A DNA stretch of 58,226 nucleotides from Thermoplasmata archaeon (GTDB lineage Archaea > Thermoplasmatota > Thermoplasmata > Lutacidiplasmatales > UBA184). The number at the start of each line of letters is the position of its first letter. The stretch's first letter is position 1. The notes below the pieces were generated by a model that did not search any database, was not told the origin of the DNA, and worked only from the letters and a program-made list of their open reading frames with translations. The DNA is taken from contig JAKIWQ010000008.1 of NCBI GenBank assembly GCA_022749935.1, positions 1 to 58,226 of the forward strand. The letters are read 5' to 3'. A program made the translations under genes and the position numbers. Below, piece after piece: positions 1-58,226 of this stretch.

Positions 1-213
1 CGCACTCGCGGTCCCGGAGCTCCGGGCTCCGAGTTTGGGGGGTTCGACGAGAATTGCCCCCCTTTGGGATCGGTCTCGCGCGAGGGAGGGGGCCCGCAAC
101 GAGCTCACGCGGCGGGGAGCCCGATCCAGAACGACCAGCCCCGACCCGTCCTGGACGGCAGTGGGATCCGGCAAGGAAGTCACCAACCACGGTCGCACGC
201 GGAGGTGCAAGGT

Positions 214-612
214 TCACTTTGACAGGTACTTTCTGAGGGGGGTCCAATAGGAAGTCTTCCAGCCCGTCCTCAAGTGACCCACGTGCTCTGCGGGCACCTT
301 CGAATGAGTGAATGTCACCTTGGTCCCACGGGGACTCGGCGCAAGAGCAAACCGAACTACGGACGCATGGCCCTTCGGCCAGGTCTCGTCGCTGGGCACC
401 CAGGTCTGGACGATCGTCTTCCCGGGGACCAGCTTGAGGTTCGTACCGTGAATGTAGCCACCCCACGCCATGAACTTCCCTCCGACCTTGCCGCTGATCC
501 GGGCGTCCGCTCCGGTGAATGCCTTGTGCCCGCGAGTGGTCATCAACGCGTCGTAGACCCTACGAGGAGTTCCCGGGAGAACCACTTTCTGCCGAATGGT
601 ACCTAGATTCAT
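214..612 (-). CDS. SRPBCC / AHSA1-like domain protein
   Basis: A 132-residue protein of the START/SRPBCC fold, resembling the AHSA1 branch (activator-of-Hsp90-ATPase-like): it opens 'IRQKVVLPGTPRRVYDALM', then 'GKFMAWGGYIHGTN', 'IVQTWVPSDETWP' and a C-terminal helix 'GWKTSYWTPLRKYL'. Members bind hydrophobic ligands or act as small stress proteins; no ligand can be read from sequence. The open frame extends 30 codons upstream, but the ATG at 612 is preferred because family homology begins two residues later and the extension is low-complexity. No signal peptide or membrane segment, so probably cytosolic. It stands alone, with the AlkD-like gene about 195 nt upstream on the same strand. Confidence 0.8.
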   Translation of the reverse strand: MNLGTIRQKVVLPGTPRRVYDALMTTRGHKAFTGADARISGKVGGKFMAWGGYIHGTNLKLVPGKTIVQTWVPSDETWPKGHASVVRFALAPSPRGTKVTFTHSKVPAEHVGHLRTGWKTSYWTPLRKYLSK

Positions 613-807
613 CGCTTCCCTGCCGATCGACCGCAATGCAGGCATCCGGTTAAGGACTCGGATTTGGCCCACGCCCGGATCCGGCCCCGGGACCGACTCC
701 AATCCTTTGTGCGTCCGGTCAAAATGCCGCCAGTGGGTTGAATGAGGGTTGCGCCCTATCTCACTCGACCGGAGACAGGCACGGAGTCCGACCGTGAGGG
801 ACCCCGG

Positions 808-1575
808 TTATCGTGAGGAACGGGTGGCGGCCGCGGGGGGGTGCTTGAGGTGGCGCGTAGCCTCACGCCGACTCAGACCACTCAGTCGCTTCTCGTTCCT
901 GGCCACGTATCGAGCCACCTCATCGGGGTGAAGGCGTGCGTGCTGCCGAAGGGCCCACCCGATGGCTTTACGCAAGAAAAATTCACGGGACTCGATGGAA
1001 GGTTCGATGCAATCGTAGAGAAGGGCCTGGTCGGTCGCGACCCCCGAACCTACCTGACAGATAATCGAAGTTCTGCGTTTCCACATGTCTTCGGACCGAC
1101 TCCAAGACCGCATGGTCCGTGCCATGCGGGTCCTGTCACTCCGGAGAATCGGACCGACCCGGTGGATGGCGACCGAATCCACATAGTCCCACCAGGCGCC
1201 CGTCACGATTATCTCTTCATACATGGGGAGAACCGCGGGGGTTTGGTAGGCTCGGGCCGCCCGAATCCCCGAGAGCGCGATAGCTGCATAACGCTCCTCC
1301 CGGAACCGTGCGTGCCTCCACAAAAATAGGGTGGTACGTTGCCACGAGGCGGCGTTGGAAAACGCCAACTCAGCGAATCGATGGCGGCAAATCGCCTCCA
1401 GTCCCGGGGCGTTGACTCCGTGGTACGGCAGGGCCGAGCGCATGTACTGTTGCATAGGTCCGGCCCGGCGTGCGTCGGCCGATGCATGCAGATCCTTACG
1501 GACCGCGGCAAGGAGCGACGAAGGGCTCGGAGGACGAAGGACCTTAGGGCCTGGAGTCCGTTTCTCTTTCGTCAC
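808..1575 (-). CDS. AlkD-like DNA alkylation repair protein
   Basis: A 255-residue all-helical protein of the DNA alkylation repair (AlkC/AlkD, HEAT-like) superfamily. AlkD glycosylases excise positively charged alkylbases such as 7-methylguanine without flipping the base. Visible signatures: 'MQQYMRSALPYHGVNAP' at residues 41-57, 'TGAWWDYVDSVA' at 125-136 (the aromatic/Asp cluster equivalent to the Trp and Asp of Bacillus AlkD), 'MWKRRTSII' near 164-172 supplying the conserved Arg, and 'LRKAIGWALRQHARLHP' in the last helices. Start is GTG at 1575. The basic, Ser/Pro-rich N-terminus (residues 1-20) is outside the family core. Functional call is by family; the activity is untested. Confidence 0.88.
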   Translation of the reverse strand: MTKEKRTPGPKVLRPPSPSSLLAAVRKDLHASADARRAGPMQQYMRSALPYHGVNAPGLEAICRHRFAELAFSNAASWQRTTLFLWRHARFREERYAAIALSGIRAARAYQTPAVLPMYEEIIVTGAWWDYVDSVAIHRVGPILRSDRTRMARTMRSWSRSEDMWKRRTSIICQVGSGVATDQALLYDCIEPSIESREFFLRKAIGWALRQHARLHPDEVARYVARNEKRLSGLSRREATRHLKHPPAAATRSSR

Positions 1576-1797
1576 TTCGCCTCCTCACCTGTGCGCATTC
1601 AATCACTGCTCCCAGGTAGGCTGAGGATCCTCCTAACCAATCCCCTCGCGCCCCTTCGACTGACCCAGGGCGGACCCGCGATGGGCTCGACCGTGGGGCG
1701 GACCGGACCAGGGGGCTCGGGCGAGGCCGACTCCGGACGCCCCACGGTACTCCCACACGTCGTTCCCATCGGCATTCAAACCACCTGGCGGGAACCT

Positions 1798-2787
1798 TTA
1801 GCGGTAGGGCTGACGCAAATCTCGCTCGGTCCAGACCATCTCCTTCTCCCGTTGAAAGCCCAACCGCCCATTGATGGACCAGATCCGTGTGTTGAGTGAA
1901 TCGTTCATGGTCCGGATGTAACGGAATCCGCGCTCGCGGGCAAACGCGATCGTGCGAAGCTTGAGCTGAGTGGCAATCCCCCTGCCACGGTACTCGCGTA
2001 AGGTCGCAGTGAACACTTGGTGAACGGTCGTCGGATCTCCCTCCACCAACTCGAGATTGCTCATTCCCACGAAACGGGATCCTTCTCGCGCAAGGAAAAA
2101 TCCCTCGGGAAGAAGGCCCGGGCACTTCAGGTTGAATTTGACGAACTGTTCGAACGAGGGGGGAACATATTCTCCCATTCGGGGCACATCGCCCAGTGCG
2201 GCGCAAGCGAACTCATACAACCGTTGGGCCAGGGTGGGGTCGTTGGAATCCTCCTCGGCGAGCGAGGTGATCTCGACCCCAGCCCGTCGGAGGGCATCCT
2301 CCGTGTCAGGCGATAGTGGGCTAACGGGCACCGTGCCGAGTTCGAGACGGGAAAACCACTGGCGGCGTAGCTCTCTGAATCCCTGCCGTTGAAGGAAACG
2401 GCAGGCGCGATCGTCCCTCGCCGGAGCGGACGCCCATAATCGTGCGGCCCCGAGCCTGGTCGCCTCCTCCGTTAGACGTTCAGCTAGGGACTGCCCGATA
2501 CCTCTCCCCTGATGATCCGGATCCACGCTCCCTCCCACCCAGAGGCTCGTTGGGTCCTGACTGTCGGGGGAGTTCTGCAACCCGCCAACCCCGACGAGAC
2601 GAGACGAACTCACCTCGTCCACTGCGAACTTTCGGAGATGAAACGGTGGCGCCTGCCAAGCCGCGTCCTCCCGCCGAATCTGTTCCGCAGTCCGCGGATG
2701 CTCCGGATCGAGCCGATTGTGGAGGGCAGCATGTGCCTCTGAGTCCACGTCCTTGAACGGACGGATACTGTAACGCCGGTCGATCAT
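1798..2787 (-). CDS. Tandem-GNAT acetyltransferase
   Basis: A 329-residue protein with two GNAT N-acetyltransferase domains. The first carries the acetyl-CoA loop 'DHQGRGIGQSLAERL' (about residues 90-105). The second carries 'EYRGRGIATQLKLRTIAFA' and then the Asn-rich stretch 'NDSLNTRIWSINGRLGFQ' typical of the beta6-alpha4 region. Both loops match R/Q-x-x-G-x-G/A, so both sites could bind acetyl-CoA. Substrate is unknown; related two-domain GNATs acetylate small molecules such as mycothiol precursors or antibiotics. Start ATG at 2787 is chosen over an in-frame ATG nine codons upstream because 'MIDRRYSIRPF' is the usual GNAT opening. Monocistronic. Confidence 0.88.
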   Translation of the reverse strand: MIDRRYSIRPFKDVDSEAHAALHNRLDPEHPRTAEQIRREDAAWQAPPFHLRKFAVDEVSSSRLVGVGGLQNSPDSQDPTSLWVGGSVDPDHQGRGIGQSLAERLTEEATRLGAARLWASAPARDDRACRFLQRQGFRELRRQWFSRLELGTVPVSPLSPDTEDALRRAGVEITSLAEEDSNDPTLAQRLYEFACAALGDVPRMGEYVPPSFEQFVKFNLKCPGLLPEGFFLAREGSRFVGMSNLELVEGDPTTVHQVFTATLREYRGRGIATQLKLRTIAFARERGFRYIRTMNDSLNTRIWSINGRLGFQREKEMVWTERDLRQPYR

Positions 2788-3064
2788 GGGCAACCCTGCT
2801 GTGGGACTCCGCACCGGTCAATAATCATTCTCAATCGCTCGTACACACCGTTGTGCGTTCCGACCAGGAGACGCGTTCAAGTCGACCCTAGTGGGGGACG
2901 GTTCCATTGACGGACATTTAGACTTTAGAAAGTGTGGGGGCACCCGAGCGGGGAACTACTGCACTTCGTTCGACAATAGTTACCCGTCGGCACTTCGTGG
3001 CCGGGCAAGTGTCGAGCCCGGAGTCGCGAACCTGGCTCGATCGACCCGTCGGCCATCGAACGTC

Positions 3065-3202
3065 ATGGAGGTGACGATGAACGTTGTGGGTTCCGGCCAG
3101 GAGACCCCGGGTTCCTTCTTGGTGATAGAATGTGTATTCCCGCCAGAAGCTGGACCGGCCTTCCTCCACACCCACCCCGCCCACTACGGAGGGGGGGTGT
3201 AA
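3065..3202 (+). pseudogene. Truncated cupin remnant
   Basis: A short frame starting at ATG 3065 reads 'MEVTMNVVGSGQETPGSF' and then 'FPPEAGPAFLHTHP', which looks like the first strands and the start of the metal-binding His motif of a cupin (family pattern about 'G..PPxHxH'). Translation stops at 3202 soon after this motif, and I could not find the remaining cupin strands in another frame downstream. This is either a decayed gene or a chance resemblance. The stretch upstream (2788-3064) holds no gene I recognise. Confidence 0.35.
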
Positions 3203-3245
3203 CCATCGTTGCACTGAGTTCCCGAGCTGCGCGGCGGGGGTCGGT

Positions 3246-3734
3246 TCAAATCTGTCCGGGTCGAAGGAACCTGGCGAGTCGGTCCGCCTGGTGCTTTGTC
3301 AACTTGAACCGTTGGTCTCCGAGTCCAGGTCCAATCTGGATCCAGTCGGGACCAATCCGTCGGACGGATCGCCACTTTACGGTGTATTGATGGAGGACGA
3401 ATCCCATGCGAAGCCTGAGACCGACCGGAGAGATGCCGAGGCTGGCGACCACTGGAAACCACCTCGGAAAGAGGTAGAGGCAGCTGAGCTCGGGCCCCAA
3501 GATCCCGAGTAGGAGCAGGTTCGCCTGCCACACCGGAATGAGGGTTTGTCTAAGGACCCCGACCGATCCAAGGAGCGTCAGGACGACCAGACCAGTGACT
3601 ACGGAGCCAACGCCTAGGATCCCTCCCATGAGGAATGCGAACTGAGAGGAACGAAGGGCATCACCCTCCACCCACTCCCAGGGTGGGTCAGCGACCATCG
3701 ACGATACTCCGACCTGCAACACGACACCGGGCAT
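3246..3734 (-). CDS. Two-TM membrane protein with soluble C-terminal domain
   Basis: Predicted 162-residue membrane protein. Two hydrophobic segments, 'FLMGGILGVGSVVTGLVVLT' and 'QTLIPVWQANLLLLGILG', are followed by a soluble C-terminal part: 'SPVGLRLRMGF', 'WRSVRRIGPDWIQIG' and 'LTKHQADRLARF'. The C-terminal pattern resembles short PH/YcxB-like beta domains attached to membrane hairpins, but I cannot assign a family with confidence. Start uncertain: ATG at 3734 or ATG at 3698; the frame further upstream is Arg/Pro-rich and unlikely to be translated. It is divergent from the propeller gene beginning at 3888, so the roughly 150 nt between them should hold both promoters. Confidence 0.6.
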   Translation of the reverse strand: MPGVVLQVGVSSMVADPPWEWVEGDALRSSQFAFLMGGILGVGSVVTGLVVLTLLGSVGVLRQTLIPVWQANLLLLGILGPELSCLYLFPRWFPVVASLGISPVGLRLRMGFVLHQYTVKWRSVRRIGPDWIQIGPGLGDQRFKLTKHQADRLARFLRPGQI

Positions 3735-3887
3735 TGAGCTCTTCGCGCGACCGGCGGGGAGTGTTGCCCTAGAATCTGGGCTCCGGTTTCGACGAACACG
3801 ACCGGGAGGGGGGCCCCTCCGGCCTTCAAACGTCAAGGGCGGACGGCGGGGTAAGGAGAGAGTCGGACCCACCTAGCTAGAATCCAT

Positions 3888-5384
3888 ATGATGTGCGGAC
3901 GGTTCTTCGGCCGACGGCACGTCACGGAGCGAAACCATGATCCAGTACGGACGAGCCAACGGGTGGAGAGTGTGAGGAACGCAGCCAAGGCGTTGATCAT
4001 CACCTTCGTGGTCCTAGTGGCTGGAGTCGCCTCCTACCTCGTTCTTATCCCAGCTCCGTCGAACTCTCCCTCTAAGAACCTTTCAGCGGGCAGTTGCGGG
4101 TCGCCCTCATCCTCCCGTTCGATGGCGACAAACCCCGCAGCGGGAAACTGGACGACCTACCACGGCGATGCGACCCGATCTGGCGACGAGCCGATGTCCG
4201 GCATCACCGCAGCTCATACTGCCTGGGCCGCCCCCTCCATCCTCGACGGGCAAGTCTATGCCGAACCCCTCGTGTGCGGTAATTCAGTATTCGTCGCGAC
4301 CGAGAATGACTCCGTCTACGCCGTGAACGCGACCACCGGCAACGTCCTTTGGCGGACCCATCTGGGCACGCCGATACCGGGGTCGATCCTGCCGTGCGGA
4401 AACATCGATCCCAGCGGAATCACTGGCACCCCTGTGATCGACAGAACGTCGAGCACGATCTATGTGGTCGCGTTCCTTGGGACGACGGAGCACGTCCTCT
4501 TCGGCCTGAACCTTTCCGATGGCACCATACGGTCCCGCGTCGTGGTCGATCCTATCGGGGCGAACCCGGTCGTCGAGCAGGAACGGGGCGCCCTCGCGCT
4601 CGCCAACGGTGTGGTCTACATTCCCTTCGGGGGGTTGGACGGAGATTGCGGCCAGTACCACGGTTGGGTGGTCGGAGTGAGGACCGACGGGACCGGAGGG
4701 CTGCTCAGCTACCAAGTGCCCACGGGACGGGAAGGGGGGATCTGGAGCCCTGCTGGGATAGCCGTGGGAGCCAACGGCGATCTCTATGTCGCGACGGGGA
4801 ACAGCGCGGCGACGACGACGTTCGATTATGGGGACGCAGTCATCCAACTTTCTCCCGCGCTTCAGGTCCTCAGTTATTTCGCTCCCACGAACTGGGCCCA
4901 ACTGAACTCGGGGGACGTAGACTTGGGGTCGGTGGCACCCACCCTCCTGCCGAATGGAGACCTGTTCCAGATTGGTAAGGAAGGTGTCGGATACGTACTT
5001 TCTGGATCTAACCTCGGCGGAATCGGGGGGCAGATCTACTCCAGCAACGTTTGCTCGGGGGCCTTCGCCGGGACGGCCCACGTCGCGGACTCAGTACTTA
5101 CGGCGTGTGTGGACGGGATCTTCAAGGTGGTCGTGGGAACTTCCTCGTTTTCGGTCGCGTGGAGCTCCTCGAGCTTCGACGCCGGAGCTCCGATCGTAAC
5201 TGGGGACGTCGTCTGGGGGATCGATACCTCCAGCGCGACCCTGCTGGGGCTCAACTTCTCCACCGGCCTGCAAATGTTCTCGTTCCCGCTGGGGACGGTC
5301 GGACACTTCTGCACTCCTGCCGCGGCCCCTGGAAGAGTGTACGTCGCCGCAGGAGACCAATTGTCTTCCTTCTCACTGTCGTGA
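3888..5384 (+). CDS. Membrane-anchored PQQ-type beta-propeller protein
   Basis: A protein of up to 498 residues with one N-terminal hydrophobic segment ('ALIITFVVLVAGVASYLVLI', about residues 35-54) that could be a signal-anchor, then an extracellular Thr/Ser-rich linker and repeats of the PQQ-enzyme type: 'SVYAVNATTGNVLWRTHLGT', 'VYVAAGDQLSSFSLS', 'TLLGLNFSTGLQMFSFPL'. These build a beta-propeller as in BamB or quinoprotein dehydrogenases. I see no convincing catalytic residues, so a scaffold or sensor role is as likely as enzymatic. 'TTYHGDATRSG' near residue 90 matches the usual start of the propeller. Two in-frame GTG codons (3963, 3972) sit closer to the membrane segment and are alternative starts. 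Confidence 0.85.
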   Translation: MMCGRFFGRRHVTERNHDPVRTSQRVESVRNAAKALIITFVVLVAGVASYLVLIPAPSNSPSKNLSAGSCGSPSSSRSMATNPAAGNWTTYHGDATRSGDEPMSGITAAHTAWAAPSILDGQVYAEPLVCGNSVFVATENDSVYAVNATTGNVLWRTHLGTPIPGSILPCGNIDPSGITGTPVIDRTSSTIYVVAFLGTTEHVLFGLNLSDGTIRSRVVVDPIGANPVVEQERGALALANGVVYIPFGGLDGDCGQYHGWVVGVRTDGTGGLLSYQVPTGREGGIWSPAGIAVGANGDLYVATGNSAATTTFDYGDAVIQLSPALQVLSYFAPTNWAQLNSGDVDLGSVAPTLLPNGDLFQIGKEGVGYVLSGSNLGGIGGQIYSSNVCSGAFAGTAHVADSVLTACVDGIFKVVVGTSSFSVAWSSSSFDAGAPIVTGDVVWGIDTSSATLLGLNFSTGLQMFSFPLGTVGHFCTPAAAPGRVYVAAGDQLSSFSLS

Positions 5385-5584
5385 AGTCTGATCCACCCTG
5401 GCGAGCCCAGGTTGAAACTCATACGGCAACCGCGTAGTGAACGTCGGGAGCTCGGCGAACTCGTGAAAACGTCCGCCAAACCGTTGTCGAGAGCGGTCGA
5501 CCTACCCTGCCGTCGACCGACCGTACTGTCTCCCACCATCTAGGACGCTTCATACTACGCGAGGGCTATCGGACCGCGGTCGAC

Positions 5585-6289
5585 GTGTACGGTAAGTGGG
5601 AGTACGGGACATTTTCGATTGTCGCGTGTGACCCGGACCGGAGATTCTGGGGAGTCGCGGTCACGACCAAGCCGGCGAGTGTCGGCGCGGTCGTCCCCTG
5701 GGCGGAATGGCGGGTCGGAGCGATCGCGACCCAGGCGATGTCGAACTACTACTACGGACCCGAAGGGCTCGCCCTCCTCCATCGGGGGGTCAGTGCCGAG
5801 GACGTGGTTCGCAGATTGACCCGGGCCGATCGTCAACGGGAACACCGCCAGCTGGGTGTAGTGGACTTGCGGGGTCGGTCGGCGGCCTGGACCGGCTCGA
5901 AGTGTCTCGAGCACGCACTGCATCAAGTCGGGGAGGGGTACAGTTGCCAAGGAAACCTGCTCGCCTCCGCGAGCGTGGTCCCTGCCATGGCGAAGGCGTT
6001 CGAGTCCGCGCGCGGGACGCTCGGGTCCCGAATGCTTCGAGCACTGAAGGCCGGGGCCCGAGAGGGTGGAGACCGACGGGGGATGGAATCGGCAGCGCTT
6101 CTCGTCGTCCATCGTGAGCGATGGTACCCGCCGAGTTGGCCCGACCACTGGACCAACCTTCGCGTGGATCGACATCTTCGGCCCCTCACCGAGCTCGAAC
6201 GTCTGCTCCGGATCGACGAGGACGAGACGCGCCGGTTCCTCTCCCGGCGGACGGCCAGTCTGCGACGGGCCAAGAAGCGCCGGGGCTAG
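5585..6289 (+). CDS. DUF1028 family protein
   Basis: A 234-residue member of the DUF1028 family, thought to adopt an Ntn-hydrolase-like fold. Family motifs are well kept: 'TFSIVACDPD' at the N-terminus, 'GAVVPWAEWRVGAIATQAM', 'YGPEGLALLHRGVSAEDVV', 'REHRQLGVVDLRGRSAAWTG', 'GEGYSCQGNLLASASVVPAM' and 'GDRRGMESAALLVV'. The core ends near residue 200 and a basic tail ('RRTASLRRAKKRRG') follows. Start codon is GTG at 5585. No biochemical function is established for the family; gene associations with amidases have been proposed elsewhere. No signal peptide. It lies convergent to the Kelch gene ending at 6336. Confidence 0.9.
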   Translation: MYGKWEYGTFSIVACDPDRRFWGVAVTTKPASVGAVVPWAEWRVGAIATQAMSNYYYGPEGLALLHRGVSAEDVVRRLTRADRQREHRQLGVVDLRGRSAAWTGSKCLEHALHQVGEGYSCQGNLLASASVVPAMAKAFESARGTLGSRMLRALKAGAREGGDRRGMESAALLVVHRERWYPPSWPDHWTNLRVDRHLRPLTELERLLRIDEDETRRFLSRRTASLRRAKKRRG

Positions 6290-6335
6290 CCGGCCGGCGT
6301 CGCCACGAGGTCCCCCTCGGAGCTCGCGGCCTCCC

Positions 6336-8444
6336 TCAGTAGTTCCAGGTCTCGGCGAACGTGGAGAAGAAGAGCACCGAACTGTCGGTTGCGTCGTACA
6401 CCATGCCAAACCGGTCCGAAGCCGCCGGATTGTTCGTCGGGATCAGTTGGATCCACTGTCCGTTGGTGAACTCCCACGTATTGGAGAGGTCCCCGAACGA
6501 TACGTTGTACCCGCCAAAGAGGAGGACGTACCCGTCGTAGGTGTCGTCCACGAGGCCCCCCGCAAAGACACCGGCAGGGCTCACCGACTCGGAACTCGTG
6601 AGGTTCGTCCAGACTCCCGCCGAGTACGCCCAAGTGTCCGGGTAGGTCCCCGAGGCGGGTGCGTCTACATCCCCCGAGAATAGTAGGACATACCCGTCCG
6701 CGGAGTCGTACGTCATCTGAGCGTTGAGGCGCCCGATAGGGCCAAAGCTTGTCTGGGCCCAGACACCGGCCGAGTAGGTCCACGCATCGTTGAAGAAGCT
6801 GAACCCATCGTACCCTCCAAAGAGGAAGACGTAGCCGTCGGCGTAGTCATACACCATGGAGGCGGCGAAACGCGGTACGGGCCCCCCGGAACTGGATACC
6901 AGAGTCCAATTGTCTCCGACGAATGACCATGTATCCCCGAAATTCACGAAACCGTCGACCCCACCGAAGAGCAGGACATACCCGTCGGCTTGATCGAACG
7001 CCATGGACGCTGCGGTCCTCCCGGGGGGGGAGCGAGCGGGATGGAGCGGGGTCCAGAGACCATGAGCGAACTTCCACGTGTCGTTCAAGTACTGGCCGTC
7101 GTAGCCACCGAACAGCAGCACGTAGCCGTCCGCTTCGTCGAACGCCATAGAAGTGCCGGATCTGGCGAATGGCGACCGAGGAACGGAGTGACTCCAGACC
7201 GCCCCGTGAAACGTCCAGGTGTCGTTGATGAACTTGCTGGATAGGGGGATCCCACCGAAGAGAACAATGGAGGTGGTAGAGGTCCCGTCGGCGATCGCGA
7301 AGTCGCCACGACTGGAGGGATGAGATGCGGGGCTTTTCTTCGTCCACGCTCCCGATACAAATGTCCACGTATCGGAGACGTAGTTCGTACCAGCGGCCCC
7401 GCCGAAGAGCACGACTTCGCTGTCCTTGACACTGTACGCCATCGAAAAGTCAGAACGAGCGGAGGGGGATGGCGAGGGGTTCTGGTGAGTCCAATGACCG
7501 GCCGAGAAGTTCCACGTGTCCCCGATCGTGTTGAACGTCGAGTTCAATCCCCCGAAGAGCAGTATGTACCCGTCCTTCTGGTCGTACGACATGCCCGCCA
7601 AGTACCTCCCAGGAGGAGCGGGACTGGGGGTGAGCTGCGCCCACTGCCCGGCCTTGAATTCCCAGGTGGCGCCCTTCACAGCAAACCCCGCAGTGAATCC
7701 GCCGAAGTACACGACATGGGTATCTTTCGTGTCGTAGTTCATGGTCGCGTATCCCAAAGCCCCAGGGTTCAGAGTGGGGGAGAGCTGGGTCCAGGTACCC
7801 CCCGTAAACTTCCAAGTGTCGGACAGGCCGGTCGCTCCGTGGAAGCCACCGTAGAGCAGCACGTAGTTGTCCGCGGCGTCAAACGTCATCGACGCCCCAT
7901 ATCTCGACTTCGGGGAATGGGACGGGAACAGCTGGGTCCAAAGCCCACCGGAGTACTCCCACGTATCCGAAAAGTCACTCGAAACAGAGCTAAGTCCACC
8001 GAAGAGCAGGACGTACTGGTCCCGGGTATCGAACGTCATCGCAGGGAGTATGCGGGGTTGGGGTTGTACGGCGTGGGTCCACGTCGGTCCGAGGGTTGGG
8101 AGATTCCCGGACGACCCGGTCCCCGAAGGACTTGCGCAGGGTATCCCTGAAATCGCTCCGCTCTTGGCCGAGCAACCGACCGGAACCCCACTCGCCGGGC
8201 CCTGGCCGGCCCGGAGGGAGGCCTCGGCCGCCGCCAGTTCCGAGGAACGCAGGTTGGCCCCATTGCCGGCATGGGGGCCCAACGAGACCGGATTCGAGTG
8301 GGATCCGACGATCCCTCCGGAGACTCCGGCGGGGACGAAACTGAGAAGTTCGATCACCACGATGGCCATCACCAGCGCAGCGAGCCCCGGGGCTACCGCG
8401 GTCCGCGCCCGTTGATGATACGCTCCCAACATTCCTGCTGCCAC
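6336..8444 (-). CDS. Secreted 12-repeat Kelch-type propeller protein
   Basis: A 702-residue surface or secreted protein. After an N-terminal hydrophobic segment ('LAALVMAIVVIELLSFVP', about residues 20-37) and a low-complexity linker, I count 12 tandem units of about 50 residues from about residue 140 to the C-terminus. Each follows 'M.(Y/F)D..DGYVLLFGG' then 'DTW.(Y/F)..G.WT.L.P...P..R'; examples are 'GTSMAFDEADGYVLLFGG' and 'AQMTYDSADGYVLLF'. Twelve Kelch-type units could form two six-bladed propellers. There is no C-terminal membrane anchor, so the N-terminal segment is either a cleaved signal peptide or the only anchor. Start is GTG 8444 or ATG 8432. Function is probably adhesion or carbohydrate/protein binding, by analogy only. 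Divergent from a larger relative. Confidence 0.85.
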   Translation of the reverse strand: MAAGMLGAYHQRARTAVAPGLAALVMAIVVIELLSFVPAGVSGGIVGSHSNPVSLGPHAGNGANLRSSELAAAEASLRAGQGPASGVPVGCSAKSGAISGIPCASPSGTGSSGNLPTLGPTWTHAVQPQPRILPAMTFDTRDQYVLLFGGLSSVSSDFSDTWEYSGGLWTQLFPSHSPKSRYGASMTFDAADNYVLLYGGFHGATGLSDTWKFTGGTWTQLSPTLNPGALGYATMNYDTKDTHVVYFGGFTAGFAVKGATWEFKAGQWAQLTPSPAPPGRYLAGMSYDQKDGYILLFGGLNSTFNTIGDTWNFSAGHWTHQNPSPSPSARSDFSMAYSVKDSEVVLFGGAAGTNYVSDTWTFVSGAWTKKSPASHPSSRGDFAIADGTSTTSIVLFGGIPLSSKFINDTWTFHGAVWSHSVPRSPFARSGTSMAFDEADGYVLLFGGYDGQYLNDTWKFAHGLWTPLHPARSPPGRTAASMAFDQADGYVLLFGGVDGFVNFGDTWSFVGDNWTLVSSSGGPVPRFAASMVYDYADGYVFLFGGYDGFSFFNDAWTYSAGVWAQTSFGPIGRLNAQMTYDSADGYVLLFSGDVDAPASGTYPDTWAYSAGVWTNLTSSESVSPAGVFAGGLVDDTYDGYVLLFGGYNVSFGDLSNTWEFTNGQWIQLIPTNNPAASDRFGMVYDATDSSVLFFSTFAETWNY

Positions 8445-8495
8445 GGTAACTCCCCCGCCTCGGCGACGCAGGCCCCAGCCCCTAATGAAACCCTA

Positions 8496-8503
8496 CGTAT
8501 AAC
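8496..8503 (-). promoter_or_regulatory. Candidate TATA box for the 702-aa Kelch gene
   Basis: On the minus strand the sequence reads 'TTATACGT' inside otherwise GC-rich DNA, 52-59 nt upstream of the GTG start (8444). With transcription starting about 25 nt downstream, the leader would be about 25-30 nt. It shares a 519-nt divergent intergenic region (8445-8963) with the larger Kelch gene. I see no RNA gene in the rest of that region. Confidence 0.35.
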
Positions 8504-8885
8504 CGGGACCGGGGGAGTACGGACGCGTCCTCATCTTCGGCGGCGTATCGAGACAATCTCCTGAACCTCAGAGGGGCAGGGCCCTTGACTGCACGCAGGT
8601 TGGGTAGACGACACTAGGAGTGACTCGGGCCCGCCCCCATGCTCGTTCTGGGGGTCGCCGGTCGGTTGGGTGAACCGGCTCGTGCACCCTGCCCCTCGGG
8701 TCTCCACCGGATCGAGCCCGACCTCGCTCCCGGTTCAGAGGAGAGTGCTCGGACGCCGATTCTCCCGTCGAACGCATCCGAACTGCCGACGATGTACGAG
8801 CGAGTACCGGGACGGAAGTCCCAGTACCCGTGTTCGGGCCGACCCGGAGGGGCCTGCTCCTCGGGTTTGGCCCGCTCCAAACGCT

Positions 8886-8894
8886 AGTATAAGA
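8886..8894 (+). promoter_or_regulatory. Candidate TATA box for the 1445-aa Kelch/Ig gene
   Basis: 'AGTATAAGA' is an isolated AT-rich motif about 70 nt upstream of the chosen GTG start at 8964. A second AT-rich patch ('ATTATTT', about 8909-8915) lies nearer. Either could position TBP. The motif supports a start downstream of it rather than at the far upstream in-frame codon (8670). Confidence 0.35.
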
Positions 8895-8963
8895 TACTCG
8901 AAGCCGACATTATTTCTCAACCCCGCTGAGGCCCGCGGCCTCGGAACGTGGACCGGTGAACTC

Positions 8964-11900
8964 GTGACAGCAACCACTAGAGCGTGGCCAACGTCGATTC
9001 CCAACCGAAGGAAGGTTGCCACCACGCGCCGCGCATCGCGGTGGACGTTGACGGCGGTCGTCCTTGCTGTCGCGATCACAGTTCTTTCTGGGCTTCCGTC
9101 AACGCAGTTTGCCGCAGCCACTGGGTCAAGGACGGGGCACGCTCTCGTGGCGATCCACACCCTCCCGTCGGCACCCCACCTCGTGGGACACCCGACGGTG
9201 CCGTTTGGGTCTCCGAGACTCTCGGCCCCGACGTTCGCCCCACCTTCGTCCTCCACGGAGATCCAAGGGGCGAGCGACTCGCTCTCCCGCGGGGAGGGTC
9301 CGGCGGGGGGAACGCCCCTCGCGTGCTCCCCCTCACGGACGGTCCCTACCACCACCGACTGCCTCCCCCCCACGCACGCGGCCGTGGCACCCGTGACCTC
9401 AATCAATCCCACCGTCGGTCTCGGCTGGTCGATCCAAGGGGTACCGCAGTCCCGCGGATACATCGATTTCGCGCTCACGTGGGACCCGTTCGACAACTAC
9501 GTCCTCCTGTTCGGCGGCTCGAATATCACCGGCGACTACATGGCGGACACCTGGACCTATCACGAGGGCGCCTGGACCGAGTTGTTCCCGGCCTCCACGC
9601 CTATCGGGCGGGACTCTTCGGGGCTCGCCTACGATCCCGCCGACCAGTCGATGGTCCTCTTCGGTGGCTACACTCCCGACACGGCCTACTCGTTGAATGA
9701 CACCTGGCTGTTCCGAGGTGGGGTCTGGACCGAAATCCCGACCGGAAACGGGCCCTCCCCTCGCTATGGGTTCGGATTCGTGTACGACCCCAACACGTTT
9801 TCCGACGTGCTTTTCGGAGGATACTCTCCGCTGTGCCCCGCGGTCTCGGGAAATATCTGTAACGACACGTGGTCCTGGTCGTTCGGGTCCTGGGCTCACG
9901 ATCGGCCCGCGACGTCTCCCGTCGCGCGGTACGAGCAATCGATGTCCTTCGACACCGCCGACGGGTATCTGGTCATGTTCGGGGGCTACGGCGGCTCCGG
10001 GTGCCTCCAACCCAGCGGGTACTGTCAGGACACCTGGACCTACGACGGGAGCACGTGGAGCCAAGTGGCAACCGGCGGGACGCCCTGCGGCAACAACGTC
10101 ACCGGGAACTGCACGGCGTCGGCCGCGCCCGGCCCTCGCACCGAAGGGGCGTTTGCCTACGATCCGCCGGACGGGTACGCGGTGCTCTTCGGCGGAACCA
10201 ACCAATCGGTCGGTACGATGAGCGACACGTGGAAGTACTCCGCCGGTGCGTGGACCCGCCTCGCCCCGACCACGACTCCCTGGTCCCGGTTCGGCGCCGG
10301 GCTGACCTTCGACGGATCGGCCGGCGACGGGTATCTCTTCCTCTATGGCGGGCAGTACGAGGGTGAGACGCCCCCCGATGTCTTCTGGGGGTTCCAGTCG
10401 GGAAACTGGACCGAGGTGCAGCAACCGGCCAACCTCCCACCGAATTCCTACGGCTCGAGCATGGTCTTCGATGCCGCCGACGGGTACGTCCTCTTCCTTG
10501 GCGGCTTCGGCAGCGTCGGGTACGTCAACGAGACGTGGGCGTACCGTTCGGGTACCTGGACCCACCTCGCAGAATCGGTGGCGCCACGGGCCCGGCTCTG
10601 GACGAGCATGGCCTGGGATCCGGCCTCCGATTATGTGCTCCTCTTTGGGGGCAACAGCTTCGGCTTCGTCAACGACACCTGGGAATTCTCCGGCGGGCAT
10701 TGGACCCAGCTCTGCACGGGCGGGCCGGTGACGTGCGGTCCGTATTCCACCTACGCTCCCAGCCCGAGGGAAGGGGCCAGCCTGGCCTATGACCATTCGA
10801 GCCAGACCATGGTGCTGTTCGGGGGGTACACCGGGAGTCGGTACCTCAACGAAACGTGGGACTGGTTCGGGAACTATTGGTCCAATTACACGTCGTTCGA
10901 GCTGGGCTTCCCTCAACACCCGAGTGCGCGGGCCTTTTCCGGGTTCGTGAACGATGTGCGCGACGGTGAGGACGTCCTCTTTGGGGGGGCCAACCATTCC
11001 GGCGCCTACGGCGACACGTGGGTGCTGACGTCCCTCTATTCGGGCTGGAGCCAGGTCGGAAGCTGCGGCGGACCCGGTCAGCTGGCCTGCAGCGGATCCA
11101 CTCCGAGCTCGCGCTCCTCGTTCTCGATGGTGTACGACAGTGCCGAGCAAGTGGTCCTCGTCACGGGCGGGACCACCGGTCCCTTCGGAGGCGGCTTGAG
11201 GGGCGGCACGTACGGGTTCCAGGGAGGCACTTGGTACTCGTGCCCGGCGTACTCCTGTAACTACTACTTTGGGCTCGCGCCCCTCCCGTTGTTCCCGGCC
11301 TCCGCCTTCGATCCCATCGACGGCTACACTATCCTCAGGGGCGGCCTGGAAGCCTATGGGATCACTAGTTACGAGGGAAAAGCCGACTGGATCCTGGGTC
11401 CCTTCCTGTCCTCGGCCGGTCCTACCGTCTTTCCCCAGTACATCGACGTGGGCCAAGCCGTTCAGTTCAATGTGGGCGCCAGCGGGGGTGGGACGGGCAC
11501 CTATTCCTACGAATGGAACGGCCTGCCGCAAGGATGCGCGCCCGCGTTCTCCGGGGCCTCATCGATCTCGTGCTCGCCGCAGGGGCCCGGATTCACGTTC
11601 TACTACAACTACGTGGTCGGGTACGATTTCTTCGCCGGCCCGAGCGTGGTCGTTCACGCTTCGAACGGATTCCCGGAGATCACCTCGGGTCAGTTGGAGT
11701 GGTTGTATGTGGCCCGCGACACCATAGCGATCCTGAACGGGTCGGCCTCATCCGCCGATGTCGGGCAGACCGTGTACTATGCCGTCACCGCGTCCAATGG
11801 TTGGGGGCCGTACCGGTTCGCGCTTCAGGGAGCGCCCCCCGGTTGCGTCGTCGCTCAGTCGTCCTTAGCTCAGGTGCTGTTTTCGTGCCTTCTCACGCCG

Positions 11901-13301
11901 TCCGACCTGGGTGTCTGGTCCGTCCTGGGATCCGCCACGGACAACGCGGCGTACTCCGCGCTCTCGCCCGCGAGCACTTTGGTCGTTTCCGCGGCTCCCG
12001 GGTCATCGGGTGTTACGGTGAATACGGCGACGCTGGACGCCGGCCAGATGCTGTCGGTCGGAGTGTCCCCCTCCGGAGGTCAGGGTCCCTACTCGTTCGC
12101 CTGGTCCGGCGTACCGGCCGCGTGCAACGCGAACTCAGCGCTCCTGAGCTGCGCCGTTCCCGCCACGGAAACCGGAACGTACGTCCCCTCGGTCACGATC
12201 CGGGATTCGAACGGGGGCATCGTCGCCAAGTCCTACAGTGGCTCGGTCGTCGTGTCGGCGGCCCCTGCGGCCAGCGCCCTGACCATCGATACCCCGGCCA
12301 ACTCGCCGACGCTCGCGATCGATGCGGGGAAGTCGGTAACGTTCCACGTGGTCTCGACCCCCGGCTCCGGTGGCGACACCGTTGCCTGGCAGGGCCTTCC
12401 GAGCGGCTGTACCGCCTCAGTCCCCACCGCCTCCAACGTCACGTGCGCCCCCAACACGCCCGGCAGTTACGCGCCCACCGCGACGGTCACGGACTCGAAC
12501 GGCGGGTCTGCGACCACGCCCGCGACGACCTTCCTCGTCTCGCCCGCTCTCGGCCGGGCGACGGTGGGGACCTCGGCGGGCACCCTCGACGTCGGTCAGA
12601 CCTTGACTCTCGGGGCCGACATCCTCGGCGGCTCCGGCGGGTACTCGTACGCGTGGACCGGGCTACCGACCGGCTGTGAGGCCGTGAACTCTCCGACGAT
12701 CGTGTGCACCCCGTCGGCCACGGATCCGGCCCAGGTATCGGTCGTCGTGACCGACTCCAACGGGGGCAGTTCGACCGGAACTACCTCGGTGACGGTGAAC
12801 CCCGCGCTCCAGGTAGCCCTCACCGACCAGGTGACCGCGTCGACCGCCCCCGGCGCGGCGGCATTTACTGCCACCGCGACCGGCGGAACGACCCCCCTGA
12901 CGTACGCGTGGACGGTCAACGGGGCGACGCAGAGCGGGGCGACCGGGAACACGCTGCAACTTTCCGGTCTCGGGTCGGGATCGGTGTCGGTCCAGGTGAG
13001 GGTCTCCGATGGGGCGGGCGTGTCCACCTCCTCCTCCACGGCATCGGTCACCGTCGCGGCCGCGGCCTCATCCTCCACGAGCACCTCGTCGTCCTCGTCG
13101 ACCCTTCAGTACCTCGAGCTGGCGCTCCTCGCGGTCCTGTTGGTCCTGGTGGTGGTCGCCATTGTGGTGGGTCGCCGCCGGCCCCCTCCGCCGGAGGTCA
13201 TCGTCTCGCCCGCCTCCCCGGCGGGACCCCCCCCTCCCGCCCCCGTCCCGCCCCCCGGGGCGACTCAGAGCGGGGATCCTCCCCCCTGGAATGAAGGGTA
13301 G
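8964..13301 (+). CDS. Giant Kelch / Ig-like surface protein with C-terminal anchor
   Basis: About 1445 residues. An N-terminal hydrophobic segment ('LTAVVLAVAITVLSGLPS') follows a basic start. About 12 Kelch-type units of 45-65 residues come next ('DNYVLLFGG', 'DGYVLFLGGFG', with 'DTWTY..GAWTEL'), some with Cys-containing insertions. Then come about five Ig-like repeats ending in a 'G(L/V/A)P.(G/A)C' strand (for example 'YSYEWNGLPQGC', 'YSYAWTGLPTGC'), a PKD-like unit ('PLTYAWTVNG'), a Ser-rich linker, a transmembrane helix ('LALLAVLLVLVVVAIVVG') and a Pro-rich cytoplasmic tail. Topology implies a long extracellular stalk and propeller tethered to the membrane. Start GTG 8964 is chosen because the signal segment follows at once; the frame upstream to 8670 looks non-coding. 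Confidence 0.87.
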   Translation: MTATTRAWPTSIPNRRKVATTRRASRWTLTAVVLAVAITVLSGLPSTQFAAATGSRTGHALVAIHTLPSAPHLVGHPTVPFGSPRLSAPTFAPPSSSTEIQGASDSLSRGEGPAGGTPLACSPSRTVPTTTDCLPPTHAAVAPVTSINPTVGLGWSIQGVPQSRGYIDFALTWDPFDNYVLLFGGSNITGDYMADTWTYHEGAWTELFPASTPIGRDSSGLAYDPADQSMVLFGGYTPDTAYSLNDTWLFRGGVWTEIPTGNGPSPRYGFGFVYDPNTFSDVLFGGYSPLCPAVSGNICNDTWSWSFGSWAHDRPATSPVARYEQSMSFDTADGYLVMFGGYGGSGCLQPSGYCQDTWTYDGSTWSQVATGGTPCGNNVTGNCTASAAPGPRTEGAFAYDPPDGYAVLFGGTNQSVGTMSDTWKYSAGAWTRLAPTTTPWSRFGAGLTFDGSAGDGYLFLYGGQYEGETPPDVFWGFQSGNWTEVQQPANLPPNSYGSSMVFDAADGYVLFLGGFGSVGYVNETWAYRSGTWTHLAESVAPRARLWTSMAWDPASDYVLLFGGNSFGFVNDTWEFSGGHWTQLCTGGPVTCGPYSTYAPSPREGASLAYDHSSQTMVLFGGYTGSRYLNETWDWFGNYWSNYTSFELGFPQHPSARAFSGFVNDVRDGEDVLFGGANHSGAYGDTWVLTSLYSGWSQVGSCGGPGQLACSGSTPSSRSSFSMVYDSAEQVVLVTGGTTGPFGGGLRGGTYGFQGGTWYSCPAYSCNYYFGLAPLPLFPASAFDPIDGYTILRGGLEAYGITSYEGKADWILGPFLSSAGPTVFPQYIDVGQAVQFNVGASGGGTGTYSYEWNGLPQGCAPAFSGASSISCSPQGPGFTFYYNYVVGYDFFAGPSVVVHASNGFPEITSGQLEWLYVARDTIAILNGSASSADVGQTVYYAVTASNGWGPYRFALQGAPPGCVVAQSSLAQVLFSCLLTPSDLGVWSVLGSATDNAAYSALSPASTLVVSAAPGSSGVTVNTATLDAGQMLSVGVSPSGGQGPYSFAWSGVPAACNANSALLSCAVPATETGTYVPSVTIRDSNGGIVAKSYSGSVVVSAAPAASALTIDTPANSPTLAIDAGKSVTFHVVSTPGSGGDTVAWQGLPSGCTASVPTASNVTCAPNTPGSYAPTATVTDSNGGSATTPATTFLVSPALGRATVGTSAGTLDVGQTLTLGADILGGSGGYSYAWTGLPTGCEAVNSPTIVCTPSATDPAQVSVVVTDSNGGSSTGTTSVTVNPALQVALTDQVTASTAPGAAAFTATATGGTTPLTYAWTVNGATQSGATGNTLQLSGLGSGSVSVQVRVSDGAGVSTSSSTASVTVAAAASSSTSTSSSSSTLQYLELALLAVLLVLVVVAIVVGRRRPPPPEVIVSPASPAGPPPPAPVPPPGATQSGDPPPWNEG

Positions 13302-13563
13302 CGCGACTCCGACTCCACTTCGCCCACTGACGCATGGCTCGACGGGCGGGTGGAAACCCTGCCGGAACCGCTGGATCCTACAGCGAGCCCTTCGACCGGA
13401 CCGGAACATCGCCCGGGGCCAGGTTCGTATCCCGGTGACCGGGCCCGGACCGATGAATCGGAGAGACGATTTGGGAACTAACTCTGGAGGTTGGCGCCCG
13501 GCCCGGAGGTCCGGGCCGGGAAGGGGTTGGTCGCGAGGGATCGATCCACTGGGGAGTGCGGGT

Positions 13564-14052
13564 CTACTGGGTCGGCATCGGGCGCGTGTGGGTCGCCGTC
13601 GTCTCGGTGTGCGTCACGACCGTCGGCTGAGGAGGCCGGAGCATCCGGTTCAGGGCCGAGGGGTTACCGTACGACCGGAGGAGCGACACCTTGCCGCCCG
13701 AATCGACCACGACTCGGGTCAGTTGCTCTTGGTTGAGCTTCTTGTTCGTGGGGTCGACCGTCTTTCCGTCCTTCGTCGTGTAGGGGCCCGTGTGGGTCCC
13801 ATGGACGGAGTTGACGACGACCGCCTCGTCGCCCGACACGATGACCTTGCCGATGTCCATCGTCCAGTCGGGGAACGCGGCAAAGGCGCCCGTGAGGTAC
13901 GAGCGAATGGCTTCCTTGCCGACGACGGGGGCGTCGAGGTTCGGGACTTGGAACGTAGCGTTCTCCGCGTACAGCTCCACGACCTTGTCGACATTCCGGG
14001 TGTTCACAACGGCGAAAAACTGGCGGGTTTCTTGCTCTGTTAGCGGGGTCAT
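13564..14052 (-). CDS. SnoaL/NTF2-like protein
   Basis: A 162-residue protein whose first ~130 residues match the SnoaL-like / NTF2 alpha+beta barrel: 'QFFAVVNTRNVDKVVELYAE', 'FQVPNLDAPVVGKEAIRSYL', 'FAAFPDWTMDIGKVIVSGDE', 'VVNSVHGTHTGPY'. Such proteins bind small hydrophobic ligands as isomerases, cyclases or storage proteins. The catalytic residues vary too much to predict a reaction. The C-terminal ~25 residues are Thr/Pro-rich and outside the fold. ATG at 14052, preceded by AT-rich motifs. The gap to the Kelch gene end (13302-13563) holds nothing recognisable. Confidence 0.82.
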   Translation of the reverse strand: MTPLTEQETRQFFAVVNTRNVDKVVELYAENATFQVPNLDAPVVGKEAIRSYLTGAFAAFPDWTMDIGKVIVSGDEAVVVNSVHGTHTGPYTTKDGKTVDPTNKKLNQEQLTRVVVDSGGKVSLLRSYGNPSALNRMLRPPQPTVVTHTETTATHTRPMPTQ

Positions 14053-14084
14053 GTTGTTCTCCGGCTATATAACGGCCGCCGAAG

Positions 14085-14096
14085 GGTATAAGTAAG
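14085..14096 (-). promoter_or_regulatory. Candidate TATA box for the SnoaL-like gene
   Basis: The minus strand reads 'CTTACTTATACC', 33-44 nt upstream of the ATG at 14052, a usable archaeal TATA spacing with a leader of about 10 nt. A second motif 'TTATATAG' (about 14064-14071) is only 12-19 nt from the ATG and is probably too close. Confidence 0.35.
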
Positions 14097-14267
14097 ACTA
14101 TCAGCGGCCGACGCGAACCGTCGACCTCGGGACTCGATGGGCGCGCCCCGACCGTCCTCGCCGAGCGAAAACGCCGCACGGAGGCCCCCGCGCGGCGCGC
14201 ATTTAGGGGTGGGTTGGGCCCGACCGGGTACTTCCCGACCCCTCCGACTCTGTACCCATCGACGGGG

Positions 14268-15518
14268 TCAGTAACTGACGTCACGCAACTCTTTCATCAG
14301 GACCACGGCGAGCAGCATGGAGACGACCACCACCAGGCCGGAGATGACAAACACGAGCCCTACCGAGGTCGCCGCGGCGAACGAACCGGCGAAGAACGCG
14401 CCGAAGGGGCCACTGGCCACGATGAAACTGAGGAACGCGGCCGTGACCCGTCCGAGGAGCCGCCCCGGTACTTTGGCCTGGACGAGGACGAACAGCGGGA
14501 TGTTGGTGATCGAGATGACGACGCCCAGGGCGAGGATCTCCACGAACGCGAACGGGACGTACGTCGTGAGTCCGAGGGCGGCGATGACGAGACCGATCCC
14601 GACCCCACCCCCCATGAGGAACTTGCCGGCGGAGCGTCGCGTATCGACCTTGCCGATCACCGCGGCTCCAAGAATGGCCCCGACCGCGACGGCGGCTCCG
14701 AGAAACCCGTAGGTGGCGGCTCCGCCGTGCAGCACGAGCTTGGCATACGGAGCGAAGAGCGCCGCCGCGGCGTTTCCAAAGAAGTTCACGATGATCCCGA
14801 GGAGAATCAACTCGACCATGAACCGATTCTCCCGGATGAAACGGATCCCCTCTCCGAAGTCCGTGAAGAACCGGTTCTTGCCGGCCGGGTCGGCGTCGGC
14901 CGCGTGGCTGTAGGCGCGGGAGACTCCCGCGATGATCAGGGCCGCGACGAAAAAGGAGACCGCGTCATACTCGATCGGCAGCGTCACACCGAAGAGAGCG
15001 ACCACGACCCCACCGACCGACAGGCCCAGGATCTGGTTGAGGGACCCGGAGAAGGTCTGCAGACTGTTCGCGGGCGCGAGGTCGTCCCGGCTCACGACCT
15101 GGGGGACCATGGCGCCGGTCGTGGTTCGAACGAGTTGGCCCCCGGTCCCGAGGAGGAAGACGATCACGAGGATGACCGACAGGCCGACCGCGTGCGTGAG
15201 CAGGAGAGCCGAAAGAGCGGCCACCACCGTTCCCTCCGCGACGTTCGTGAGGAGCAGGATAGTCCGACGATCCCACCGGTCGATGTACACTCCCAGGAAG
15301 GGTCCGAGTACGACCGCCGGAATGAGGGTGACCGCGACCACCAGCCCGACGGCGAAGACCGATCCGGTCACCTCGAGGACGAGCCAGAGGAGGGCCACCT
15401 CGAAGACGAAGTCACCAGATTGAGAGATCAGTTGGGAGAGCCATAGGAGAAGAAACGGACGACTTCGGAGCGCCCGTCGAAAACTCGGACGCTCCGGGCT
15501 CACGGTGGCGGTCGTCAC
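14268..15518 (-). CDS. MFS transporter (MFS_3/MefA-like)
   Basis: A 416-residue protein with about 12 hydrophobic helices. 'RSRPFLLLWLSQLISQSGDF' at the N-terminus and 'LGVYIDRWDRRTILLLTN' in the loop between helices 2 and 3 (G-x-x-x-D-R-x-x-R-R motif) are characteristic of the Major Facilitator branch containing macrolide (MefA) and enterobactin (EntS) exporters. It probably exports small molecules using the proton gradient; substrate unknown. ATG at 15518. Encoded alone, divergent from a GNAT gene beginning at 15746, which might suggest a detoxification pair, but nothing in sequence links them. Confidence 0.88.
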   Translation of the reverse strand: MTTATVSPERPSFRRALRSRPFLLLWLSQLISQSGDFVFEVALLWLVLEVTGSVFAVGLVVAVTLIPAVVLGPFLGVYIDRWDRRTILLLTNVAEGTVVAALSALLLTHAVGLSVILVIVFLLGTGGQLVRTTTGAMVPQVVSRDDLAPANSLQTFSGSLNQILGLSVGGVVVALFGVTLPIEYDAVSFFVAALIIAGVSRAYSHAADADPAGKNRFFTDFGEGIRFIRENRFMVELILLGIIVNFFGNAAAALFAPYAKLVLHGGAATYGFLGAAVAVGAILGAAVIGKVDTRRSAGKFLMGGGVGIGLVIAALGLTTYVPFAFVEILALGVVISITNIPLFVLVQAKVPGRLLGRVTAAFLSFIVASGPFGAFFAGSFAAATSVGLVFVISGLVVVVSMLLAVVLMKELRDVSY

Positions 15519-15745
15519 CCGGTACGTACCTCCCAGACAACCGGCCCGGGCGGAGGTCGCATGTGAGAGGGACCGAGATGGGACGCCTACTTGATTTCTG
15601 GGGAACCACTACGGACCGCTTCGGGGGCAGGGAACCCAGGAGTTCGGGTCGCAGCCCTCGAGGACCTCCGGGCCGACCCCACCCTGCTTCCCTCCGCCCC
15701 CTTCCGAGCGCTGAAATACCCAACGAGAATCGCACGCTCACCCCG

Positions 15746-16264
15746 ATGGTCGAACAACTACGCCTCGCACCCATCCCCCAGGAGGAGTACGACGCATGGT
15801 GGAAACTATCGGTCCGTGAATACGCGGACGAGCATGTCAAATCCGGAAACTGGGATCTCGAGGGCGCCCTCGAGAAATCCGAAGGGGAATTCCAGAAGCT
15901 CCTTCCGGAAGGCATGAAGACCGCCGGACACTACCTGTACTCACTCGAGCATCCCGACGGCCACGAACATGTGGGCATCATTTGGTTCCGGGCCGCTCGG
16001 GGCCCGGATGCGCCTCGCCCGCCGGTGTTGTTCATCTACGACCTGCTCGTCTACGAATCGTTCCGAGGAAAGGGGTACGGGAAACAAGCGATGGGCCTGA
16101 TCGAGGGAAAGGCACGTGAGCTGGGGTTCGATACCGTCTCGCTTCACGTCTTCGGCCACAACCGGGTCGCCCTCTCCCTCTACCAAAAGCTAGGCTACGT
16201 CGCGACAAACTTGTTGATGTCCAAGAAAGTGGAGCGGGGACCGGCGTCCCAAGGTTCGAGCTGA
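15746..16264 (+). CDS. GNAT family N-acetyltransferase
   Basis: A 172-residue GNAT. It has a long N-terminal helical part ('EEYDAWWKLSVREYADEHV'), then 'HVGIIWFRAAR', the acetyl-CoA loop 'YESFRGKGYGKQAMGLIEG' (R/Q-x-x-G-x-G/A pattern), and the closing 'VFGHNRVALSLYQKLGYVATN' with the Asn and Tyr common in active GNATs. Start ATG 15746 is chosen because the upstream frame back to 15563 is Arg/Pro-rich and lacks homology. Substrate unknown. Confidence 0.87.
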   Translation: MVEQLRLAPIPQEEYDAWWKLSVREYADEHVKSGNWDLEGALEKSEGEFQKLLPEGMKTAGHYLYSLEHPDGHEHVGIIWFRAARGPDAPRPPVLFIYDLLVYESFRGKGYGKQAMGLIEGKARELGFDTVSLHVFGHNRVALSLYQKLGYVATNLLMSKKVERGPASQGSS

Positions 16265-16653
16265 GCGCCCCCCCTATTTTCGCCGCCAGCCGATCGACCC
16301 TCATCCGGAATCGCCGTGAGCCGGACCACCGAGGACCCCATGGTCCAAGGAACGAATCCGGATTCTCAAGGGACCCGTTCGGGTTCGCCCGTGCGAGCGA
16401 CCATCAAACGGCCTTCCGTAGCTCTGGATGGGCGGAGTAGCGTCGGCGGGCGGAGTCGCAACCGCGAAGCGGATCTTCCCCTGGATACCTCACACCTCCA
16501 CCCACTCGTCGTCCGTGAACGCGATCCCGGGTCGAGGGGTCTAGCCCTACCCTTTCGATGGGACTCCTCGCCGGTACCCACGCACCCTGCCTAGCTTTCC
16601 CTCGAACTTCGGATGCGTCGGGGAGAGTCGACCTCAACGTCCCAAGGGGGGCT
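16265..16653. other. Intergenic region, nothing identified
   Basis: A 389-nt gap between two convergent genes. Open frames here are short, Arg/Ser/Pro-rich and without recognisable domains. I see no tRNA, strong hairpin or repeat. Confidence 0.5.
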
Positions 16654-17073
16654 CTACCCGCGTTCCACGGCGGTGGGCCTGCGGCCGATGGTAATCCAAA
16701 TTCCGTCGGGGTCAGTGACGCTGGCCATCCAGCCTCCGGTAGTGGAGGGGTCGAAACCGGTCGGCCTGGCTCCGTGTTTCAAGAGCCGTTGATAGACGCG
16801 CTCCAGCTCCCTTCGAGTTGCGACCCCGAGGGTGAAGTCCAAATGGTCCACCGCGTCCCCGGCGGCGAAGCGGCCACCGAACGTCGACCCTTTCGGGTAC
16901 CAGTTGAGCTCGACCTTTCTACGGGATCGGCGATCCTCAAGGAGTACCCAGAGTCCCCCACCCCAACTCCGCGTGTCACCCCTCCGGACCACGCGCAATC
17001 CGAGGGCGATTGTGTAGAATCGGAGGGATTTTTTCAGGTCGGTGACCCGTAGCCCTACATTTTCAAACCGCAT
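16654..17073 (-). CDS. VOC (glyoxalase/bleomycin-resistance) family protein
   Basis: A 139-residue vicinal-oxygen-chelate protein with two beta-alpha-beta-beta-beta modules: 'MRFENVGLRVTDLKKSLRFY' and 'LGLRVVRRGDT', then 'DAVDHLDFTLG', 'LLKHGARPTG' and the closing 'ASVTDPDGIWITIG'. Candidate metal ligands are Glu in 'RKVELNWYP' and His in 'VDHLDF', with the acidic residues of the last strand less certain. Reactions in this superfamily range from lactoylglutathione lyase to dioxygenases and binding proteins, so only the fold is assigned. ATG at 17073. Confidence 0.87.
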   Translation of the reverse strand: MRFENVGLRVTDLKKSLRFYTIALGLRVVRRGDTRSWGGGLWVLLEDRRSRRKVELNWYPKGSTFGGRFAAGDAVDHLDFTLGVATRRELERVYQRLLKHGARPTGFDPSTTGGWMASVTDPDGIWITIGRRPTAVERG

Positions 17074-17184
17074 CGGTTGTCCCTAGGGGCCCGTGGGCTT
17101 GAAATTGGCGCTCGTCGCCCGTCAGGTCGGAGAGGGTAATCGCCCCCGCACCGGGTGGGAATGGTTCGAAGGCTAGAACGCCGG

Positions 17185-17961
17185 CTACCCGCTGCCCGAG
17201 ATGTAGATCGACGTGCTCGAGGAGCTCTTGTAGAAGGTCCGCCCCCCGTTGTAGGCCGCATAGATGGAAACGGTGCCGACCGTGTCATCTGCCGACGAGA
17301 ATCTCACGGAACAGCTCCCCGAGATCAACGTGCAAACCCCGTGTTTGCTGAAGGTCCCCGAACTGCTGTAGAGGGTCGAGAAGGAAACGTTACCCTTCGG
17401 GGCCTTCGAGTGGTTCGCGAGGTCGGTCACCGTCGCAGTACAGACGGTCGATCCGCCCGCGGAGAAGCTCGACGGGCTGCAGGACACCGTCGTGGTGGTC
17501 CCATCGTACTTCGTGGTGCGGAGTTGGATGGTCCCGTCCTTCAGGAAGTAGGTGTGGCTGCACCCGGTGTGGTAGCAGTGGGTCGTAACGGTCACGTTCG
17601 TATCCGTCGAACCCAAGACCACCTTGCCGTTGTTGACATCAACCGCCGAGAAGTTTCCGAGAACGTGACTCACGTTTCCGGACACGTTGACCACTTTGGC
17701 CACGTAGAGGCCGCCGTGGGTGGCGTTTGGCTCGCCCGACAACTGGAATGAAATCGCGTATCGGGAGGTCCCCCAGGCCCAATTCGTAGCGGCCCAGCCG
17801 CTGCCGTTACCTCCCGCCAGGGAGAATTTGCACGTCTCGATCCCGGTACAGGAGGTGGCCGAGCCCTTGACCGGCGAGGACGCCGATGCGGTGGGCAGCA
17901 CCGCGACGAGCACGAACGAGAGGGCGAGGAAAACCACGATGGGGGCAATCATCGATTTCAT
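17185..17961 (-). CDS. Secreted Ig-like protein
   Basis: A 258-residue predicted secreted protein. From ATG 17961 a classical signal peptide is visible: 'MKSMIAPIVVFLALSFVLVA' then 'VLPTASAS'. The mature part is rich in Thr, Ser and Cys with several N-glycosylation sequons (NVS, NVT, NHS). A C-terminal Ig-like domain resembles bacterial Big repeats: 'TVSCSPSSFSAGGSTVCTAT', 'KGNVSFST' and 'YAAYNGGRTFYKSSSS'. I find no enzymatic motif. The start is fixed by a TATA box at 17991-17997: the upstream in-frame ATG at 17988 lies only 3 nt from it and cannot be used from that promoter. Confidence 0.78.
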   Translation of the reverse strand: MKSMIAPIVVFLALSFVLVAVLPTASASSPVKGSATSCTGIETCKFSLAGGNGSGWAATNWAWGTSRYAISFQLSGEPNATHGGLYVAKVVNVSGNVSHVLGNFSAVDVNNGKVVLGSTDTNVTVTTHCYHTGCSHTYFLKDGTIQLRTTKYDGTTTTVSCSPSSFSAGGSTVCTATVTDLANHSKAPKGNVSFSTLYSSSGTFSKHGVCTLISGSCSVRFSSADDTVGTVSIYAAYNGGRTFYKSSSSTSIYISGSG

Positions 17962-17990
17962 GCGGCCTGGGCGTCCATGCTTCGCCATCC

Positions 17991-17997
17991 TATATAG
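17991..17997 (-). promoter_or_regulatory. TATA box of the secreted Ig-like gene
   Basis: 'CTATATA' on the minus strand, centred about 33 nt upstream of the ATG at 17961, predicts a leader of only about 7 nt. It rules out the longer open-frame starts, which would place the start codon at or upstream of the box. Confidence 0.55.
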
Positions 17998-18135
17998 CGA
18001 GACCGGACCGGGCAACTTCTACCGAATCGGGACAGCGGTGGGACGGCCTCCGGTCCCGCCGAACTTGAACGCAAGGGACGTCGCGGGTCGAGCCCTCCTC
18101 GTCGAACCTAAGAACGGTGGACCATTGTACCCGGT

Positions 18136-18519
18136 GTGGCGGACGCAGTGCACCCCGAATGGCGAAAGCTCACCCGGGCCGAGGAACGAGTCATTGCCCA
18201 CCGGGGAACCGAAGCCCCCTTCTCTGGGGAATACGAGGAAAATACCGCCCCCGGGACCTATGTCTGCAAGCGATGTGGCACCCCGCTCTACCTCTCGGTC
18301 GCCAAGTTCGACGCCCGCTGTGGCTGGCCCAGCTTTGACCAGGAGATTCCAGGAGCCGTCCGGCGCCTACCGGACGCCGACGGGTCGCGGATCGAGATTC
18401 GGTGTGCGAAATGCGATGGCCACCTCGGTCACGTCTTCCTCGGCGAGGGATTCACTCCGAAGAACACGAGGCATTGCGTGAATTCCATCTCGATGATCTT
18501 TGTCCCCCGCCCCCCCTGA
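18136..18519 (+). CDS. msrB: Peptide-methionine (R)-S-oxide reductase MsrB
   Basis: A 127-residue MsrB, which reduces the R-epimer of methionine sulfoxide in proteins. The structural zinc site is complete (Cys44/Cys47 in 'CKRCGTPLY' and Cys90/Cys93 in '[12 protein letters not shown]'). The catalytic Cys is Cys114 in '[10 protein letters not shown]', and a resolving Cys62 is present in 'ARCGWPSF', implying thioredoxin-type recycling. Start is GTG 18136. MsrA, specific for the S-epimer, is encoded separately at 25296, so the organism carries the full repair pair, pointing to exposure to oxidants. Confidence 0.96.
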
Positions 18520-18654
18520 CGTGAACGACCCGAGCCAACTGAATTCCAATCTCGAGCCAACGAAGACAGCTGGGCCGGCCTGCCCCCCTCAAACAAGTTG
18601 GCACAGCGGGGCAAGGGTACGCTCCCTGCCCCTGGGGGAATGAAGGGCGCTCGC

Positions 18655-19047
18655 CTACGGGTGAGGCGTTACGACGACCGTGGTCGTCGGCGCGACCGGC
18701 GCCTTTGGGGAGACGTTAGTGACCCTCGGTTGAGGGGCGGGTGCCTGTGGATAGACGTTGGTGACGGTCGGTTGAGGGGCGGGCGCGGCGGGGTAGACGT
18801 TGGTGATCAAGGGGGGCGCGGCCTCAGGGGTCTTGGTCCGCGTCTGGAAGGAGGCGGTCGAACCGGTGGCCGCGATCAGTGCGACTCCGATGATGAACGA
18901 CAGGACGAACAGCACGAGCCCCGCGTCACCTGCAGCATGAGTAGGGGTATCGAAACACAGCCCCTCCCCATGTCCGCAGCGGGCCAGGATGCCCAGACTG
19001 AACGCGAGGACGACAAACGACAGGAGGACCAGGATCACTCCAGCCAT
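18655..19047 (-). CDS. Small two-TM protein with TNVYP repeat tail
   Basis: A 130-residue protein with two hydrophobic helices ('AGVILVLLSFVVLAFSLGIL' and 'LVLFVLSFIIGVALIAATG') joined by a short Cys-containing loop. The C-terminal tail repeats 'TNVYP.APAPQP.V' about three times. The tail is encoded by a 42-bp tandem DNA repeat. No family recognised; the Pro-rich tail could be an interaction or wall-spanning segment. ATG at 19047. The frame is open with a sensible topology, but existence of the protein is less certain than for its neighbours. Confidence 0.6.
   Translation of the reverse strand: MAGVILVLLSFVVLAFSLGILARCGHGEGLCFDTPTHAAGDAGLVLFVLSFIIGVALIAATGSTASFQTRTKTPEAAPPLITNVYPAAPAPQPTVTNVYPQAPAPQPRVTNVSPKAPVAPTTTVVVTPHP
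18712..18808 (-). repeat. 42-bp tandem repeat within the TNVYP tail
   Basis: Units at 18712-18753 and 18754-18795, and a partial unit at 18796-18808, share 'GACGTT.GTGA' and 'CGGTTGAGGGGCGGG' on the plus strand. Each unit encodes 14 residues of the Pro-rich tail. The period is a multiple of three, so copy-number change would keep the frame. Confidence 0.75.
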
Positions 19048-19278
19048 TCGGTACGGGTGCTCGAGATTGACGCGGGTATTGGTTATGGTTGTCCCTTCGC
19101 AAACCTTCTCGGGCGGAACCGTCCGTTGCCGCGTGCATGAACGGGTGCTTAACCCGGTTCAAGCCGTGGTCCGGGGGCCTTTCGAGGCGGTTGAGAGTCT
19201 CGACCACGACCGACGCCGCCATCGTCGGAGGAAGAGAATTCTAGCGACCGGCGCTCCCTCGTAGGGCACCGATAGAGG

Positions 19279-19306
19279 TATACCCCCCCTCCCCCCTGGG
19301 GGGGGT
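19279..19306 (+). promoter_or_regulatory. Probable CsoR-type operator overlapping the TATA box
   Basis: 'TATACCCCCCC', a T, six C, a T, then eight G and T form an imperfect inverted repeat with C- and G-tract arms. It matches the 'TACCCC...GGGG(T)' architecture bound by CsoR/RcnR/FrmR repressors. It includes the TATA element and reaches the predicted transcription start, so a bound repressor would block TBP and polymerase. It lies directly upstream of the CsoR-like gene, implying autoregulation and control of the downstream exporter. Confidence 0.6.
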
Positions 19307-19313
19307 GAGGGAC

Positions 19314-19577
19314 ATGGTCGCCGACAAGCGGGGTGTGGTTGCAAGCCGCCTTGCAACCATCGAGGGCCACTTTCATGCGCTGCACCGAATGGTCGACGAG
19401 GGCCGGGGATACCGAGAGATCGTCCAGCAGTTGGTCGCCGTCCGTTCGTCGATCGATGCGGTGGTCCAGGTGATCGTCGACGACCTCACGAGCGACTGCG
19501 TCCAATCGGTCCGCGGAAGTCCGGCCGCCCGGTCGACCGTGCTCGAGTTGAGGGACGTCGTCGCCAGTGCCCTGTGA
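19314..19577 (+). CDS. CsoR/RcnR-family metal-sensing repressor
   Basis: An 87-residue all-helical DUF156 (CsoR/RcnR/FrmR) protein: 'RLATIEGHFHALHRMVDEGR', 'YREIVQQLVAVRSSIDAVVQ', 'VIVDDLTSDCVQSV'. The family represses metal efflux or formaldehyde genes and releases DNA on ligand binding. Aligned with Mycobacterium CsoR, the helix-2 Cys is Arg ('YREI'), the helix-3 His is Leu, and only the last Cys ('SDCV') remains, so the copper site is not conserved and the inducer is uncertain. ATG 19314 is preferred over GTG 19305, which lies inside the operator. Followed after 33 nt by a cation exporter, its likely target. Confidence 0.87.
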   Translation: MVADKRGVVASRLATIEGHFHALHRMVDEGRGYREIVQQLVAVRSSIDAVVQVIVDDLTSDCVQSVRGSPAARSTVLELRDVVASAL

Positions 19578-19610
19578 TGGTTCCTGGCCGAGACCTCGTG
19601 GAGATGTTCC

Positions 19611-20516
19611 ATGCCTGAGCTCGCCCACGGGGAGGGAGAGGCCGAGGTCCGGGTCCTCAATGGACTCCGGCTCGCCCTCGAAGTCTCGCTGGTCATCCTC
19701 GTCCTCGAAGTGGTCGGGGCCTTCCTCTCGCGAAGCCTCTCGCTTACGATCGACGCCGTCCACAACATCCCGGACCTCCTCGCCTTCGCGGTCTCCTGGA
19801 CCGCGCTCCGCGCCTGCGAGACAGGTGCGACCGGAAAGTACACGTTCGGCACGCACCGGTTCGAGGTCTTCGCGGGCCTGCTCAACGCGGTCCTGATCCT
19901 GGGTACCGGCCTCGCATTCGGGTACGAAGCCCTCGCCGGCCTCCTTCGGGGAGCGAGCTTCGCCGGTCCGGTCGACGCAGTTTGGCTGCTGGTCGTGGCC
20001 GTACCGGTGCTCGCGCTCCGTGCGATCAATCTCTCGGTCCTCGGGCGGATCCCCGGTCGCGCCCGCGACCTCAACCTGGCGAGCGTCGTCCTACACCTCG
20101 CCAGCGATGTGGCCATCACCGGGGCGATCCTTGCGGCGGGACTCGTCCTGCTGCTTCGTCCCTCCTACTGGTGGGTGGACGCTGGAGCCGCCCTGGTCAT
20201 CGCCGGGGTCCTCGCCTACGAATCCCTCCCACTGTTCCGGGAGGCCTGGGAGGTCCTGACCGAACGAACGCCCCGAAATCTCTCGACGGAGCGGATCACC
20301 CGGAGCGCGTTGGAAGTGCCGGGAGTCTCTGAGATTCATGACCTTCACGTGTGGGCCGTCTGTCCGACCCTGGTCTGCATGACGGCGCACGTCCAGCTGC
20401 GGGAAATGCCGCTCAGCGAAGCTTCTCGTGTCATCACCCAGCTCCGAACCCGGATGGAACAGGAGTTCGGAATCCTCCACTCGGTCTTCGAAGTGGAGCC
20501 CCTGTCGGCGGCTTGA
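19611..20516 (+). CDS. Cation diffusion facilitator metal exporter
   Basis: A 301-residue CDF transporter with six predicted helices and a C-terminal cytosolic dimerisation domain ('DLHVWAVCPTLVCMTAHVQL'). The transport site is complete: 'H51NIPD55' in helix 2 and 'H162LASD166' in helix 5, the HD-HD quartet typical of zinc (and cadmium or cobalt) CzcD/ZnT proteins. 'TGKYTFGTHRFEVFAGLLN' matches the conserved loop before helix 3. It exports divalent metal by proton antiport at the cytoplasmic membrane. Its position 33 nt behind the CsoR-like gene indicates one metal-inducible operon. Confidence 0.93.
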   Translation: MPELAHGEGEAEVRVLNGLRLALEVSLVILVLEVVGAFLSRSLSLTIDAVHNIPDLLAFAVSWTALRACETGATGKYTFGTHRFEVFAGLLNAVLILGTGLAFGYEALAGLLRGASFAGPVDAVWLLVVAVPVLALRAINLSVLGRIPGRARDLNLASVVLHLASDVAITGAILAAGLVLLLRPSYWWVDAGAALVIAGVLAYESLPLFREAWEVLTERTPRNLSTERITRSALEVPGVSEIHDLHVWAVCPTLVCMTAHVQLREMPLSEASRVITQLRTRMEQEFGILHSVFEVEPLSAA

Positions 20517-20652
20517 CGACCCTCGCCCCGGCGTCGCCTCGAAGGACGTGCTCGGAGGCTCGTGTCGTTCCTCGCTGAGAAGAGCCCCGACCGGCGGCCG
20601 GGAAGTGGCCCTCAATCGGGTTCTGGGGCGGCCAATTATCAACCTGTACTCA

Positions 20653-21342
20653 ATGGGTCGTCGAATGGCGGAGCCGGCAAATCCTGACCCCTACTTTCTC
20701 TCAGACGCGTACTTCGCCGACGTCGGCCGGATCGCGGACTCTGGCCTCGAACACCGAAACCAGATGATCGAATGGGCGCATGGGATCGTCGCGGCCGTCC
20801 TCGTCGGAGTGCTCGTTACGCAGGGGTACAACTCGGAGGTCGCCTGGCTCGCGGCCGGTTTCGTTTCCGTGTTCCTTACGCCGCTCTTCTCGCTCGCGGT
20901 TACGGAGCACAGCTACTTCATGCGTTACAACTTGGTCCGACGGGCGCTCCTCGAGTACCGCCTCGGACAGGGAGGCCCGACCGGTGTCGGCGACCTTGCC
21001 CGCCTCCGCGGAACCGTTGAGGCGGTCGAACTGCGAAAGGCCGCCCTGTTGTCGAGAGGGGAGGTCATTCGCGAGGTCCTCTTCATGGGGTACGGCTACC
21101 TTCTGGTGGCGTCGTACGCAGCCTTCGTGCTGCTCTCCCAGCGGGTCGTCACGACGACCAACGTGGGCGCCGGTCTCCTGTCGGGCAACCCTCAGGCATG
21201 GCTCATCGTCCTCGTGCTCGTCGGCTTCACGGCGGCGATCGCCCGGGAGTACTACTTCCTCGCCACCACCAGAACCCTCCGCCAATTCGGCGGTACCGGG
21301 CGGGCCCCCCAGCCCTCCAGCCCTACTCCGAAGCATTCCTGA
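20653..21342 (+). CDS. Four-TM membrane protein of unknown function
   Basis: A 229-residue protein with about four hydrophobic helices in two hairpins ('AHGIVAAVLVGVLVTQG', 'WLAAGFVSVFLTPLFSLAV', then 'GYGYLLVASYAAFVLLS' and 'AWLIVLVLVGFTAAIA') separated by a charged cytoplasmic helix. The layout resembles DUF2270 membrane proteins, but I cannot confirm that. Start could be ATG 20653 or 20665. The preceding 136-nt gap suggests its own promoter rather than membership of the CDF operon. Confidence 0.65.
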   Translation: MGRRMAEPANPDPYFLSDAYFADVGRIADSGLEHRNQMIEWAHGIVAAVLVGVLVTQGYNSEVAWLAAGFVSVFLTPLFSLAVTEHSYFMRYNLVRRALLEYRLGQGGPTGVGDLARLRGTVEAVELRKAALLSRGEVIREVLFMGYGYLLVASYAAFVLLSQRVVTTTNVGAGLLSGNPQAWLIVLVLVGFTAAIAREYYFLATTRTLRQFGGTGRAPQPSSPTPKHS

Positions 21343-21517
21343 ACGGGTCGCGAACGACGAATGATCCACCGTTCGGGTCGACTTCGCATCCCGGCCCTGC
21401 CCCGGCTGTTCCGTGGCGCCTAAGGAATTTACGATTCGAATATCGTGGGAACTCGGGGGGGGCCGAACCCATGAACTGGATTGACGTGCGGAGTCCGGGA
21501 GGCGGAGGGCGGGTCCG

Positions 21518-22045
21518 ATGAACAGCGGGGACGCGTCTTCTTCGCCGACCACCCAAGTAACGCTACGACGCGCGACCGAGGCCGACGTCCCCTCGATCGC
21601 CGAAATCTACAATGAAGCCGTCCGGACGACAGTGGCGACGTTCGACACCGAACCCCGGTCGCTGGACGCCCAACGAGAGTGGCTCCACCATCACGATCCG
21701 GGGCATCCCGTCCTGGTGGCCGACCGGCAGGGTCACGTCGTGGGATGGGCTTCCCTGAGCCCGTGGTCCGATCGCAGAGCCTACGACGGAACGGCGGAAG
21801 TGTCGTTCTACGTCCGGTCCGAAGAAAGGGGCCGGGGGATCGGACGCCACCTCCTCGAAGGGATCGTCTCGACCGGTCAGGAACTCCAGTTGCACGCCCT
21901 CCTGTCGCGGATCGCCGACGGGAACTCCGTGAGTGTGCACCTCCACGAAAGCCTCGGCTTCCGCCCGGTTGGAGTCATGCGCGAGGTCGGTTTCAAATTC
22001 GGTCGATGGATCGATGTCCACCTGTTCCAGCGGATGCTCCCGTAG
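21518..22045 (+). CDS. GNAT, phosphinothricin acetyltransferase-like
   Basis: A 175-residue GNAT close to the PAT/MnaT (YncA) subgroup: 'LRRATEADVPSIAEIYNEAV', 'TFDTEPRSLDAQREWL', 'VGWASLSPWSDRRAYDGTAE' and 'SEERGRGIGRHLLEGIV' (acetyl-CoA loop), with 'LHESLGFRPVGVMREVGFKF' at the end. Members acetylate phosphinothricin, methionine sulfone or sulfoximine, and related amino-acid analogues. The fit is good over the whole length, but the natural substrate is unknown. ATG at 21518. Confidence 0.9.
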   Translation: MNSGDASSSPTTQVTLRRATEADVPSIAEIYNEAVRTTVATFDTEPRSLDAQREWLHHHDPGHPVLVADRQGHVVGWASLSPWSDRRAYDGTAEVSFYVRSEERGRGIGRHLLEGIVSTGQELQLHALLSRIADGNSVSVHLHESLGFRPVGVMREVGFKFGRWIDVHLFQRMLP

Positions 22046-22086
22046 TCAGAGCATGCCCTCGGCCGTCCACGGCCGAAAGCGCGACG

Positions 22087-22731
22087 CTACTTGTGGAGAA
22101 TCTTGAAGGCGATGTCCCAGCTCCCGCCGAGGGCCCCCAGCGTCACCCACAGAATGCAAAGCGACTCGAGCTCCCGTGAGCTTTCGATCCCGCCGGTGTC
22201 GACCGGGTTCCAGCCAAAGCTCCGGAGCCATTCGGCGACCTTTTTCTTCGCCCCGGCGTCATTCCCGCAGTAGAACATGTCGGGCGGGCCACCCGAAAAT
22301 TTCGGTCGAAACATGTGGACGTTCCCGACCGAGTTGAAGGCCTTCACCACCTGGGCTTCGGGGAGGAGCTTCTGGACCCGTTCGCCCGCGGAGTCCGTCC
22401 CGCCGTAGGCGAGGGTCGGCATCGCGTTGGGGACGAATTTGAGTGGGTTGGTCGTGTCGATCACGACCTTGCCCGCGAAGTGCGGGAGGCCCGCGAGACG
22501 GATGGCGTTCTCGTTCTCGACTCCACGGGTCGAGACGACCACGACCTCGCCGAAGGCCGCCGCATCCGCGAACGTCCCCAGCGTCGCGCGCTCTCCCGCC
22601 GCCTTCTTCCAGGCGACCAGGCCGTCGCTCTCGGGGGTTCGGGACCCGAGCTTGACCTCGTGGCCGAGCTCGACGAACCCCGATCCCAGCGTCTTGGCGA
22701 CGTCCCCCGAGCCGAGAATTCCTACTCGCAT
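22087..22731 (-). CDS. NADPH-dependent F420 reductase-like protein
   Basis: A 214-residue Rossmann protein of the F420H2:NADP oxidoreductase (NpdG/Fno-like) family: dinucleotide loop 'MRVGILGSGDVAKTLGSGF', 'HEVKLGSRTPES' (the Ser-Arg pair favours NADP), 'VIDTTNPL' and 'VVKAFNSVGNVHMFRP', and a C-terminal helical region. True Fno moves hydride between coenzyme F420 and NADP; close relatives act on other substrates, so the cofactor remains to be proven. ATG at 22731, with an AT-rich 'CTTAAGTAG' about 32-41 nt upstream as a possible TATA element. Confidence 0.83.
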   Translation of the reverse strand: MRVGILGSGDVAKTLGSGFVELGHEVKLGSRTPESDGLVAWKKAAGERATLGTFADAAAFGEVVVVSTRGVENENAIRLAGLPHFAGKVVIDTTNPLKFVPNAMPTLAYGGTDSAGERVQKLLPEAQVVKAFNSVGNVHMFRPKFSGGPPDMFYCGNDAGAKKKVAEWLRSFGWNPVDTGGIESSRELESLCILWVTLGALGGSWDIAFKILHK

Positions 22732-23037
22732 GTCACCCTCGGACGCGCACTCCTCGGGGGCTACTTAAGGGACGGTGGGACGGGTACGCCGTCGCCGGCC
22801 CTGACCCTTGGTCGCGGCAACCTTCCGAGGGTACCATGCCCAGTGGCTTCGTCTCTTCCGGGGAGAGCGACTCCAACATCCCGTGGGTCGAACAGTAGGT
22901 CGTCCGCACGCGGCGGATGCGGTCAGTCCATGAACTGGTCTTAGCTCGAGGGGGCCTACCGAAACGTCGAGCTCCGGGCGTCGGAAGCGGAAGCCGTCCT
23001 TCTCAGATAGGTGATGGAGCGTCCGTCGGACAGGTCG
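22732..23037. other. Intergenic region, only a weak promoter seen
   Basis: 306 nt between two minus-strand genes. Apart from an AT-rich patch near 22763-22772 that may be the promoter of the F420-reductase-like gene, I see no coding frame, RNA gene or repeat. Confidence 0.5.
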
Positions 23038-23667
23038 CTAGAAAGCCTCGACCCGGGCGGCCCAGGCTCGGAGCCCCTTGAATCGGGCCGGGATCTTCTC
23101 GCCCACGAGCATCCACGGGGAGAGCCCTCCGTAGATCCCGAAGTCGGCGAGCGAGGGAGGACCGAGGATCCACTCCTTGTCCTGGACCATCTCGTCGACG
23201 AACGAGAAGTACTCCATGAGGTCGCGGACGAACTCCGGCCGCCGACCCTTCAGGACGTGCCACGGACCCCTGGACCGGGTCTGCATCTCCTCGAAGACCC
23301 AACGCTCGACCTCGGTACGCAAGGTCTTCGGCACTTGGGTGACCACCGCGCGCCAGACCCGCTCTTCGAGGACCTGGTGCCCCCAATTTTCGAGCGTGCG
23401 GGCGACCCCGTCCAGTCCGGGGGGTACCAACGAGGGGTCCGGCCGGACCCGGTCGAGGAACCCCGGTACGTCCTGCCAGGGGACCGCCTTCCCGTTCCAT
23501 ATGAGGGTCGGCACGTAGTCCTGACCGGTTCGGCGGAGCAACTCGCTGCGGTCGTTGTAGGGGGCGTACGTGATCTTCGGCCGGACCCCCTTGAACGCGA
23601 GCATCCGCTCCGCGGAGACGCAATAGTGGCTCGGCGGCAGGTAGTAAAGTTCGACGCGATCGACCAT
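23038..23667 (-). CDS. Glutathione S-transferase-like protein
   Basis: A 209-residue two-domain protein. The thioredoxin-like N-domain reads 'VELYYLPPSHYCVSAERMLA', 'ITYAPYNDRSELL' and 'YVPTLIWNGKAVPWQDVPGF', with the cis-Pro ('VPTL') of the GST fold. The helical C-domain includes 'SFVDEMVQDKEWILGPPSLA' with 'ADFGIYGGLSPW', the conserved N-capping Asp region. The active-site position is 'SHYC' rather than the CPxC of omega-class enzymes. Archaea generally lack glutathione, so the thiol substrate is unclear. ATG 23667 chosen from homology. It lies 53 nt downstream of the six-TM gene on the same strand. Confidence 0.85.
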   Translation of the reverse strand: MVDRVELYYLPPSHYCVSAERMLAFKGVRPKITYAPYNDRSELLRRTGQDYVPTLIWNGKAVPWQDVPGFLDRVRPDPSLVPPGLDGVARTLENWGHQVLEERVWRAVVTQVPKTLRTEVERWVFEEMQTRSRGPWHVLKGRRPEFVRDLMEYFSFVDEMVQDKEWILGPPSLADFGIYGGLSPWMLVGEKIPARFKGLRAWAARVEAF

Positions 23668-23720
23668 CGCGACGCGAACCGCGCCGCCCCGCTTGAGCGT
23701 TGCCGCGTCGAACCCGCCGG

Positions 23721-24446
23721 CTAGCCGGTCTTGATCCGTACTGGCGGTCGGCGGGCTCCCGCGTACGCGAGGGCGGGAGCCAACAGCGCGAGCACCGGGA
23801 CCGCGAGGAGGAAATACTGCGCTCCGGGGACCGGGTAGAGGAGCGCGACAAAGGGACCTACCAGGGCGAGGAGGAGGAGCGAGTACAAGGCCGCCGAGCC
23901 GTACAAGACGCCCCGGCCGAACCGGCGACCGGCCGCGGCGATCCCTAGGACTAGGCCGACGCCCCCCAGCCATCCGAGCCAGAATCCCGCCAATCCGGTG
24001 AAGGCGCCGAGCGGTTGGCCCGATCGAAGACAGGAGAGCGCGTGCGACGGTTGCCCTCCGATGCACGAAACCAGCGAACTGGTCGAACCGAGCACGACCA
24101 CCACCGCGACCAAGAGGAGGAGGAAGCCAAGCGACCCCACCAGGCACAGGACTCGGGCGACCTTGAAGCGCGGGTCGACCGCGCTCATCGCGACGAATCC
24201 CCGGTGGTAGAGGATCAGCGAAAGGAGGAAGAGAATGGCCCCGGCGAGGATCAACAGGGTCACGGTCTCGACGAAGGTGGTGGTGACCCGGAAGAACCCG
24301 CCGGGATTGTAGAGTGCGAGCCAGAGGAGGGCGAGGGGGAGGAGCAGAGTGAGGGCCGCGGCGAAGACTCCTAGTCCCGCGCCGACCGCGATGCGGTGCG
24401 ACCCCCGGACATCCTCCGGCCGGATCGTCACCGTCGGGGTGGCCAT
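23721..24446 (-). CDS. Six-TM membrane protein of unknown function
   Basis: A 241-residue integral membrane protein with about six helices, including 'GLGVFAAALTLLLPLALLWL', 'TVTLLILAGAILFLLSLIL', 'VGSLGFLLLLVAVVVVLGS' and 'AALYSLLLLALVGPFVALL'. A short extracytoplasmic loop holds two Cys ('SCIGGQPSHALSC') that could form a disulfide. It resembles archaeal DUF973-type proteins in layout only. ATG 24446 is supported by a TATA motif 27-34 nt upstream. Confidence 0.7.
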   Translation of the reverse strand: MATPTVTIRPEDVRGSHRIAVGAGLGVFAAALTLLLPLALLWLALYNPGGFFRVTTTFVETVTLLILAGAILFLLSLILYHRGFVAMSAVDPRFKVARVLCLVGSLGFLLLLVAVVVVLGSTSSLVSCIGGQPSHALSCLRSGQPLGAFTGLAGFWLGWLGGVGLVLGIAAAGRRFGRGVLYGSAALYSLLLLALVGPFVALLYPVPGAQYFLLAVPVLALLAPALAYAGARRPPVRIKTG

Positions 24447-24472
24447 GGCGCCCAGAAGTCGTTCTTCCTCCC

Positions 24473-24480
24473 TGATATAG
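24473..24480 (-). promoter_or_regulatory. TATA box upstream of the six-TM gene
   Basis: 'CTATATCA' on the minus strand lies 27-34 nt upstream of the ATG at 24446, the spacing for a leaderless or nearly leaderless archaeal transcript. The same bases are only 7 nt from the GTG (24487) of the divergent methyltransferase, so that gene must use another element or a more internal start. Confidence 0.5.
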
Positions 24481-24486
24481 TTCCGC

Positions 24487-25173
24487 GTGGACGCGCGTTC
24501 CGCCCGGTCCCTCGCCGAGACTAAACGTGCCGTGGGCCTGCGTAGGCCGGTGGAGTTCTTCGACCGCGCGTACGACGGGAGTCCCCCGTGGGATATCGGA
24601 CGTCCTCAGCCGGAGTTCGTCCGTCTGGAGGAGACCGGAGAGATCCGCCGAAGGGTTCTCGACGTCGGATGCGGAACCGGCGAGAACGCGCTCTTCTACG
24701 CCTCGCGAGGACACGAAACCTGGGGCGTCGATTTCGCCCCGACCGCGATCCGACGGGCACGAGAGAAGGCGGGGACGCGGGGTCTCGCGGTTCGATTCAT
24801 GGCAGCCTCCGCCCTGGAGCTCTCCGACCTCGCGGAACGATTCGATACCATCACCGACAGCGGGCTCTTTCACACGTTCACGGACGAACAACGGCCCGTG
24901 TACGCGGCGAGCGTGGCGGGCGCGCTCCGCCCGGGCGGACGGTTTTTCCTCCTCTGCTTTTCGGAGAGGGAATCGACCGACTGGGGCGGACCCCGTCGGG
25001 TGACCCAAGATGAACTTCGGGCCTCCTTCTCGACCGGGTGGAGAGTTCGGTGGATCCGGGACGCACGGTTCGCCACCATCGTCCCGACCATCGAGGGTCA
25101 CGCGTGGCTCGCGGCGTTCGAACGGGTCCGGATCCCCGAAGAGGTCGGCGCCCGCGTACCGGCGCGCCGATGA
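24487..25173 (+). CDS. Class I SAM-dependent methyltransferase
   Basis: A methyltransferase of up to 228 residues, thiopurine-methyltransferase-like. '[20 protein letters not shown]' matches the N-terminal lid typical of this group. Motif I is '[20 protein letters not shown]', motif II '[17 protein letters not shown]', motif III '[12 protein letters not shown]', and '[14 protein letters not shown]' is post-motif III. The acceptor is unknown; relatives methylate thiols, halides or metalloids. Starts at 24487 (GTG) or, better matched to relatives and to the promoter, GTG 24532. Confidence 0.9.
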
Positions 25174-25295
25174 GCCCCGCCCCCCGTGCAAGGCTTGTCC
25201 GTGGGACGCCGGAGGGGCCGACCCGGCGGCGCGAGGCGTTCCCGGCCCATGGACCCAGTCAGCCTCATCCCCTCCCGGTAACTCTCCCGAGGGCC

Positions 25296-25886
25296 ATGAC
25301 CGCCACACCGACCCCCCGGCCGACAGCTCCCACGGAACAGGCCACGATCGGCGGTGGGTGCTTCTGGTGCACCGAGGCCGTGTTCTCGGAGGTCCGGGGC
25401 GTCCGGTCCGTGTTTCCCGGCTACGCCGGCGGGGCCGTACCGAACCCGACGTACGACCAGGTGTGCGGGGGGCGGACGGGCCACGCGGAGGTCGTCCAGG
25501 TCACGTTCGACCCGGCCGAGCTCAGCTACCGGGACCTGCTGACGATCTTCATGACGACCCATGACCCCACGACCCTCAACCGCCAGGGCAACGATTCGGG
25601 TCCCCAATACCGCTCGATCATCCTCGTCCACAGTCTGGAACAGCGGGCGACGGCGGACGCGGTGATCCGAGAGTTGAACGGCCAGAAGCTGTGGAAGCAC
25701 CCGATCGTGACGGAGGTCCTTCCGCTCGCCGTGTTCTACCCGGCGGAGGAGTACCACCAACGCTACTTCGAGCGCAACCCCTACGCGGGGTACTGCATGA
25801 TGGTGATCGCGCCGAAGGTCGCCAAGTTCCGTAAGCACTACACCGAGCGACTGCGCACGACTCCGGCCCCCGTCCGAGCGCGTTAG
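25296..25886 (+). CDS. msrA: Peptide-methionine (S)-S-oxide reductase MsrA
   Basis: A 196-residue MsrA, repairing the S-epimer of methionine sulfoxide. The catalytic motif '[12 protein letters not shown]' is present (nucleophile Cys22), followed by 'VFPGYAGG', '[12 protein letters not shown]', '[20 protein letters not shown]' and '[10 protein letters not shown]', all diagnostic. C-terminal resolving Cys residues are not obvious beyond the Cys in 'YAGYCMM', so recycling may use the second Cys of CFWC or an external thiol. ATG 25296. The TAG stop shares bases with the stop of the convergent LysE gene. Confidence 0.96.
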
Positions 25887-26470
25887 AGCGGTACTCCGAC
25901 GGCGACCAGGGCGAAGTAGGCGGCGAACCCGCCCAAGACCACCGCCGACACGATAGAGACCACGCGCGGGATTCGGGGGTCCGTTCGGGCGCCCACCGTC
26001 AAGAGCGCGGGAAAGACGACGACCCAGACCCCGATCGCGGCGAACAGACCGACGAACAGGACGGCCCCACCGACGTAGGCGAATGCGAGCCCCGCCGTCA
26101 CCCACCAGATGATCTGGAAGGGGTTGGTGACGCCGACGATCAGCCCTACCGTGAACACCCGCACGTCCGAGGAGGGGACGGATTCGGCCGCGGGCCGCTC
26201 CCGAAGGAGCCGATAGACCATCCCCGAGAGGACGAGGGCCCCGGCCCCCTCGATCCATCGGACCCACGCTCCGAGTTGGATCGTCGCGTGCACGGCGTAC
26301 ACGATCGTCCCGAGGACTCCGTCCGCGGCCATCGCTCCGAGCCCGGTCGTGATGCCGGCTCGGAGGGAGCGCATCGACCGGTTCGCGATGAGGACGTTCA
26401 TCGGCCCCGGGGGGATCACCAGACTGAACCCGAGCGCCGCGCCGGCGAGCGCCAGATAGATCTCGTTCAC
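25883..26470 (-). CDS. LysE/RhtB-type amino-acid exporter
   Basis: A 195-residue membrane protein with six predicted helices. The N-terminal signature '[20 protein letters not shown]' matches the LysE family 'G...PGP....' motif, and '[20 protein letters not shown]' matches the second half ('NP' motif). Exports amino acids or analogues by proton antiport; substrate unknown. Its TAA stop (25883-25885) overlaps the TAG stop of msrA (25884-25886), so the two genes are convergent and overlap by 4 bp. Confidence 0.9.
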
Positions 26471-26560
26471 GGGAGCGAGGTCCGAGGGCCGCGGAGCGTG
26501 GGGGGGTGGGTGGGACCGAGTACCTACCCCAAGCCCACGGCCGCGGAGGCGCCCGTCGGC

Positions 26561-27010
26561 CTACCGGACCGTGAACTGGACGTCGGTGTGGGCGAGGGCG
26601 GATTTGTCGGTCCAGGGGTTGCCCCGGTAGACCTCACGATACGAGACCACGCGACGGATCTCCTTGTCCTTCTTGCGCCAGCGCAGCCAATCGGTCAATC
26701 CGTGGTAGACGACCGAGGGCGAGACGACCTCCGGGTCGAAGACCACGCTCGCGACCCGCGTGGCGGCCAGCGTGCGTACGCGGACCTTTCCCTCGGACCG
26801 GGCCCGGCCGTTGACCACGACGCCGGTCTCCCACGTTCGCGTGCCCGGCTCCCGAAAGATCCAGAGCCCGGGTTGGTATCCGTTGGACTTGGCCCATTTC
26901 GCCACTTTCTCGAAGTTCTGGCGGATGGTGGCATCCTTCCACGGACCCTTCCATTTGATGGACGCGACACGATACGCCGGTGTTTTCTTGAACTCGAACT
27001 CAACCACCAT
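26561..27010 (-). CDS. GyrI-like small-molecule-binding domain protein
   Basis: A 149-residue protein with the features of GyrI/SHS2-like stand-alone ligand-binding domains: 'FEFKKTPAYRVASIKWKGPW' at the start, 'FEKVAKWAKSNGYQPGLWIF' in the first helix, 'VRVRTLAATRVASVVF' in the central strand and a C-terminal 'VSYREVYRGNP' where such proteins describe their ligand-shielding strand. Members bind toxins or drugs, alone or fused to AraC regulators. ATG at 27010; the upstream extension of the frame lacks homology. Confidence 0.8.
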   Translation of the reverse strand: MVVEFEFKKTPAYRVASIKWKGPWKDATIRQNFEKVAKWAKSNGYQPGLWIFREPGTRTWETGVVVNGRARSEGKVRVRTLAATRVASVVFDPEVVSPSVVYHGLTDWLRWRKKDKEIRRVVSYREVYRGNPWTDKSALAHTDVQFTVR

Positions 27011-27262
27011 GGGAACTCCCTCGTTTCGGGGACTCCCCGGGAGATTAAAGCCCCGCGGGAGGAGGGACCCGCCGGTGATGGCGGGGAAGGGGTTCGACTT
27101 CCTCACCCGATCCGAACCGATCGGGCCGGCCGACCGAGACCTCGCGGTCTCAGCGCCGAAGCGGTGGGAATCCTCCACCGCCCGGCCAGGGCAGCGAGGG
27201 TTGCGGCCCACCCGGTGTCGGACCGGGAGCGGCTCGAGTCGGAGGGGGGGCGCTCATCCCGT

Positions 27263-27511
27263 CTACTCCGAGAGGAGCTTTTCGAGCTTTGCGAAGAGTT
27301 CCTCTCCGGCCTTCTCCTCTTTTCGGCCGCCTTCCCAACGCGCGTTGACGATCTGCGCGAGGACCTCGGCGACGCTGTCCATCCACGGTCCTTCCTGCGC
27401 CTCGAACTTCTTCTTCAGCTTGTCCCGAAGCAGTTCGTTGTAGGCCCGGTAGGCGGTCCACATCCACGGCCCGTTCGCGAATCCCGGCTCACAGTCTCCC
27501 TGGTCTCCCAT
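27263..27511 (-). CDS. Small conserved-looking acidic helical protein
   Basis: An 82-residue, highly charged protein with no membrane segment, predicted mostly helical: 'GPWMWTAYRAYNELLRDKLK', 'KKFEAQEGPWMDSVAEVLAQ' and 'GEELFAKLEKLLSE'. Two 'GPWM' motifs start the helices, suggesting an internal duplication. I do not recognise a family. The upstream region (27512-27687) is divergent with the winged-helix gene. The 252-nt gap downstream (27011-27262) shows nothing identifiable. Confidence 0.6.
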   Translation of the reverse strand: MGDQGDCEPGFANGPWMWTAYRAYNELLRDKLKKKFEAQEGPWMDSVAEVLAQIVNARWEGGRKEEKAGEELFAKLEKLLSE

Positions 27512-27656
27512 GTTCTTGTTTTCCTGGAACCTTGAGGCTCCGAACCGTTTACGGCGGGACGGGGGATATTGAGCGAGTCACAGAAAGGTCGGTCACACCC
27601 GGTGGGTCCCGAACCGAGCGTGCGCACGTCACTTGATTACGGCGGGGTGACCGACG

Positions 27657-27665
27657 GTCTAAATC
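27657..27665 (+). promoter_or_regulatory. Candidate TATA box for the winged-helix gene
   Basis: 'GTCTAAATC' is an isolated AT-rich motif centred about 27 nt upstream of the GTG at 27688, matching leaderless archaeal spacing. Confidence 0.4.
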
Positions 27666-27687
27666 CCTCCTCCCCGTTCCAGGGAGT

Positions 27688-28341
27688 GTGTCCGGACCGG
27701 GTCACGACGTAGAGACGACGTCGCCGGGTCGGCTGGACGACCGAGTGCTCGTCACCTTGCAGGAGATGCACGGGCGAATGGCCTTCAGTGGACTTCGGCG
27801 CAGTTTGGGCGCGCACCCGGAATCGCTGGCCCGGGCGCTTCGTCGCCTGGAACGAGAGGGGCTGGTCGACCGATCCAGCGAAGGGTATCGGGCCCTGACC
27901 GCCCCCCGTCCCATCGGTTCAGCCGAGGGCTCCGAACTCCGGTCCGTGGCCCGCATCGAGGTCCCGGTAGGCCTCGACCCCGACGCGATCCTCGCGCGGC
28001 TGACGGGGCGCTGGTTCGGAGGTCTTCGCTGGGTCGGCGTCGTCGAGCGACCTCCGCAGCGACTTCTCTCCTGGGCGCACCGCGACGGCAGCGGCACCGT
28101 GCTGCTCGGGGCCGAAGGGGGCGCGCTTCGGATCTACACCACCTCCGGGGATGCCACCGGCGACTCGGGGGATTCCGAGGACGCCGCGTACGAACTCCTG
28201 GTCGCGGTCGCCGACACGCTCCGGCCGAGCGGCCCGGCGCGACCGGTGGCGTTCCTAGAGGCGGGCGGCGAGCCCGACCGTTCCGATCGTCCCTCGTCTG
28301 AAATGGACGGGTATTCGCTCTCTCCCTTCCAAGACAACTGA
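27688..28341 (+). CDS. Winged-helix DNA-binding protein
   Basis: A 217-residue protein. Residues about 15-70 form a winged helix-turn-helix: 'DDRVLVTLQEMHGRMAFSGL', 'GAHPESLARALRRLEREGLV' (recognition helix) and 'VDRSSEGYRAL' (wing). A larger C-terminal domain ('IEVPVGLDPDAILARLTGRW', 'VLLGAEGGALRIYTT', 'AAYELLVAVADTL') is unfamiliar and probably senses a ligand or mediates dimerisation. Start GTG 27688. It lies upstream of the ABC exporter genes on the same strand (gap about 120 nt), so it may regulate them. Confidence 0.8.
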   Translation: MSGPGHDVETTSPGRLDDRVLVTLQEMHGRMAFSGLRRSLGAHPESLARALRRLEREGLVDRSSEGYRALTAPRPIGSAEGSELRSVARIEVPVGLDPDAILARLTGRWFGGLRWVGVVERPPQRLLSWAHRDGSGTVLLGAEGGALRIYTTSGDATGDSGDSEDAAYELLVAVADTLRPSGPARPVAFLEAGGEPDRSDRPSSEMDGYSLSPFQDN

Positions 28342-28463
28342 CGAGTCCCAAAAGACGCGAGAGTAAAGAACCCCCGCTCGCTCTTCTCGGGGAGTGGGGT
28401 CCGTTGGCCGGTGCGATATCCCTCGGAACCGGGCCGTCCTCCCCGTTGCGCGCCGACCGGGCG

Positions 28464-29225
28464 ATGCTCGAGGTCGAACGGTTCACCAAGTCCTATGGCC
28501 CGGTGCGTGCGGTCTCCGAGGTGACCTTTTCAGTACCGGCCGGGCAGATCGTCGGTTTGCTCGGCCCGAACGGTGCCGGAAAATCGACGACGATGAAGGC
28601 CATTCTCGGCCTCGTCCGTCCGGACTCCGGGTCGATCCGGGTCCTGGGACACGATGTGGCCATTGCCCCGATCGAGGCGAAACGGGAGATCGGATACGTC
28701 CCCGAGTCGCCCTCCCTGTATGAGTTCCTCACCGGGGCCGAGTACCTCGACTTCATCTCCGACCTATACGGACTCGACCCCAGCACCCGAACCGGTCGCA
28801 TCGGCCAATTCCTCCGCGGCCTGGAACTCGCCGGGCACGAGAACTCGCTCATCAGCGGCTACTCCCAGGGCATGAAACAGAAGGTCGCCCTCATCGCGGC
28901 CCTGGTCCACCACCCCCGTCTCCTCATCCTGGACGAACCGCTCAACGGCCTCGACCCACGCTCGGCCCACGTCGTCAAGGAGGTGCTCCGGAGCCTGACC
29001 CGGAACGATGGCGTGGGGGTCCTCTTCAGCACTCACGTACTCGAGATCGCCCAAGCGATCTGCGACCACATCATCATCCTCCACCGCGGAAGCGTGGTCG
29101 CGTCGGGCACCGTCGAGGCCCTCCGGGACCGGGCGGGACTCGCCGGCTCCGGCCTGGAAGACGTCTTCCTGAGCTTGACGGGCACCGGAGACCTCTCCGA
29201 CGTGGTGCAGGCGCTCTCGAAGTAG
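28464..29225 (+). CDS. ABC-2 type exporter, ATP-binding subunit
   Basis: A 253-residue ABC ATPase. Walker A 'GLLGPNGAGKSTTMKAIL' near residues 31-48, a signature region 'SGYSQGMKQKVALIAAL' (SQG-type, usual in the CcmA/NatA exporter group), Walker B 'LLILDEPLNGLDPR' and the switch His in 'LFSTHVLEIAQ'. It powers the membrane partner encoded 7 nt downstream. Start ATG 28464 ('MLEVERFTKSYG') is the normal family start; a TTG 20 codons upstream is possible but adds no homologous sequence. Confidence 0.94.
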   Translation: MLEVERFTKSYGPVRAVSEVTFSVPAGQIVGLLGPNGAGKSTTMKAILGLVRPDSGSIRVLGHDVAIAPIEAKREIGYVPESPSLYEFLTGAEYLDFISDLYGLDPSTRTGRIGQFLRGLELAGHENSLISGYSQGMKQKVALIAALVHHPRLLILDEPLNGLDPRSAHVVKEVLRSLTRNDGVGVLFSTHVLEIAQAICDHIIILHRGSVVASGTVEALRDRAGLAGSGLEDVFLSLTGTGDLSDVVQALSK

Positions 29226-29232
29226 GGACCCG

Positions 29233-30840
29233 ATGGACCTCCACCGTGTGGGCCGCCTGGCCGGGGTCCTGGTCGCCAGCCAGATCCGGGCGGGACGGAG
29301 CACCTCCGACCCCCGGAGCCTCTTTGGCCGACCGTTCCTCCTCGGCCTCCTCGACATCCTCCTGTTCGTCACCCTGTTCGGACTCACCTCCGTGGCGGTC
29401 GCCCCGAACCCTCGCCTCTCGACCGTGGCCCTGCCGCTCCTCCTCACGGCGCTCCCGTTCATCCCGCTCTATGCGGTCGCCACGGTCCTCGTCGCGGGGG
29501 TGATGTTCGAACTCACCGCGACGGCCAAGTTCGCGGGCAGCGACGCGGTCAACTGGCTCCCCCTCACCCCGGGGGAGTACGTGGCCGCCTCGGCGACCGC
29601 GATCGCCTATGCCTACTCGCCGGCGCTCGCCCTCATCCTCGGTCCGATCGCCGCGCTCTCCCTCGCCGTCGGCCTCGGAGGGAGCCTTGTCTTGGTCGCC
29701 GCGCTCGGCGTGGTCGGGCTCTTCGAAGGGGCCTTCCTCGTCGAGATGGTCCGGTCCGCGACCCAGCGGATCGGTTCGGTGGGCGGTCGGCGGGGTCGGG
29801 TCGCCCTCGTGGCACGGGGGGCCGCCCTCCTCCTCCTCATCCTCGCCCTCCAGCTCGCGTTCAACCCCGTCTTCCTCTTCGAGTCGCTCCACGGTCTCGC
29901 CGTCCTCGGGAGTCTCTCCGCCTTCATCCCACTCTTCTGGGCGACCCACGCCGTCACCCTGTGGCTCGCGGGCGACGCGGCGACCGCCCTCGTGTTCGTC
30001 GGCGCGCAGGTGGCGTTCACGGGAGTCCTCCTCGGCCTCGCGGCGCGCCTGCGCGTTCGCTACTGGGTCGTCGCCGCGACCGAGTTCAGCTTCGAGGCGC
30101 ACGAGTACGCCCGACGGCACGCGTTCCTCTCCGCCCTCGGACTGTCCGCCGCGGAGGCGTCCATCGTGACCAAGGACTTCCACGGGCTGACGCGACGCCG
30201 GGAGATGCTCCCGATGCTCGTCGTGCCCATCGTGATCCTCATCGTGATCTTCGTGGAGGATGCCGGTTCGTCGACCGCCCTGGCGTCCATCTGGGCGGTC
30301 GTCATCGTCGGCTGGGCCGGTGGGTTCCTCGCCCTCCTCCTGGCGACCACCTGCGTCGGCCAGGAGCGTCGGGCCCTGCAGACCCTGTTCGCGGCCCCGA
30401 TCACCGGTCGCTCGGTCCTCCGGGCCAAGACCGTCTCCGTCCTGGTTCCGGCGCTCTTCTTCACGCTCGCGACCTCCCTCGCCGGGACGGTGCTCTTCGG
30501 GCTCAGTGCGACCGAGAGCGTCGGCATCCTGGTCGTCTCCTCGGGCGCCGCCGTGGCGGCGACGTTCCTGGGGCTCGCGTTCGCCGCGCGGTATTCCGAT
30601 TTCCAGGAGCGGCCCCGCCCGCAGTACCTTCGACCCGGGCCGATGGCGGGGGCGATGATCTCCGGGGTCGCGGTCCTGTTCGGGGTCCTGGTGCCGGGGG
30701 CGTTCGCGTTCTCGGCCGGGGGGTCTCCGGGACTGGAAGCCGCCCTCGTGTGTCTCGGGGTCGCGGCGGTGGCCTTGGGGGTCGGGCTCTTCTCGGCCCG
30801 GACCGGCTTCGACCGCCTCTTCCGAGAGCTGCCGTTCTAG
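29233..30840 (+). CDS. ABC-2 type exporter, membrane subunit
   Basis: A 535-residue polytopic membrane protein with about a dozen hydrophobic helices in two halves ('LLDILLFVTLFGLTSVAV', 'LPFIPLYAVATVLVAGVMF', later 'EMLPMLVVPIVILIVIFVED' and 'GMISGVAVLFGVLV'-like segments). Its position directly after the ABC ATPase gene identifies it as the permease. The soluble segment 'HAFLSALGLSAAEASIVTKD' resembles the loop preceding helix sets in large archaeal ABC-2 permeases. Cargo unknown. Ends 8 nt from the convergent PH/zinc-ribbon gene. Confidence 0.88.
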   Translation: MDLHRVGRLAGVLVASQIRAGRSTSDPRSLFGRPFLLGLLDILLFVTLFGLTSVAVAPNPRLSTVALPLLLTALPFIPLYAVATVLVAGVMFELTATAKFAGSDAVNWLPLTPGEYVAASATAIAYAYSPALALILGPIAALSLAVGLGGSLVLVAALGVVGLFEGAFLVEMVRSATQRIGSVGGRRGRVALVARGAALLLLILALQLAFNPVFLFESLHGLAVLGSLSAFIPLFWATHAVTLWLAGDAATALVFVGAQVAFTGVLLGLAARLRVRYWVVAATEFSFEAHEYARRHAFLSALGLSAAEASIVTKDFHGLTRRREMLPMLVVPIVILIVIFVEDAGSSTALASIWAVVIVGWAGGFLALLLATTCVGQERRALQTLFAAPITGRSVLRAKTVSVLVPALFFTLATSLAGTVLFGLSATESVGILVVSSGAAVAATFLGLAFAARYSDFQERPRPQYLRPGPMAGAMISGVAVLFGVLVPGAFAFSAGGSPGLEAALVCLGVAAVALGVGLFSARTGFDRLFRELPF

Positions 30841-30847
30841 CCCGGGG

Positions 30848-31330
30848 TCAGAGCGGCGCGCCGCACGAGGGGCACCGGCCGTCGACCTCGTTCCCGAGAC
30901 TCCCGCAGAATCGGCATCGGACCTTGATGACCTGCCGCTCGATCGTGTGGGTCGCAACGACCGGGGACCCGTGTCCCGTGGGTGCGGCCCGCCGGGCGTC
31001 GGAGATGGCCCGGAACCACGCCTCCGGGTCGAGGACGTCAAACGTGACCCGGGCCCGTGGGACCTCGAGGTGGAGGCGAACGCGGCCGAGCTTCGGACGG
31101 ACCACGGTCACGTTCTGGACGAAGGACAGCGGAGCGTCGACGATCGTGACGGTCTCCCGACCCCGCACGAGGTTGCGGACCATCCCTCGGGAGGGGTTGG
31201 TCTCGTACACGCAGCGGTGGTTCGTGAGGTAGAGCACGCCCGCCGACCGCGTGATGATTCCCGGGCCTTCCCCTTCCAGCAGGACCGCGTACTCGCTCCG
31301 CAGGACGTTCTCGCCCGCCTGGAGCAACAT
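30848..31330 (-). CDS. PH-like (GRAM-type) domain plus zinc ribbon
   Basis: A 160-residue protein. Residues about 1-115 have the strand pattern of a PH/GRAM-like domain: 'LLQAGENVLRSEYAVLLEG', 'GVLYLTNHRCVYETN', 'VTIVDAPLSFVQNVTVV', 'RVRLHLEVPRARVTFDV', ending in the helix 'EAWFRAISDARR'. The last 25 residues form a rubredoxin-like zinc ribbon ('CRFCGSLGNEVDGRCPSC'). Prokaryotic PH domains of this type often sit near membrane or secretion systems, but no partner is evident. ATG 31330; the same frame upstream is antisense to nothing real and lacks homology. Confidence 0.82.
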   Translation of the reverse strand: MLLQAGENVLRSEYAVLLEGEGPGIITRSAGVLYLTNHRCVYETNPSRGMVRNLVRGRETVTIVDAPLSFVQNVTVVRPKLGRVRLHLEVPRARVTFDVLDPEAWFRAISDARRAAPTGHGSPVVATHTIERQVIKVRCRFCGSLGNEVDGRCPSCGAPL

Positions 31331-31415
31331 CGGCCCTCTCTCGACCGTCGGCCGGGCACTTAGCTCTTGGTGAGGGTAGAGCGAGATCGCCGGAGTTCTG
31401 GGAACCGGAAAGGGT

Positions 31416-33149
31416 TCACCAACCCTTGGGGGCGTCCCGGAGCTGCTGGTCGAGCCAGCGCTGCAACGGGGCGAAGTAGTCGAGGAGCCCCTGGGCATCC
31501 ATGCGGCGCTCCCCGGTGACCGCCTCGAGAGCGTCGGGCCACTCCTGGTGCGCCCCCATCTCCAGCATCGTCCGGAGCCGGGCGCCCGCTTCCTTCGAGC
31601 CGTAGATGGAGGCCCGGTGGAGGGGGCCCGTGTGCCCGATGGTCCGGGCGAGGGCCCGGTGGAACTGGAACTGGAGGATGTGGGCGAGGAAGTATCGCAT
31701 GTACGGCACGTTGGCCGGCACGTGGTATTTCGCCCCCGGGTCGAACTCGGCCTCCCCGCGCGGAGCGGGGGGCCGGATCCCCTGGTACTGTTGTCGCATC
31801 TCCCACCAGGTCCGGTTGTAGTCCGCCGGAGCGATCCGGCCTGCGAACACGTCCCAGCGCCACCGGTCGACCACGAGGCCGAACGGAAGGAAGGCGACCT
31901 TTTCGAGCGCCCGGTGGAGGAGCAGGCCGATGTCGCGGCTCGCGTCGGGCACGGTGTCGAGGAGCCCGATGCGGGCCAGGTACTCGGGAGTGACCGAGAG
32001 GCTGGCCGTGTCGCCGACCGCTTCGTGGAAGCCGTCGTGGGCACTCTCGCGGAAGAAGAACGGCTGACGCGAATAGGCCCGTTGGTAGAAGTTGTGGCCG
32101 AGTTCGTGATGGACGGTGTGGAAGTCTTCCTCCGTGATCTCGATGCACATCTTGATCCGCAGGTCGTCCACGAAGTCGAGGTCCCACGCGCTGGCGTGGC
32201 AGATCACCTCCCGATCGCGAGGTCGGACGAGCATCGAGCGCTCCCAGAACGAAGGCGGGAGCGGGTCGAGGCCGAGCGAGGTGAAGAACCGCTCGCCGTA
32301 CCGGACCAGTTCCGTGGGGGACGTCCCCCTCGAGACCAGGATCTTCGTGAGGTCGACCCCGGGGTCGGACTCGGGGGGTGCGAGGAGCGGGTAGGTCCCC
32401 TCCCAGGACTGCGCCCACATGTTCCCGAGGAATTGGGCGGGGATCGGACCCTTCTCGGGGATCCGGTCCGGCCCGTACGTCACCCGGAGCCGCATCCTCG
32501 CATACGCGTGGAGCGACTGGTACAGGGGCCGGACCTGTTGCCACAGACGCTCGACCTCCGCCGCGAAGGCCTCGGGCTCGAGGTCGTACTTCGACCGCCA
32601 CATCGCGCCGGTGTCCGCGAACCCGAGCTCCCGGGCCCCCCGATTCGCGAGTTCGACGTACCGGACGAACGGCGCCCGCATGGATCGTCCGACCTGGTGC
32701 CAACCGGTCCAGGCATCCTCGAGCGCCACCGGGTCCCGGCTCTCGGACAGGATGCGGGAGAGGGCCTGGAGGTCGACCGGTTCCGAAGTTCCGCGCGGCA
32801 CGTGACGACCCTTCGCGTACGCCCCTTGCATCTCCGCGACGATCCGGGTAAGTTCCTCTCCCTCCTTCGGGTCGGAGGGGGCGACCAACGACAGGCTGAG
32901 GCGGAGCAGCTTGGCCTTGCGCTGGTCCTCCGGTCCGAGCGACTCGGTTCGTAGGGTCATCGACTGCTTCGCGAGCCGAACGGTGGTGGCGATCAGGCGG
33001 GCATTGGCCTTGGCCGCGAGCGACTGCGTGTCGTCGTTGATGTAGGTGGCGTGTACCCAATCGGCCCGGGAGGTCTCGATCGAGAGCTCGAGCAGTTCGT
33101 CTTCCGCGGCGCGGAGGAAGGACGCCGGCGCCGGAAGGTCCGAGCTCAT
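31416..33149 (-). CDS. M2 family zinc metallopeptidase (ACE-like dipeptidyl carboxypeptidase)
   Basis: A 577-residue peptidase of the angiotensin-converting-enzyme family (M2), which removes C-terminal dipeptides. Zinc site: 'H348ELGH352' with Glu376 in 'FHEAVGD', the same 24-residue spacing from the second His as in animal ACE. Other family blocks: 'PAQFLGNMWAQSWEGTY', 'ICHASAWDLDF' with 'RIKMCIEI', 'VPANVPYMRYFLAHILQFQF' (its Arg-Tyr pair corresponds to the chloride/substrate region) and 'GHTGPLHRASIYGSKEAG'. No signal peptide or membrane anchor is visible, so it is probably cytosolic and acts on peptides. ATG 33149. Monocistronic. Confidence 0.95.
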   Translation of the reverse strand: MSSDLPAPASFLRAAEDELLELSIETSRADWVHATYINDDTQSLAAKANARLIATTVRLAKQSMTLRTESLGPEDQRKAKLLRLSLSLVAPSDPKEGEELTRIVAEMQGAYAKGRHVPRGTSEPVDLQALSRILSESRDPVALEDAWTGWHQVGRSMRAPFVRYVELANRGARELGFADTGAMWRSKYDLEPEAFAAEVERLWQQVRPLYQSLHAYARMRLRVTYGPDRIPEKGPIPAQFLGNMWAQSWEGTYPLLAPPESDPGVDLTKILVSRGTSPTELVRYGERFFTSLGLDPLPPSFWERSMLVRPRDREVICHASAWDLDFVDDLRIKMCIEITEEDFHTVHHELGHNFYQRAYSRQPFFFRESAHDGFHEAVGDTASLSVTPEYLARIGLLDTVPDASRDIGLLLHRALEKVAFLPFGLVVDRWRWDVFAGRIAPADYNRTWWEMRQQYQGIRPPAPRGEAEFDPGAKYHVPANVPYMRYFLAHILQFQFHRALARTIGHTGPLHRASIYGSKEAGARLRTMLEMGAHQEWPDALEAVTGERRMDAQGLLDYFAPLQRWLDQQLRDAPKGW

Positions 33150-33336
33150 CGCAGTACCACCTTGCAGGGCACCTCACACACGACCGGCTTATCAAACAAC
33201 ACGCGGCGCTCGGCGGACCCGACGCGGGGGCCCCGTTCGACGGCGCAGGGAGCTCGGCGGCCGCTCGGTGCTCAGTAGAGTGCGTCTCGAACACCGGGGT
33301 TTATGTATGACATGCGTCCGACACGGGTCCAAGACC

Positions 33337-33486
33337 ATGTCGGACATCTTCGACCGCTCGCCCCTACTGGCTGCCGCCCCGATCCAGGCTCGCTGGGACG
33401 ACACGCTGTGGGTCCCGCTCCTCGCGGCTCCGTGTCTCGAGCCGTTGCAACGGGCCACCTATGTTCCGTTCCGAGAGGGTCCGTGA
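33337..33486 (+). CDS. Small ORF, 49 aa, unknown
   Basis: ATG 33337 opens a 49-codon frame ('MSDIFDRSPLLAAAPIQARW', later 'LAAPCLEPLQRATYVPF'). No family recognised. Its TGA (33484-33486) overlaps the GTG of the next frame, as for translationally coupled genes. An AT-rich 'GTTTATGTA' near 33299-33307 could be the promoter. Existence rests on the coupling and composition only. Confidence 0.35.
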   Translation: MSDIFDRSPLLAAAPIQARWDDTLWVPLLAAPCLEPLQRATYVPFREGP

Positions 33487-33695
33487 GCGGCCCGCGCACC
33501 CGCTCGTTCGACAGGGGCACGCCCCCGGCGCCGCCGGCTCGGGTCATGCTTGGGATCGGCACCCCGCGAGGGTACGGCGAGCGACCCAAGCTCTCGCCTG
33601 AGGCCGCGGCCGCCTTCGCCACGTACGTCGACAGCGCCCGCGCCCGCGCCGCTATCGAGGGTCGTACCCTCGTCTACACCGTTCGCTGGGGCTAG
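33483..33695 (+). CDS. Small ORF, 70 aa, coupled to the preceding ORF
   Basis: Starts at GTG 33483, overlapping the previous stop as GTGA. The first half is Arg/Pro-rich ('RSFDRGTPPAPPARVMLGIG'); the second half looks helical then stranded ('SPEAAAAFATYVDSARARAA', 'IEGRTLVYTVRWG'). Unknown function. Its TAG stop lies within a CTAG that also holds the stop of the convergent RNase HI gene, which supports the frame being real. Confidence 0.4.
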   Translation: MSGPRTRSFDRGTPPAPPARVMLGIGTPRGYGERPKLSPEAAAAFATYVDSARARAAIEGRTLVYTVRWG

Positions 33696-34222
33696 CCCGG
33701 CGGCGGGTCCTCTTCCGGGGTTGGCACCGGCCCGCTCGGCCGAAGCCGTTCGGCCCCCACGGCGTGTTCGGCCAGCGCCAGTTTCGAGAGCGCGTCGGCA
33801 CGGGTGTTCTGTTCGCGCGGGATCCAGACCCATCGGACCGCGGCAAAAGTCCCCGCGAGTTGGGTGAGTCGAGCGTGGTATTCCTTGAGGTGCGGGGCAC
33901 GGACGGCGTATTCCCCCCGCATCTGCTGAACGACGAGCTGGCTGTCCCCTCGCGCCTCGAGCGACCCCTGCCATCCGAGCCCGTGGAGTCGTTCGAGCGC
34001 CTGGATCGCGGCGACGTACTCCGCGACGTTGTTCGTCGCATGCTCGGAGTAGGGGCGAACGGCGAGCCCGGAGTCTTCCAGGTCCCACCCACCTCCCTCG
34101 ATGGTGTAACCGAACGTGGCCACTCCGCCTCCCCGGGCCGGCTCGCACGCCCCATCGAAGTGGACCACGACCGGCTCCTCCGGCGCGGAGGCGATCCCTC
34201 GCGGGAGTACTTGGTCGTCCAT
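33692..34222 (-). CDS. rnhA: Ribonuclease HI
   Basis: A 176-residue RNase HI of the archaeal/Bacillus stand-alone type. The catalytic acids are all present: Asp23 ('HFDGACEP'), Glu68 ('NNVAEYVA'), Asp93 ('RGDSQLVV') and Asp143 ('NTRADALS'). It cleaves the RNA strand of RNA-DNA hybrids at R-loops and primers. The ~25-residue C-terminal tail is Pro/Glu-rich and not part of the fold. It starts 8 nt after the stop of the zinc-ribbon membrane protein gene, suggesting co-transcription. Confidence 0.95.
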   Translation of the reverse strand: MDDQVLPRGIASAPEEPVVVHFDGACEPARGGGVATFGYTIEGGGWDLEDSGLAVRPYSEHATNNVAEYVAAIQALERLHGLGWQGSLEARGDSQLVVQQMRGEYAVRAPHLKEYHARLTQLAGTFAAVRWVWIPREQNTRADALSKLALAEHAVGAERLRPSGPVPTPEEDPPPG

Positions 34223-34230
34223 CGCGCTCC

Positions 34231-34746
34231 TCAGGCGATCTTCCGTCCCCGGGTGCTCGCCGCCGGTACCGCGGACCGCCGGGGCAGCAGAGGACAGTTA
34301 CACAACGGTTCCGCCTGGGCACAGGAAGGGCACGTCGGGCGGTCGAGGACCATCCCGAGCGGCCGGCCGCACCCTCGACACCCGCGCGCCCGGGCGCATC
34401 GGGGGCATTGAGAGAGGTCGGCCGTGATGACCGTTCGGCAGAACCGGCAGTTCACCGGCTCGCGGGGTTCGTAGGCGAGTCGCTTCGGCGGTGCCGACGA
34501 GGACGGTCCCTTCGGGCGAGCCGGGTCGAACTCCGGATTCCCGAACGTCCCCCCCACCGTCGTGAGCCGCGGGTCGAGGGCGGTCACGGCGACCAGCATG
34601 ATCGCGAGTCCGAAGGGAAGGAACAAGATCCCCGCTTCCTGCTCCCAATCGAACTGCTCGTTCCCGAGCGCCCAGAGCGGAAAGCTGATCAACGCTCCCG
34701 CCACCAGGAGGAGCATCCCCGCGACCGTCACCATCGACCGGTTCAT
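34231..34746 (-). CDS. Two-TM protein with multiple zinc ribbons
   Basis: A 171-residue protein: two N-terminal hydrophobic helices ('MVTVAGMLLLVAGALISFPL' and 'GILFLPFGLAIMLVAVTAL') and a cytosolic tail of Cys pairs ('CRFCRTV', 'CPRCARARGCRGCGR', 'CPSCAQAEPLCNC') able to form two to three zinc ribbons in double-zinc-ribbon style. Function unknown; such tails may bind nucleic acid or partner proteins. Start ATG 34746 is chosen just before the first helix. Probably co-transcribed with rnhA. Confidence 0.78.
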   Translation of the reverse strand: MNRSMVTVAGMLLLVAGALISFPLWALGNEQFDWEQEAGILFLPFGLAIMLVAVTALDPRLTTVGGTFGNPEFDPARPKGPSSSAPPKRLAYEPREPVNCRFCRTVITADLSQCPRCARARGCRGCGRPLGMVLDRPTCPSCAQAEPLCNCPLLPRRSAVPAASTRGRKIA

Positions 34747-34835
34747 GACCGGGCCCGAATGCGTCCCCTCCCGAAGTTCCCGCAAGAGGCGGGGGGCCCA
34801 TAAGCCGGGGGCTCGATCGGCGAGCGCTCCCACCG

Positions 34836-34844
34836 CATTATAGG
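34836..34844 (+). promoter_or_regulatory. TATA box of the cyclophilin gene
   Basis: 'CATTATAGG' is centred about 26 nt before the ATG at 34866, the exact spacing for a leaderless transcript. It is the only AT-rich patch in this GC-rich gap. Confidence 0.6.
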
Positions 34845-34865
34845 CCCCGTCGGTGTCGGGCGCCC

Positions 34866-35336
34866 ATGGCAAACCCCACCGTCACGCTCCGGACGACGCT
34901 CGGCGATGTGCGGATCGAGCTGTTCCGGGACAAGGCGCCGAAGACCGTCGAGAATTTCATCACGCTGACCAAGAAGGGGTTCTACACGGGATTGACGTTC
35001 CACCGGGTGATCCCGGGGTTCATGATTCAGGGGGGCTGCCCGAAGGGGGACGGCACCGGGGGTCCCGGGTACGAGATCAAGGACGAGATCGACCCCTCCC
35101 TCCGGCACGACTCGCCCGGCATCCTGTCGATGGCGAACGCGGGCCCGAATACCGGCGGCAGCCAGTTCTTCGTCACGCTCGCACCGACCAAGTGGCTGGA
35201 CGGCAAGCACGCGGTGTTCGGCCGGGTCCGAGGCGGGATGGATGTCGTCGAGAAGATCGCCGCCCTCCCCCGGGACGGCAACGACAAACCGAAGACCCCC
35301 GTCCGGATCGTGGAAGCCACGCTCGCCGGGGTCTAG
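34866..35336 (+). CDS. Cyclophilin-type peptidyl-prolyl isomerase
   Basis: A 156-residue single-domain cyclophilin: '[20 protein letters not shown]', '[20 protein letters not shown]' (catalytic Arg in 'FHRVI' and the FMIQGG strand), '[20 protein letters not shown]' and 'GKHAVFGRV'. It catalyses cis/trans isomerisation of prolyl bonds in the cytosol. The usual cyclosporin-site Trp position reads 'TKWLDGKH', i.e. Leu-Asp-Gly-Lys-His as in most prokaryotic forms. Leaderless by its promoter position. Its TAG stop lies in a CTAG shared with the convergent gene. Confidence 0.96.
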
Positions 35337-35812
35337 GGCGGGAAATCGAAGGGGAGCCGCTCCCGGGGCGCTCGGGCGTCTTCGATCGTGGTGACCAACG
35401 CCGCGACGAGCGCGAGCGCGGGCACGATCAGCAACCACTCGACGAGCGTCGTGAACGTGATCCCGATCGTCACGCTCGACCCGGGCAAGCGGAAACGGTA
35501 GGTGGACTGGCCGAGGAGGTAGAACACGTACCCCAGCACGAACGCGCTCGCGACGATGGAGAGAGGCCCGTAGACGCCGGTCGGCTTGGCGATGTAGCGG
35601 GCCGTCGAGAGCGCCACGATGACCGCTCCCGCGATCGTCACCGCGGCGATCGAGAGCGGGAGCGGGATCGAATGGGAGGTGAGGAAGCTGAGCGCGGCGA
35701 TCGGCAGCCCGATGAACAGGATGATGAGCGGGATGAGCCGAAGGGATGCCACGACGATCCGCCATCCCAACGAGGGGACCCGGTACCCGGGTGCGGGTCC
35801 GGCGGCGCTCAC
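35333..35812 (-). CDS. Four-TM membrane protein, coupled to upstream gene
   Basis: A 159-residue membrane protein with about four helices ('[20 protein letters not shown]', '[18 protein letters not shown]', '[18 protein letters not shown]' and '[20 protein letters not shown]'). Start GTG 35812 overlaps the TGA of the upstream gene as GTGA, indicating translational coupling and a joint role. No family recognised. Confidence 0.72.
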
Positions 35813-36624
35813 GGGATCGCCTCGGTCGGGAGGGGAACGGAGTAGGCGGGGGTCACGAATTCCCCCGTCACCGTCCCCCCGACGGGCGAGCACCCTGGGG
35901 AGAGCGCGATCGGTTGCGTCTGGGAGAACTGCTGGCCGGGAGCGACGTTCATCGGCCAGGAGGTAGTCCCACAGGTGATCCCGTTCGCGGCGACGACCGA
36001 GATCCGAAGGATGCCCGCTTCCGTGAGGGAGGCCTCGTTCTGGAAGGAGAGCATCACCGGGATGCTCCCGTTCGGGTCGGGGGACTGGACGGTGAAGGCG
36101 AGGTGGTCGAACGGCGCGCCCCAGTGACGGAGCTCCTGGAGGGTGACCGAGGCAGGGAACATGTACCCGAACGTCGCATTCCCCCAGACCGAGACGTTGA
36201 GGTACTGGGTCTCCACGAGCAAGGAAGCGCCCGGACCGGTTGCGGACACCGGCAGGTAGAGCTCGATGGGAAACTCCGTGGTGGCCTGGGCCCCGAGGCT
36301 CACCGGGCCGTACCCGAACGTGCCGAGAAAGCCCCCGGTCTCGTTCACGACGCGGGCCTCGAGCGAGAGGGCCTGGATCGGATAGAATCCGGGATTGTTG
36401 AGCGTCAAGCTGCCCGCGAGAATCATCGTCCCGTTCGACCCGAAGGCGACCGAGAACGACCCGACGTGCGAGGAGGATTGGGTGAGCTCGCTGGTCGAAT
36501 AGATGACCGAGACCGTGAACAGGATCAGCAGTACGAGCACGAGAACCGAGGCCCGACGGAACGCCCGCGCCAACCGATAGAGCGGGGGGACCCGACGGGG
36601 GTAGGTGTACACCTGGCCGGACAT
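35809..36624 (-). CDS. Membrane-anchored extracytoplasmic protein
   Basis: A 271-residue protein with one N-terminal helix ('ASVLVLVLLILFTVSVIYS', about residues 25-43) after a basic cytoplasmic start, then an all-beta extracellular part with many Asn-glycosylation sequons ('NGTMILAGSLTLNNPGFYPI', 'NVSVWGNATFGY'). The first half resembles LEA14/WHy-like beta sandwiches ('LNNPG.YPI' motif), but this is tentative. It is coupled to the four-TM protein encoded next, so the two may form one membrane complex. Confidence 0.72.
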   Translation of the reverse strand: MSGQVYTYPRRVPPLYRLARAFRRASVLVLVLLILFTVSVIYSTSELTQSSSHVGSFSVAFGSNGTMILAGSLTLNNPGFYPIQALSLEARVVNETGGFLGTFGYGPVSLGAQATTEFPIELYLPVSATGPGASLLVETQYLNVSVWGNATFGYMFPASVTLQELRHWGAPFDHLAFTVQSPDPNGSIPVMLSFQNEASLTEAGILRISVVAANGITCGTTSWPMNVAPGQQFSQTQPIALSPGCSPVGGTVTGEFVTPAYSVPLPTEAIP

Positions 36625-36774
36625 ACCACTCGCATCACATTTACCGCCGTCTACCCCCTTAAGAACCTTCCGATTGCCGTCGGGGGCCCGTATCGGCGGC
36701 CGGCCCAGGCCGGACCGGGCGTTCGGAGCCTCCCTTCAAGTAGCCAGGTGCTCCGGGACCCGCGCGGTGGTCCG

Positions 36775-37776
36775 ATGGCGAGGACAGCGACTTCGCACTC
36801 ACCCGCGTCCCGTTGGCTGGACCGGGATCTCGGTCTCCTGCTCCTCCTGGGCGGAGTGTGGGGAGCCGCCTTCCCAATCATCCGGCTGGGGTTGCTCGCG
36901 GGAGCCTCCCCTCTTCCCTTTGCCGCGATTCGGATGGTTCTCGCCTCCGCCACGGTCGCCCTGGTGGCCGCCGCCTCGCGGGAACGCCTCCCCAGCTGGA
37001 GGGCGCTCGGACTATCGGCGCTCTGGGGGGGCGGCTTCATGGTGGGGGGTTACGCAGGGCTGCTCTACTGGGGGGAGGCCACGACCCCGGGGGGCCTCTC
37101 GGCGGTCCTCATCGCGTCCGTCCCGCTCTGGAGCGCGATCGTCGCGTACTATCTCCTCCCTGCGGAGCGATTCCGTCGCATCGGCACCGCGGGGATCATC
37201 ATCGGGTTCGGGGGCGTTACCCTCCTGTTCCTTCCCGACCTGCTGGCCAAGGGAATCGGGACGGTCGAAGGTCCCCTCGCCGTGGTCGGGGCGGCGCTGT
37301 TCGCGGCGGCAGGCTCCGTCCTGCTCCGACGCACCCTCACGACGCCGCAGGGCCTCTGGACCCTGGCCGCCCAGTTCGCTACCGGCGGGGCCATCTTGGC
37401 AGTTGCCTCCCTGGGAACGGGGGTTCCGCTGACCCTCCCCTGGAATGACAACGTACTCCTCTCTCTCGCGTACCTGGTCGGCATCTCCTCGGTCCTTGGC
37501 TACTGGATCTACTATCGTCTTCACCACCGCGTCGGGCCGGCCCGAGCGAACGTAGTGACCTACGTCAACCCGGTCGCCGGGATCCTCGTGGGCGCGCTGC
37601 TGCTCGGCGAGGGGGTCGGGGTGTTCGAGGCCGCCGGGTTCGTGGTCATCCTCCTCGGCCTTTTCCTCCTCCAACGGGATCGACTGCGGGGGCGTCCCGG
37701 GTCCACCGAAGGAACTGATGCGGCCGGCGGCCGCGGCGACAGGCCCGCGAACGTCGGGACATCGACCGACCGCTAG
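36775..37776 (+). CDS. EamA/DMT-family transporter
   Basis: A 333-residue drug/metabolite transporter with ten predicted helices formed by two EamA repeats. Repeat 1: 'LLLLGGVWGAAFPIIRLGL', 'ATTPGGLSAVLIASVPLWSA'. Repeat 2: 'LAYLVGISSVLGYWIYYRLH' and 'NVVTYVNPVAGILVGALLLG' with the typical 'P...(A/G)......GE' end. Exports metabolites; substrate unknown. ATG 36775 is fixed by homology; the open frame far upstream is not coding. Stop TAG lies in a CTAG shared with the convergent formate dehydrogenase gene. Confidence 0.9.
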   Translation: MARTATSHSPASRWLDRDLGLLLLLGGVWGAAFPIIRLGLLAGASPLPFAAIRMVLASATVALVAAASRERLPSWRALGLSALWGGGFMVGGYAGLLYWGEATTPGGLSAVLIASVPLWSAIVAYYLLPAERFRRIGTAGIIIGFGGVTLLFLPDLLAKGIGTVEGPLAVVGAALFAAAGSVLLRRTLTTPQGLWTLAAQFATGGAILAVASLGTGVPLTLPWNDNVLLSLAYLVGISSVLGYWIYYRLHHRVGPARANVVTYVNPVAGILVGALLLGEGVGVFEAAGFVVILLGLFLLQRDRLRGRPGSTEGTDAAGGRGDRPANVGTSTDR

Positions 37777-38828
37777 CCCTTGAAGGCGTAACTGTAGCTC
37801 GGGCTCACGACCCTTCCCCCATCGACGATGAGGTAATCGCGCTCGATCGGTTTGCCCAGGAAGAACCGTTCGAGACAGTCCCGGATCCCATCGGAGTACC
37901 GCTTCTGGGCCTCGAGCGAGGTCCCGGAGACGTGGATCGTCAGGGCGTGGTTCGGCATCGTCCTCCAGGGGTGGTCCGGGGGCGCGGGCTGGGGGTACCA
38001 CACATCGCCGGCGTACCCGGCGAGATGCCCCTTCTCCATGGCTTGGACCAGCGCTTCGGTGTTCACGATCCGGCCCCGAGCGGTGTTCACCAGGCAGGCG
38101 CCCTTCTTCATCCGGAAGAGTCGGTTCTTGTCGAACAACCCGTCGGTCTCGGGAGTGAGCGGGCAGTGGATCGTGATCACGTCGCACCGGCGCACGAGGT
38201 CATCTAGGAGGGCATACTCTGCCCCGAGTACCTCCTCCTCCACGGTCGATAGGCGTCGGTAATCGTAGTAGAGCGTCGTGACGTTGAATGGCCGAAGGCG
38301 CAACGCCACCCGTTGCCCGATCCGGCCCGCACCGACGATGCCGACGGTCTTTCCTTCGAGGTCGTGCGAGCGCGCGGCCGCCTCGGCGATGTCCCACCGT
38401 CCCTCGAGCACCTGCTTGTAGGCCGGGAGGTAGTTTCGGACGAGGGTCAGGATCTGCATCACCGCGTGCTCGGCCACGCTGACGACGTTGGACCCGGTGA
38501 TCTCGGCCACCATGATCCCCCGCTTCGCCGCGGCCGCGAGATCGATGTGGTCGGAACCGACCCCGGCCGTCAGGATCAGTTTGAGTTTCTTGGCCTTGTC
38601 GATCCGTTCCGTGGTGATGTACGCCGGCCAGAAGGGTGTGGTGATGACGACATCCGCCCAGCGGATCTCCCGGTCGAGGTCCCGTTCTTTCTCGGTCAGC
38701 ACGACGAGGTCGTGGCCCTTGGACTTCAGGAACCTCCGGAGGCCGAGGGCATTTTCCGCAGCACCCAAGAGCTCGGGGTTCCCGCGCGCGGCTTTGCCGC
38801 CCGGATATAGGACCGCTAAGATCTTCAT
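37773..38828 (-). CDS. NAD-dependent formate dehydrogenase (D-2-hydroxyacid dehydrogenase family)
   Basis: A 351-residue protein close to bacterial metal-free formate dehydrogenase. Diagnostic FDH residues: 'PFWPAY' (65-70), Asn114 ('ITGSNVVSVAEH'), Arg251 ('NTARGR'), Asp275 ('GYAGDVW'), Gln280 in 'PQPAPPDHPWRTMP' and His299 ('IHVSGTS'). The Rossmann loop 'GIVGAGRIGQ' is followed by Asp189 ('YYDYRR'), which favours NAD over NADP. The reaction is formate + NAD to CO2 + NADH. ATG 38828 matches the family start; the frame upstream is shorter and unrelated. C-terminal tail 'SPSYSYAFKG' is extra. Confidence 0.9.
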   Translation of the reverse strand: MKILAVLYPGGKAARGNPELLGAAENALGLRRFLKSKGHDLVVLTEKERDLDREIRWADVVITTPFWPAYITTERIDKAKKLKLILTAGVGSDHIDLAAAAKRGIMVAEITGSNVVSVAEHAVMQILTLVRNYLPAYKQVLEGRWDIAEAAARSHDLEGKTVGIVGAGRIGQRVALRLRPFNVTTLYYDYRRLSTVEEEVLGAEYALLDDLVRRCDVITIHCPLTPETDGLFDKNRLFRMKKGACLVNTARGRIVNTEALVQAMEKGHLAGYAGDVWYPQPAPPDHPWRTMPNHALTIHVSGTSLEAQKRYSDGIRDCLERFFLGKPIERDYLIVDGGRVVSPSYSYAFKG

Positions 38829-39207
38829 GGCCCACACCGGCCACCGCCGGTGCTCGGCCATCTCTTCCGGCTATTAATCCGATTGCGGAGACCCCTCGGA
38901 CCGAACGAAACGGTTGTTCACCCTTCGGGGTCGGCACCGACGAGGGGGGGACGGTGGACCCACATCGAAGTCCGGCCCGTGGGTCTCCTCGGACGAGGTG
39001 CGGGACGAGCCCGCTCCCGCACGGAGCGCTCGCGGCGCTCGCCCGAGGACGGAGGGGGGCGCCGGATTCACGTCCTCCCCCGGTCCCGCCGGGATGCCCC
39101 GAGGAGCCACTGTCGAGCGAAAATGCTCAGGACGCCTTGTGGTACAAAAAGTGTACAACGTACGATTATCCCCGACTATCGGGTCGGCGCCTCTCGAGGA
39201 CGGTCGA
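38829..39207. promoter_or_regulatory. Divergent promoter region with GTAC repeats
   Basis: A 379-nt gap between divergent genes. An AT-rich 'GGATTAATAGCC' (minus strand, 38869-38880) is a candidate TATA for the formate dehydrogenase gene. On the plus side, three GTAC motifs at 39142-39145, 39153-39156 and 39160-39163 surround 'AAAAAG' and precede 'GATTATC', about 40 nt before the ATG at 39208; they could be an operator plus TATA. No other feature is visible. Confidence 0.35.
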
Positions 39208-40563
39208 ATGACCAAGTCGAGAAATCGGACCGCCGGAGTCGCGCTCGCGAGCGTAGTCGCCACGTTTGCGCTCGCGATGTTGCTGGCGGTCCCCAACGCC
39301 GGAGCTAGCCTCGTGACGAATTCGCCGGGCATGATGGCGTCGCCGCCGCTCACGCCCCAGCCGACGCCCCACCACCTGCTGAGCGATGCCGAACAGATGC
39401 CCGCCTTCCTAAACGGCTCGATCGTGAACACGATCTACCTGCAAGGGAATTTCGTGGGAACGCTGAACGCCAAGAACTCGACCTTCGGGATGGAACCGAT
39501 GGCCGGAGAGCCGGCAATCGGTGTGACACCGACGGTCTACCCCACGGCCCGCGCGAACATCCCCGCCTTCACGGTGCTGGTACCGTGGTGGGGCCCCACG
39601 GCCACCCCCTACGCCCCCGCGTACAACCCCGCGGCGTATGGAATCCACGAGATGTGCGCACCCGCCACGGTGGCGGTCTGCTGGGACCACCCGGCCACGA
39701 TCAACGTGCCCGGACTCGGTACGGTCCCCCTGCCCGGCCATGACCACTTGATCGGAACTGCAGCCGGCAACAAGGACACCTGGTGGAACCTGAAGGTCGT
39801 CCTCGTGTTCGAGTCGAAGTACTGGCCCGGTTTGAACGGGGGACGGTCGCACGGGATCACGTCGATCGGGGCACTGACCGCCGCCCAGGCGGTCGGAGCG
39901 GTCAGCGCGACCCTCGGGACGAACGACTTCCTGAACTTCGCCGTGGCCAGCCCGAGTGGCGCGTACAACCCCACCCAGCCGCCGGCGAGTCGCACGCTGC
40001 AACTCTCCGAGCAGATGCCGGCCTTCCTGAAGGGACGGGTCGTCAACACGCTCTACGAGAACGGCTACTTCACGAGCAGCAACGCGCCCCGCATGGGAAC
40101 CTTCGGGATGGAACCGCTCTTGTCGCAGGCCGGTGTTGGGGCCCCGGATATCCACGACCCGATCTCCAACGCCAACGAGCCAGCGTTCATCGTGCTCGTT
40201 CCCTGGTGGGGACCCGCGAGTGCGCCGTACGCACCCGCCTACAACCCCGCGGCCTACGGGATCAAGTTGATGTGCGCGCCGGACTCGATCGCACTCTGCT
40301 ACGACCACCCCGCGACCATCGACGTCCCGGGTCTGGGAGTGGTCCCGCTGCCGGGCCACGACCACCTGATCACCGAGGCGTTCCACCACACCGACACCTG
40401 GTGGAGCCTGATCGTGGTCCTCGTGACCGACCCCAGCGTGTTCCCCAACTTGGCGGGGACGCACGGGATCACCTCGCTCGCCTCGCTCACCGCGGCGCAA
40501 GCCGCCGGGCAGGCGTCGGCGGACCTCGGGACGAACACCTACCTGAACTTCGAGGTGGTATAG
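39208..40563 (+). CDS. Secreted protein with a duplicated unknown 185-residue domain
   Basis: A 451-residue secreted protein. A signal peptide ('GVALASVVATFALAMLLAVP') is followed by a short linker, then two copies of the same domain at residues about 62-246 and 268-451. Both keep 'EQMPAFL', 'GMEP', 'PAF.VLVPWWGP', 'PYAPAYNPAAYGI', 'MCAP', 'C.DHPATI.VPGLG', 'VPLPGHDHLI', 'DTWW.L.VVLV' and 'LGTN..LNF'. The invariant His/Asp cluster ('DHP', 'PGHDH') could bind metal. I do not recognise the domain. The protein ends exactly at the end of copy 2 with no anchor. ATG 39208 is set by the signal peptide. Confidence 0.82.
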   Translation: MTKSRNRTAGVALASVVATFALAMLLAVPNAGASLVTNSPGMMASPPLTPQPTPHHLLSDAEQMPAFLNGSIVNTIYLQGNFVGTLNAKNSTFGMEPMAGEPAIGVTPTVYPTARANIPAFTVLVPWWGPTATPYAPAYNPAAYGIHEMCAPATVAVCWDHPATINVPGLGTVPLPGHDHLIGTAAGNKDTWWNLKVVLVFESKYWPGLNGGRSHGITSIGALTAAQAVGAVSATLGTNDFLNFAVASPSGAYNPTQPPASRTLQLSEQMPAFLKGRVVNTLYENGYFTSSNAPRMGTFGMEPLLSQAGVGAPDIHDPISNANEPAFIVLVPWWGPASAPYAPAYNPAAYGIKLMCAPDSIALCYDHPATIDVPGLGVVPLPGHDHLITEAFHHTDTWWSLIVVLVTDPSVFPNLAGTHGITSLASLTAAQAAGQASADLGTNTYLNFEVV

Positions 40564-40597
40564 GTCGAGCGCGGGCGACGAAGTACAACCCCTTCCA

Positions 40598-40618
40598 GGG
40601 GGCCCACCCTGGGCCCCC
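40598..40618 (+). terminator. GC-rich hairpin downstream of the duplicated-domain gene
   Basis: 'GGGGGCCCA' - CCC - 'TGGGCCCCC' forms a perfect 9-bp stem with a 3-nt loop, 34 nt past the stop codon. It is not followed by a clear T-run, so it may be a 3'-end processing or stabilising structure rather than a simple terminator. The rest of the convergent gap to 40855 holds nothing else. Confidence 0.4.
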
Positions 40619-40855
40619 CTTCGTTCGGTCCCGCGATCCCCGAGCCGGGGACATCCCCTTCGGTCCGAAGCCCGGCGGCCAGCCCGATGGAATCGGGAAC
40701 GTCCCGCGCCCTCCGGTCGTTCCGCGACCACGCTCACTGTCCCGAGGGCTCCGGCGGTCGACTCGCCGGCTCGCGTGCGACTCCGGCCGATTCGAGAGGA
40801 GGACCGGGTCGGCTCCACGCACTACCGGCCGTGGACGAGGTTCGGAGGTCGGTAC

Positions 40856-41290
40856 CTACTTCCGCTTGGCCATCGCCCGTATCGCCGGGGCGTCCTCACC
40901 GTACTCGCTCTCCAGCCATTCGCGTGCGGCCCGTTCCACCTCGTCGGGAGGGAGCGTCGTCGAGGTGAATTCGCCGTAGACGTCGATCTGGGTCTTCTTC
41001 CCCTTGGGGGAATATAGGTAGACGAAGTTCGAACCGGCGAGGGGACCCTCCAGCCACTCGGTCACGATCGCGATGGGCGGGATCATCGAGATCCGCATCC
41101 GATCCGGTGCCCACTTGCCACGGAAGTTCCGGTCCGATGCGTAGATGAACGTAATGTCGGAGACCTTTTCGAACTTCGGATTGCGAGTCGTCTTGTGGGA
41201 CCCGTCGTGCTCCTCGCCGTCGCGGATGTACGTCCAAACGAGATCGACCGGTGCGTCGAATGTGCTTCCTTCGTCCTTGATGTAGACCAT
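40856..41290 (-). CDS. SRPBCC family protein
   Basis: A 144-residue START/SRPBCC-fold protein: 'STFDAPVDLVWTYIRDGEEH', 'PDRMRISMIPPIAIVTEWLE', 'NFVYLYSPKGKKTQIDVYGE', with a C-terminal helix 'VERAAREWLESEYGEDAPAI'. It probably binds a hydrophobic small molecule. It is divergent from an HxlR regulator at 41401, a common pairing in which the regulator controls the binding protein. A 'GATATGA' motif about 26 nt upstream of ATG 41290 could be its TATA box. Confidence 0.8.
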   Translation of the reverse strand: MVYIKDEGSTFDAPVDLVWTYIRDGEEHDGSHKTTRNPKFEKVSDITFIYASDRNFRGKWAPDRMRISMIPPIAIVTEWLEGPLAGSNFVYLYSPKGKKTQIDVYGEFTSTTLPPDEVERAAREWLESEYGEDAPAIRAMAKRK

Positions 41291-41400
41291 GGGGGCTCAC
41301 CTTTTCCTGAAATCTCATATCAGAAGCGGAGTATATGGGTCGGTAGGGGAACAGAATTAGGACACCCCCGCGCCCAAGGTCGGGCCGCCGCGACCGCATC

Positions 41401-41940
41401 GTGGTCGAGGTGGGCTTCTCCGCGTACCCCCTGCAATCCAGTCTCGGGGTCCTCGGTCGGAAGTGGGCCTTCCTCGTCCTCATGAACATCGCCCTCTCCC
41501 AGGCGCAACGGTTCAATGAACTCCTCCGAAGGAATCCGGGGATGAGCAAGAGGATCCTGGCGATGCGACTCCGTGAGTTGGAGCAGAAGGGATTCATCCT
41601 CCGGGCGGAGCAACGGCGAGCGTACACGAAATGGGAGTTGTCCCCGAAAGGGGCCGATGTTCTCCCAGTGCTTCTGACGCTGATCCATTTCGGCTCCAAG
41701 TGGGGAGGGGACGACCGTCCCCCGGGCGCGCCGTCCCGGACGCTGAGCTCCCCGTTCGAGGTCGCTTATCGGCCGAAACCAACCGGGTGGTCGGTTCCTC
41801 GAACCGACGGGCAGAGCTCGACGAAGAAAAATGGCCGGGTGCGGCGCGGGGAGATTTCGTTCGCCCTGACCCGCGTTCGCCCTGACCCGCGTTCGCCCCT
41901 GAAGAAACGGCGGTCCGCGCCGACGACGCGCGCCCGGTGA
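41401..41940 (+). CDS. HxlR-family winged-helix regulator with low-complexity tail
   Basis: A 179-residue protein. Residues 1-105 are an HxlR domain: 'SLGVLGRKWAFLVLMNIALS', 'RFNELLRRNPGMSKRILAMR', 'LRELEQKGFILRAEQ', 'YTKWELSPKGADVLPVLLTL'. The remaining ~75 residues are basic, disordered and partly encoded by a 16-bp tandem repeat; typical HxlR proteins end near residue 115, so the tail may be a read-on after loss of the normal stop. GTG start 41401. Likely controls itself and the divergent SRPBCC gene. Confidence 0.86.
   Translation: MVEVGFSAYPLQSSLGVLGRKWAFLVLMNIALSQAQRFNELLRRNPGMSKRILAMRLRELEQKGFILRAEQRRAYTKWELSPKGADVLPVLLTLIHFGSKWGGDDRPPGAPSRTLSSPFEVAYRPKPTGWSVPRTDGQSSTKKNGRVRRGEISFALTRVRPDPRSPLKKRRSAPTTRAR
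41859..41900 (+). repeat. 16-bp tandem repeat in the HxlR tail
   Basis: 'GTTCGCCCTGACCCGC' occurs at 41859-41874 and 41875-41890, followed by a partial third copy to 41900. The period is not a multiple of three, so the copies are read in different frames, and any copy-number change would shift the reading frame of the tail. Confidence 0.8.
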
Positions 41941-42044
41941 TCTGCAGCGACCGGAATCGGTGGTCTACGATCCCGGAGACTCGGTGGGACCCGCCCGCCC
42001 GAAGGGGAGGCAGGGTCGGGCGGGTCCCGAACCACGGCACAGGG

Positions 42045-43367
42045 TCAGACGACTCCGAAGAGGTGCCATTTGCCGGGGACGCCCTTCAGGGTGTGGGTTC
42101 CCCGATCCGCGAATTGGAGCCCAGATCCGGATACCAGGTCCCGAACCGTGCCGGAAACGAGGACCTCCCCGGGTCCGGCCTGCGCCATCACCCGTTGGGC
42201 GAGATGTACCCCGACTCCCCCCACGTCACTTCCTAGGACCTCGCATTCTCCCGTGTGCAACCCCAGGCGGAGGGAGAGGCCGAGTTCCTTGACGCCGTCC
42301 CGGATCGCGCAGGCGCACTGGATGCCACGGGCCGGTCCGTCAAACGTGGCAAGAAAGCCGTCCCCCGTGGTCTTCACCTCTCGTCCGCGATACCGCGTCA
42401 GCAACTTGCGGACCAACTCGTTGTGACGGAGCAGGAGGGCCCTCCATCGCTTGTCCCCTACGGCGTGGAGGCTCTCCGTGGATCGGACGATGTCGGTAAA
42501 GAGCACCGTCATCAGTTGACGGTCGGCGGTCCCGGTGGTGCGGGCACCGGTCAAGAATTCCTCGACCTCGCCGAGGATCGAATCTCCGTCGCCCGCCCAC
42601 CATACATGGTCTTCCCCTTCGAGCTCGACCAAGCGGGCCCCGGCGATCATCTTCGCGAGGTACCGCCCGTTCTCCACGGCGACGTCCCGGTCCTTCTTCC
42701 GGTGGAGCACGAGCGTCGGGACGTGGATCGCGGGCAGGACCGCCCGGATGTCGATCTCGGTGTTCATGCGGGCGAGGGCGACGACCGCGGACGGAGTGAC
42801 GCTCATTCGGCCGTACGCCGCGAACCACCGCTGCATCGCGGGGTCGTGGGCGACCGAAGGGGCCAGCGTGGTGAGCTCACTTCCGACTCCCCAGCCTCCC
42901 TCGAGGCTCTCGATCCAGCGTTCCCGCTCTTCCCGGGTGGGCGCCCACGGGTAGTCGGGGCTCTGGACGCGCTTGGCGAAGGCGCCGTAGAGGATGAGGG
43001 CCGTGGTCCGTTGCGGGTAGGTCGCCGCGAACAGCGCGCTCATCGACCCCCCCTCGCTCATTCCGACGAGCGCGGCCCGCTCCAGGCCGACCTCGTCCAT
43101 CACCGCCCGGACATCGTCCATCCGCTCCTCCAGGATGGGCAACCCTGCCACGCGGTCGGAAAGGCCCGTACCGCGTTTGTCGAACGAGACGACCCGGGCG
43201 AACGAACCCAGCCCCTCCATGAACCGGACGTTGAGCGGGTTTTCCCAGGCGTACTCGAGATGGGAAGCCCATCCGGGGACCAACACCACGTCGGGCGGCC
43301 CTTTCCCGAACGATTGGTAGGCGATGTACACGCGCCCAGATTTCGCGTACTTGGTGTCAGGAATCAT
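42045..43367 (-). CDS. Alpha/beta-hydrolase fused to class III nucleotide cyclase
   Basis: A 440-residue two-domain protein. The N-terminal alpha/beta hydrolase (about 1-275) has Ser104 in 'GMSEGG' and His254 in 'GEDHVWW'. The C-terminal class III adenylate/guanylate cyclase (about 285-440) has metal Asps 292 ('FTDIVRST') and 336 ('TTGDGF'), substrate-specifying Lys332 and Asp381, and Arg392; the transition-state Asn is His388 ('VHLAQR'), as I recall from actinobacterial hydrolase-cyclases. It may couple sensing of an ester or signal molecule to cyclic nucleotide synthesis. No membrane segment. Monocistronic, ATG 43367. Confidence 0.93.
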   Translation of the reverse strand: MIPDTKYAKSGRVYIAYQSFGKGPPDVVLVPGWASHLEYAWENPLNVRFMEGLGSFARVVSFDKRGTGLSDRVAGLPILEERMDDVRAVMDEVGLERAALVGMSEGGSMSALFAATYPQRTTALILYGAFAKRVQSPDYPWAPTREERERWIESLEGGWGVGSELTTLAPSVAHDPAMQRWFAAYGRMSVTPSAVVALARMNTEIDIRAVLPAIHVPTLVLHRKKDRDVAVENGRYLAKMIAGARLVELEGEDHVWWAGDGDSILGEVEEFLTGARTTGTADRQLMTVLFTDIVRSTESLHAVGDKRWRALLLRHNELVRKLLTRYRGREVKTTGDGFLATFDGPARGIQCACAIRDGVKELGLSLRLGLHTGECEVLGSDVGGVGVHLAQRVMAQAGPGEVLVSGTVRDLVSGSGLQFADRGTHTLKGVPGKWHLFGVV

Positions 43368-43554
43368 CTCTGGCGGATACCAGCGAACCGTGATTCATTT
43401 TGCGGAAGACCGAGGGGTCCGGCCAACCCGCGTCGTGCGGGGAAGTTACTCCCCTCCCCGTACCGCCGTCGATGCGCGGGCCGACCGGACGCCGGTTCGG
43501 TCCCTCCCAGCCGGCTGGTAGACTCGGAGCGGGGGCGTGATCGTGAGGAACGCC

Positions 43555-43626
43555 AGCCACTGGAGGGATTTGAACCCCCGACCTGCTGATTACGAATCAG
43601 CCGCTCTGCCGCTGAGCTACAGTGGC
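43555..43626 (-). tRNA. tRNA-Thr (anticodon CGU)
   Basis: A complete cloverleaf on the minus strand: acceptor 'GCCACTG' pairs with 'CAGTGGC', D-arm 'GCTC...GAGC', anticodon stem 'GCTGA/TCAGC' with loop 'TTCGTAA' (anticodon CGT, reading ACG), a T-arm with loop 'TTCAAAT', and discriminator U, as I recall for archaeal Thr tRNAs. No intron and no encoded CCA. It has its own TATA box 26-33 nt upstream, between it and the end of the cystathionine-synthase-like gene. Confidence 0.97.
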
Positions 43627-43651
43627 GCGGCCGGCTGACGAGCGGGGTCGG

Positions 43652-43659
43652 CCTATAAT
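43652..43659 (-). promoter_or_regulatory. TATA box of tRNA-Thr
   Basis: 'ATTATAGG' on the minus strand, 26-33 nt upstream of the tRNA 5' end, in the 48-nt gap after the stop of the upstream gene. The spacing is exactly that of archaeal TBP sites. Confidence 0.75.
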
Positions 43660-43674
43660 GGTGCCGCCGTGGCC

Positions 43675-44898
43675 CTACCCGGAGGCGTCGAGCGCCTCGG
43701 TGAGGTCGCGGACCAGGTCATCGGGTTCCTCGATGCCGAGCGAGAATCGGACGACCGACCCATCGATCCCCCGGGCGGCCAGCTCCTCGGGGCTGAGGTG
43801 GCGATGGGAGGTGATCCCGGGAGCGCTCACCAAGCTCTCCACGCTTCCGAGGCTCGAGGCGACGTGAAAGAGCCGAAGTCGTTTCAGGAAGGGGTCGACC
43901 GCTTCCGCGCCGCCCCGGAGGGAGATCGAAACCATCCCGCCGCGCCCGCGCATCTGGCGCGCGGCGATGGCCTCCTCGACCGGGCTGTTGCGTCCCGGAT
44001 AGAACACGCGGCGGACCGCAGCGTGGCGGGCCAAGGCCGCGGCGACCTGGCGACCGTTCTCATTCTGTCGCTCCACCCGAAGGCTGAGCGTCCTCAGGCT
44101 GCGGGCGAGGAGGAAGGCCGCGAACGGGTCGAGGGTGGCTCCGAACACGCTCTTCGTGTCGATCCTTCGAAGGAGGGCTTCCGGTCCGACCAAGGCTCCC
44201 GCGAGGAGGTCCCCGTGGCCGGCGAGATACTTGGTCGCGCTATGCACGACCAGGTCGGCGCCCAACGACAGCGGCTGTTGGTTGATCGGAGTCGCGAAGG
44301 TGTTGTCTACCACCAACAGGGCGCCGACGGCGTCGGCCGCCCTCGCCCATCGCGCGATGTCGACGACCGTCAGGGTGGGGTTCGTCGGGCTCTCGAGCCA
44401 GACCAGACGAGTCTCCGGGCGGAGGACCGTCTCCGGCGCGTCGTTCGCCTCGGGGGGGACGAACCGAACTCGGATCCCGAATCGGGGCAGGAGGTCGGTC
44501 AATAGGTCGATCGTGCCCCCGTACAGGTCCTGCAAGGCGACGACCTCGTCCCCCGAGCGCGTGAGGGAGAGGATCGTGGAGGAGATCGCCCCCATCCCCG
44601 AGCCGAAGAGGCGGGCCTCCTCGCCCCCTTCCAGTTGCCGCAGGATCTCGGTCGCGACCTCGACGGTAGGGTTCTCGAGGCGGCTGTAGAGGTAGAGCCC
44701 CCCGCGGTCCGCCGACTCGGAGTGTGCCGCGGGGAAGTGAAATGTAGAGGTCTGATAGATCGGAGGGGCCACGGCCCCGGCGTTGAGCTCGGGCCGTCGG
44801 CCGCCGTGGACGAGGCGGGTCGTCACCCCGGCCCACTCCGGGATCGGGTCGAAGGCGACCCGCTGCTTCGGTGGGGGACCCGGTGGGGGTTCGGTCAT
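43675..44898 (-). CDS. Cystathionine gamma-synthase/lyase-family PLP enzyme
   Basis: A 407-residue Cys/Met-metabolism PLP enzyme. The PLP Lys is Lys223 in 'HSATKYLAGHGD', phosphate-binding residues are in 'GSGMGAISS', the Tyr-Arg pair of the neighbouring subunit is in 'LYLYSRLENPTV', and 'WLESPTNPTLTVVD' with 'VVDNTFATP' holds the pyridine-binding Asp. Members do gamma-synthase, gamma- or beta-lyase, or gamma-lyase chemistry in transsulfuration; sequence alone does not decide which. Start ATG 44898 overlaps the NMNAT stop as ATGA, so it is translationally coupled at the end of the lonB operon. Confidence 0.93.
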   Translation of the reverse strand: MTEPPPGPPPKQRVAFDPIPEWAGVTTRLVHGGRRPELNAGAVAPPIYQTSTFHFPAAHSESADRGGLYLYSRLENPTVEVATEILRQLEGGEEARLFGSGMGAISSTILSLTRSGDEVVALQDLYGGTIDLLTDLLPRFGIRVRFVPPEANDAPETVLRPETRLVWLESPTNPTLTVVDIARWARAADAVGALLVVDNTFATPINQQPLSLGADLVVHSATKYLAGHGDLLAGALVGPEALLRRIDTKSVFGATLDPFAAFLLARSLRTLSLRVERQNENGRQVAAALARHAAVRRVFYPGRNSPVEEAIAARQMRGRGGMVSISLRGGAEAVDPFLKRLRLFHVASSLGSVESLVSAPGITSHRHLSPEELAARGIDGSVVRFSLGIEEPDDLVRDLTEALDASG

Positions 44899-45437
44899 GC
44901 CGGACGACCCGAGGGGGCGGAAGAGGGGGCCCGGTCCCGGAGCATCGCGAGGCGGTGCGGCGCCTCGATCTCGGCGAGGTACTTGGCCACCGGGGGAGGG
45001 AGGAGGGGACGCCAGCCCCGGTCTTTGGCAAGGCATGCCCGAACGTGTTCCCCCTCGAATTTCGACCGCTGGTACAGGGGAGGACTCTCGACCGCGTAGC
45101 CGGCCCGCTCGAACAGGAGACGGGTCAGCGGGTTGTTCGTGTAGATGCGGTCGAACGACGGGAGGAGCGACTCGAGATACCGGACCCATTGGGCGTGCCG
45201 GCGGATGTCGGCGACCGGGACGATATGGACCCGGGGCCCGGGTCCCTCTCCGACGGCGCGGTCCATCATCTCAAACCGTTCCCCGGCGGTGAACGGATTC
45301 TTCCAGGTGTACGACTCCTCGGCGCTCCCGATCGCGAGGAGGAGCGCCGCACTCGGTCGGAGTCGCTGGATCTCCCGCACGAGGTGGAGGTGGCCTCCGT
45401 GGAACGGTTGGAAACGGCCCACCACCAGGCCTCGCAC
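44895..45437 (-). CDS. Nicotinamide-nucleotide adenylyltransferase (archaeal type)
   Basis: A 180-residue archaeal NMNAT, which joins NMN and ATP to give NAD. The nucleotidyltransferase motif is 'VVGRFQPFHGGHLHLVREI' (His/Gly-rich, residues 5-23). 'IGSAEESYTWKNPFTAGERF' and 'YTNNPLTRLLFERAGYAV' match archaeal NadM, and 'SKFEGEHVRACL' takes the place of the second signature. Cytosolic. Its gene begins 7 nt after the zinc protein's stop and overlaps the next start (ATGA). The last ~20 residues are Pro/Ser-rich and non-core. Confidence 0.94.
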   Translation of the reverse strand: MRGLVVGRFQPFHGGHLHLVREIQRLRPSAALLLAIGSAEESYTWKNPFTAGERFEMMDRAVGEGPGPRVHIVPVADIRRHAQWVRYLESLLPSFDRIYTNNPLTRLLFERAGYAVESPPLYQRSKFEGEHVRACLAKDRGWRPLLPPPVAKYLAEIEAPHRLAMLRDRAPSSAPSGRPA

Positions 45438-45444
45438 GGCCGGT

Positions 45445-45684
45445 TCACTCGGGAGAGAGGTCTTCCACGTCGTCCAGGAAATCTTCGAGATGAGGGCACC
45501 GGGCCGTCAGGTAGTGGCGGCAATGCCGGCAGTGGCGGTCGTTGAACGAGGGCCCGAGCCGCCCGTTGAATTCGTAGCACGGGCGGTTGGTGAATTTCTC
45601 CTCGTCGTCCTCCCCCTCATCGGGGAACGGAGGGGGCCGTGCCGGCCCGGGCGGATGGATGGGGACGCGAAAGGTGCCTCTCAC
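45445..45684 (-). CDS. Small Cys/His-rich protein in the lonB operon
   Basis: A 79-residue protein with a zinc-binding look: Cys in 'NRPCYEFNG', then '[20 protein letters not shown]' and a very acidic tail ('DDVEDLSPE'). Four Cys and several His could hold one zinc. Start GTG overlaps the lonB stop as GTGA, so it is coupled to the protease and precedes NMNAT by 7 nt. I do not recognise a family; the linkage suggests a shared housekeeping role or simple operon economy. Confidence 0.75.
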
Positions 45685-47708
45685 GACCCCGCGGGCCGAC
45701 CTTTCGGCGGGACCGTTGTGCTCGAGGGCGACGGGAGATCGTCCCCGGACCGGCTGGTGGCGAGCACCATCGCGGCGAGCCGCTCGAGGAGCGTATCCTT
45801 CTTCGTACCGGCACCGCCCACGAGCGCGTACTTGAGGACGTCCCGCAGGGTGCCGACCGGGATCACTTCGATGACGCCCCGGTAGCGCGACTCGAGGACG
45901 AGGTCGTCCAGGTTGTCCTCGGGGATGAGGACCCGGCGGAGGCCGGCGTCGGCCGCGGCCTCGACCTTCGCGGTGACTCCCCCGACGGGGAGCACCTGAC
46001 CGCGCACGGACAGGGAACCGGTCATGGCGACCGATTGGTCGACCGCGACGCCCTCGAGCGCGCTGATGACGGCCGTGGCGATGGAGACGGAGGCGCTGTC
46101 CCCCTCGACCCCGTCCGAGGTCCCGACGAACTGGATGTGGATATCGAACCGGGAGATGTCCTCGCCCGTGTACTTTTTCACGAGCGCGCTCACGTTCTGG
46201 ACCGCTTCCTTCGCGATCTCGCCGAGCTTGCCCGTGGCGACCACGACGCCGCCATCCCGGGTCTGGGCGGGGGTCACCTCGGCGACGATCGGGAGGACGA
46301 TCCCGGAGAACTCCGACATACCGGTCTGCGCGTTGATGGCCGCGAGGCCGTTGACGATCCCGACCGCAGCTCCCTCGGTCGAGAACATCCGGTACTCCTT
46401 GCGTCGCTCGATGTACCGGTCCGCGATCTGCTGCTCGAGCGAGCGGCTCGCCCGCTTGGCCTTCACAACCTGCTCCGTGTGCACCATCGGGAGCCCCTCG
46501 GAGAGGGCGATATCCCCGGCCACGCGGACGAGGCCCCCGAGCTCCCGGAGACGGAGCGTCAACTGCCCCGACCGGCCGCTGCGGCGCTGAGCCTCCCGGA
46601 TCACCTCGACGATGGCCTCCCGGTCGAAGTGCGGGATCTTCTTGTCCTTCAGGACTTCCTGCGCGACGAACCGGACGATCTTCATCCGGTTCTCGCTCGT
46701 GTCGGGCATGGTCGTCTTGACGTAGAGTTCGTAGCCGTAGCCCCGGATCCGCGAGCGGAGCGCAGGGTGCATCGTCTGGACGCTATCGATGTTGCCGGCC
46801 GCCACGAGGACGAAGTCGGCGGGGACGGGCTCGGTCTTGACCATCGCGCCCGCGGAGCGCTCCGACTGACCGACGATCGGAAACCGACGCTCCTGGAGGG
46901 CGGTGAGCAGCGAGTGCTGGCTCTCGATCTTGAGGAGGTTGATCTCGTCCAGGAACAGCACGCCGCCGTTGGCCTTGTGGATCGCTCCGACCTCGACGCG
47001 CTCGTGCGGGGGCGTCTCCAGCCCCCCCGATTGGAAGGGGTCGTGCTTCACGTCGCCGAGCAGGGCGCCGGCGTGGGCCCCGGTCGCGTCGATGAACGGG
47101 GGTTTGTCGTCCGGAGTGTGGGTGACGAGGAGCTTGGCGACATTCGCGCCCGCCTCGCTCCGTCCCCCGGAGAGTCGGACGATCGCGTAGATGATCACGA
47201 CGACGAGGAGGCCGTAGAGGAGGTCGGCGTAGTTTCCGGTGGTGAACACGAGATAGAGCGTGAAGGCCATGATCGCGAGGGCGACCACGATGAACAGGAT
47301 CGTCCGTTGCTCCTTCTTCTGGGCCGCCTCGAGCTTCTGGGCGGCGACGATCTCCTTCCCCTTGCCCGCGGGAACGACCCGGATCTTCGGCTCGTTCGAG
47401 TCCTCGCTGTTCGGATAGGCCAGGATGTCCTGCAGCGGCTCCTTCGGCAGGAAATCGACCATTGCCCGGGCGAGCATGCTTTTGCCGGTCCCGGGGTCGC
47501 CGATGAGGATCATGTGGCGCTTCTGGGTGGCCGCCTTGCGGGCGACCTCGACCGCCTCGTCCTGTCCGATGACCTGCTCGAGGAGACGGGGGGGTACCTC
47601 GACTTGGGCGGTGGACGCGTAGGGAAGACTCTCCCCCCACTTGTCGAGCGGCGGAGGCGGCGACGTTTCTGCCGGCTCTCCGGACGGTGTGCCCGCGTCT
47701 TCAGTCAT
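45681..47708 (-). CDS. lonB: Archaeal membrane-anchored Lon protease (LonB)
   Basis: A 675-residue LonB. AAA+ domain: Walker A 'GDPGTGKS' (70-77), Walker B 'VLFLDEI' (250-256), and two transmembrane helices inserted between them (about 137-155 and 164-179), a hallmark of archaeal LonB. Protease domain (about 440-660): catalytic Ser538 in 'EGDSAS' and Lys581 in '[10 protein letters not shown]'. It degrades misfolded and membrane proteins at the cytoplasmic face. Shorter than bacterial Lon because it lacks the N-terminal substrate domain. The C-terminal ~25 residues are Ser/Pro-rich. First gene of a four-gene operon with overlapping ends. Confidence 0.97.
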
Positions 47709-47901
47709 TTCGGCGTCCCGACCCCCGTACGCTAGAGGTTCGTTCCGCCATTTGAAGCAGAGGGGGTCTGTATAAATCCCTATAGGAGCACGTGGCGCCG
47801 GTGTAAGGTCCGAAGGAGGCTCGACGACTTCCGGACGACTCCGTCGGGCCGTCAGGGTCGGGCGTTATCTATCGGACGGAACTCGGCCGCCCGGGCAGCG
47901 C

Positions 47902-48795
47902 GTGACCGAACGACTCCAAGGGGCGCCGGTCGCGGAAACGATCGACCGGGCGACCCGGGAGGCCCTTCGGGAGGGCGGGGAACGAGGGACGCCTCCCTGT
48001 CTCGCGAGCATCCACCGCGGCCTGGAAGGGCCCTTTCGACTCTACTTGAACCGGCAACGCCGGGCGGCCGAAACGCTCGGGATCCGCTTCCGTGAGGAGA
48101 CGCTCGCGCCGTCGGAGGGCCCGGCGGGTCTTCGGGCCCGCGCGAGGTCCCTCGACGGCGACCCCTCCGTCCACGCGGTCCTCGTGGAGCACCCGCTCCC
48201 GACCCGGTACGAGTTCCAGTCGGCGGTGGACGAACTCCGGCCCACGAAGGACGTGGACGGAGTGGGGACGAAGAACCTGGGCCAGTTGGTGGGCGGCCGG
48301 CCCGAGCACGCCCCGGCGGTCGCGCTCGCGGCCCTCGCGATCGCCCGCCACTACCACCTGCCGCTCGACGGGGCGCCGGTGGCGATCATCGGCCGTTCGG
48401 GGACCGTGGGCCTGCCCCTCGCGCTCCTCCTGGCCCAACGGAGTCCGGGTCCGAACGCGACCGTTACGGTGGCCCACACCGGAACCCGCGACCTGGCCCG
48501 GGCCCTCGCGGGCGCCCGGACCGTGTTCTCGTGTGCCGGTGCCCCGAATCTCCTGAACCGGTCCGTCGTCCCGAAAGAGGCGGCCGTCATCGACATCGGG
48601 CTCTCGACCCTACCGGACCCGAGCCGGGCGACTGGCGTCCGGATCGTGGGCGACGCGGACCTCGAGTCGCTGGACGGCTGGGCCAGCTCGGTCACGCCCG
48701 TGCCGGGGGGAGTCGGACCGGTGACGGTCGCGGAGCTCATGCGGAGCACGGTCCGGTCGTGGCAGGCCCAGCCGGGGGGAGGGCCCGCGCCGTGA
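47902..48795 (+). CDS. FolD-like methylene-tetrahydrofolate dehydrogenase homologue with altered active site
   Basis: A 297-residue FolD homologue that aligns end to end with E. coli FolD. The NADP-binding 'VAIIGRSGTVGLPLALLLA', 'KDVDG' and 'TPVPGGVGPVTVAELM' are kept. However, the catalytic Lys of 'YVASKRKA' is Gln52 ('YLNRQRRA'), the Gln of 'LVQLPLP' is Glu96 ('LVEHPLP'), and the 'PCTPxG' block reads 'EHAPAVA'. Cyclohydrolase activity depends on that Lys, so this protein may be a dehydrogenase only, or use another C1 carrier. Its stop overlaps the GTG of a Cys-rich partner (GTGA). ATG 47902. Confidence 0.88.
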   Translation: MTERLQGAPVAETIDRATREALREGGERGTPPCLASIHRGLEGPFRLYLNRQRRAAETLGIRFREETLAPSEGPAGLRARARSLDGDPSVHAVLVEHPLPTRYEFQSAVDELRPTKDVDGVGTKNLGQLVGGRPEHAPAVALAALAIARHYHLPLDGAPVAIIGRSGTVGLPLALLLAQRSPGPNATVTVAHTGTRDLARALAGARTVFSCAGAPNLLNRSVVPKEAAVIDIGLSTLPDPSRATGVRIVGDADLESLDGWASSVTPVPGGVGPVTVAELMRSTVRSWQAQPGGGPAP

Positions 48796-49145
48796 CGCCC
48801 ACACCCCGACGGTCCAAGTCCCCGATCGACCTCCACTGTCGCGACTGCCCCATGTGGTACGGCGGGGAGGACGACGGCTGGGGGCCCTGCTCGATCAAGA
48901 ACCGTCGCGGGGCCAACCGGTACCTGACGTGGGGCGGCCACGAGTGCGACGAGAACTACACGCCGCCGACCACCACACCCGCCTTCGCGAGCGCGGCGCG
49001 GTTGAGCGGCATCCGCTCGACCTCGAGCGCATCGGCGGTCGGATACTCCTCGACCTCAAAGGCGGGCCAGGGCAAACGGCGGGCGGCGCGACGCAGCGCC
49101 TCCGGCCCGAGTTCCACGCGCCGGCGGGCGACGTCCAACCGGTAG
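48792..49145 (+). CDS. Cys-rich small protein coupled to the FolD homologue
   Basis: The frame begins at GTG 48792, overlapping the FolD stop (GTGA). The N-terminal ~60 residues look conserved and metal-binding: 'DLHCRDCPMWYGGEDDGWGP', 'CSIKNRRGANRYLTWGG' and 'HECDENYTPP', with four Cys and several His. After about 48956 the frame continues for some 190 nt antisense to the end of the radical SAM gene as a Ser/Arg/Ala-rich tail that is probably not functional sequence. No family recognised; a small iron-sulfur or zinc protein is the best guess. Confidence 0.65.
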   Translation: MTPTPRRSKSPIDLHCRDCPMWYGGEDDGWGPCSIKNRRGANRYLTWGGHECDENYTPPTTTPAFASAARLSGIRSTSSASAVGYSSTSKAGQGKRRAARRSASGPSSTRRRATSNR

Positions 49146-50095
49146 TCGTCGCTCCCGATCCCGACCTTTCGGGCCACCGAGAGGGCCCAGCGGGGAAGGT
49201 CGACCGCCCGGTCGGGTTCGACGATCCCGAGGATCACCGTGCCGTCCGGCGTCCGCTCCGCGAACGACGGGGCCGTCCGTTCGGCCCGTCGCAACAATCG
49301 TTGTCGGAGTTGGACGCTGTCCTTGAACCGGGACGAACAGTAGTGGACGGGCATCGAGAGGGACGATTCTCGAACGACCCGCTCCGCCACGGCCCGACTC
49401 CCCTTGACGCCCCAGCCGTTCTGCGGGTCCACTCGGTACCCGCGACCGTGGAGCTGGTCCTCGTTGGTCTCGGAGAACTCGAGCTCGTTGAGGTTGACGA
49501 AGTCGACCCCGATCTCGTCGAGCGTCCGCAACAGGCGCCGCAGCTCGGGCTCCTTCTCGGGGAGGACCGGGATCTCCACGCCCCGCCGGATCCCCCAGGA
49601 GGGAGCCTGCTCGAGGACCGCGCGGTACGCCCCTCCTTCCGACGCGAGCGGGCCCCACAGGTAGTGGGGGATGTGGAGGCGGAATTCGTCCAGCCCCGCC
49701 CGGGCCAGGCGCTGGAGCTTCTCCGGGTGGGGTTCGTGGGTGTAGAGGTGGATGTTGTGCTCGGGCCCGAACTCGGTCTTCAACAGGCGAACGTAGTGCT
49801 CGACGCGGTCGACCACCCCGAGCGGGTCTCCGCCGGTGATCCCGGTCCCTCCGGCCCCGATCGAGCGTGCCTCCTCGAGAACGTCGGCGTCGGTCACCAC
49901 CCTCCGCTCGTTCGCATACACGACGTCTTTCTGGTTTCGGTTCGGGGAGACGGGACAGTAGAAGCAGCGAAAGCGGCAGAGCCCGGTGACGAACAGGACC
50001 ATCTTGCGCCCCTCCGCGCACTGCGTGCAGGCCGGGGAGAGGTCCCCCCGGTAGCTCGAGGCCATCGGAAGGAGGTGCAGGCTGGGCGCGGACAT
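48956..50095 (-). CDS. Radical SAM protein
   Basis: A 379-residue radical SAM enzyme. The cluster motif is 'CRFRCFYC' near residues 40-47, preceded by 'TQCAEGRKMVLFVTGL' with an extra Cys pair. 'ITGGDPLG' is the SAM-binding GGE-type motif (here GGD), and 'NIHLYTHEP', 'RLHIPHYLWG' and 'FVNLNELEFSETN' follow the TIM barrel strands. A C-terminal domain ('MPVHYCSSRFKDSVQLRQRL') contains one more Cys. It resembles archaeal PFL-activase-like proteins of unknown substrate. Divergent from the proteasome gene; its last part overlaps the Cys-rich ORF on the other strand. Confidence 0.9.
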   Translation of the reverse strand: MSAPSLHLLPMASSYRGDLSPACTQCAEGRKMVLFVTGLCRFRCFYCPVSPNRNQKDVVYANERRVVTDADVLEEARSIGAGGTGITGGDPLGVVDRVEHYVRLLKTEFGPEHNIHLYTHEPHPEKLQRLARAGLDEFRLHIPHYLWGPLASEGGAYRAVLEQAPSWGIRRGVEIPVLPEKEPELRRLLRTLDEIGVDFVNLNELEFSETNEDQLHGRGYRVDPQNGWGVKGSRAVAERVVRESSLSMPVHYCSSRFKDSVQLRQRLLRRAERTAPSFAERTPDGTVILGIVEPDRAVDLPRWALSVARKVGIGSDDYRLDVARRRVELGPEALRRAARRLPWPAFEVEEYPTADALEVERMPLNRAALAKAGVVVGGV

Positions 50096-50116
50096 GGAGA
50101 GCGGGGACCCGAGGGG

Positions 50117-50130
50117 ACCGCTTTAGCGGT
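50117..50130 (-). promoter_or_regulatory. Inverted repeat over the radical SAM promoter
   Basis: 'ACCGCT-TT-AGCGGT' has 6-bp arms around an AT core, 22-35 nt upstream of ATG 50095. On the minus strand the core reads 'GCTAAAGC', placed where a TATA box should be, so the palindrome could be an operator that blocks TBP. Confidence 0.4.
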
Positions 50131-50165
50131 TTGGGTGAGGCGAAACCGGCCCACCGGTGCCACCG

Positions 50166-50186
50166 TTGGTGGCGTCGCGCCACCAA
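50166..50186. other. 9-bp perfect hairpin between radical SAM and proteasome genes
   Basis: 'TTGGTGGCG' - TCG - 'CGCCACCAA' forms a strong stem with a 3-nt loop in the divergent gap, followed by a G-rich run. It may be a regulatory DNA or leader RNA structure for the proteasome gene; no known RNA family matches. Confidence 0.4.
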
Positions 50187-50268
50187 GTGGGGTGGGGGGA
50201 GGGGCAAGGCTTAGGTTCAAATCCCCGACCCGACTGGTCGCGCCCGCACTCGGGGGGGCAGGACGTTC

Positions 50269-51027
50269 ATGGAGATGCAACCGGGCCAGATGGCCTACGA
50301 CCGCGCGAGCACCGTGTTTTCGCCGGACGGCCGTCTGTTCCAGGTCGAGTATGCGCTGCAAGCCATCCAGATGGGCGGCACCGCCGTCGCGGTGACGTAC
50401 GACTCCGGCATCATCTTCGTCGCCTTCCGCAACCTTCCCACCAGTTCCCTCGCAGAGTCGGGCTCGATCGAGAAGAGCTTCGCGATCGACACCGGGCTCG
50501 GCTGCGTCACGGCGGGGCTGATCGCCGACTCGCGCGTCCTGGTCGAGTTCCTCCGCGTCGAAGCCCAGCGCCACCGCCTCACGTTCGGCGAGACCGCTCC
50601 CTACACCGTCCTCGGCCACGCGCTCGGGACCCTCCTCCAGCAGTTCACCCAGTTCGGCGGCACCCGGCCCTTCGCGGTCTCGCTCCTCCTCGGTGGGTTC
50701 AGCGGCAACGCCCCCGGCCTCATCGAGCTCGACCCGAGCGGCGCGACCATCGGGTGGAAGGCGTACGCGATCGGCCGGAACCGGCGCGCGGTCGCGGACT
50801 ATCTCGAAGAGAAGGTCAGCGAACACCTGTCGGAAGAGGCGGCCTTCAAGCTCGCGGTCCAGGCGGTCGCCGAGGGATCCCCCACTCCGTTCCAGCCCGA
50901 GGCGCTGGATGTCGCGATCCTCGAGCCCGGCGCGGAGCTGCGCCGCCTCCCCTCCAGCGAGGTGGCCCGGCGGGTCCAGGGGATGCCGTTCATCGGCGCC
51001 CCCGATAAGAAGTCGAACGGCCGTTAG
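50269..51027 (+). CDS. psmA: 20S proteasome alpha subunit
   Basis: A 252-residue archaeal proteasome alpha subunit. The gate region is 'GQMAYDRASTVFSPDGRLFQ' with 'VEYALQA', almost as in Thermoplasma, and the Lys in 'GSIEK' that holds the C-terminus of HbYX activators is kept. Other blocks: 'VTAGLIADSRVLVEFLRVEA', 'LLQQFTQFGGTRPFAVSLLL' and 'WKAYAIGRN'. It forms the outer heptameric rings of the 20S core and controls entry; the beta subunit and an activating ATPase are not in this window. ATG 50269. The segment between the gate and 'SIEK' ('FRNLPTSS') is more divergent. Confidence 0.95.
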   Translation: MEMQPGQMAYDRASTVFSPDGRLFQVEYALQAIQMGGTAVAVTYDSGIIFVAFRNLPTSSLAESGSIEKSFAIDTGLGCVTAGLIADSRVLVEFLRVEAQRHRLTFGETAPYTVLGHALGTLLQQFTQFGGTRPFAVSLLLGGFSGNAPGLIELDPSGATIGWKAYAIGRNRRAVADYLEEKVSEHLSEEAAFKLAVQAVAEGSPTPFQPEALDVAILEPGAELRRLPSSEVARRVQGMPFIGAPDKKSNGR

Positions 51028-51075
51028 ACGCTCGGGAACCCACCCGAGGGACCGCGCCCGAAGACCGGACGCTCC

Positions 51076-51590
51076 GTGAAATCCCCCTCCTCCCCCCTGA
51101 CGCGCGACGGAGTCGGCGCCTTGTTCCTTTACAACCGGGACGTCTTCGACCGGTTCGTCGTCCGGGTCGAGCGGCTGCCGGCGAAAGCCTCGCGAGGGAT
51201 CGGACATCTCTCGCTCTTCGATTCGCTCGGCACATCCTCAACGTCCACGAGGCCTGGATCGGGTACGTCGTTCCGGGGCGGGTGCGGAAGCTCCCGGCAC
51301 GGTTCCGCGAACCCGACCGACGCCCGAAGGACTGGGAGGCGTTCCATGCGTACGCGACCCGGGTCTGGGCTGAGGTCGACCGGTACGTCGGCGCGCTCAC
51401 CTCCCGTGAACTCCGTCGGACCGTTCGAGCGCCCTGGATGCCGGGACGGTACACGGTCGCCGACGCATCCTCCCGGCGACGTTCGAAGAGGCGCACCACC
51501 TCGGTGAGATCGTCGGGGCCCTTTGGCAGGACGACCGGAGGTGGCCCGACATGACGTGGATCGACGTCCGCCGCGGGACGGCCCGGGGTC
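51076..51590 (+). pseudogene. Frameshifted DinB-superfamily gene
   Basis: Three reading frames carry successive parts of one DinB/YfiT-like four-helix protein. Frame 1 from 51076: 'GVGALFLYNRDVFDRFVVRV' and 'RGIGHLSLFDSL'. After about 51228 the frame shifts to 'HILNVHEAWIGYVVPGRVRK', 'RVWAEVDRYVGALTSRELRR' and 'APWMPGRYTVAD'. After about 51466 it shifts again to 'ATFEEAHHLGEIVGALWQDD' and 'PDMTWIDVRRG'. Both shifts equal loss of one base. The His residues of the metal triad (HILNVH, AHH) survive. Either a young pseudogene or two sequencing/assembly errors. It runs convergent to uvrC. Confidence 0.85.
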
Positions 51591-51605
51591 CACGGCGCCG
51601 TTCGT

Positions 51606-53333
51606 TCAGCTCGGGGCGGTGCCCGGGTCGTGCCGCGCGAGGCCCTCGAACTCCTCGCGAAGGCGGATCCGACGCCGGGTTCGATGGTAGGTGACCGCGA
51701 ATCGGTGCGACTCGTCGCGCACCGCGCGGAGGAGGAGCATCGGCGAGGCGTTCGGGTTCGGTTTCAACGGAACGGCGCGGCCGGGGAAGTAGAGCTCCTC
51801 TTCCCGCTTGGCCAGACCGACGACGGGGATCCGCTCGCCCGCCCCGATCTCCTCGAGGGCCGCGACGGCGGCCGCGACCTGACCCGCTCCGCCGTCGATG
51901 AGGAGGAGGTCGGGGAGGATCTCCTCCTCGGCGATCCGCCGGAGGAACCGGCGGCGCACCACCTCGGCGATCATCGCGAAGTCGTTCGTTCCCTCGACCC
52001 CCCGGATCTTGAAGCGGCGGTACTCGGACTTCTTGGCGACCCCCCGCTCGAAGACGACCAGCGACCCGACCGCCTCGTACCCCTGGAAGAGGGAGATGTC
52101 GACGCCCTCGATCCGGTTCGGGATGGTGGGGAGTTCGAGGAGGCTCTGGACCGCCCGGAGCACCTCGCGCGGGGCGGGACCGGGCGTGACCTGGTCGACC
52201 GTGGCCCGTGCGAGCCGCTCGGCCAGGTTCGCGAGGGAGGCGTACCGACCGGTCGGGCGGAACTGCACCTCGATCCCCCGGGGGGCGAACAGCTCGTCCA
52301 ACGTCGCGTCCAGCCCGGCAGGCCGGGGTCCGGCGATGTAGATCCGGGCCGGGGGCTCGATCTGGGCCCCGTAGTACTGGCAGAGGAATTGCCGCAGCAC
52401 CTCCCCCGGTTCCGGTACGTCGTCCGCGGGAACCTGCAGGAGATGGGGCTCCGTGCCCCGTACCTCGCCGTCCTCGACCCGGAGGACGCCGACCGCGACG
52501 CGGAGGCTGGAGGCATCCCGGGGGTAGGCCAGCGCGAGCACGTCCGACCGCCCCGCACCGCGGCCGATCACGTGCTGGCGTTCGGCGAGGGCGTCCAGCC
52601 CCCGCAGCGCGTCGCGGAGCAGGGCGGCCCGTTCGAACTCCTGCCGGCCGGCCGCATTCCGCATCTCGCCCTCGAGCTCCGGTCGCAGCGGCGCGACGTT
52701 CCCCCGGAGGATGGAAACGGCCCGGTCGATCCGGGTCCGGTACGCGTCCCGGTCGATGGCCCCGATGCACGGGGCCGCACAGACGTGGAGGTGGTAGTAC
52801 AGACAGGCCTCCTTCGGGAGGCGGACACATCGGCGCAGCTGCAGGAGGTCGCCGAGGAGTTGCTCGACGCTCCGTGCCTCCCGAGCGCTCGTGTACGGGC
52901 CGAACAGGAGCACGCCCGGCCGGCGACGGGGCCGTCGGACCAGGATGACCCGGGGGAACTCCTCCCCCACCGTGACCATCAGGTACGGGTAGCTCCGGTC
53001 GTCCTTGAGGAGCACGTTGTAGGGGGGCTGGTACTGCTTGACGAGATTGGCCTCCAGCAGGAGCGCCTCCCGTTCGTTCGAGGTCGGGACGAACTCGACG
53101 CTCGCGCTCTGCGCGACGATCGTCCCGTCCTTCTCGATCTTCGCCCGCAGATGGTCGAGGACCCGACGGCGGAGGCTCCGGGCCTTGCCGACATAGATGA
53201 CCTCCCCCCGGGCCGAGCGGAAGAGGTAGACGCCCGGAGCGTCGGGTCCGCGCCGGAACCCCTCCCCCGTCGCCGCCGCGAGCTCGCTCGCCGGCACGAA
53301 GGCAGGGAGGCCCGAGGGGGCCGGAGTCTTCAT
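51606..53333 (-). CDS. uvrC: UvrC excinuclease subunit lacking C-terminal HhH
   Basis: A 575-residue UvrC, the nuclease of nucleotide excision repair. GIY-YIG domain: 'GVYLFRSARGEVIYVGKARS' (3' incision). Iron-sulfur Cys cluster: 'RRCVRLPKEACLYYHLHVCA' followed by 'APC'. UVR helix: 'GRQEFERAALLRDALRGLDA'. RNase H-like endonuclease: 'EGVDISLFQGYEAVGSLVVF' and 'LLLIDGGAGQVAAAVAAL' (5' incision). It ends at 'LREEFEGLARHDPGTAPS', where bacterial UvrC continues into a helix-hairpin-helix pair, so that DNA-binding domain is absent. Start ATG 53333 overlaps the uvrA stop (ATGA). Confidence 0.95.
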   Translation of the reverse strand: MKTPAPSGLPAFVPASELAAATGEGFRRGPDAPGVYLFRSARGEVIYVGKARSLRRRVLDHLRAKIEKDGTIVAQSASVEFVPTSNEREALLLEANLVKQYQPPYNVLLKDDRSYPYLMVTVGEEFPRVILVRRPRRRPGVLLFGPYTSAREARSVEQLLGDLLQLRRCVRLPKEACLYYHLHVCAAPCIGAIDRDAYRTRIDRAVSILRGNVAPLRPELEGEMRNAAGRQEFERAALLRDALRGLDALAERQHVIGRGAGRSDVLALAYPRDASSLRVAVGVLRVEDGEVRGTEPHLLQVPADDVPEPGEVLRQFLCQYYGAQIEPPARIYIAGPRPAGLDATLDELFAPRGIEVQFRPTGRYASLANLAERLARATVDQVTPGPAPREVLRAVQSLLELPTIPNRIEGVDISLFQGYEAVGSLVVFERGVAKKSEYRRFKIRGVEGTNDFAMIAEVVRRRFLRRIAEEEILPDLLLIDGGAGQVAAAVAALEEIGAGERIPVVGLAKREEELYFPGRAVPLKPNPNASPMLLLRAVRDESHRFAVTYHRTRRRIRLREEFEGLARHDPGTAPS

Positions 53334-56173
53334 CGTCGCGCCATGCGGGGGACCGGCACCGGGGTCCGAACCAGGGGCGCCAAGAACTGTGCGGTGTGGC
53401 CGGGCGGTCCGCGAACCACATCCTCCGGAGTCCCGGCCGCCACGACATGGCCCCCGGCCGACCCGCCCTCCGGGCCGAGGTCGATGAGCCAATCGGCCGA
53501 TTTCAGCACCTCGAGGTTGTGCTCGATGACGACGACCGTGTTGCCGCCTGACCGGAGTCGGAAGAGGATCTGCAAGAGACGGTCGACGTCGGCGAAGTGA
53601 AGTCCCGTGGTCGGCTCGTCCAGGAGGTAGAGGGTCTTGCCCGTCGGGGGCCGGGCGAGCTCGAATGCGATCTTGATCCGTTGGGCCTCTCCGCCGGAGA
53701 GGGTCGTCGAGCTCTGACCGAGCTTGATGTAGCCGAGACCGACGTCTTGGAGGAGCTGGAGCCGGTGCTCGATCCTTCGGTGGTTCCGGAAGAAGTCGAG
53801 CCCCTCGTCCACCGTCATGTCGAGGACGTCGGCGATCGACTTGTCCTTGAACCTCACTTCGAGCGTCTCGGAGTTGAACCGCTTCCCGCCGCACTCCTCG
53901 CAGGCGACGTAGACGTCCGGAAGGAAGTGCATCTCGTACCGGATGACGCCGTCCCCCTCGCACGCCTCGCACCGCCCGCCGGCGACATTGAAACTGAATC
54001 GGCCCGGTCGGAAGCCCCGGGCCCGGGCCTCCGGCAGGCCCGCGAACAGATCCCGGATGGGCGTCAAGACCCCGGTGTACGTGCCCGGGTTGCTACGGGG
54101 CGTCCGGCCGATCGGCGCCTGGTCGATGAGAAGGACCCGGTCCACCTCGTCGATCCCCTCGATGTACCCGTGCTTGCCCGGCGTATCGCGGCCGAGACCG
54201 AGATGTCGTCGCACCGCCTTGTACAGGATCTCCTCGAGCAGGGTCGACTTCCCACTCCCGGAGACCCCGGAGAGAGCCACGAACAGGCCGAGCGGGATCC
54301 GCACGGCGTCGCCCTTCAGGTTGTGTTCGAGCGGCCCGTGCACCGTGAGCCAGCGACCCGACGGGGGAGCTCGCCGGACCGGGAGCGCGATCGACCGTTG
54401 TCCGGAGAGGAATTCCCCCGTGAGAGAGCGGGGCGTGCCGCCGATCCGTTCGGGGATTCCGGAGTAGAGGATCTCCCCACCGTGGACCCCCGCGCCGGGA
54501 CCCAGGTCGACGAGCCAGTCGGACGCCCGCATCGTCTGCTCGTCGTGCTCGACCACGAGGAGCGTGTTGCCGAGGTCGCGGAGCGTCTTCAAGGTCGCGA
54601 GGAGCCGGGCATGGTCGCGCGGGTGGAGCCCGATGGAGGGTTCGTCGAGAATGTAGAGGACCCCCACCAGGCCCGACCCGATCTGGGTCGCGAGGGCGAT
54701 CCGCTCGGCCTCCCCTCCGGAAAGGGTACCCGAACCCCGGTCGAGCGTGAGGTAGGTGAGCCCGACGTTCTCGAGGAACCCGAGCCGCGCGCGGATCTCC
54801 TTGACGACCTGGCCGACGATCTGTTCGTCGCGTTCCGCGAGCTTCAGGTCTCGGAACATGTGCACCGCATCGGCCACCGTCATCGACGCGACGTCGGCGA
54901 TCGACCGGCCCTCGACCGTCACGGCGAGGACGCCGGGCTTGAGCCGCTTCCCTCCGCAGCTCCGGCACGGGACGAACGCCAGGAACCCGAGGTAGTACTC
55001 CTTCGCTCCCTCGCTCTTCGTCTGCTTCCACCGGCGCTCGACCGCGGCGACCAGCCCCTCGCGGAGCCAGCCGCTGCTCCACCACTCCCCCATCCCGTGG
55101 CCGGAGAGGCCGGCGCTCCGGTCGCTCCCATACATGAGGGCCTTCCAGCCCTTCTCGGAGAGCTCGCGGATCGGGCGCCGGTGATTGTAGCCGAACGCCG
55201 CGCCGAACCGCTCGAGGGCGTTGTAGGTGGGCGTCAGGCCCCACACGGAGATCGCCTTTCCGATCGGCTTGTCCTTGTCCGGTACGATCCGATCGGGGTC
55301 CGCATGCAGGGTCGCCCCGATCCCGAGGCATTCGGGGCACGCTCCCTGGGGATTGTTGAACGAGAACATCCGGGGTGCGAGCTCCTCGATCGAGAACCCG
55401 CACTCCGGGCAGGCACGTCGACTGGAGAAGGTCGTACGCTTCCCCTTGGTCCCCCGGACGATGACCAGACCGTCGGACAGTTGCCGGGCGAGTTCCACCG
55501 CCTCCGCGAGGCGTGTCCCCTCGGACTCGTCGACGTCGAAGCTGTCGACCACGACCTCGACCGTGTGCTTCTTGTTCTTCTCGAGGCGGACTTCCGCGCC
55601 CGGAAGGCGCACTTCGACCCCGTCGACCACGAATCGGCGGTAGCCGGACTTACGCAGCCGCTCGATGACCTCCTTGTGCTCGCCCTTCTCGCCGCGTACG
55701 ACGGGGGCGAGGAGGTCGATCCGCTCGCCCCGGGCCTGGGCGCTCACCGCCTCCACGATGCGGTCGACCGACTGGGGCGAGATCTCGTTCCCGTCGTTCG
55801 GGCAGTGCGGTACTCCCACCCGAGCGAACAGCAACCGGAGAAAGTCGTAGATCTCCGTGACCGTCCCGACCGTCGACCTCGGGTTGCGGCTACCCGCTCG
55901 TTGTTCGATGGCGATCGCCGGAGACAGGCCCTCGATGGAGTCGACCTCCGGTTTGTCCATCTGCCCGAGGAACTGTCGAGCGTACGCCGAGAGGCTCTCG
56001 ATGTAACGCCGTTGTCCTTCCGCGTAGAGCGTGTCGAAGGCGAGCGACGATTTACCGGATCCGCTGACCCCGGTGATGACGATGAATTTGCCTCGAGGGA
56101 GGTCGATGGAGACGTTCTTGAGGTTGTGCTGCCGCGCCCCGCGGATGCGGATCGCCTCGGACGGTTCGGTCAT
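53330..56173 (-). CDS. uvrA: UvrA excinuclease ABC subunit A
   Basis: A 947-residue UvrA, the damage-recognition ATPase of UvrABC. Two ABC modules: Walker A '[20 protein letters not shown]' near the N-terminus and '[19 protein letters not shown]' in the second half. ABC signatures are '[17 protein letters not shown]' and '[17 protein letters not shown]'. Zinc-binding Cys are in '[11 protein letters not shown]...ACPEC' and 'CEACEGDG...CEECGGKR'. Length and order match bacterial UvrA, indicating acquisition from bacteria. It follows the creatininase gene by 12 nt and overlaps uvrC; uvrB is not in the window. Confidence 0.98.
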
Positions 56174-56185
56174 CGACCCCCGACC

Positions 56186-56908
56186 CTAGGCCGGCCACAG
56201 GGCCCGCACCGTCGCTTCCAATCGGGTCAGCACATGCGCCTGGACTCGCTGCCCGAGCTCGGCAGAGGCCGGCCGGGTGTCTCCCATGACGCTCTCGGGC
56301 CACTCGTCCTCGGTCGGGGACCCCGGGAGGAAGAGGCTCCGACGGTTCTCCACCACCGGGCGGTCGGGGCCGACGGTCGACGGGGCGAGGGCCATGACTC
56401 GGGAAGTTTCGAGGAGACCCGCGTGCCCATCGGTCGCGGGCGACTCCTTCCCTCGAAGCTCGTAGACGAAGTCGTAGTCGGACAGCACCGCGATCCGGGT
56501 CTCCGGGTGAAGCCGCATGGAGTGGTCCGCCGCTTCCCGAAGAGCGGCCATGTGGCCCCGCTCCGCGTGGCCGGAGAGGACCAGGATACGGTGAACGCCG
56601 GATCGTGCGAGCTCGGAGAGGACCCCTTCGACATGGGATTCGAGCTGAGGGATCGAGAGGGAGACGGTGCCGGGGAACCGCCGGGCGCCCGGTGCGGAGC
56701 CGTACGGAAGGGTGGGGGCGACCAGCGCGTCCACCCGTTCGGCCAGGGCCATCGCCGTGGCTTCCGCCTGGATCTGGTCCGCTCCCAACGGCAGGTGGGG
56801 TCCGTGGGCCTCGAGGGCCCTGACCGGTAGGATGACCAGGGGGTCGGAGCGAAGCCGCCGCTCGAACGTCCGTGAATCGAGATCGGCGAGCCGACGAGAA
56901 GTGGGCAT
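56186..56908 (-). CDS. Creatininase-family amidohydrolase
   Basis: A 240-residue creatininase/MftE/ArfB family protein. Metal-binding motifs: '[20 protein letters not shown]' (Glu, His and Asp ligands), '[18 protein letters not shown]' (central His) and '[15 protein letters not shown]' (last Glu). In archaea one branch (ArfB) is a formamide hydrolase in riboflavin/F420 synthesis; others act on peptides or creatinine. Substrate not deducible. First gene of the operon with uvrA and uvrC. ATG 56908 with a TATA motif 22-29 nt upstream. Confidence 0.9.
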
Positions 56909-56929
56909 CCCCCGAAAGACCGGGCGTCC

Positions 56930-56937
56930 ATATTTAA
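56930..56937 (-). promoter_or_regulatory. TATA box of the creatininase-uvrA-uvrC operon
   Basis: 'TTAAATAT' on the minus strand, 22-29 nt upstream of ATG 56908, predicts a leaderless transcript. It is the only AT-rich patch between this gene and topA (56909-57034). Confidence 0.6.
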
Positions 56938-57034
56938 CCCGGGCCGGGAGGTACAGGAACGGTAACTCCCCGGCCGAGAGGTGGGACGCCCTCTTAGCCT
57001 CGGGACCGGTACCCGTGGGTTTCGCCCCGGGCCT

Positions 57035-58226
57035 TCAAGGGGGCGCGGGAGTGGCCGACGCTTCGACCTTGGCCGGCACGTCCGTCGGCGCCGAGGCGGC
57101 CGACTTCTTCGTTCGGGCGCGCGGCGCGCGACGGGCGGCCTTCGCGGGAGGACCCGATGGGATGGCGGCCGTCGAGGGTAGCGGGGTGGGCTCGATGGTG
57201 GACTCGGTGGCCGGTGCGGGGGCCTTCACGCGCTTGACCGGCTTCTTTCGGGCGGCCTTGGCCTTGGCCGCCTTCTTCGCCTCGGCCTCTTCGCGCTTCT
57301 TTACCCGGGTGGGGCACTCCGGATTGATGCAGAGGGTCCAAGGCGGCCGACCGGCCTCGATGGCCGTGACGACGGGTGCGTGGCAGACGGGGCAGGGGGG
57401 TTGGTCCTTCTCGAGCTTGCCGCGCTGCGGGAGCGGGTAGGTGACCCGACACTCGGGGTAACCGGTGCAGCCGACGAACCGGTTCCCCCGGAACGAGTAG
57501 CGGATCTGCAGCGGATGGGAACACGACGGGCAGGTCCCGATGCCGAAGGCCTTCTGATGCTCCGGACACTCCGGGTTGATGCAGTACAGGTCGGGTCGCT
57601 GACCCCGGAAGATGATCTTGACGCGTGGCGTCTTGCACGTACCGCAGAGGAACTCTGGTGCCGGTTCGATGAACCCGGCGGCCGGCAGCGAGTAGGTCAC
57701 GGGGCATGTGGCCGGGTTGTTCGAGCACTGGACCCACCGCGCGCCCCGGGGGCTGCGGGCCATGCGGAGCGCCCCGCCACACTTCGGGCACGGCCCGACG
57801 AAATGTTGGCGGTCGAGGGCGCCCGTGAGGGTCTCTTTCACGCCCGCGGCGTTGGCCAGGAGGAGAGCGTACGCCTCGCGCAGCATCTCGCGCGACTCAT
57901 CCAGCACCTCCGACTTCGGCTTCTTGGACTCGGCGACCAGCTCCATGTCCTCTTCGAGGCGGTGCGTCATCTCCGGTCGGGTGATCACCGGGGCGTGCGC
58001 CCGGAGCGCTTCGGCGACCGCGATCCCGGTCGAGGTCGGTTCCAGCTGTCGTTGGTTCACGTAGTGCCGGTCGAAGAGCTTCTGGACCACGTCGTGCCGG
58101 GTGCTCTTCGTACCCAACCCGAGTCGCTCCATCTCCTGGATGAGCGAGCCCTGGGTGTAGCGCCGCGGAGGCCGCGTCTGGTCTTCCAGCAGATCGACCT
58201 TCGTGATGGTCACCGTCCCGCCGACC
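57035..58226 (-). CDS. topA: DNA topoisomerase I (type IA), 3' part only
   Basis: About 396 C-terminal residues; the gene runs off the window at 58226, so the active-site Tyr and Toprim domain lie outside. 'YTQGSLIQEMERLGLGTKST' with 'RHDVVQKLFDRHYV' is the conserved end of the cleavage core. Then come four zinc ribbons ('CPKCGG', 'CGTCKTP', 'CPSCSHP', 'CPVCHAP', each with a distal Cys pair, including repeats of 'LYCINPECP' type) and a long Lys/Ala/Pro tail ('KKAAKAKAARKKPVKRVKAP') like histone H1. It relaxes negative supercoils. Confidence 0.93.
   Translation of the reverse strand, partial: VGGTVTITKVDLLEDQTRPPRRYTQGSLIQEMERLGLGTKSTRHDVVQKLFDRHYVNQRQLEPTSTGIAVAEALRAHAPVITRPEMTHRLEEDMELVAESKKPKSEVLDESREMLREAYALLLANAAGVKETLTGALDRQHFVGPCPKCGGALRMARSPRGARWVQCSNNPATCPVTYSLPAAGFIEPAPEFLCGTCKTPRVKIIFRGQRPDLYCINPECPEHQKAFGIGTCPSCSHPLQIRYSFRGNRFVGCTGYPECRVTYPLPQRGKLEKDQPPCPVCHAPVVTAIEAGRPPWTLCINPECPTRVKKREEAEAKKAAKAKAARKKPVKRVKAPAPATESTIEPTPLPSTAAIPSGPPAKAARRAPRARTKKSAASAPTDVPAKVEASATPAPP

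Follow-up and report, generated by a model that had tools for sequence, protein, structure and literature searches.

A soil-type archaeal lineage whose sole FolD has a rebuilt second active site and probably performs only one of the two usual reactions

The folD locus and its product

The window, meaning the whole stretch of 58,226 nucleotides that was analysed, contains a folD-type gene followed by a short Cys-rich ORF and a radical SAM gene (Table 1). Genes for an archaeal LonB and an archaeal proteasome alpha subunit are found near folD and mark the window as archaeal. The folD product has the two domains expected of FolD, in order, with Pfam scores of 59.1 for PF00763 (cut-off 32.8) and 140.7 for PF02882 (cut-off 27). 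Its closest PDB matches are FolD/MTHFD enzymes, the best at 1.9e-40, and it is 26.9% identical to E. coli FolD. The nearest named relatives are Thermoplasmata MAGs (JOPF series; n=2), with FolD identities of 64-67%. Exactly one PF00763 gene was found in the 1.79 Mb, 95%-complete genome, and none of the congeneric genomes searched had two. Elsewhere in the phylum two folD genes lie in tandem at one locus (L223, G127:C57:31651-32874), which is unusual for Thermoplasmatota. AlphaFold models were built from few sequences and are of low confidence (pLDDT 53 for FolD and 49 for the Cys-rich protein), so they were left out of the analysis.

Table 1. Positions in the window of the genes and of the active-site codons discussed in the text.
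Feature	Position	Strand	Remarks
folD-type gene	47902..48795	+	GTG start, 297 aa; sole copy in genome
Tyr48 codon	48043..48045	+	E. coli Tyr50, substrate stacking; kept
Gln52 codon	48055..48057	+	Aligns with E. coli Lys54; Q throughout the family (62/62)
Glu96 codon	48187..48189	+	Aligns with E. coli Gln98; E throughout the genus (49/49), Q in 11 sister-genus sequences
His97 codon	48190..48192	+	E. coli Leu99 position; invariant in family
Asp119 codon	48256..48258	+	E. coli Asp121, pterin binding; kept
PAVA block (P138-A-V-A141)	48313..48324	+	Replaces canonical P(C/A)TP; aligns with P140-C-T-P143
Cys-rich ORF	48792..49145	+	117 aa if whole frame used; GTG start overlaps folD stop (GTGA)
Radical SAM gene (neighbour)	48956..50095	-	Convergent; overlaps 3' part of Cys-rich ORF

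A gapped multiple alignment with E. coli FolD agrees with the earlier, ungapped one of the initial annotation in placing Gln52 at Lys54 and Glu96 at Gln98. The YxxxK motif that carries the catalytic Lys therefore reads YLNRQ, and the Gln found at position 98 in E. coli and 100 in the human enzyme is Glu. The pterin-binding Asp and the stacking Tyr are both in place (Asp119 and Tyr48). The NADP-binding motifs are retained, as had been proposed, in the form GRSGTVG, and so is VTPVPGGVGP. The PCTPxG block had been described as lost; the change is real, but the block is replaced by a conserved PAVA rather than missing. Residues are numbered below as in E. coli FolD. The invariant His99, which the initial annotation does not mention, adjoins Glu/Gln98 and may from its position be chemically relevant.

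Conservation of the altered site and the linked Cys-rich gene

Gln54 and Glu98 are both fixed in the 49 congeneric FolDs that were extracted. Gln54 is universal in the whole family, sister genera included (62 of 62 sequences with data), and position 98 is Gln in 11 sister-genus sequences and Glu in 2. Since Gln98 is retained in those 11 relatives, K54Q, which the whole family shares, is the earlier of the two changes, and Q98E followed it. Besides position 54, the differences fixed in the family against canonical Thermoplasmatota FolDs are F47, H99, V142, A143 and T170. Of these, V142 is present in 63/63 family sequences and A143 in 62/63; the canonical FolDs carry T at the first position (82/82) and P at the second (80/82), this comparison set of 82 Thermoplasmatota FolDs having been chosen on K54 and Q98 themselves. 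That Gln54 and Glu98 are fixed while Y50, D121, GRSxTVG and VPGGVG are kept indicates purifying selection and not decay. A second, canonical folD, which would make this one an ordinary decayed paralogue, had been named as the finding that would count against an altered function; with only one copy present it does not bear against it, and the single copy and the strong conservation of the fixed residues rule out a decayed paralogue. Sequencing error or chance is likewise ruled out, because Gln54 and Glu98 occur in 49 independent genomes. The variant is a real, conserved change in the active site of FolD.

In 43 of 47 genus loci the start codon of the Cys-rich gene overlaps the stop codon of folD, and the gene lies 3' of folD at every genus locus with enough sequence. 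Its third codon positions are far more variable than the first and second, so it evolves as a protein, with a conserved core of CxxCPMWYG..DGWGPCSIK..RG..RYLT.GGH.CDE. The stop codon lies 98-104 codons past the CxxC in nearly all genus loci, and in the window the ORF overlaps the convergent radical SAM gene over 48956-49145, about 190 bases. The small family to which it belongs (CxxC.{13}C...H.CDE; 48792-48974 in the window, loci L138-L143) occurs in various Thermoplasmatota and gave no significant match in Pfam, NCBIfam or PDB. A partial match to HiPIP was rejected, at 20.5 bits against a Pfam cut-off of 22 and with a PDB E-value of 0.089.

The initial annotation suggested that FolD may act with this coupled protein, and the gene arrangement it relied on is real. 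We consider it very unlikely, all the same, that the two translationally coupled products form a complex in which the Cys-rich protein supplies a metal or redox function. The overlap of start and stop codons, the adjacency wherever the contig is long enough, and the four Cys and one His strongly conserved in the protein are what speak for it. The gene occurs in 46 of 390 phylum genomes. In the four genomes checked outside the family (G074, G083, G088 and G098), however, it and folD are on different contigs; in one of these (G088) it sits beside aIF5B and GNAT genes while the FolD is of the canonical K/Q type. A joint function is thus not supported. The expected co-variation of the Gln/Glu pair with the Cys-rich gene also fails, since relatives with Gln98 carry the gene and elsewhere it stands apart from a canonical folD. 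The linkage is a trait of the family: it does not follow Glu98, and within one clade it is inseparable from Gln54. In family f16 the Cys-rich gene adjoins aIF5B and GNAT genes.

Across the phylum, the canonical K/Q pair at positions 54/98 is found in about 30 families. A K/E pair is found in Thermoplasma-like and other lineages, T. acidophilum included (3NGL), and a K/H pair in one family (f11), while V, M, R, I, N or L takes the place of K54 in a dozen other families. Gln at position 54 was observed only in the family of the window FolD. Parsimony on a FolD tree, built with columns 54 and 98 blanked, requires some 12 changes at K54, and 6 when the site is scored as a whole, so that the window FolD represents one of several lineages with an altered cyclohydrolase site. 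Positions 54 and 99 change together in other lineages as well (H in f33; Y in f41 and f12; R in f23, f27 and f57).

Two further families are worth recording here. In f2, which belongs to the same order (L075/G073, L077/G075), the QLPLP region of FolD is short by two residues (IVLMG--F), V54 is accompanied by Glu at 121, and detection of PF00763 is marginal; this is the most degraded site seen. In f30 (L190, L196-L198, L206, L208), Phe replaces Tyr50 and Glu replaces Asp121, with K54/Q98 retained; judged from these residues, it is a separate remodelling of the FolD pocket.

Folate enzymes and the proposed function

The genes of the pathway were sought one by one, covering Fhs, PurN, PurH, urocanase, FTCD and beta-RFAP synthase. 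The genome encodes Fhs (3.5e-198), a PurN-type formyltransferase (PF00551, 3.5e-39), PurH (1.5e-89) and urocanase (7.5e-80). With Fhs, PurN and PurH present, the cell requires 10-formyl-THF and can produce it from formate, which rules out the explanation that these cells have no need of it. There is also a fused glutamate formiminotransferase-cyclodeaminase (FTCD) of 489 aa, encoded at L096 6458-7927 on the minus strand, which scores 363 bits against TIGR02024, above the cut-off. Its cyclodeaminase domain (FTCD_C, 5.6e-36) keeps the motifs PTPGGGS, ED..Y, SD and NV..NL. The cyclodeaminase domain family includes the separate cyclohydrolase FchA, and FTCD_C thus gives this genome another domain from a family that contains cyclohydrolases. 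Against the FchA equivalog model NF045657 the FTCD protein scores 60.4 bits, far under the cut-off of 275.

It is unlikely that the altered pterin pocket is accounted for by a different C1 carrier or substrate. In this genus (G000 and congeners) the family scores of Fhs, PurN, PurH, FTCD_C and FolD are all below those of other Thermoplasmatota, while the urocanase score is hardly reduced, a pattern that counts in its favour. A search of the genome for beta-RFAP synthase found none, however, which makes a methanopterin-type carrier unlikely and argues for true folates, and in published work Thermoplasmata are said to use PurN and therefore folate (PMC3261824). The idea of another substrate, raised in the initial annotation, gained no positive support. 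Asp121 and Tyr50 of the pterin/pABA pocket are kept, and the folate-requiring Fhs, PurN and PurH are present.

In published structural work, the Lys anchors the carbonyl of the pterin and is itself held by the Gln, and the substrate is kept in place by Tyr and Asp (PMC3368264; PMC9173628). With Tyr and Asp kept and Lys and Gln gone, hydride transfer would be expected to stay and hydrolysis to go. We therefore favour, with reasonable though far from complete confidence, a functional NADP-linked methylene-THF dehydrogenase whose cyclohydrolase activity would be lost or greatly reduced and covered by FTCD and Fhs. The remodelled cyclohydrolase site (K54Q, Q98E, L99H and PCTP changed to PAVA) would leave FolD with the NADP-linked interconversion of methylene-THF and methenyl-THF. 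Fhs would form 10-formyl-THF from formate and so supply PurN and PurH. Methenyl-THF, including that from histidine breakdown, would be linked to 10-formyl-THF by the FchA-like domain of FTCD, or by a slow, non-enzymatic route. Separate cyclohydrolases (PMC7219735) and monofunctional methylene-THF dehydrogenases (PMC6443876) are both known.

The distribution of FTCD_C fits the idea of such a backup. Among the 130 Thermoplasmatota genomes placed on the FolD tree, those with degenerate FolD sites have FTCD_C in 63 cases and lack it in 3, and those with canonical sites have it in 42 and lack it in 22. Of the three exceptions, two are incomplete genomes (74% and 87%), and in the third case a congeneric genome carries the domain. 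It counts against the idea that one genome of the window FolD's own family (G363) is without FTCD_C, although its congener has it. For the whole site, Fisher's test gives p = 1e-5 by genome, kinship being ignored, and p = 0.015 by family; with K54 taken on its own the values are 0.03 and 0.19. A tree-aware test finds only 2-4 supported independent pairs, too few to give it power, and is not significant. Most FolDs of genomes without FTCD_C are canonical, and urocanase is missing from most of the same families, which confounds FTCD_C with histidine degradation, so the association with the degenerate site may be indirect. The association is consistent with the backup idea, and is not proof of it.

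Evidence against a dehydrogenase-only enzyme comes from Bombyx mori MTHFD, in which K53A and Q97A leave measurable dehydrogenase and cyclohydrolase activities (PMC6443876, Table 2), the wild-type efficiency of that enzyme being very low (PMC6443876). These data conflict with what is expected from the loss of Lys and Gln. The initial annotation took the Lys to be needed for cyclohydrolase; its structural role is indeed published, but with activity surviving in K53A the point is less settled. It is rather unlikely that the window FolD is still bifunctional, with Gln54, Glu/Gln98 and the invariant His99 taking over from Lys54-Gln98, for example if His or Glu activated water or served as a proton relay. 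The invariance of His99 and the near-invariance of the PAVA block in the family agree with this, as do the repeated joint substitutions of residues 54 and 99 elsewhere in the phylum, the persistence of cyclohydrolase activity in both Bombyx mutants, and a mechanistic paper that leaves the Lys as base unsettled (PMC9173628). If so, the Gln-Glu(Gln)-His set with its PAVA loop would be a second chemical solution to methenyl-THF hydrolysis within the FolD fold, which we regard as doubtful. Against it, canonical Thermoplasmatota FolDs have K54 and Q98 in 82 of 82 cases, in a set chosen on these residues, and loss of K54 is almost confined to genomes with another candidate cyclohydrolase. The dehydrogenase-only reading, already put forward in the initial annotation, thus appears the most likely one, with family-wide fixation and the presence of Fhs, PurN, PurH and FTCD_C on its side and the Bombyx mutants against it. 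The sole FolD of a soil-type archaeal lineage has had its second active site rebuilt and probably performs only one of the two usual reactions, with other enzymes covering the missing step.

Comparison with known systems

The bifunctional FolD/MTHFD enzymes (E. coli 1B0A; human DC301, 1A4I) have PF00763 and PF02882 and thus a fold family in common with the window FolD. They also share with it the Tyr of YxxxK, the pterin-binding Asp, the GRSxxVG cofactor loop and the VPGGVG motif. The window FolD differs from them in having Gln for the Lys of YxxxK, Glu for Gln98, His for Leu99 and PAVA for PCTP. Entire archaeal families are probably mislabelled where automatic annotation calls their FolD bifunctional.

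The FolD of Thermoplasma acidophilum (3NGL/3NGX; FolD_Thplmales) is from the same phylum and likewise carries Glu in place of Gln98, but it keeps the Lys where the window FolD has Gln. Against the NCBIfam model FolD_Thplmales the window FolD scores 124 bits, under the cut-off of 480. The mechanism by which FolD/MTHFD hydrolyses methenyl-THF is a matter of debate, as is the part that the Lys plays. In Thermoplasmatota, nature provides a range of pairs at positions 54/98 (K/Q, K/E, K/H, Q/Q, Q/E, N/N, I/G and R/Q) in FolDs maintained by selection, so that the contribution of each residue, including the disputed Lys, can be tested.

The monofunctional dehydrogenases (yeast MTD1, 1EDZ; Peptostreptococcus productus) also have their fold in common with the window FolD. 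In yeast MTD1 the residues of the cyclohydrolase site are changed. Compared with these enzymes the window FolD is much nearer to bacterial-type FolD and has an NADP-type loop. The window FolD resembles the known single-function versions. A division of labour between FolD, FchA and Fhs is described for clostridia (Aluri et al. 2016, as cited in PMC7219735). As in clostridia, a dehydrogenase, a separate domain of a cyclohydrolase family and Fhs are found within one genome; unlike in clostridia, the FchA-like domain is here divergent and fused into the FTCD protein.
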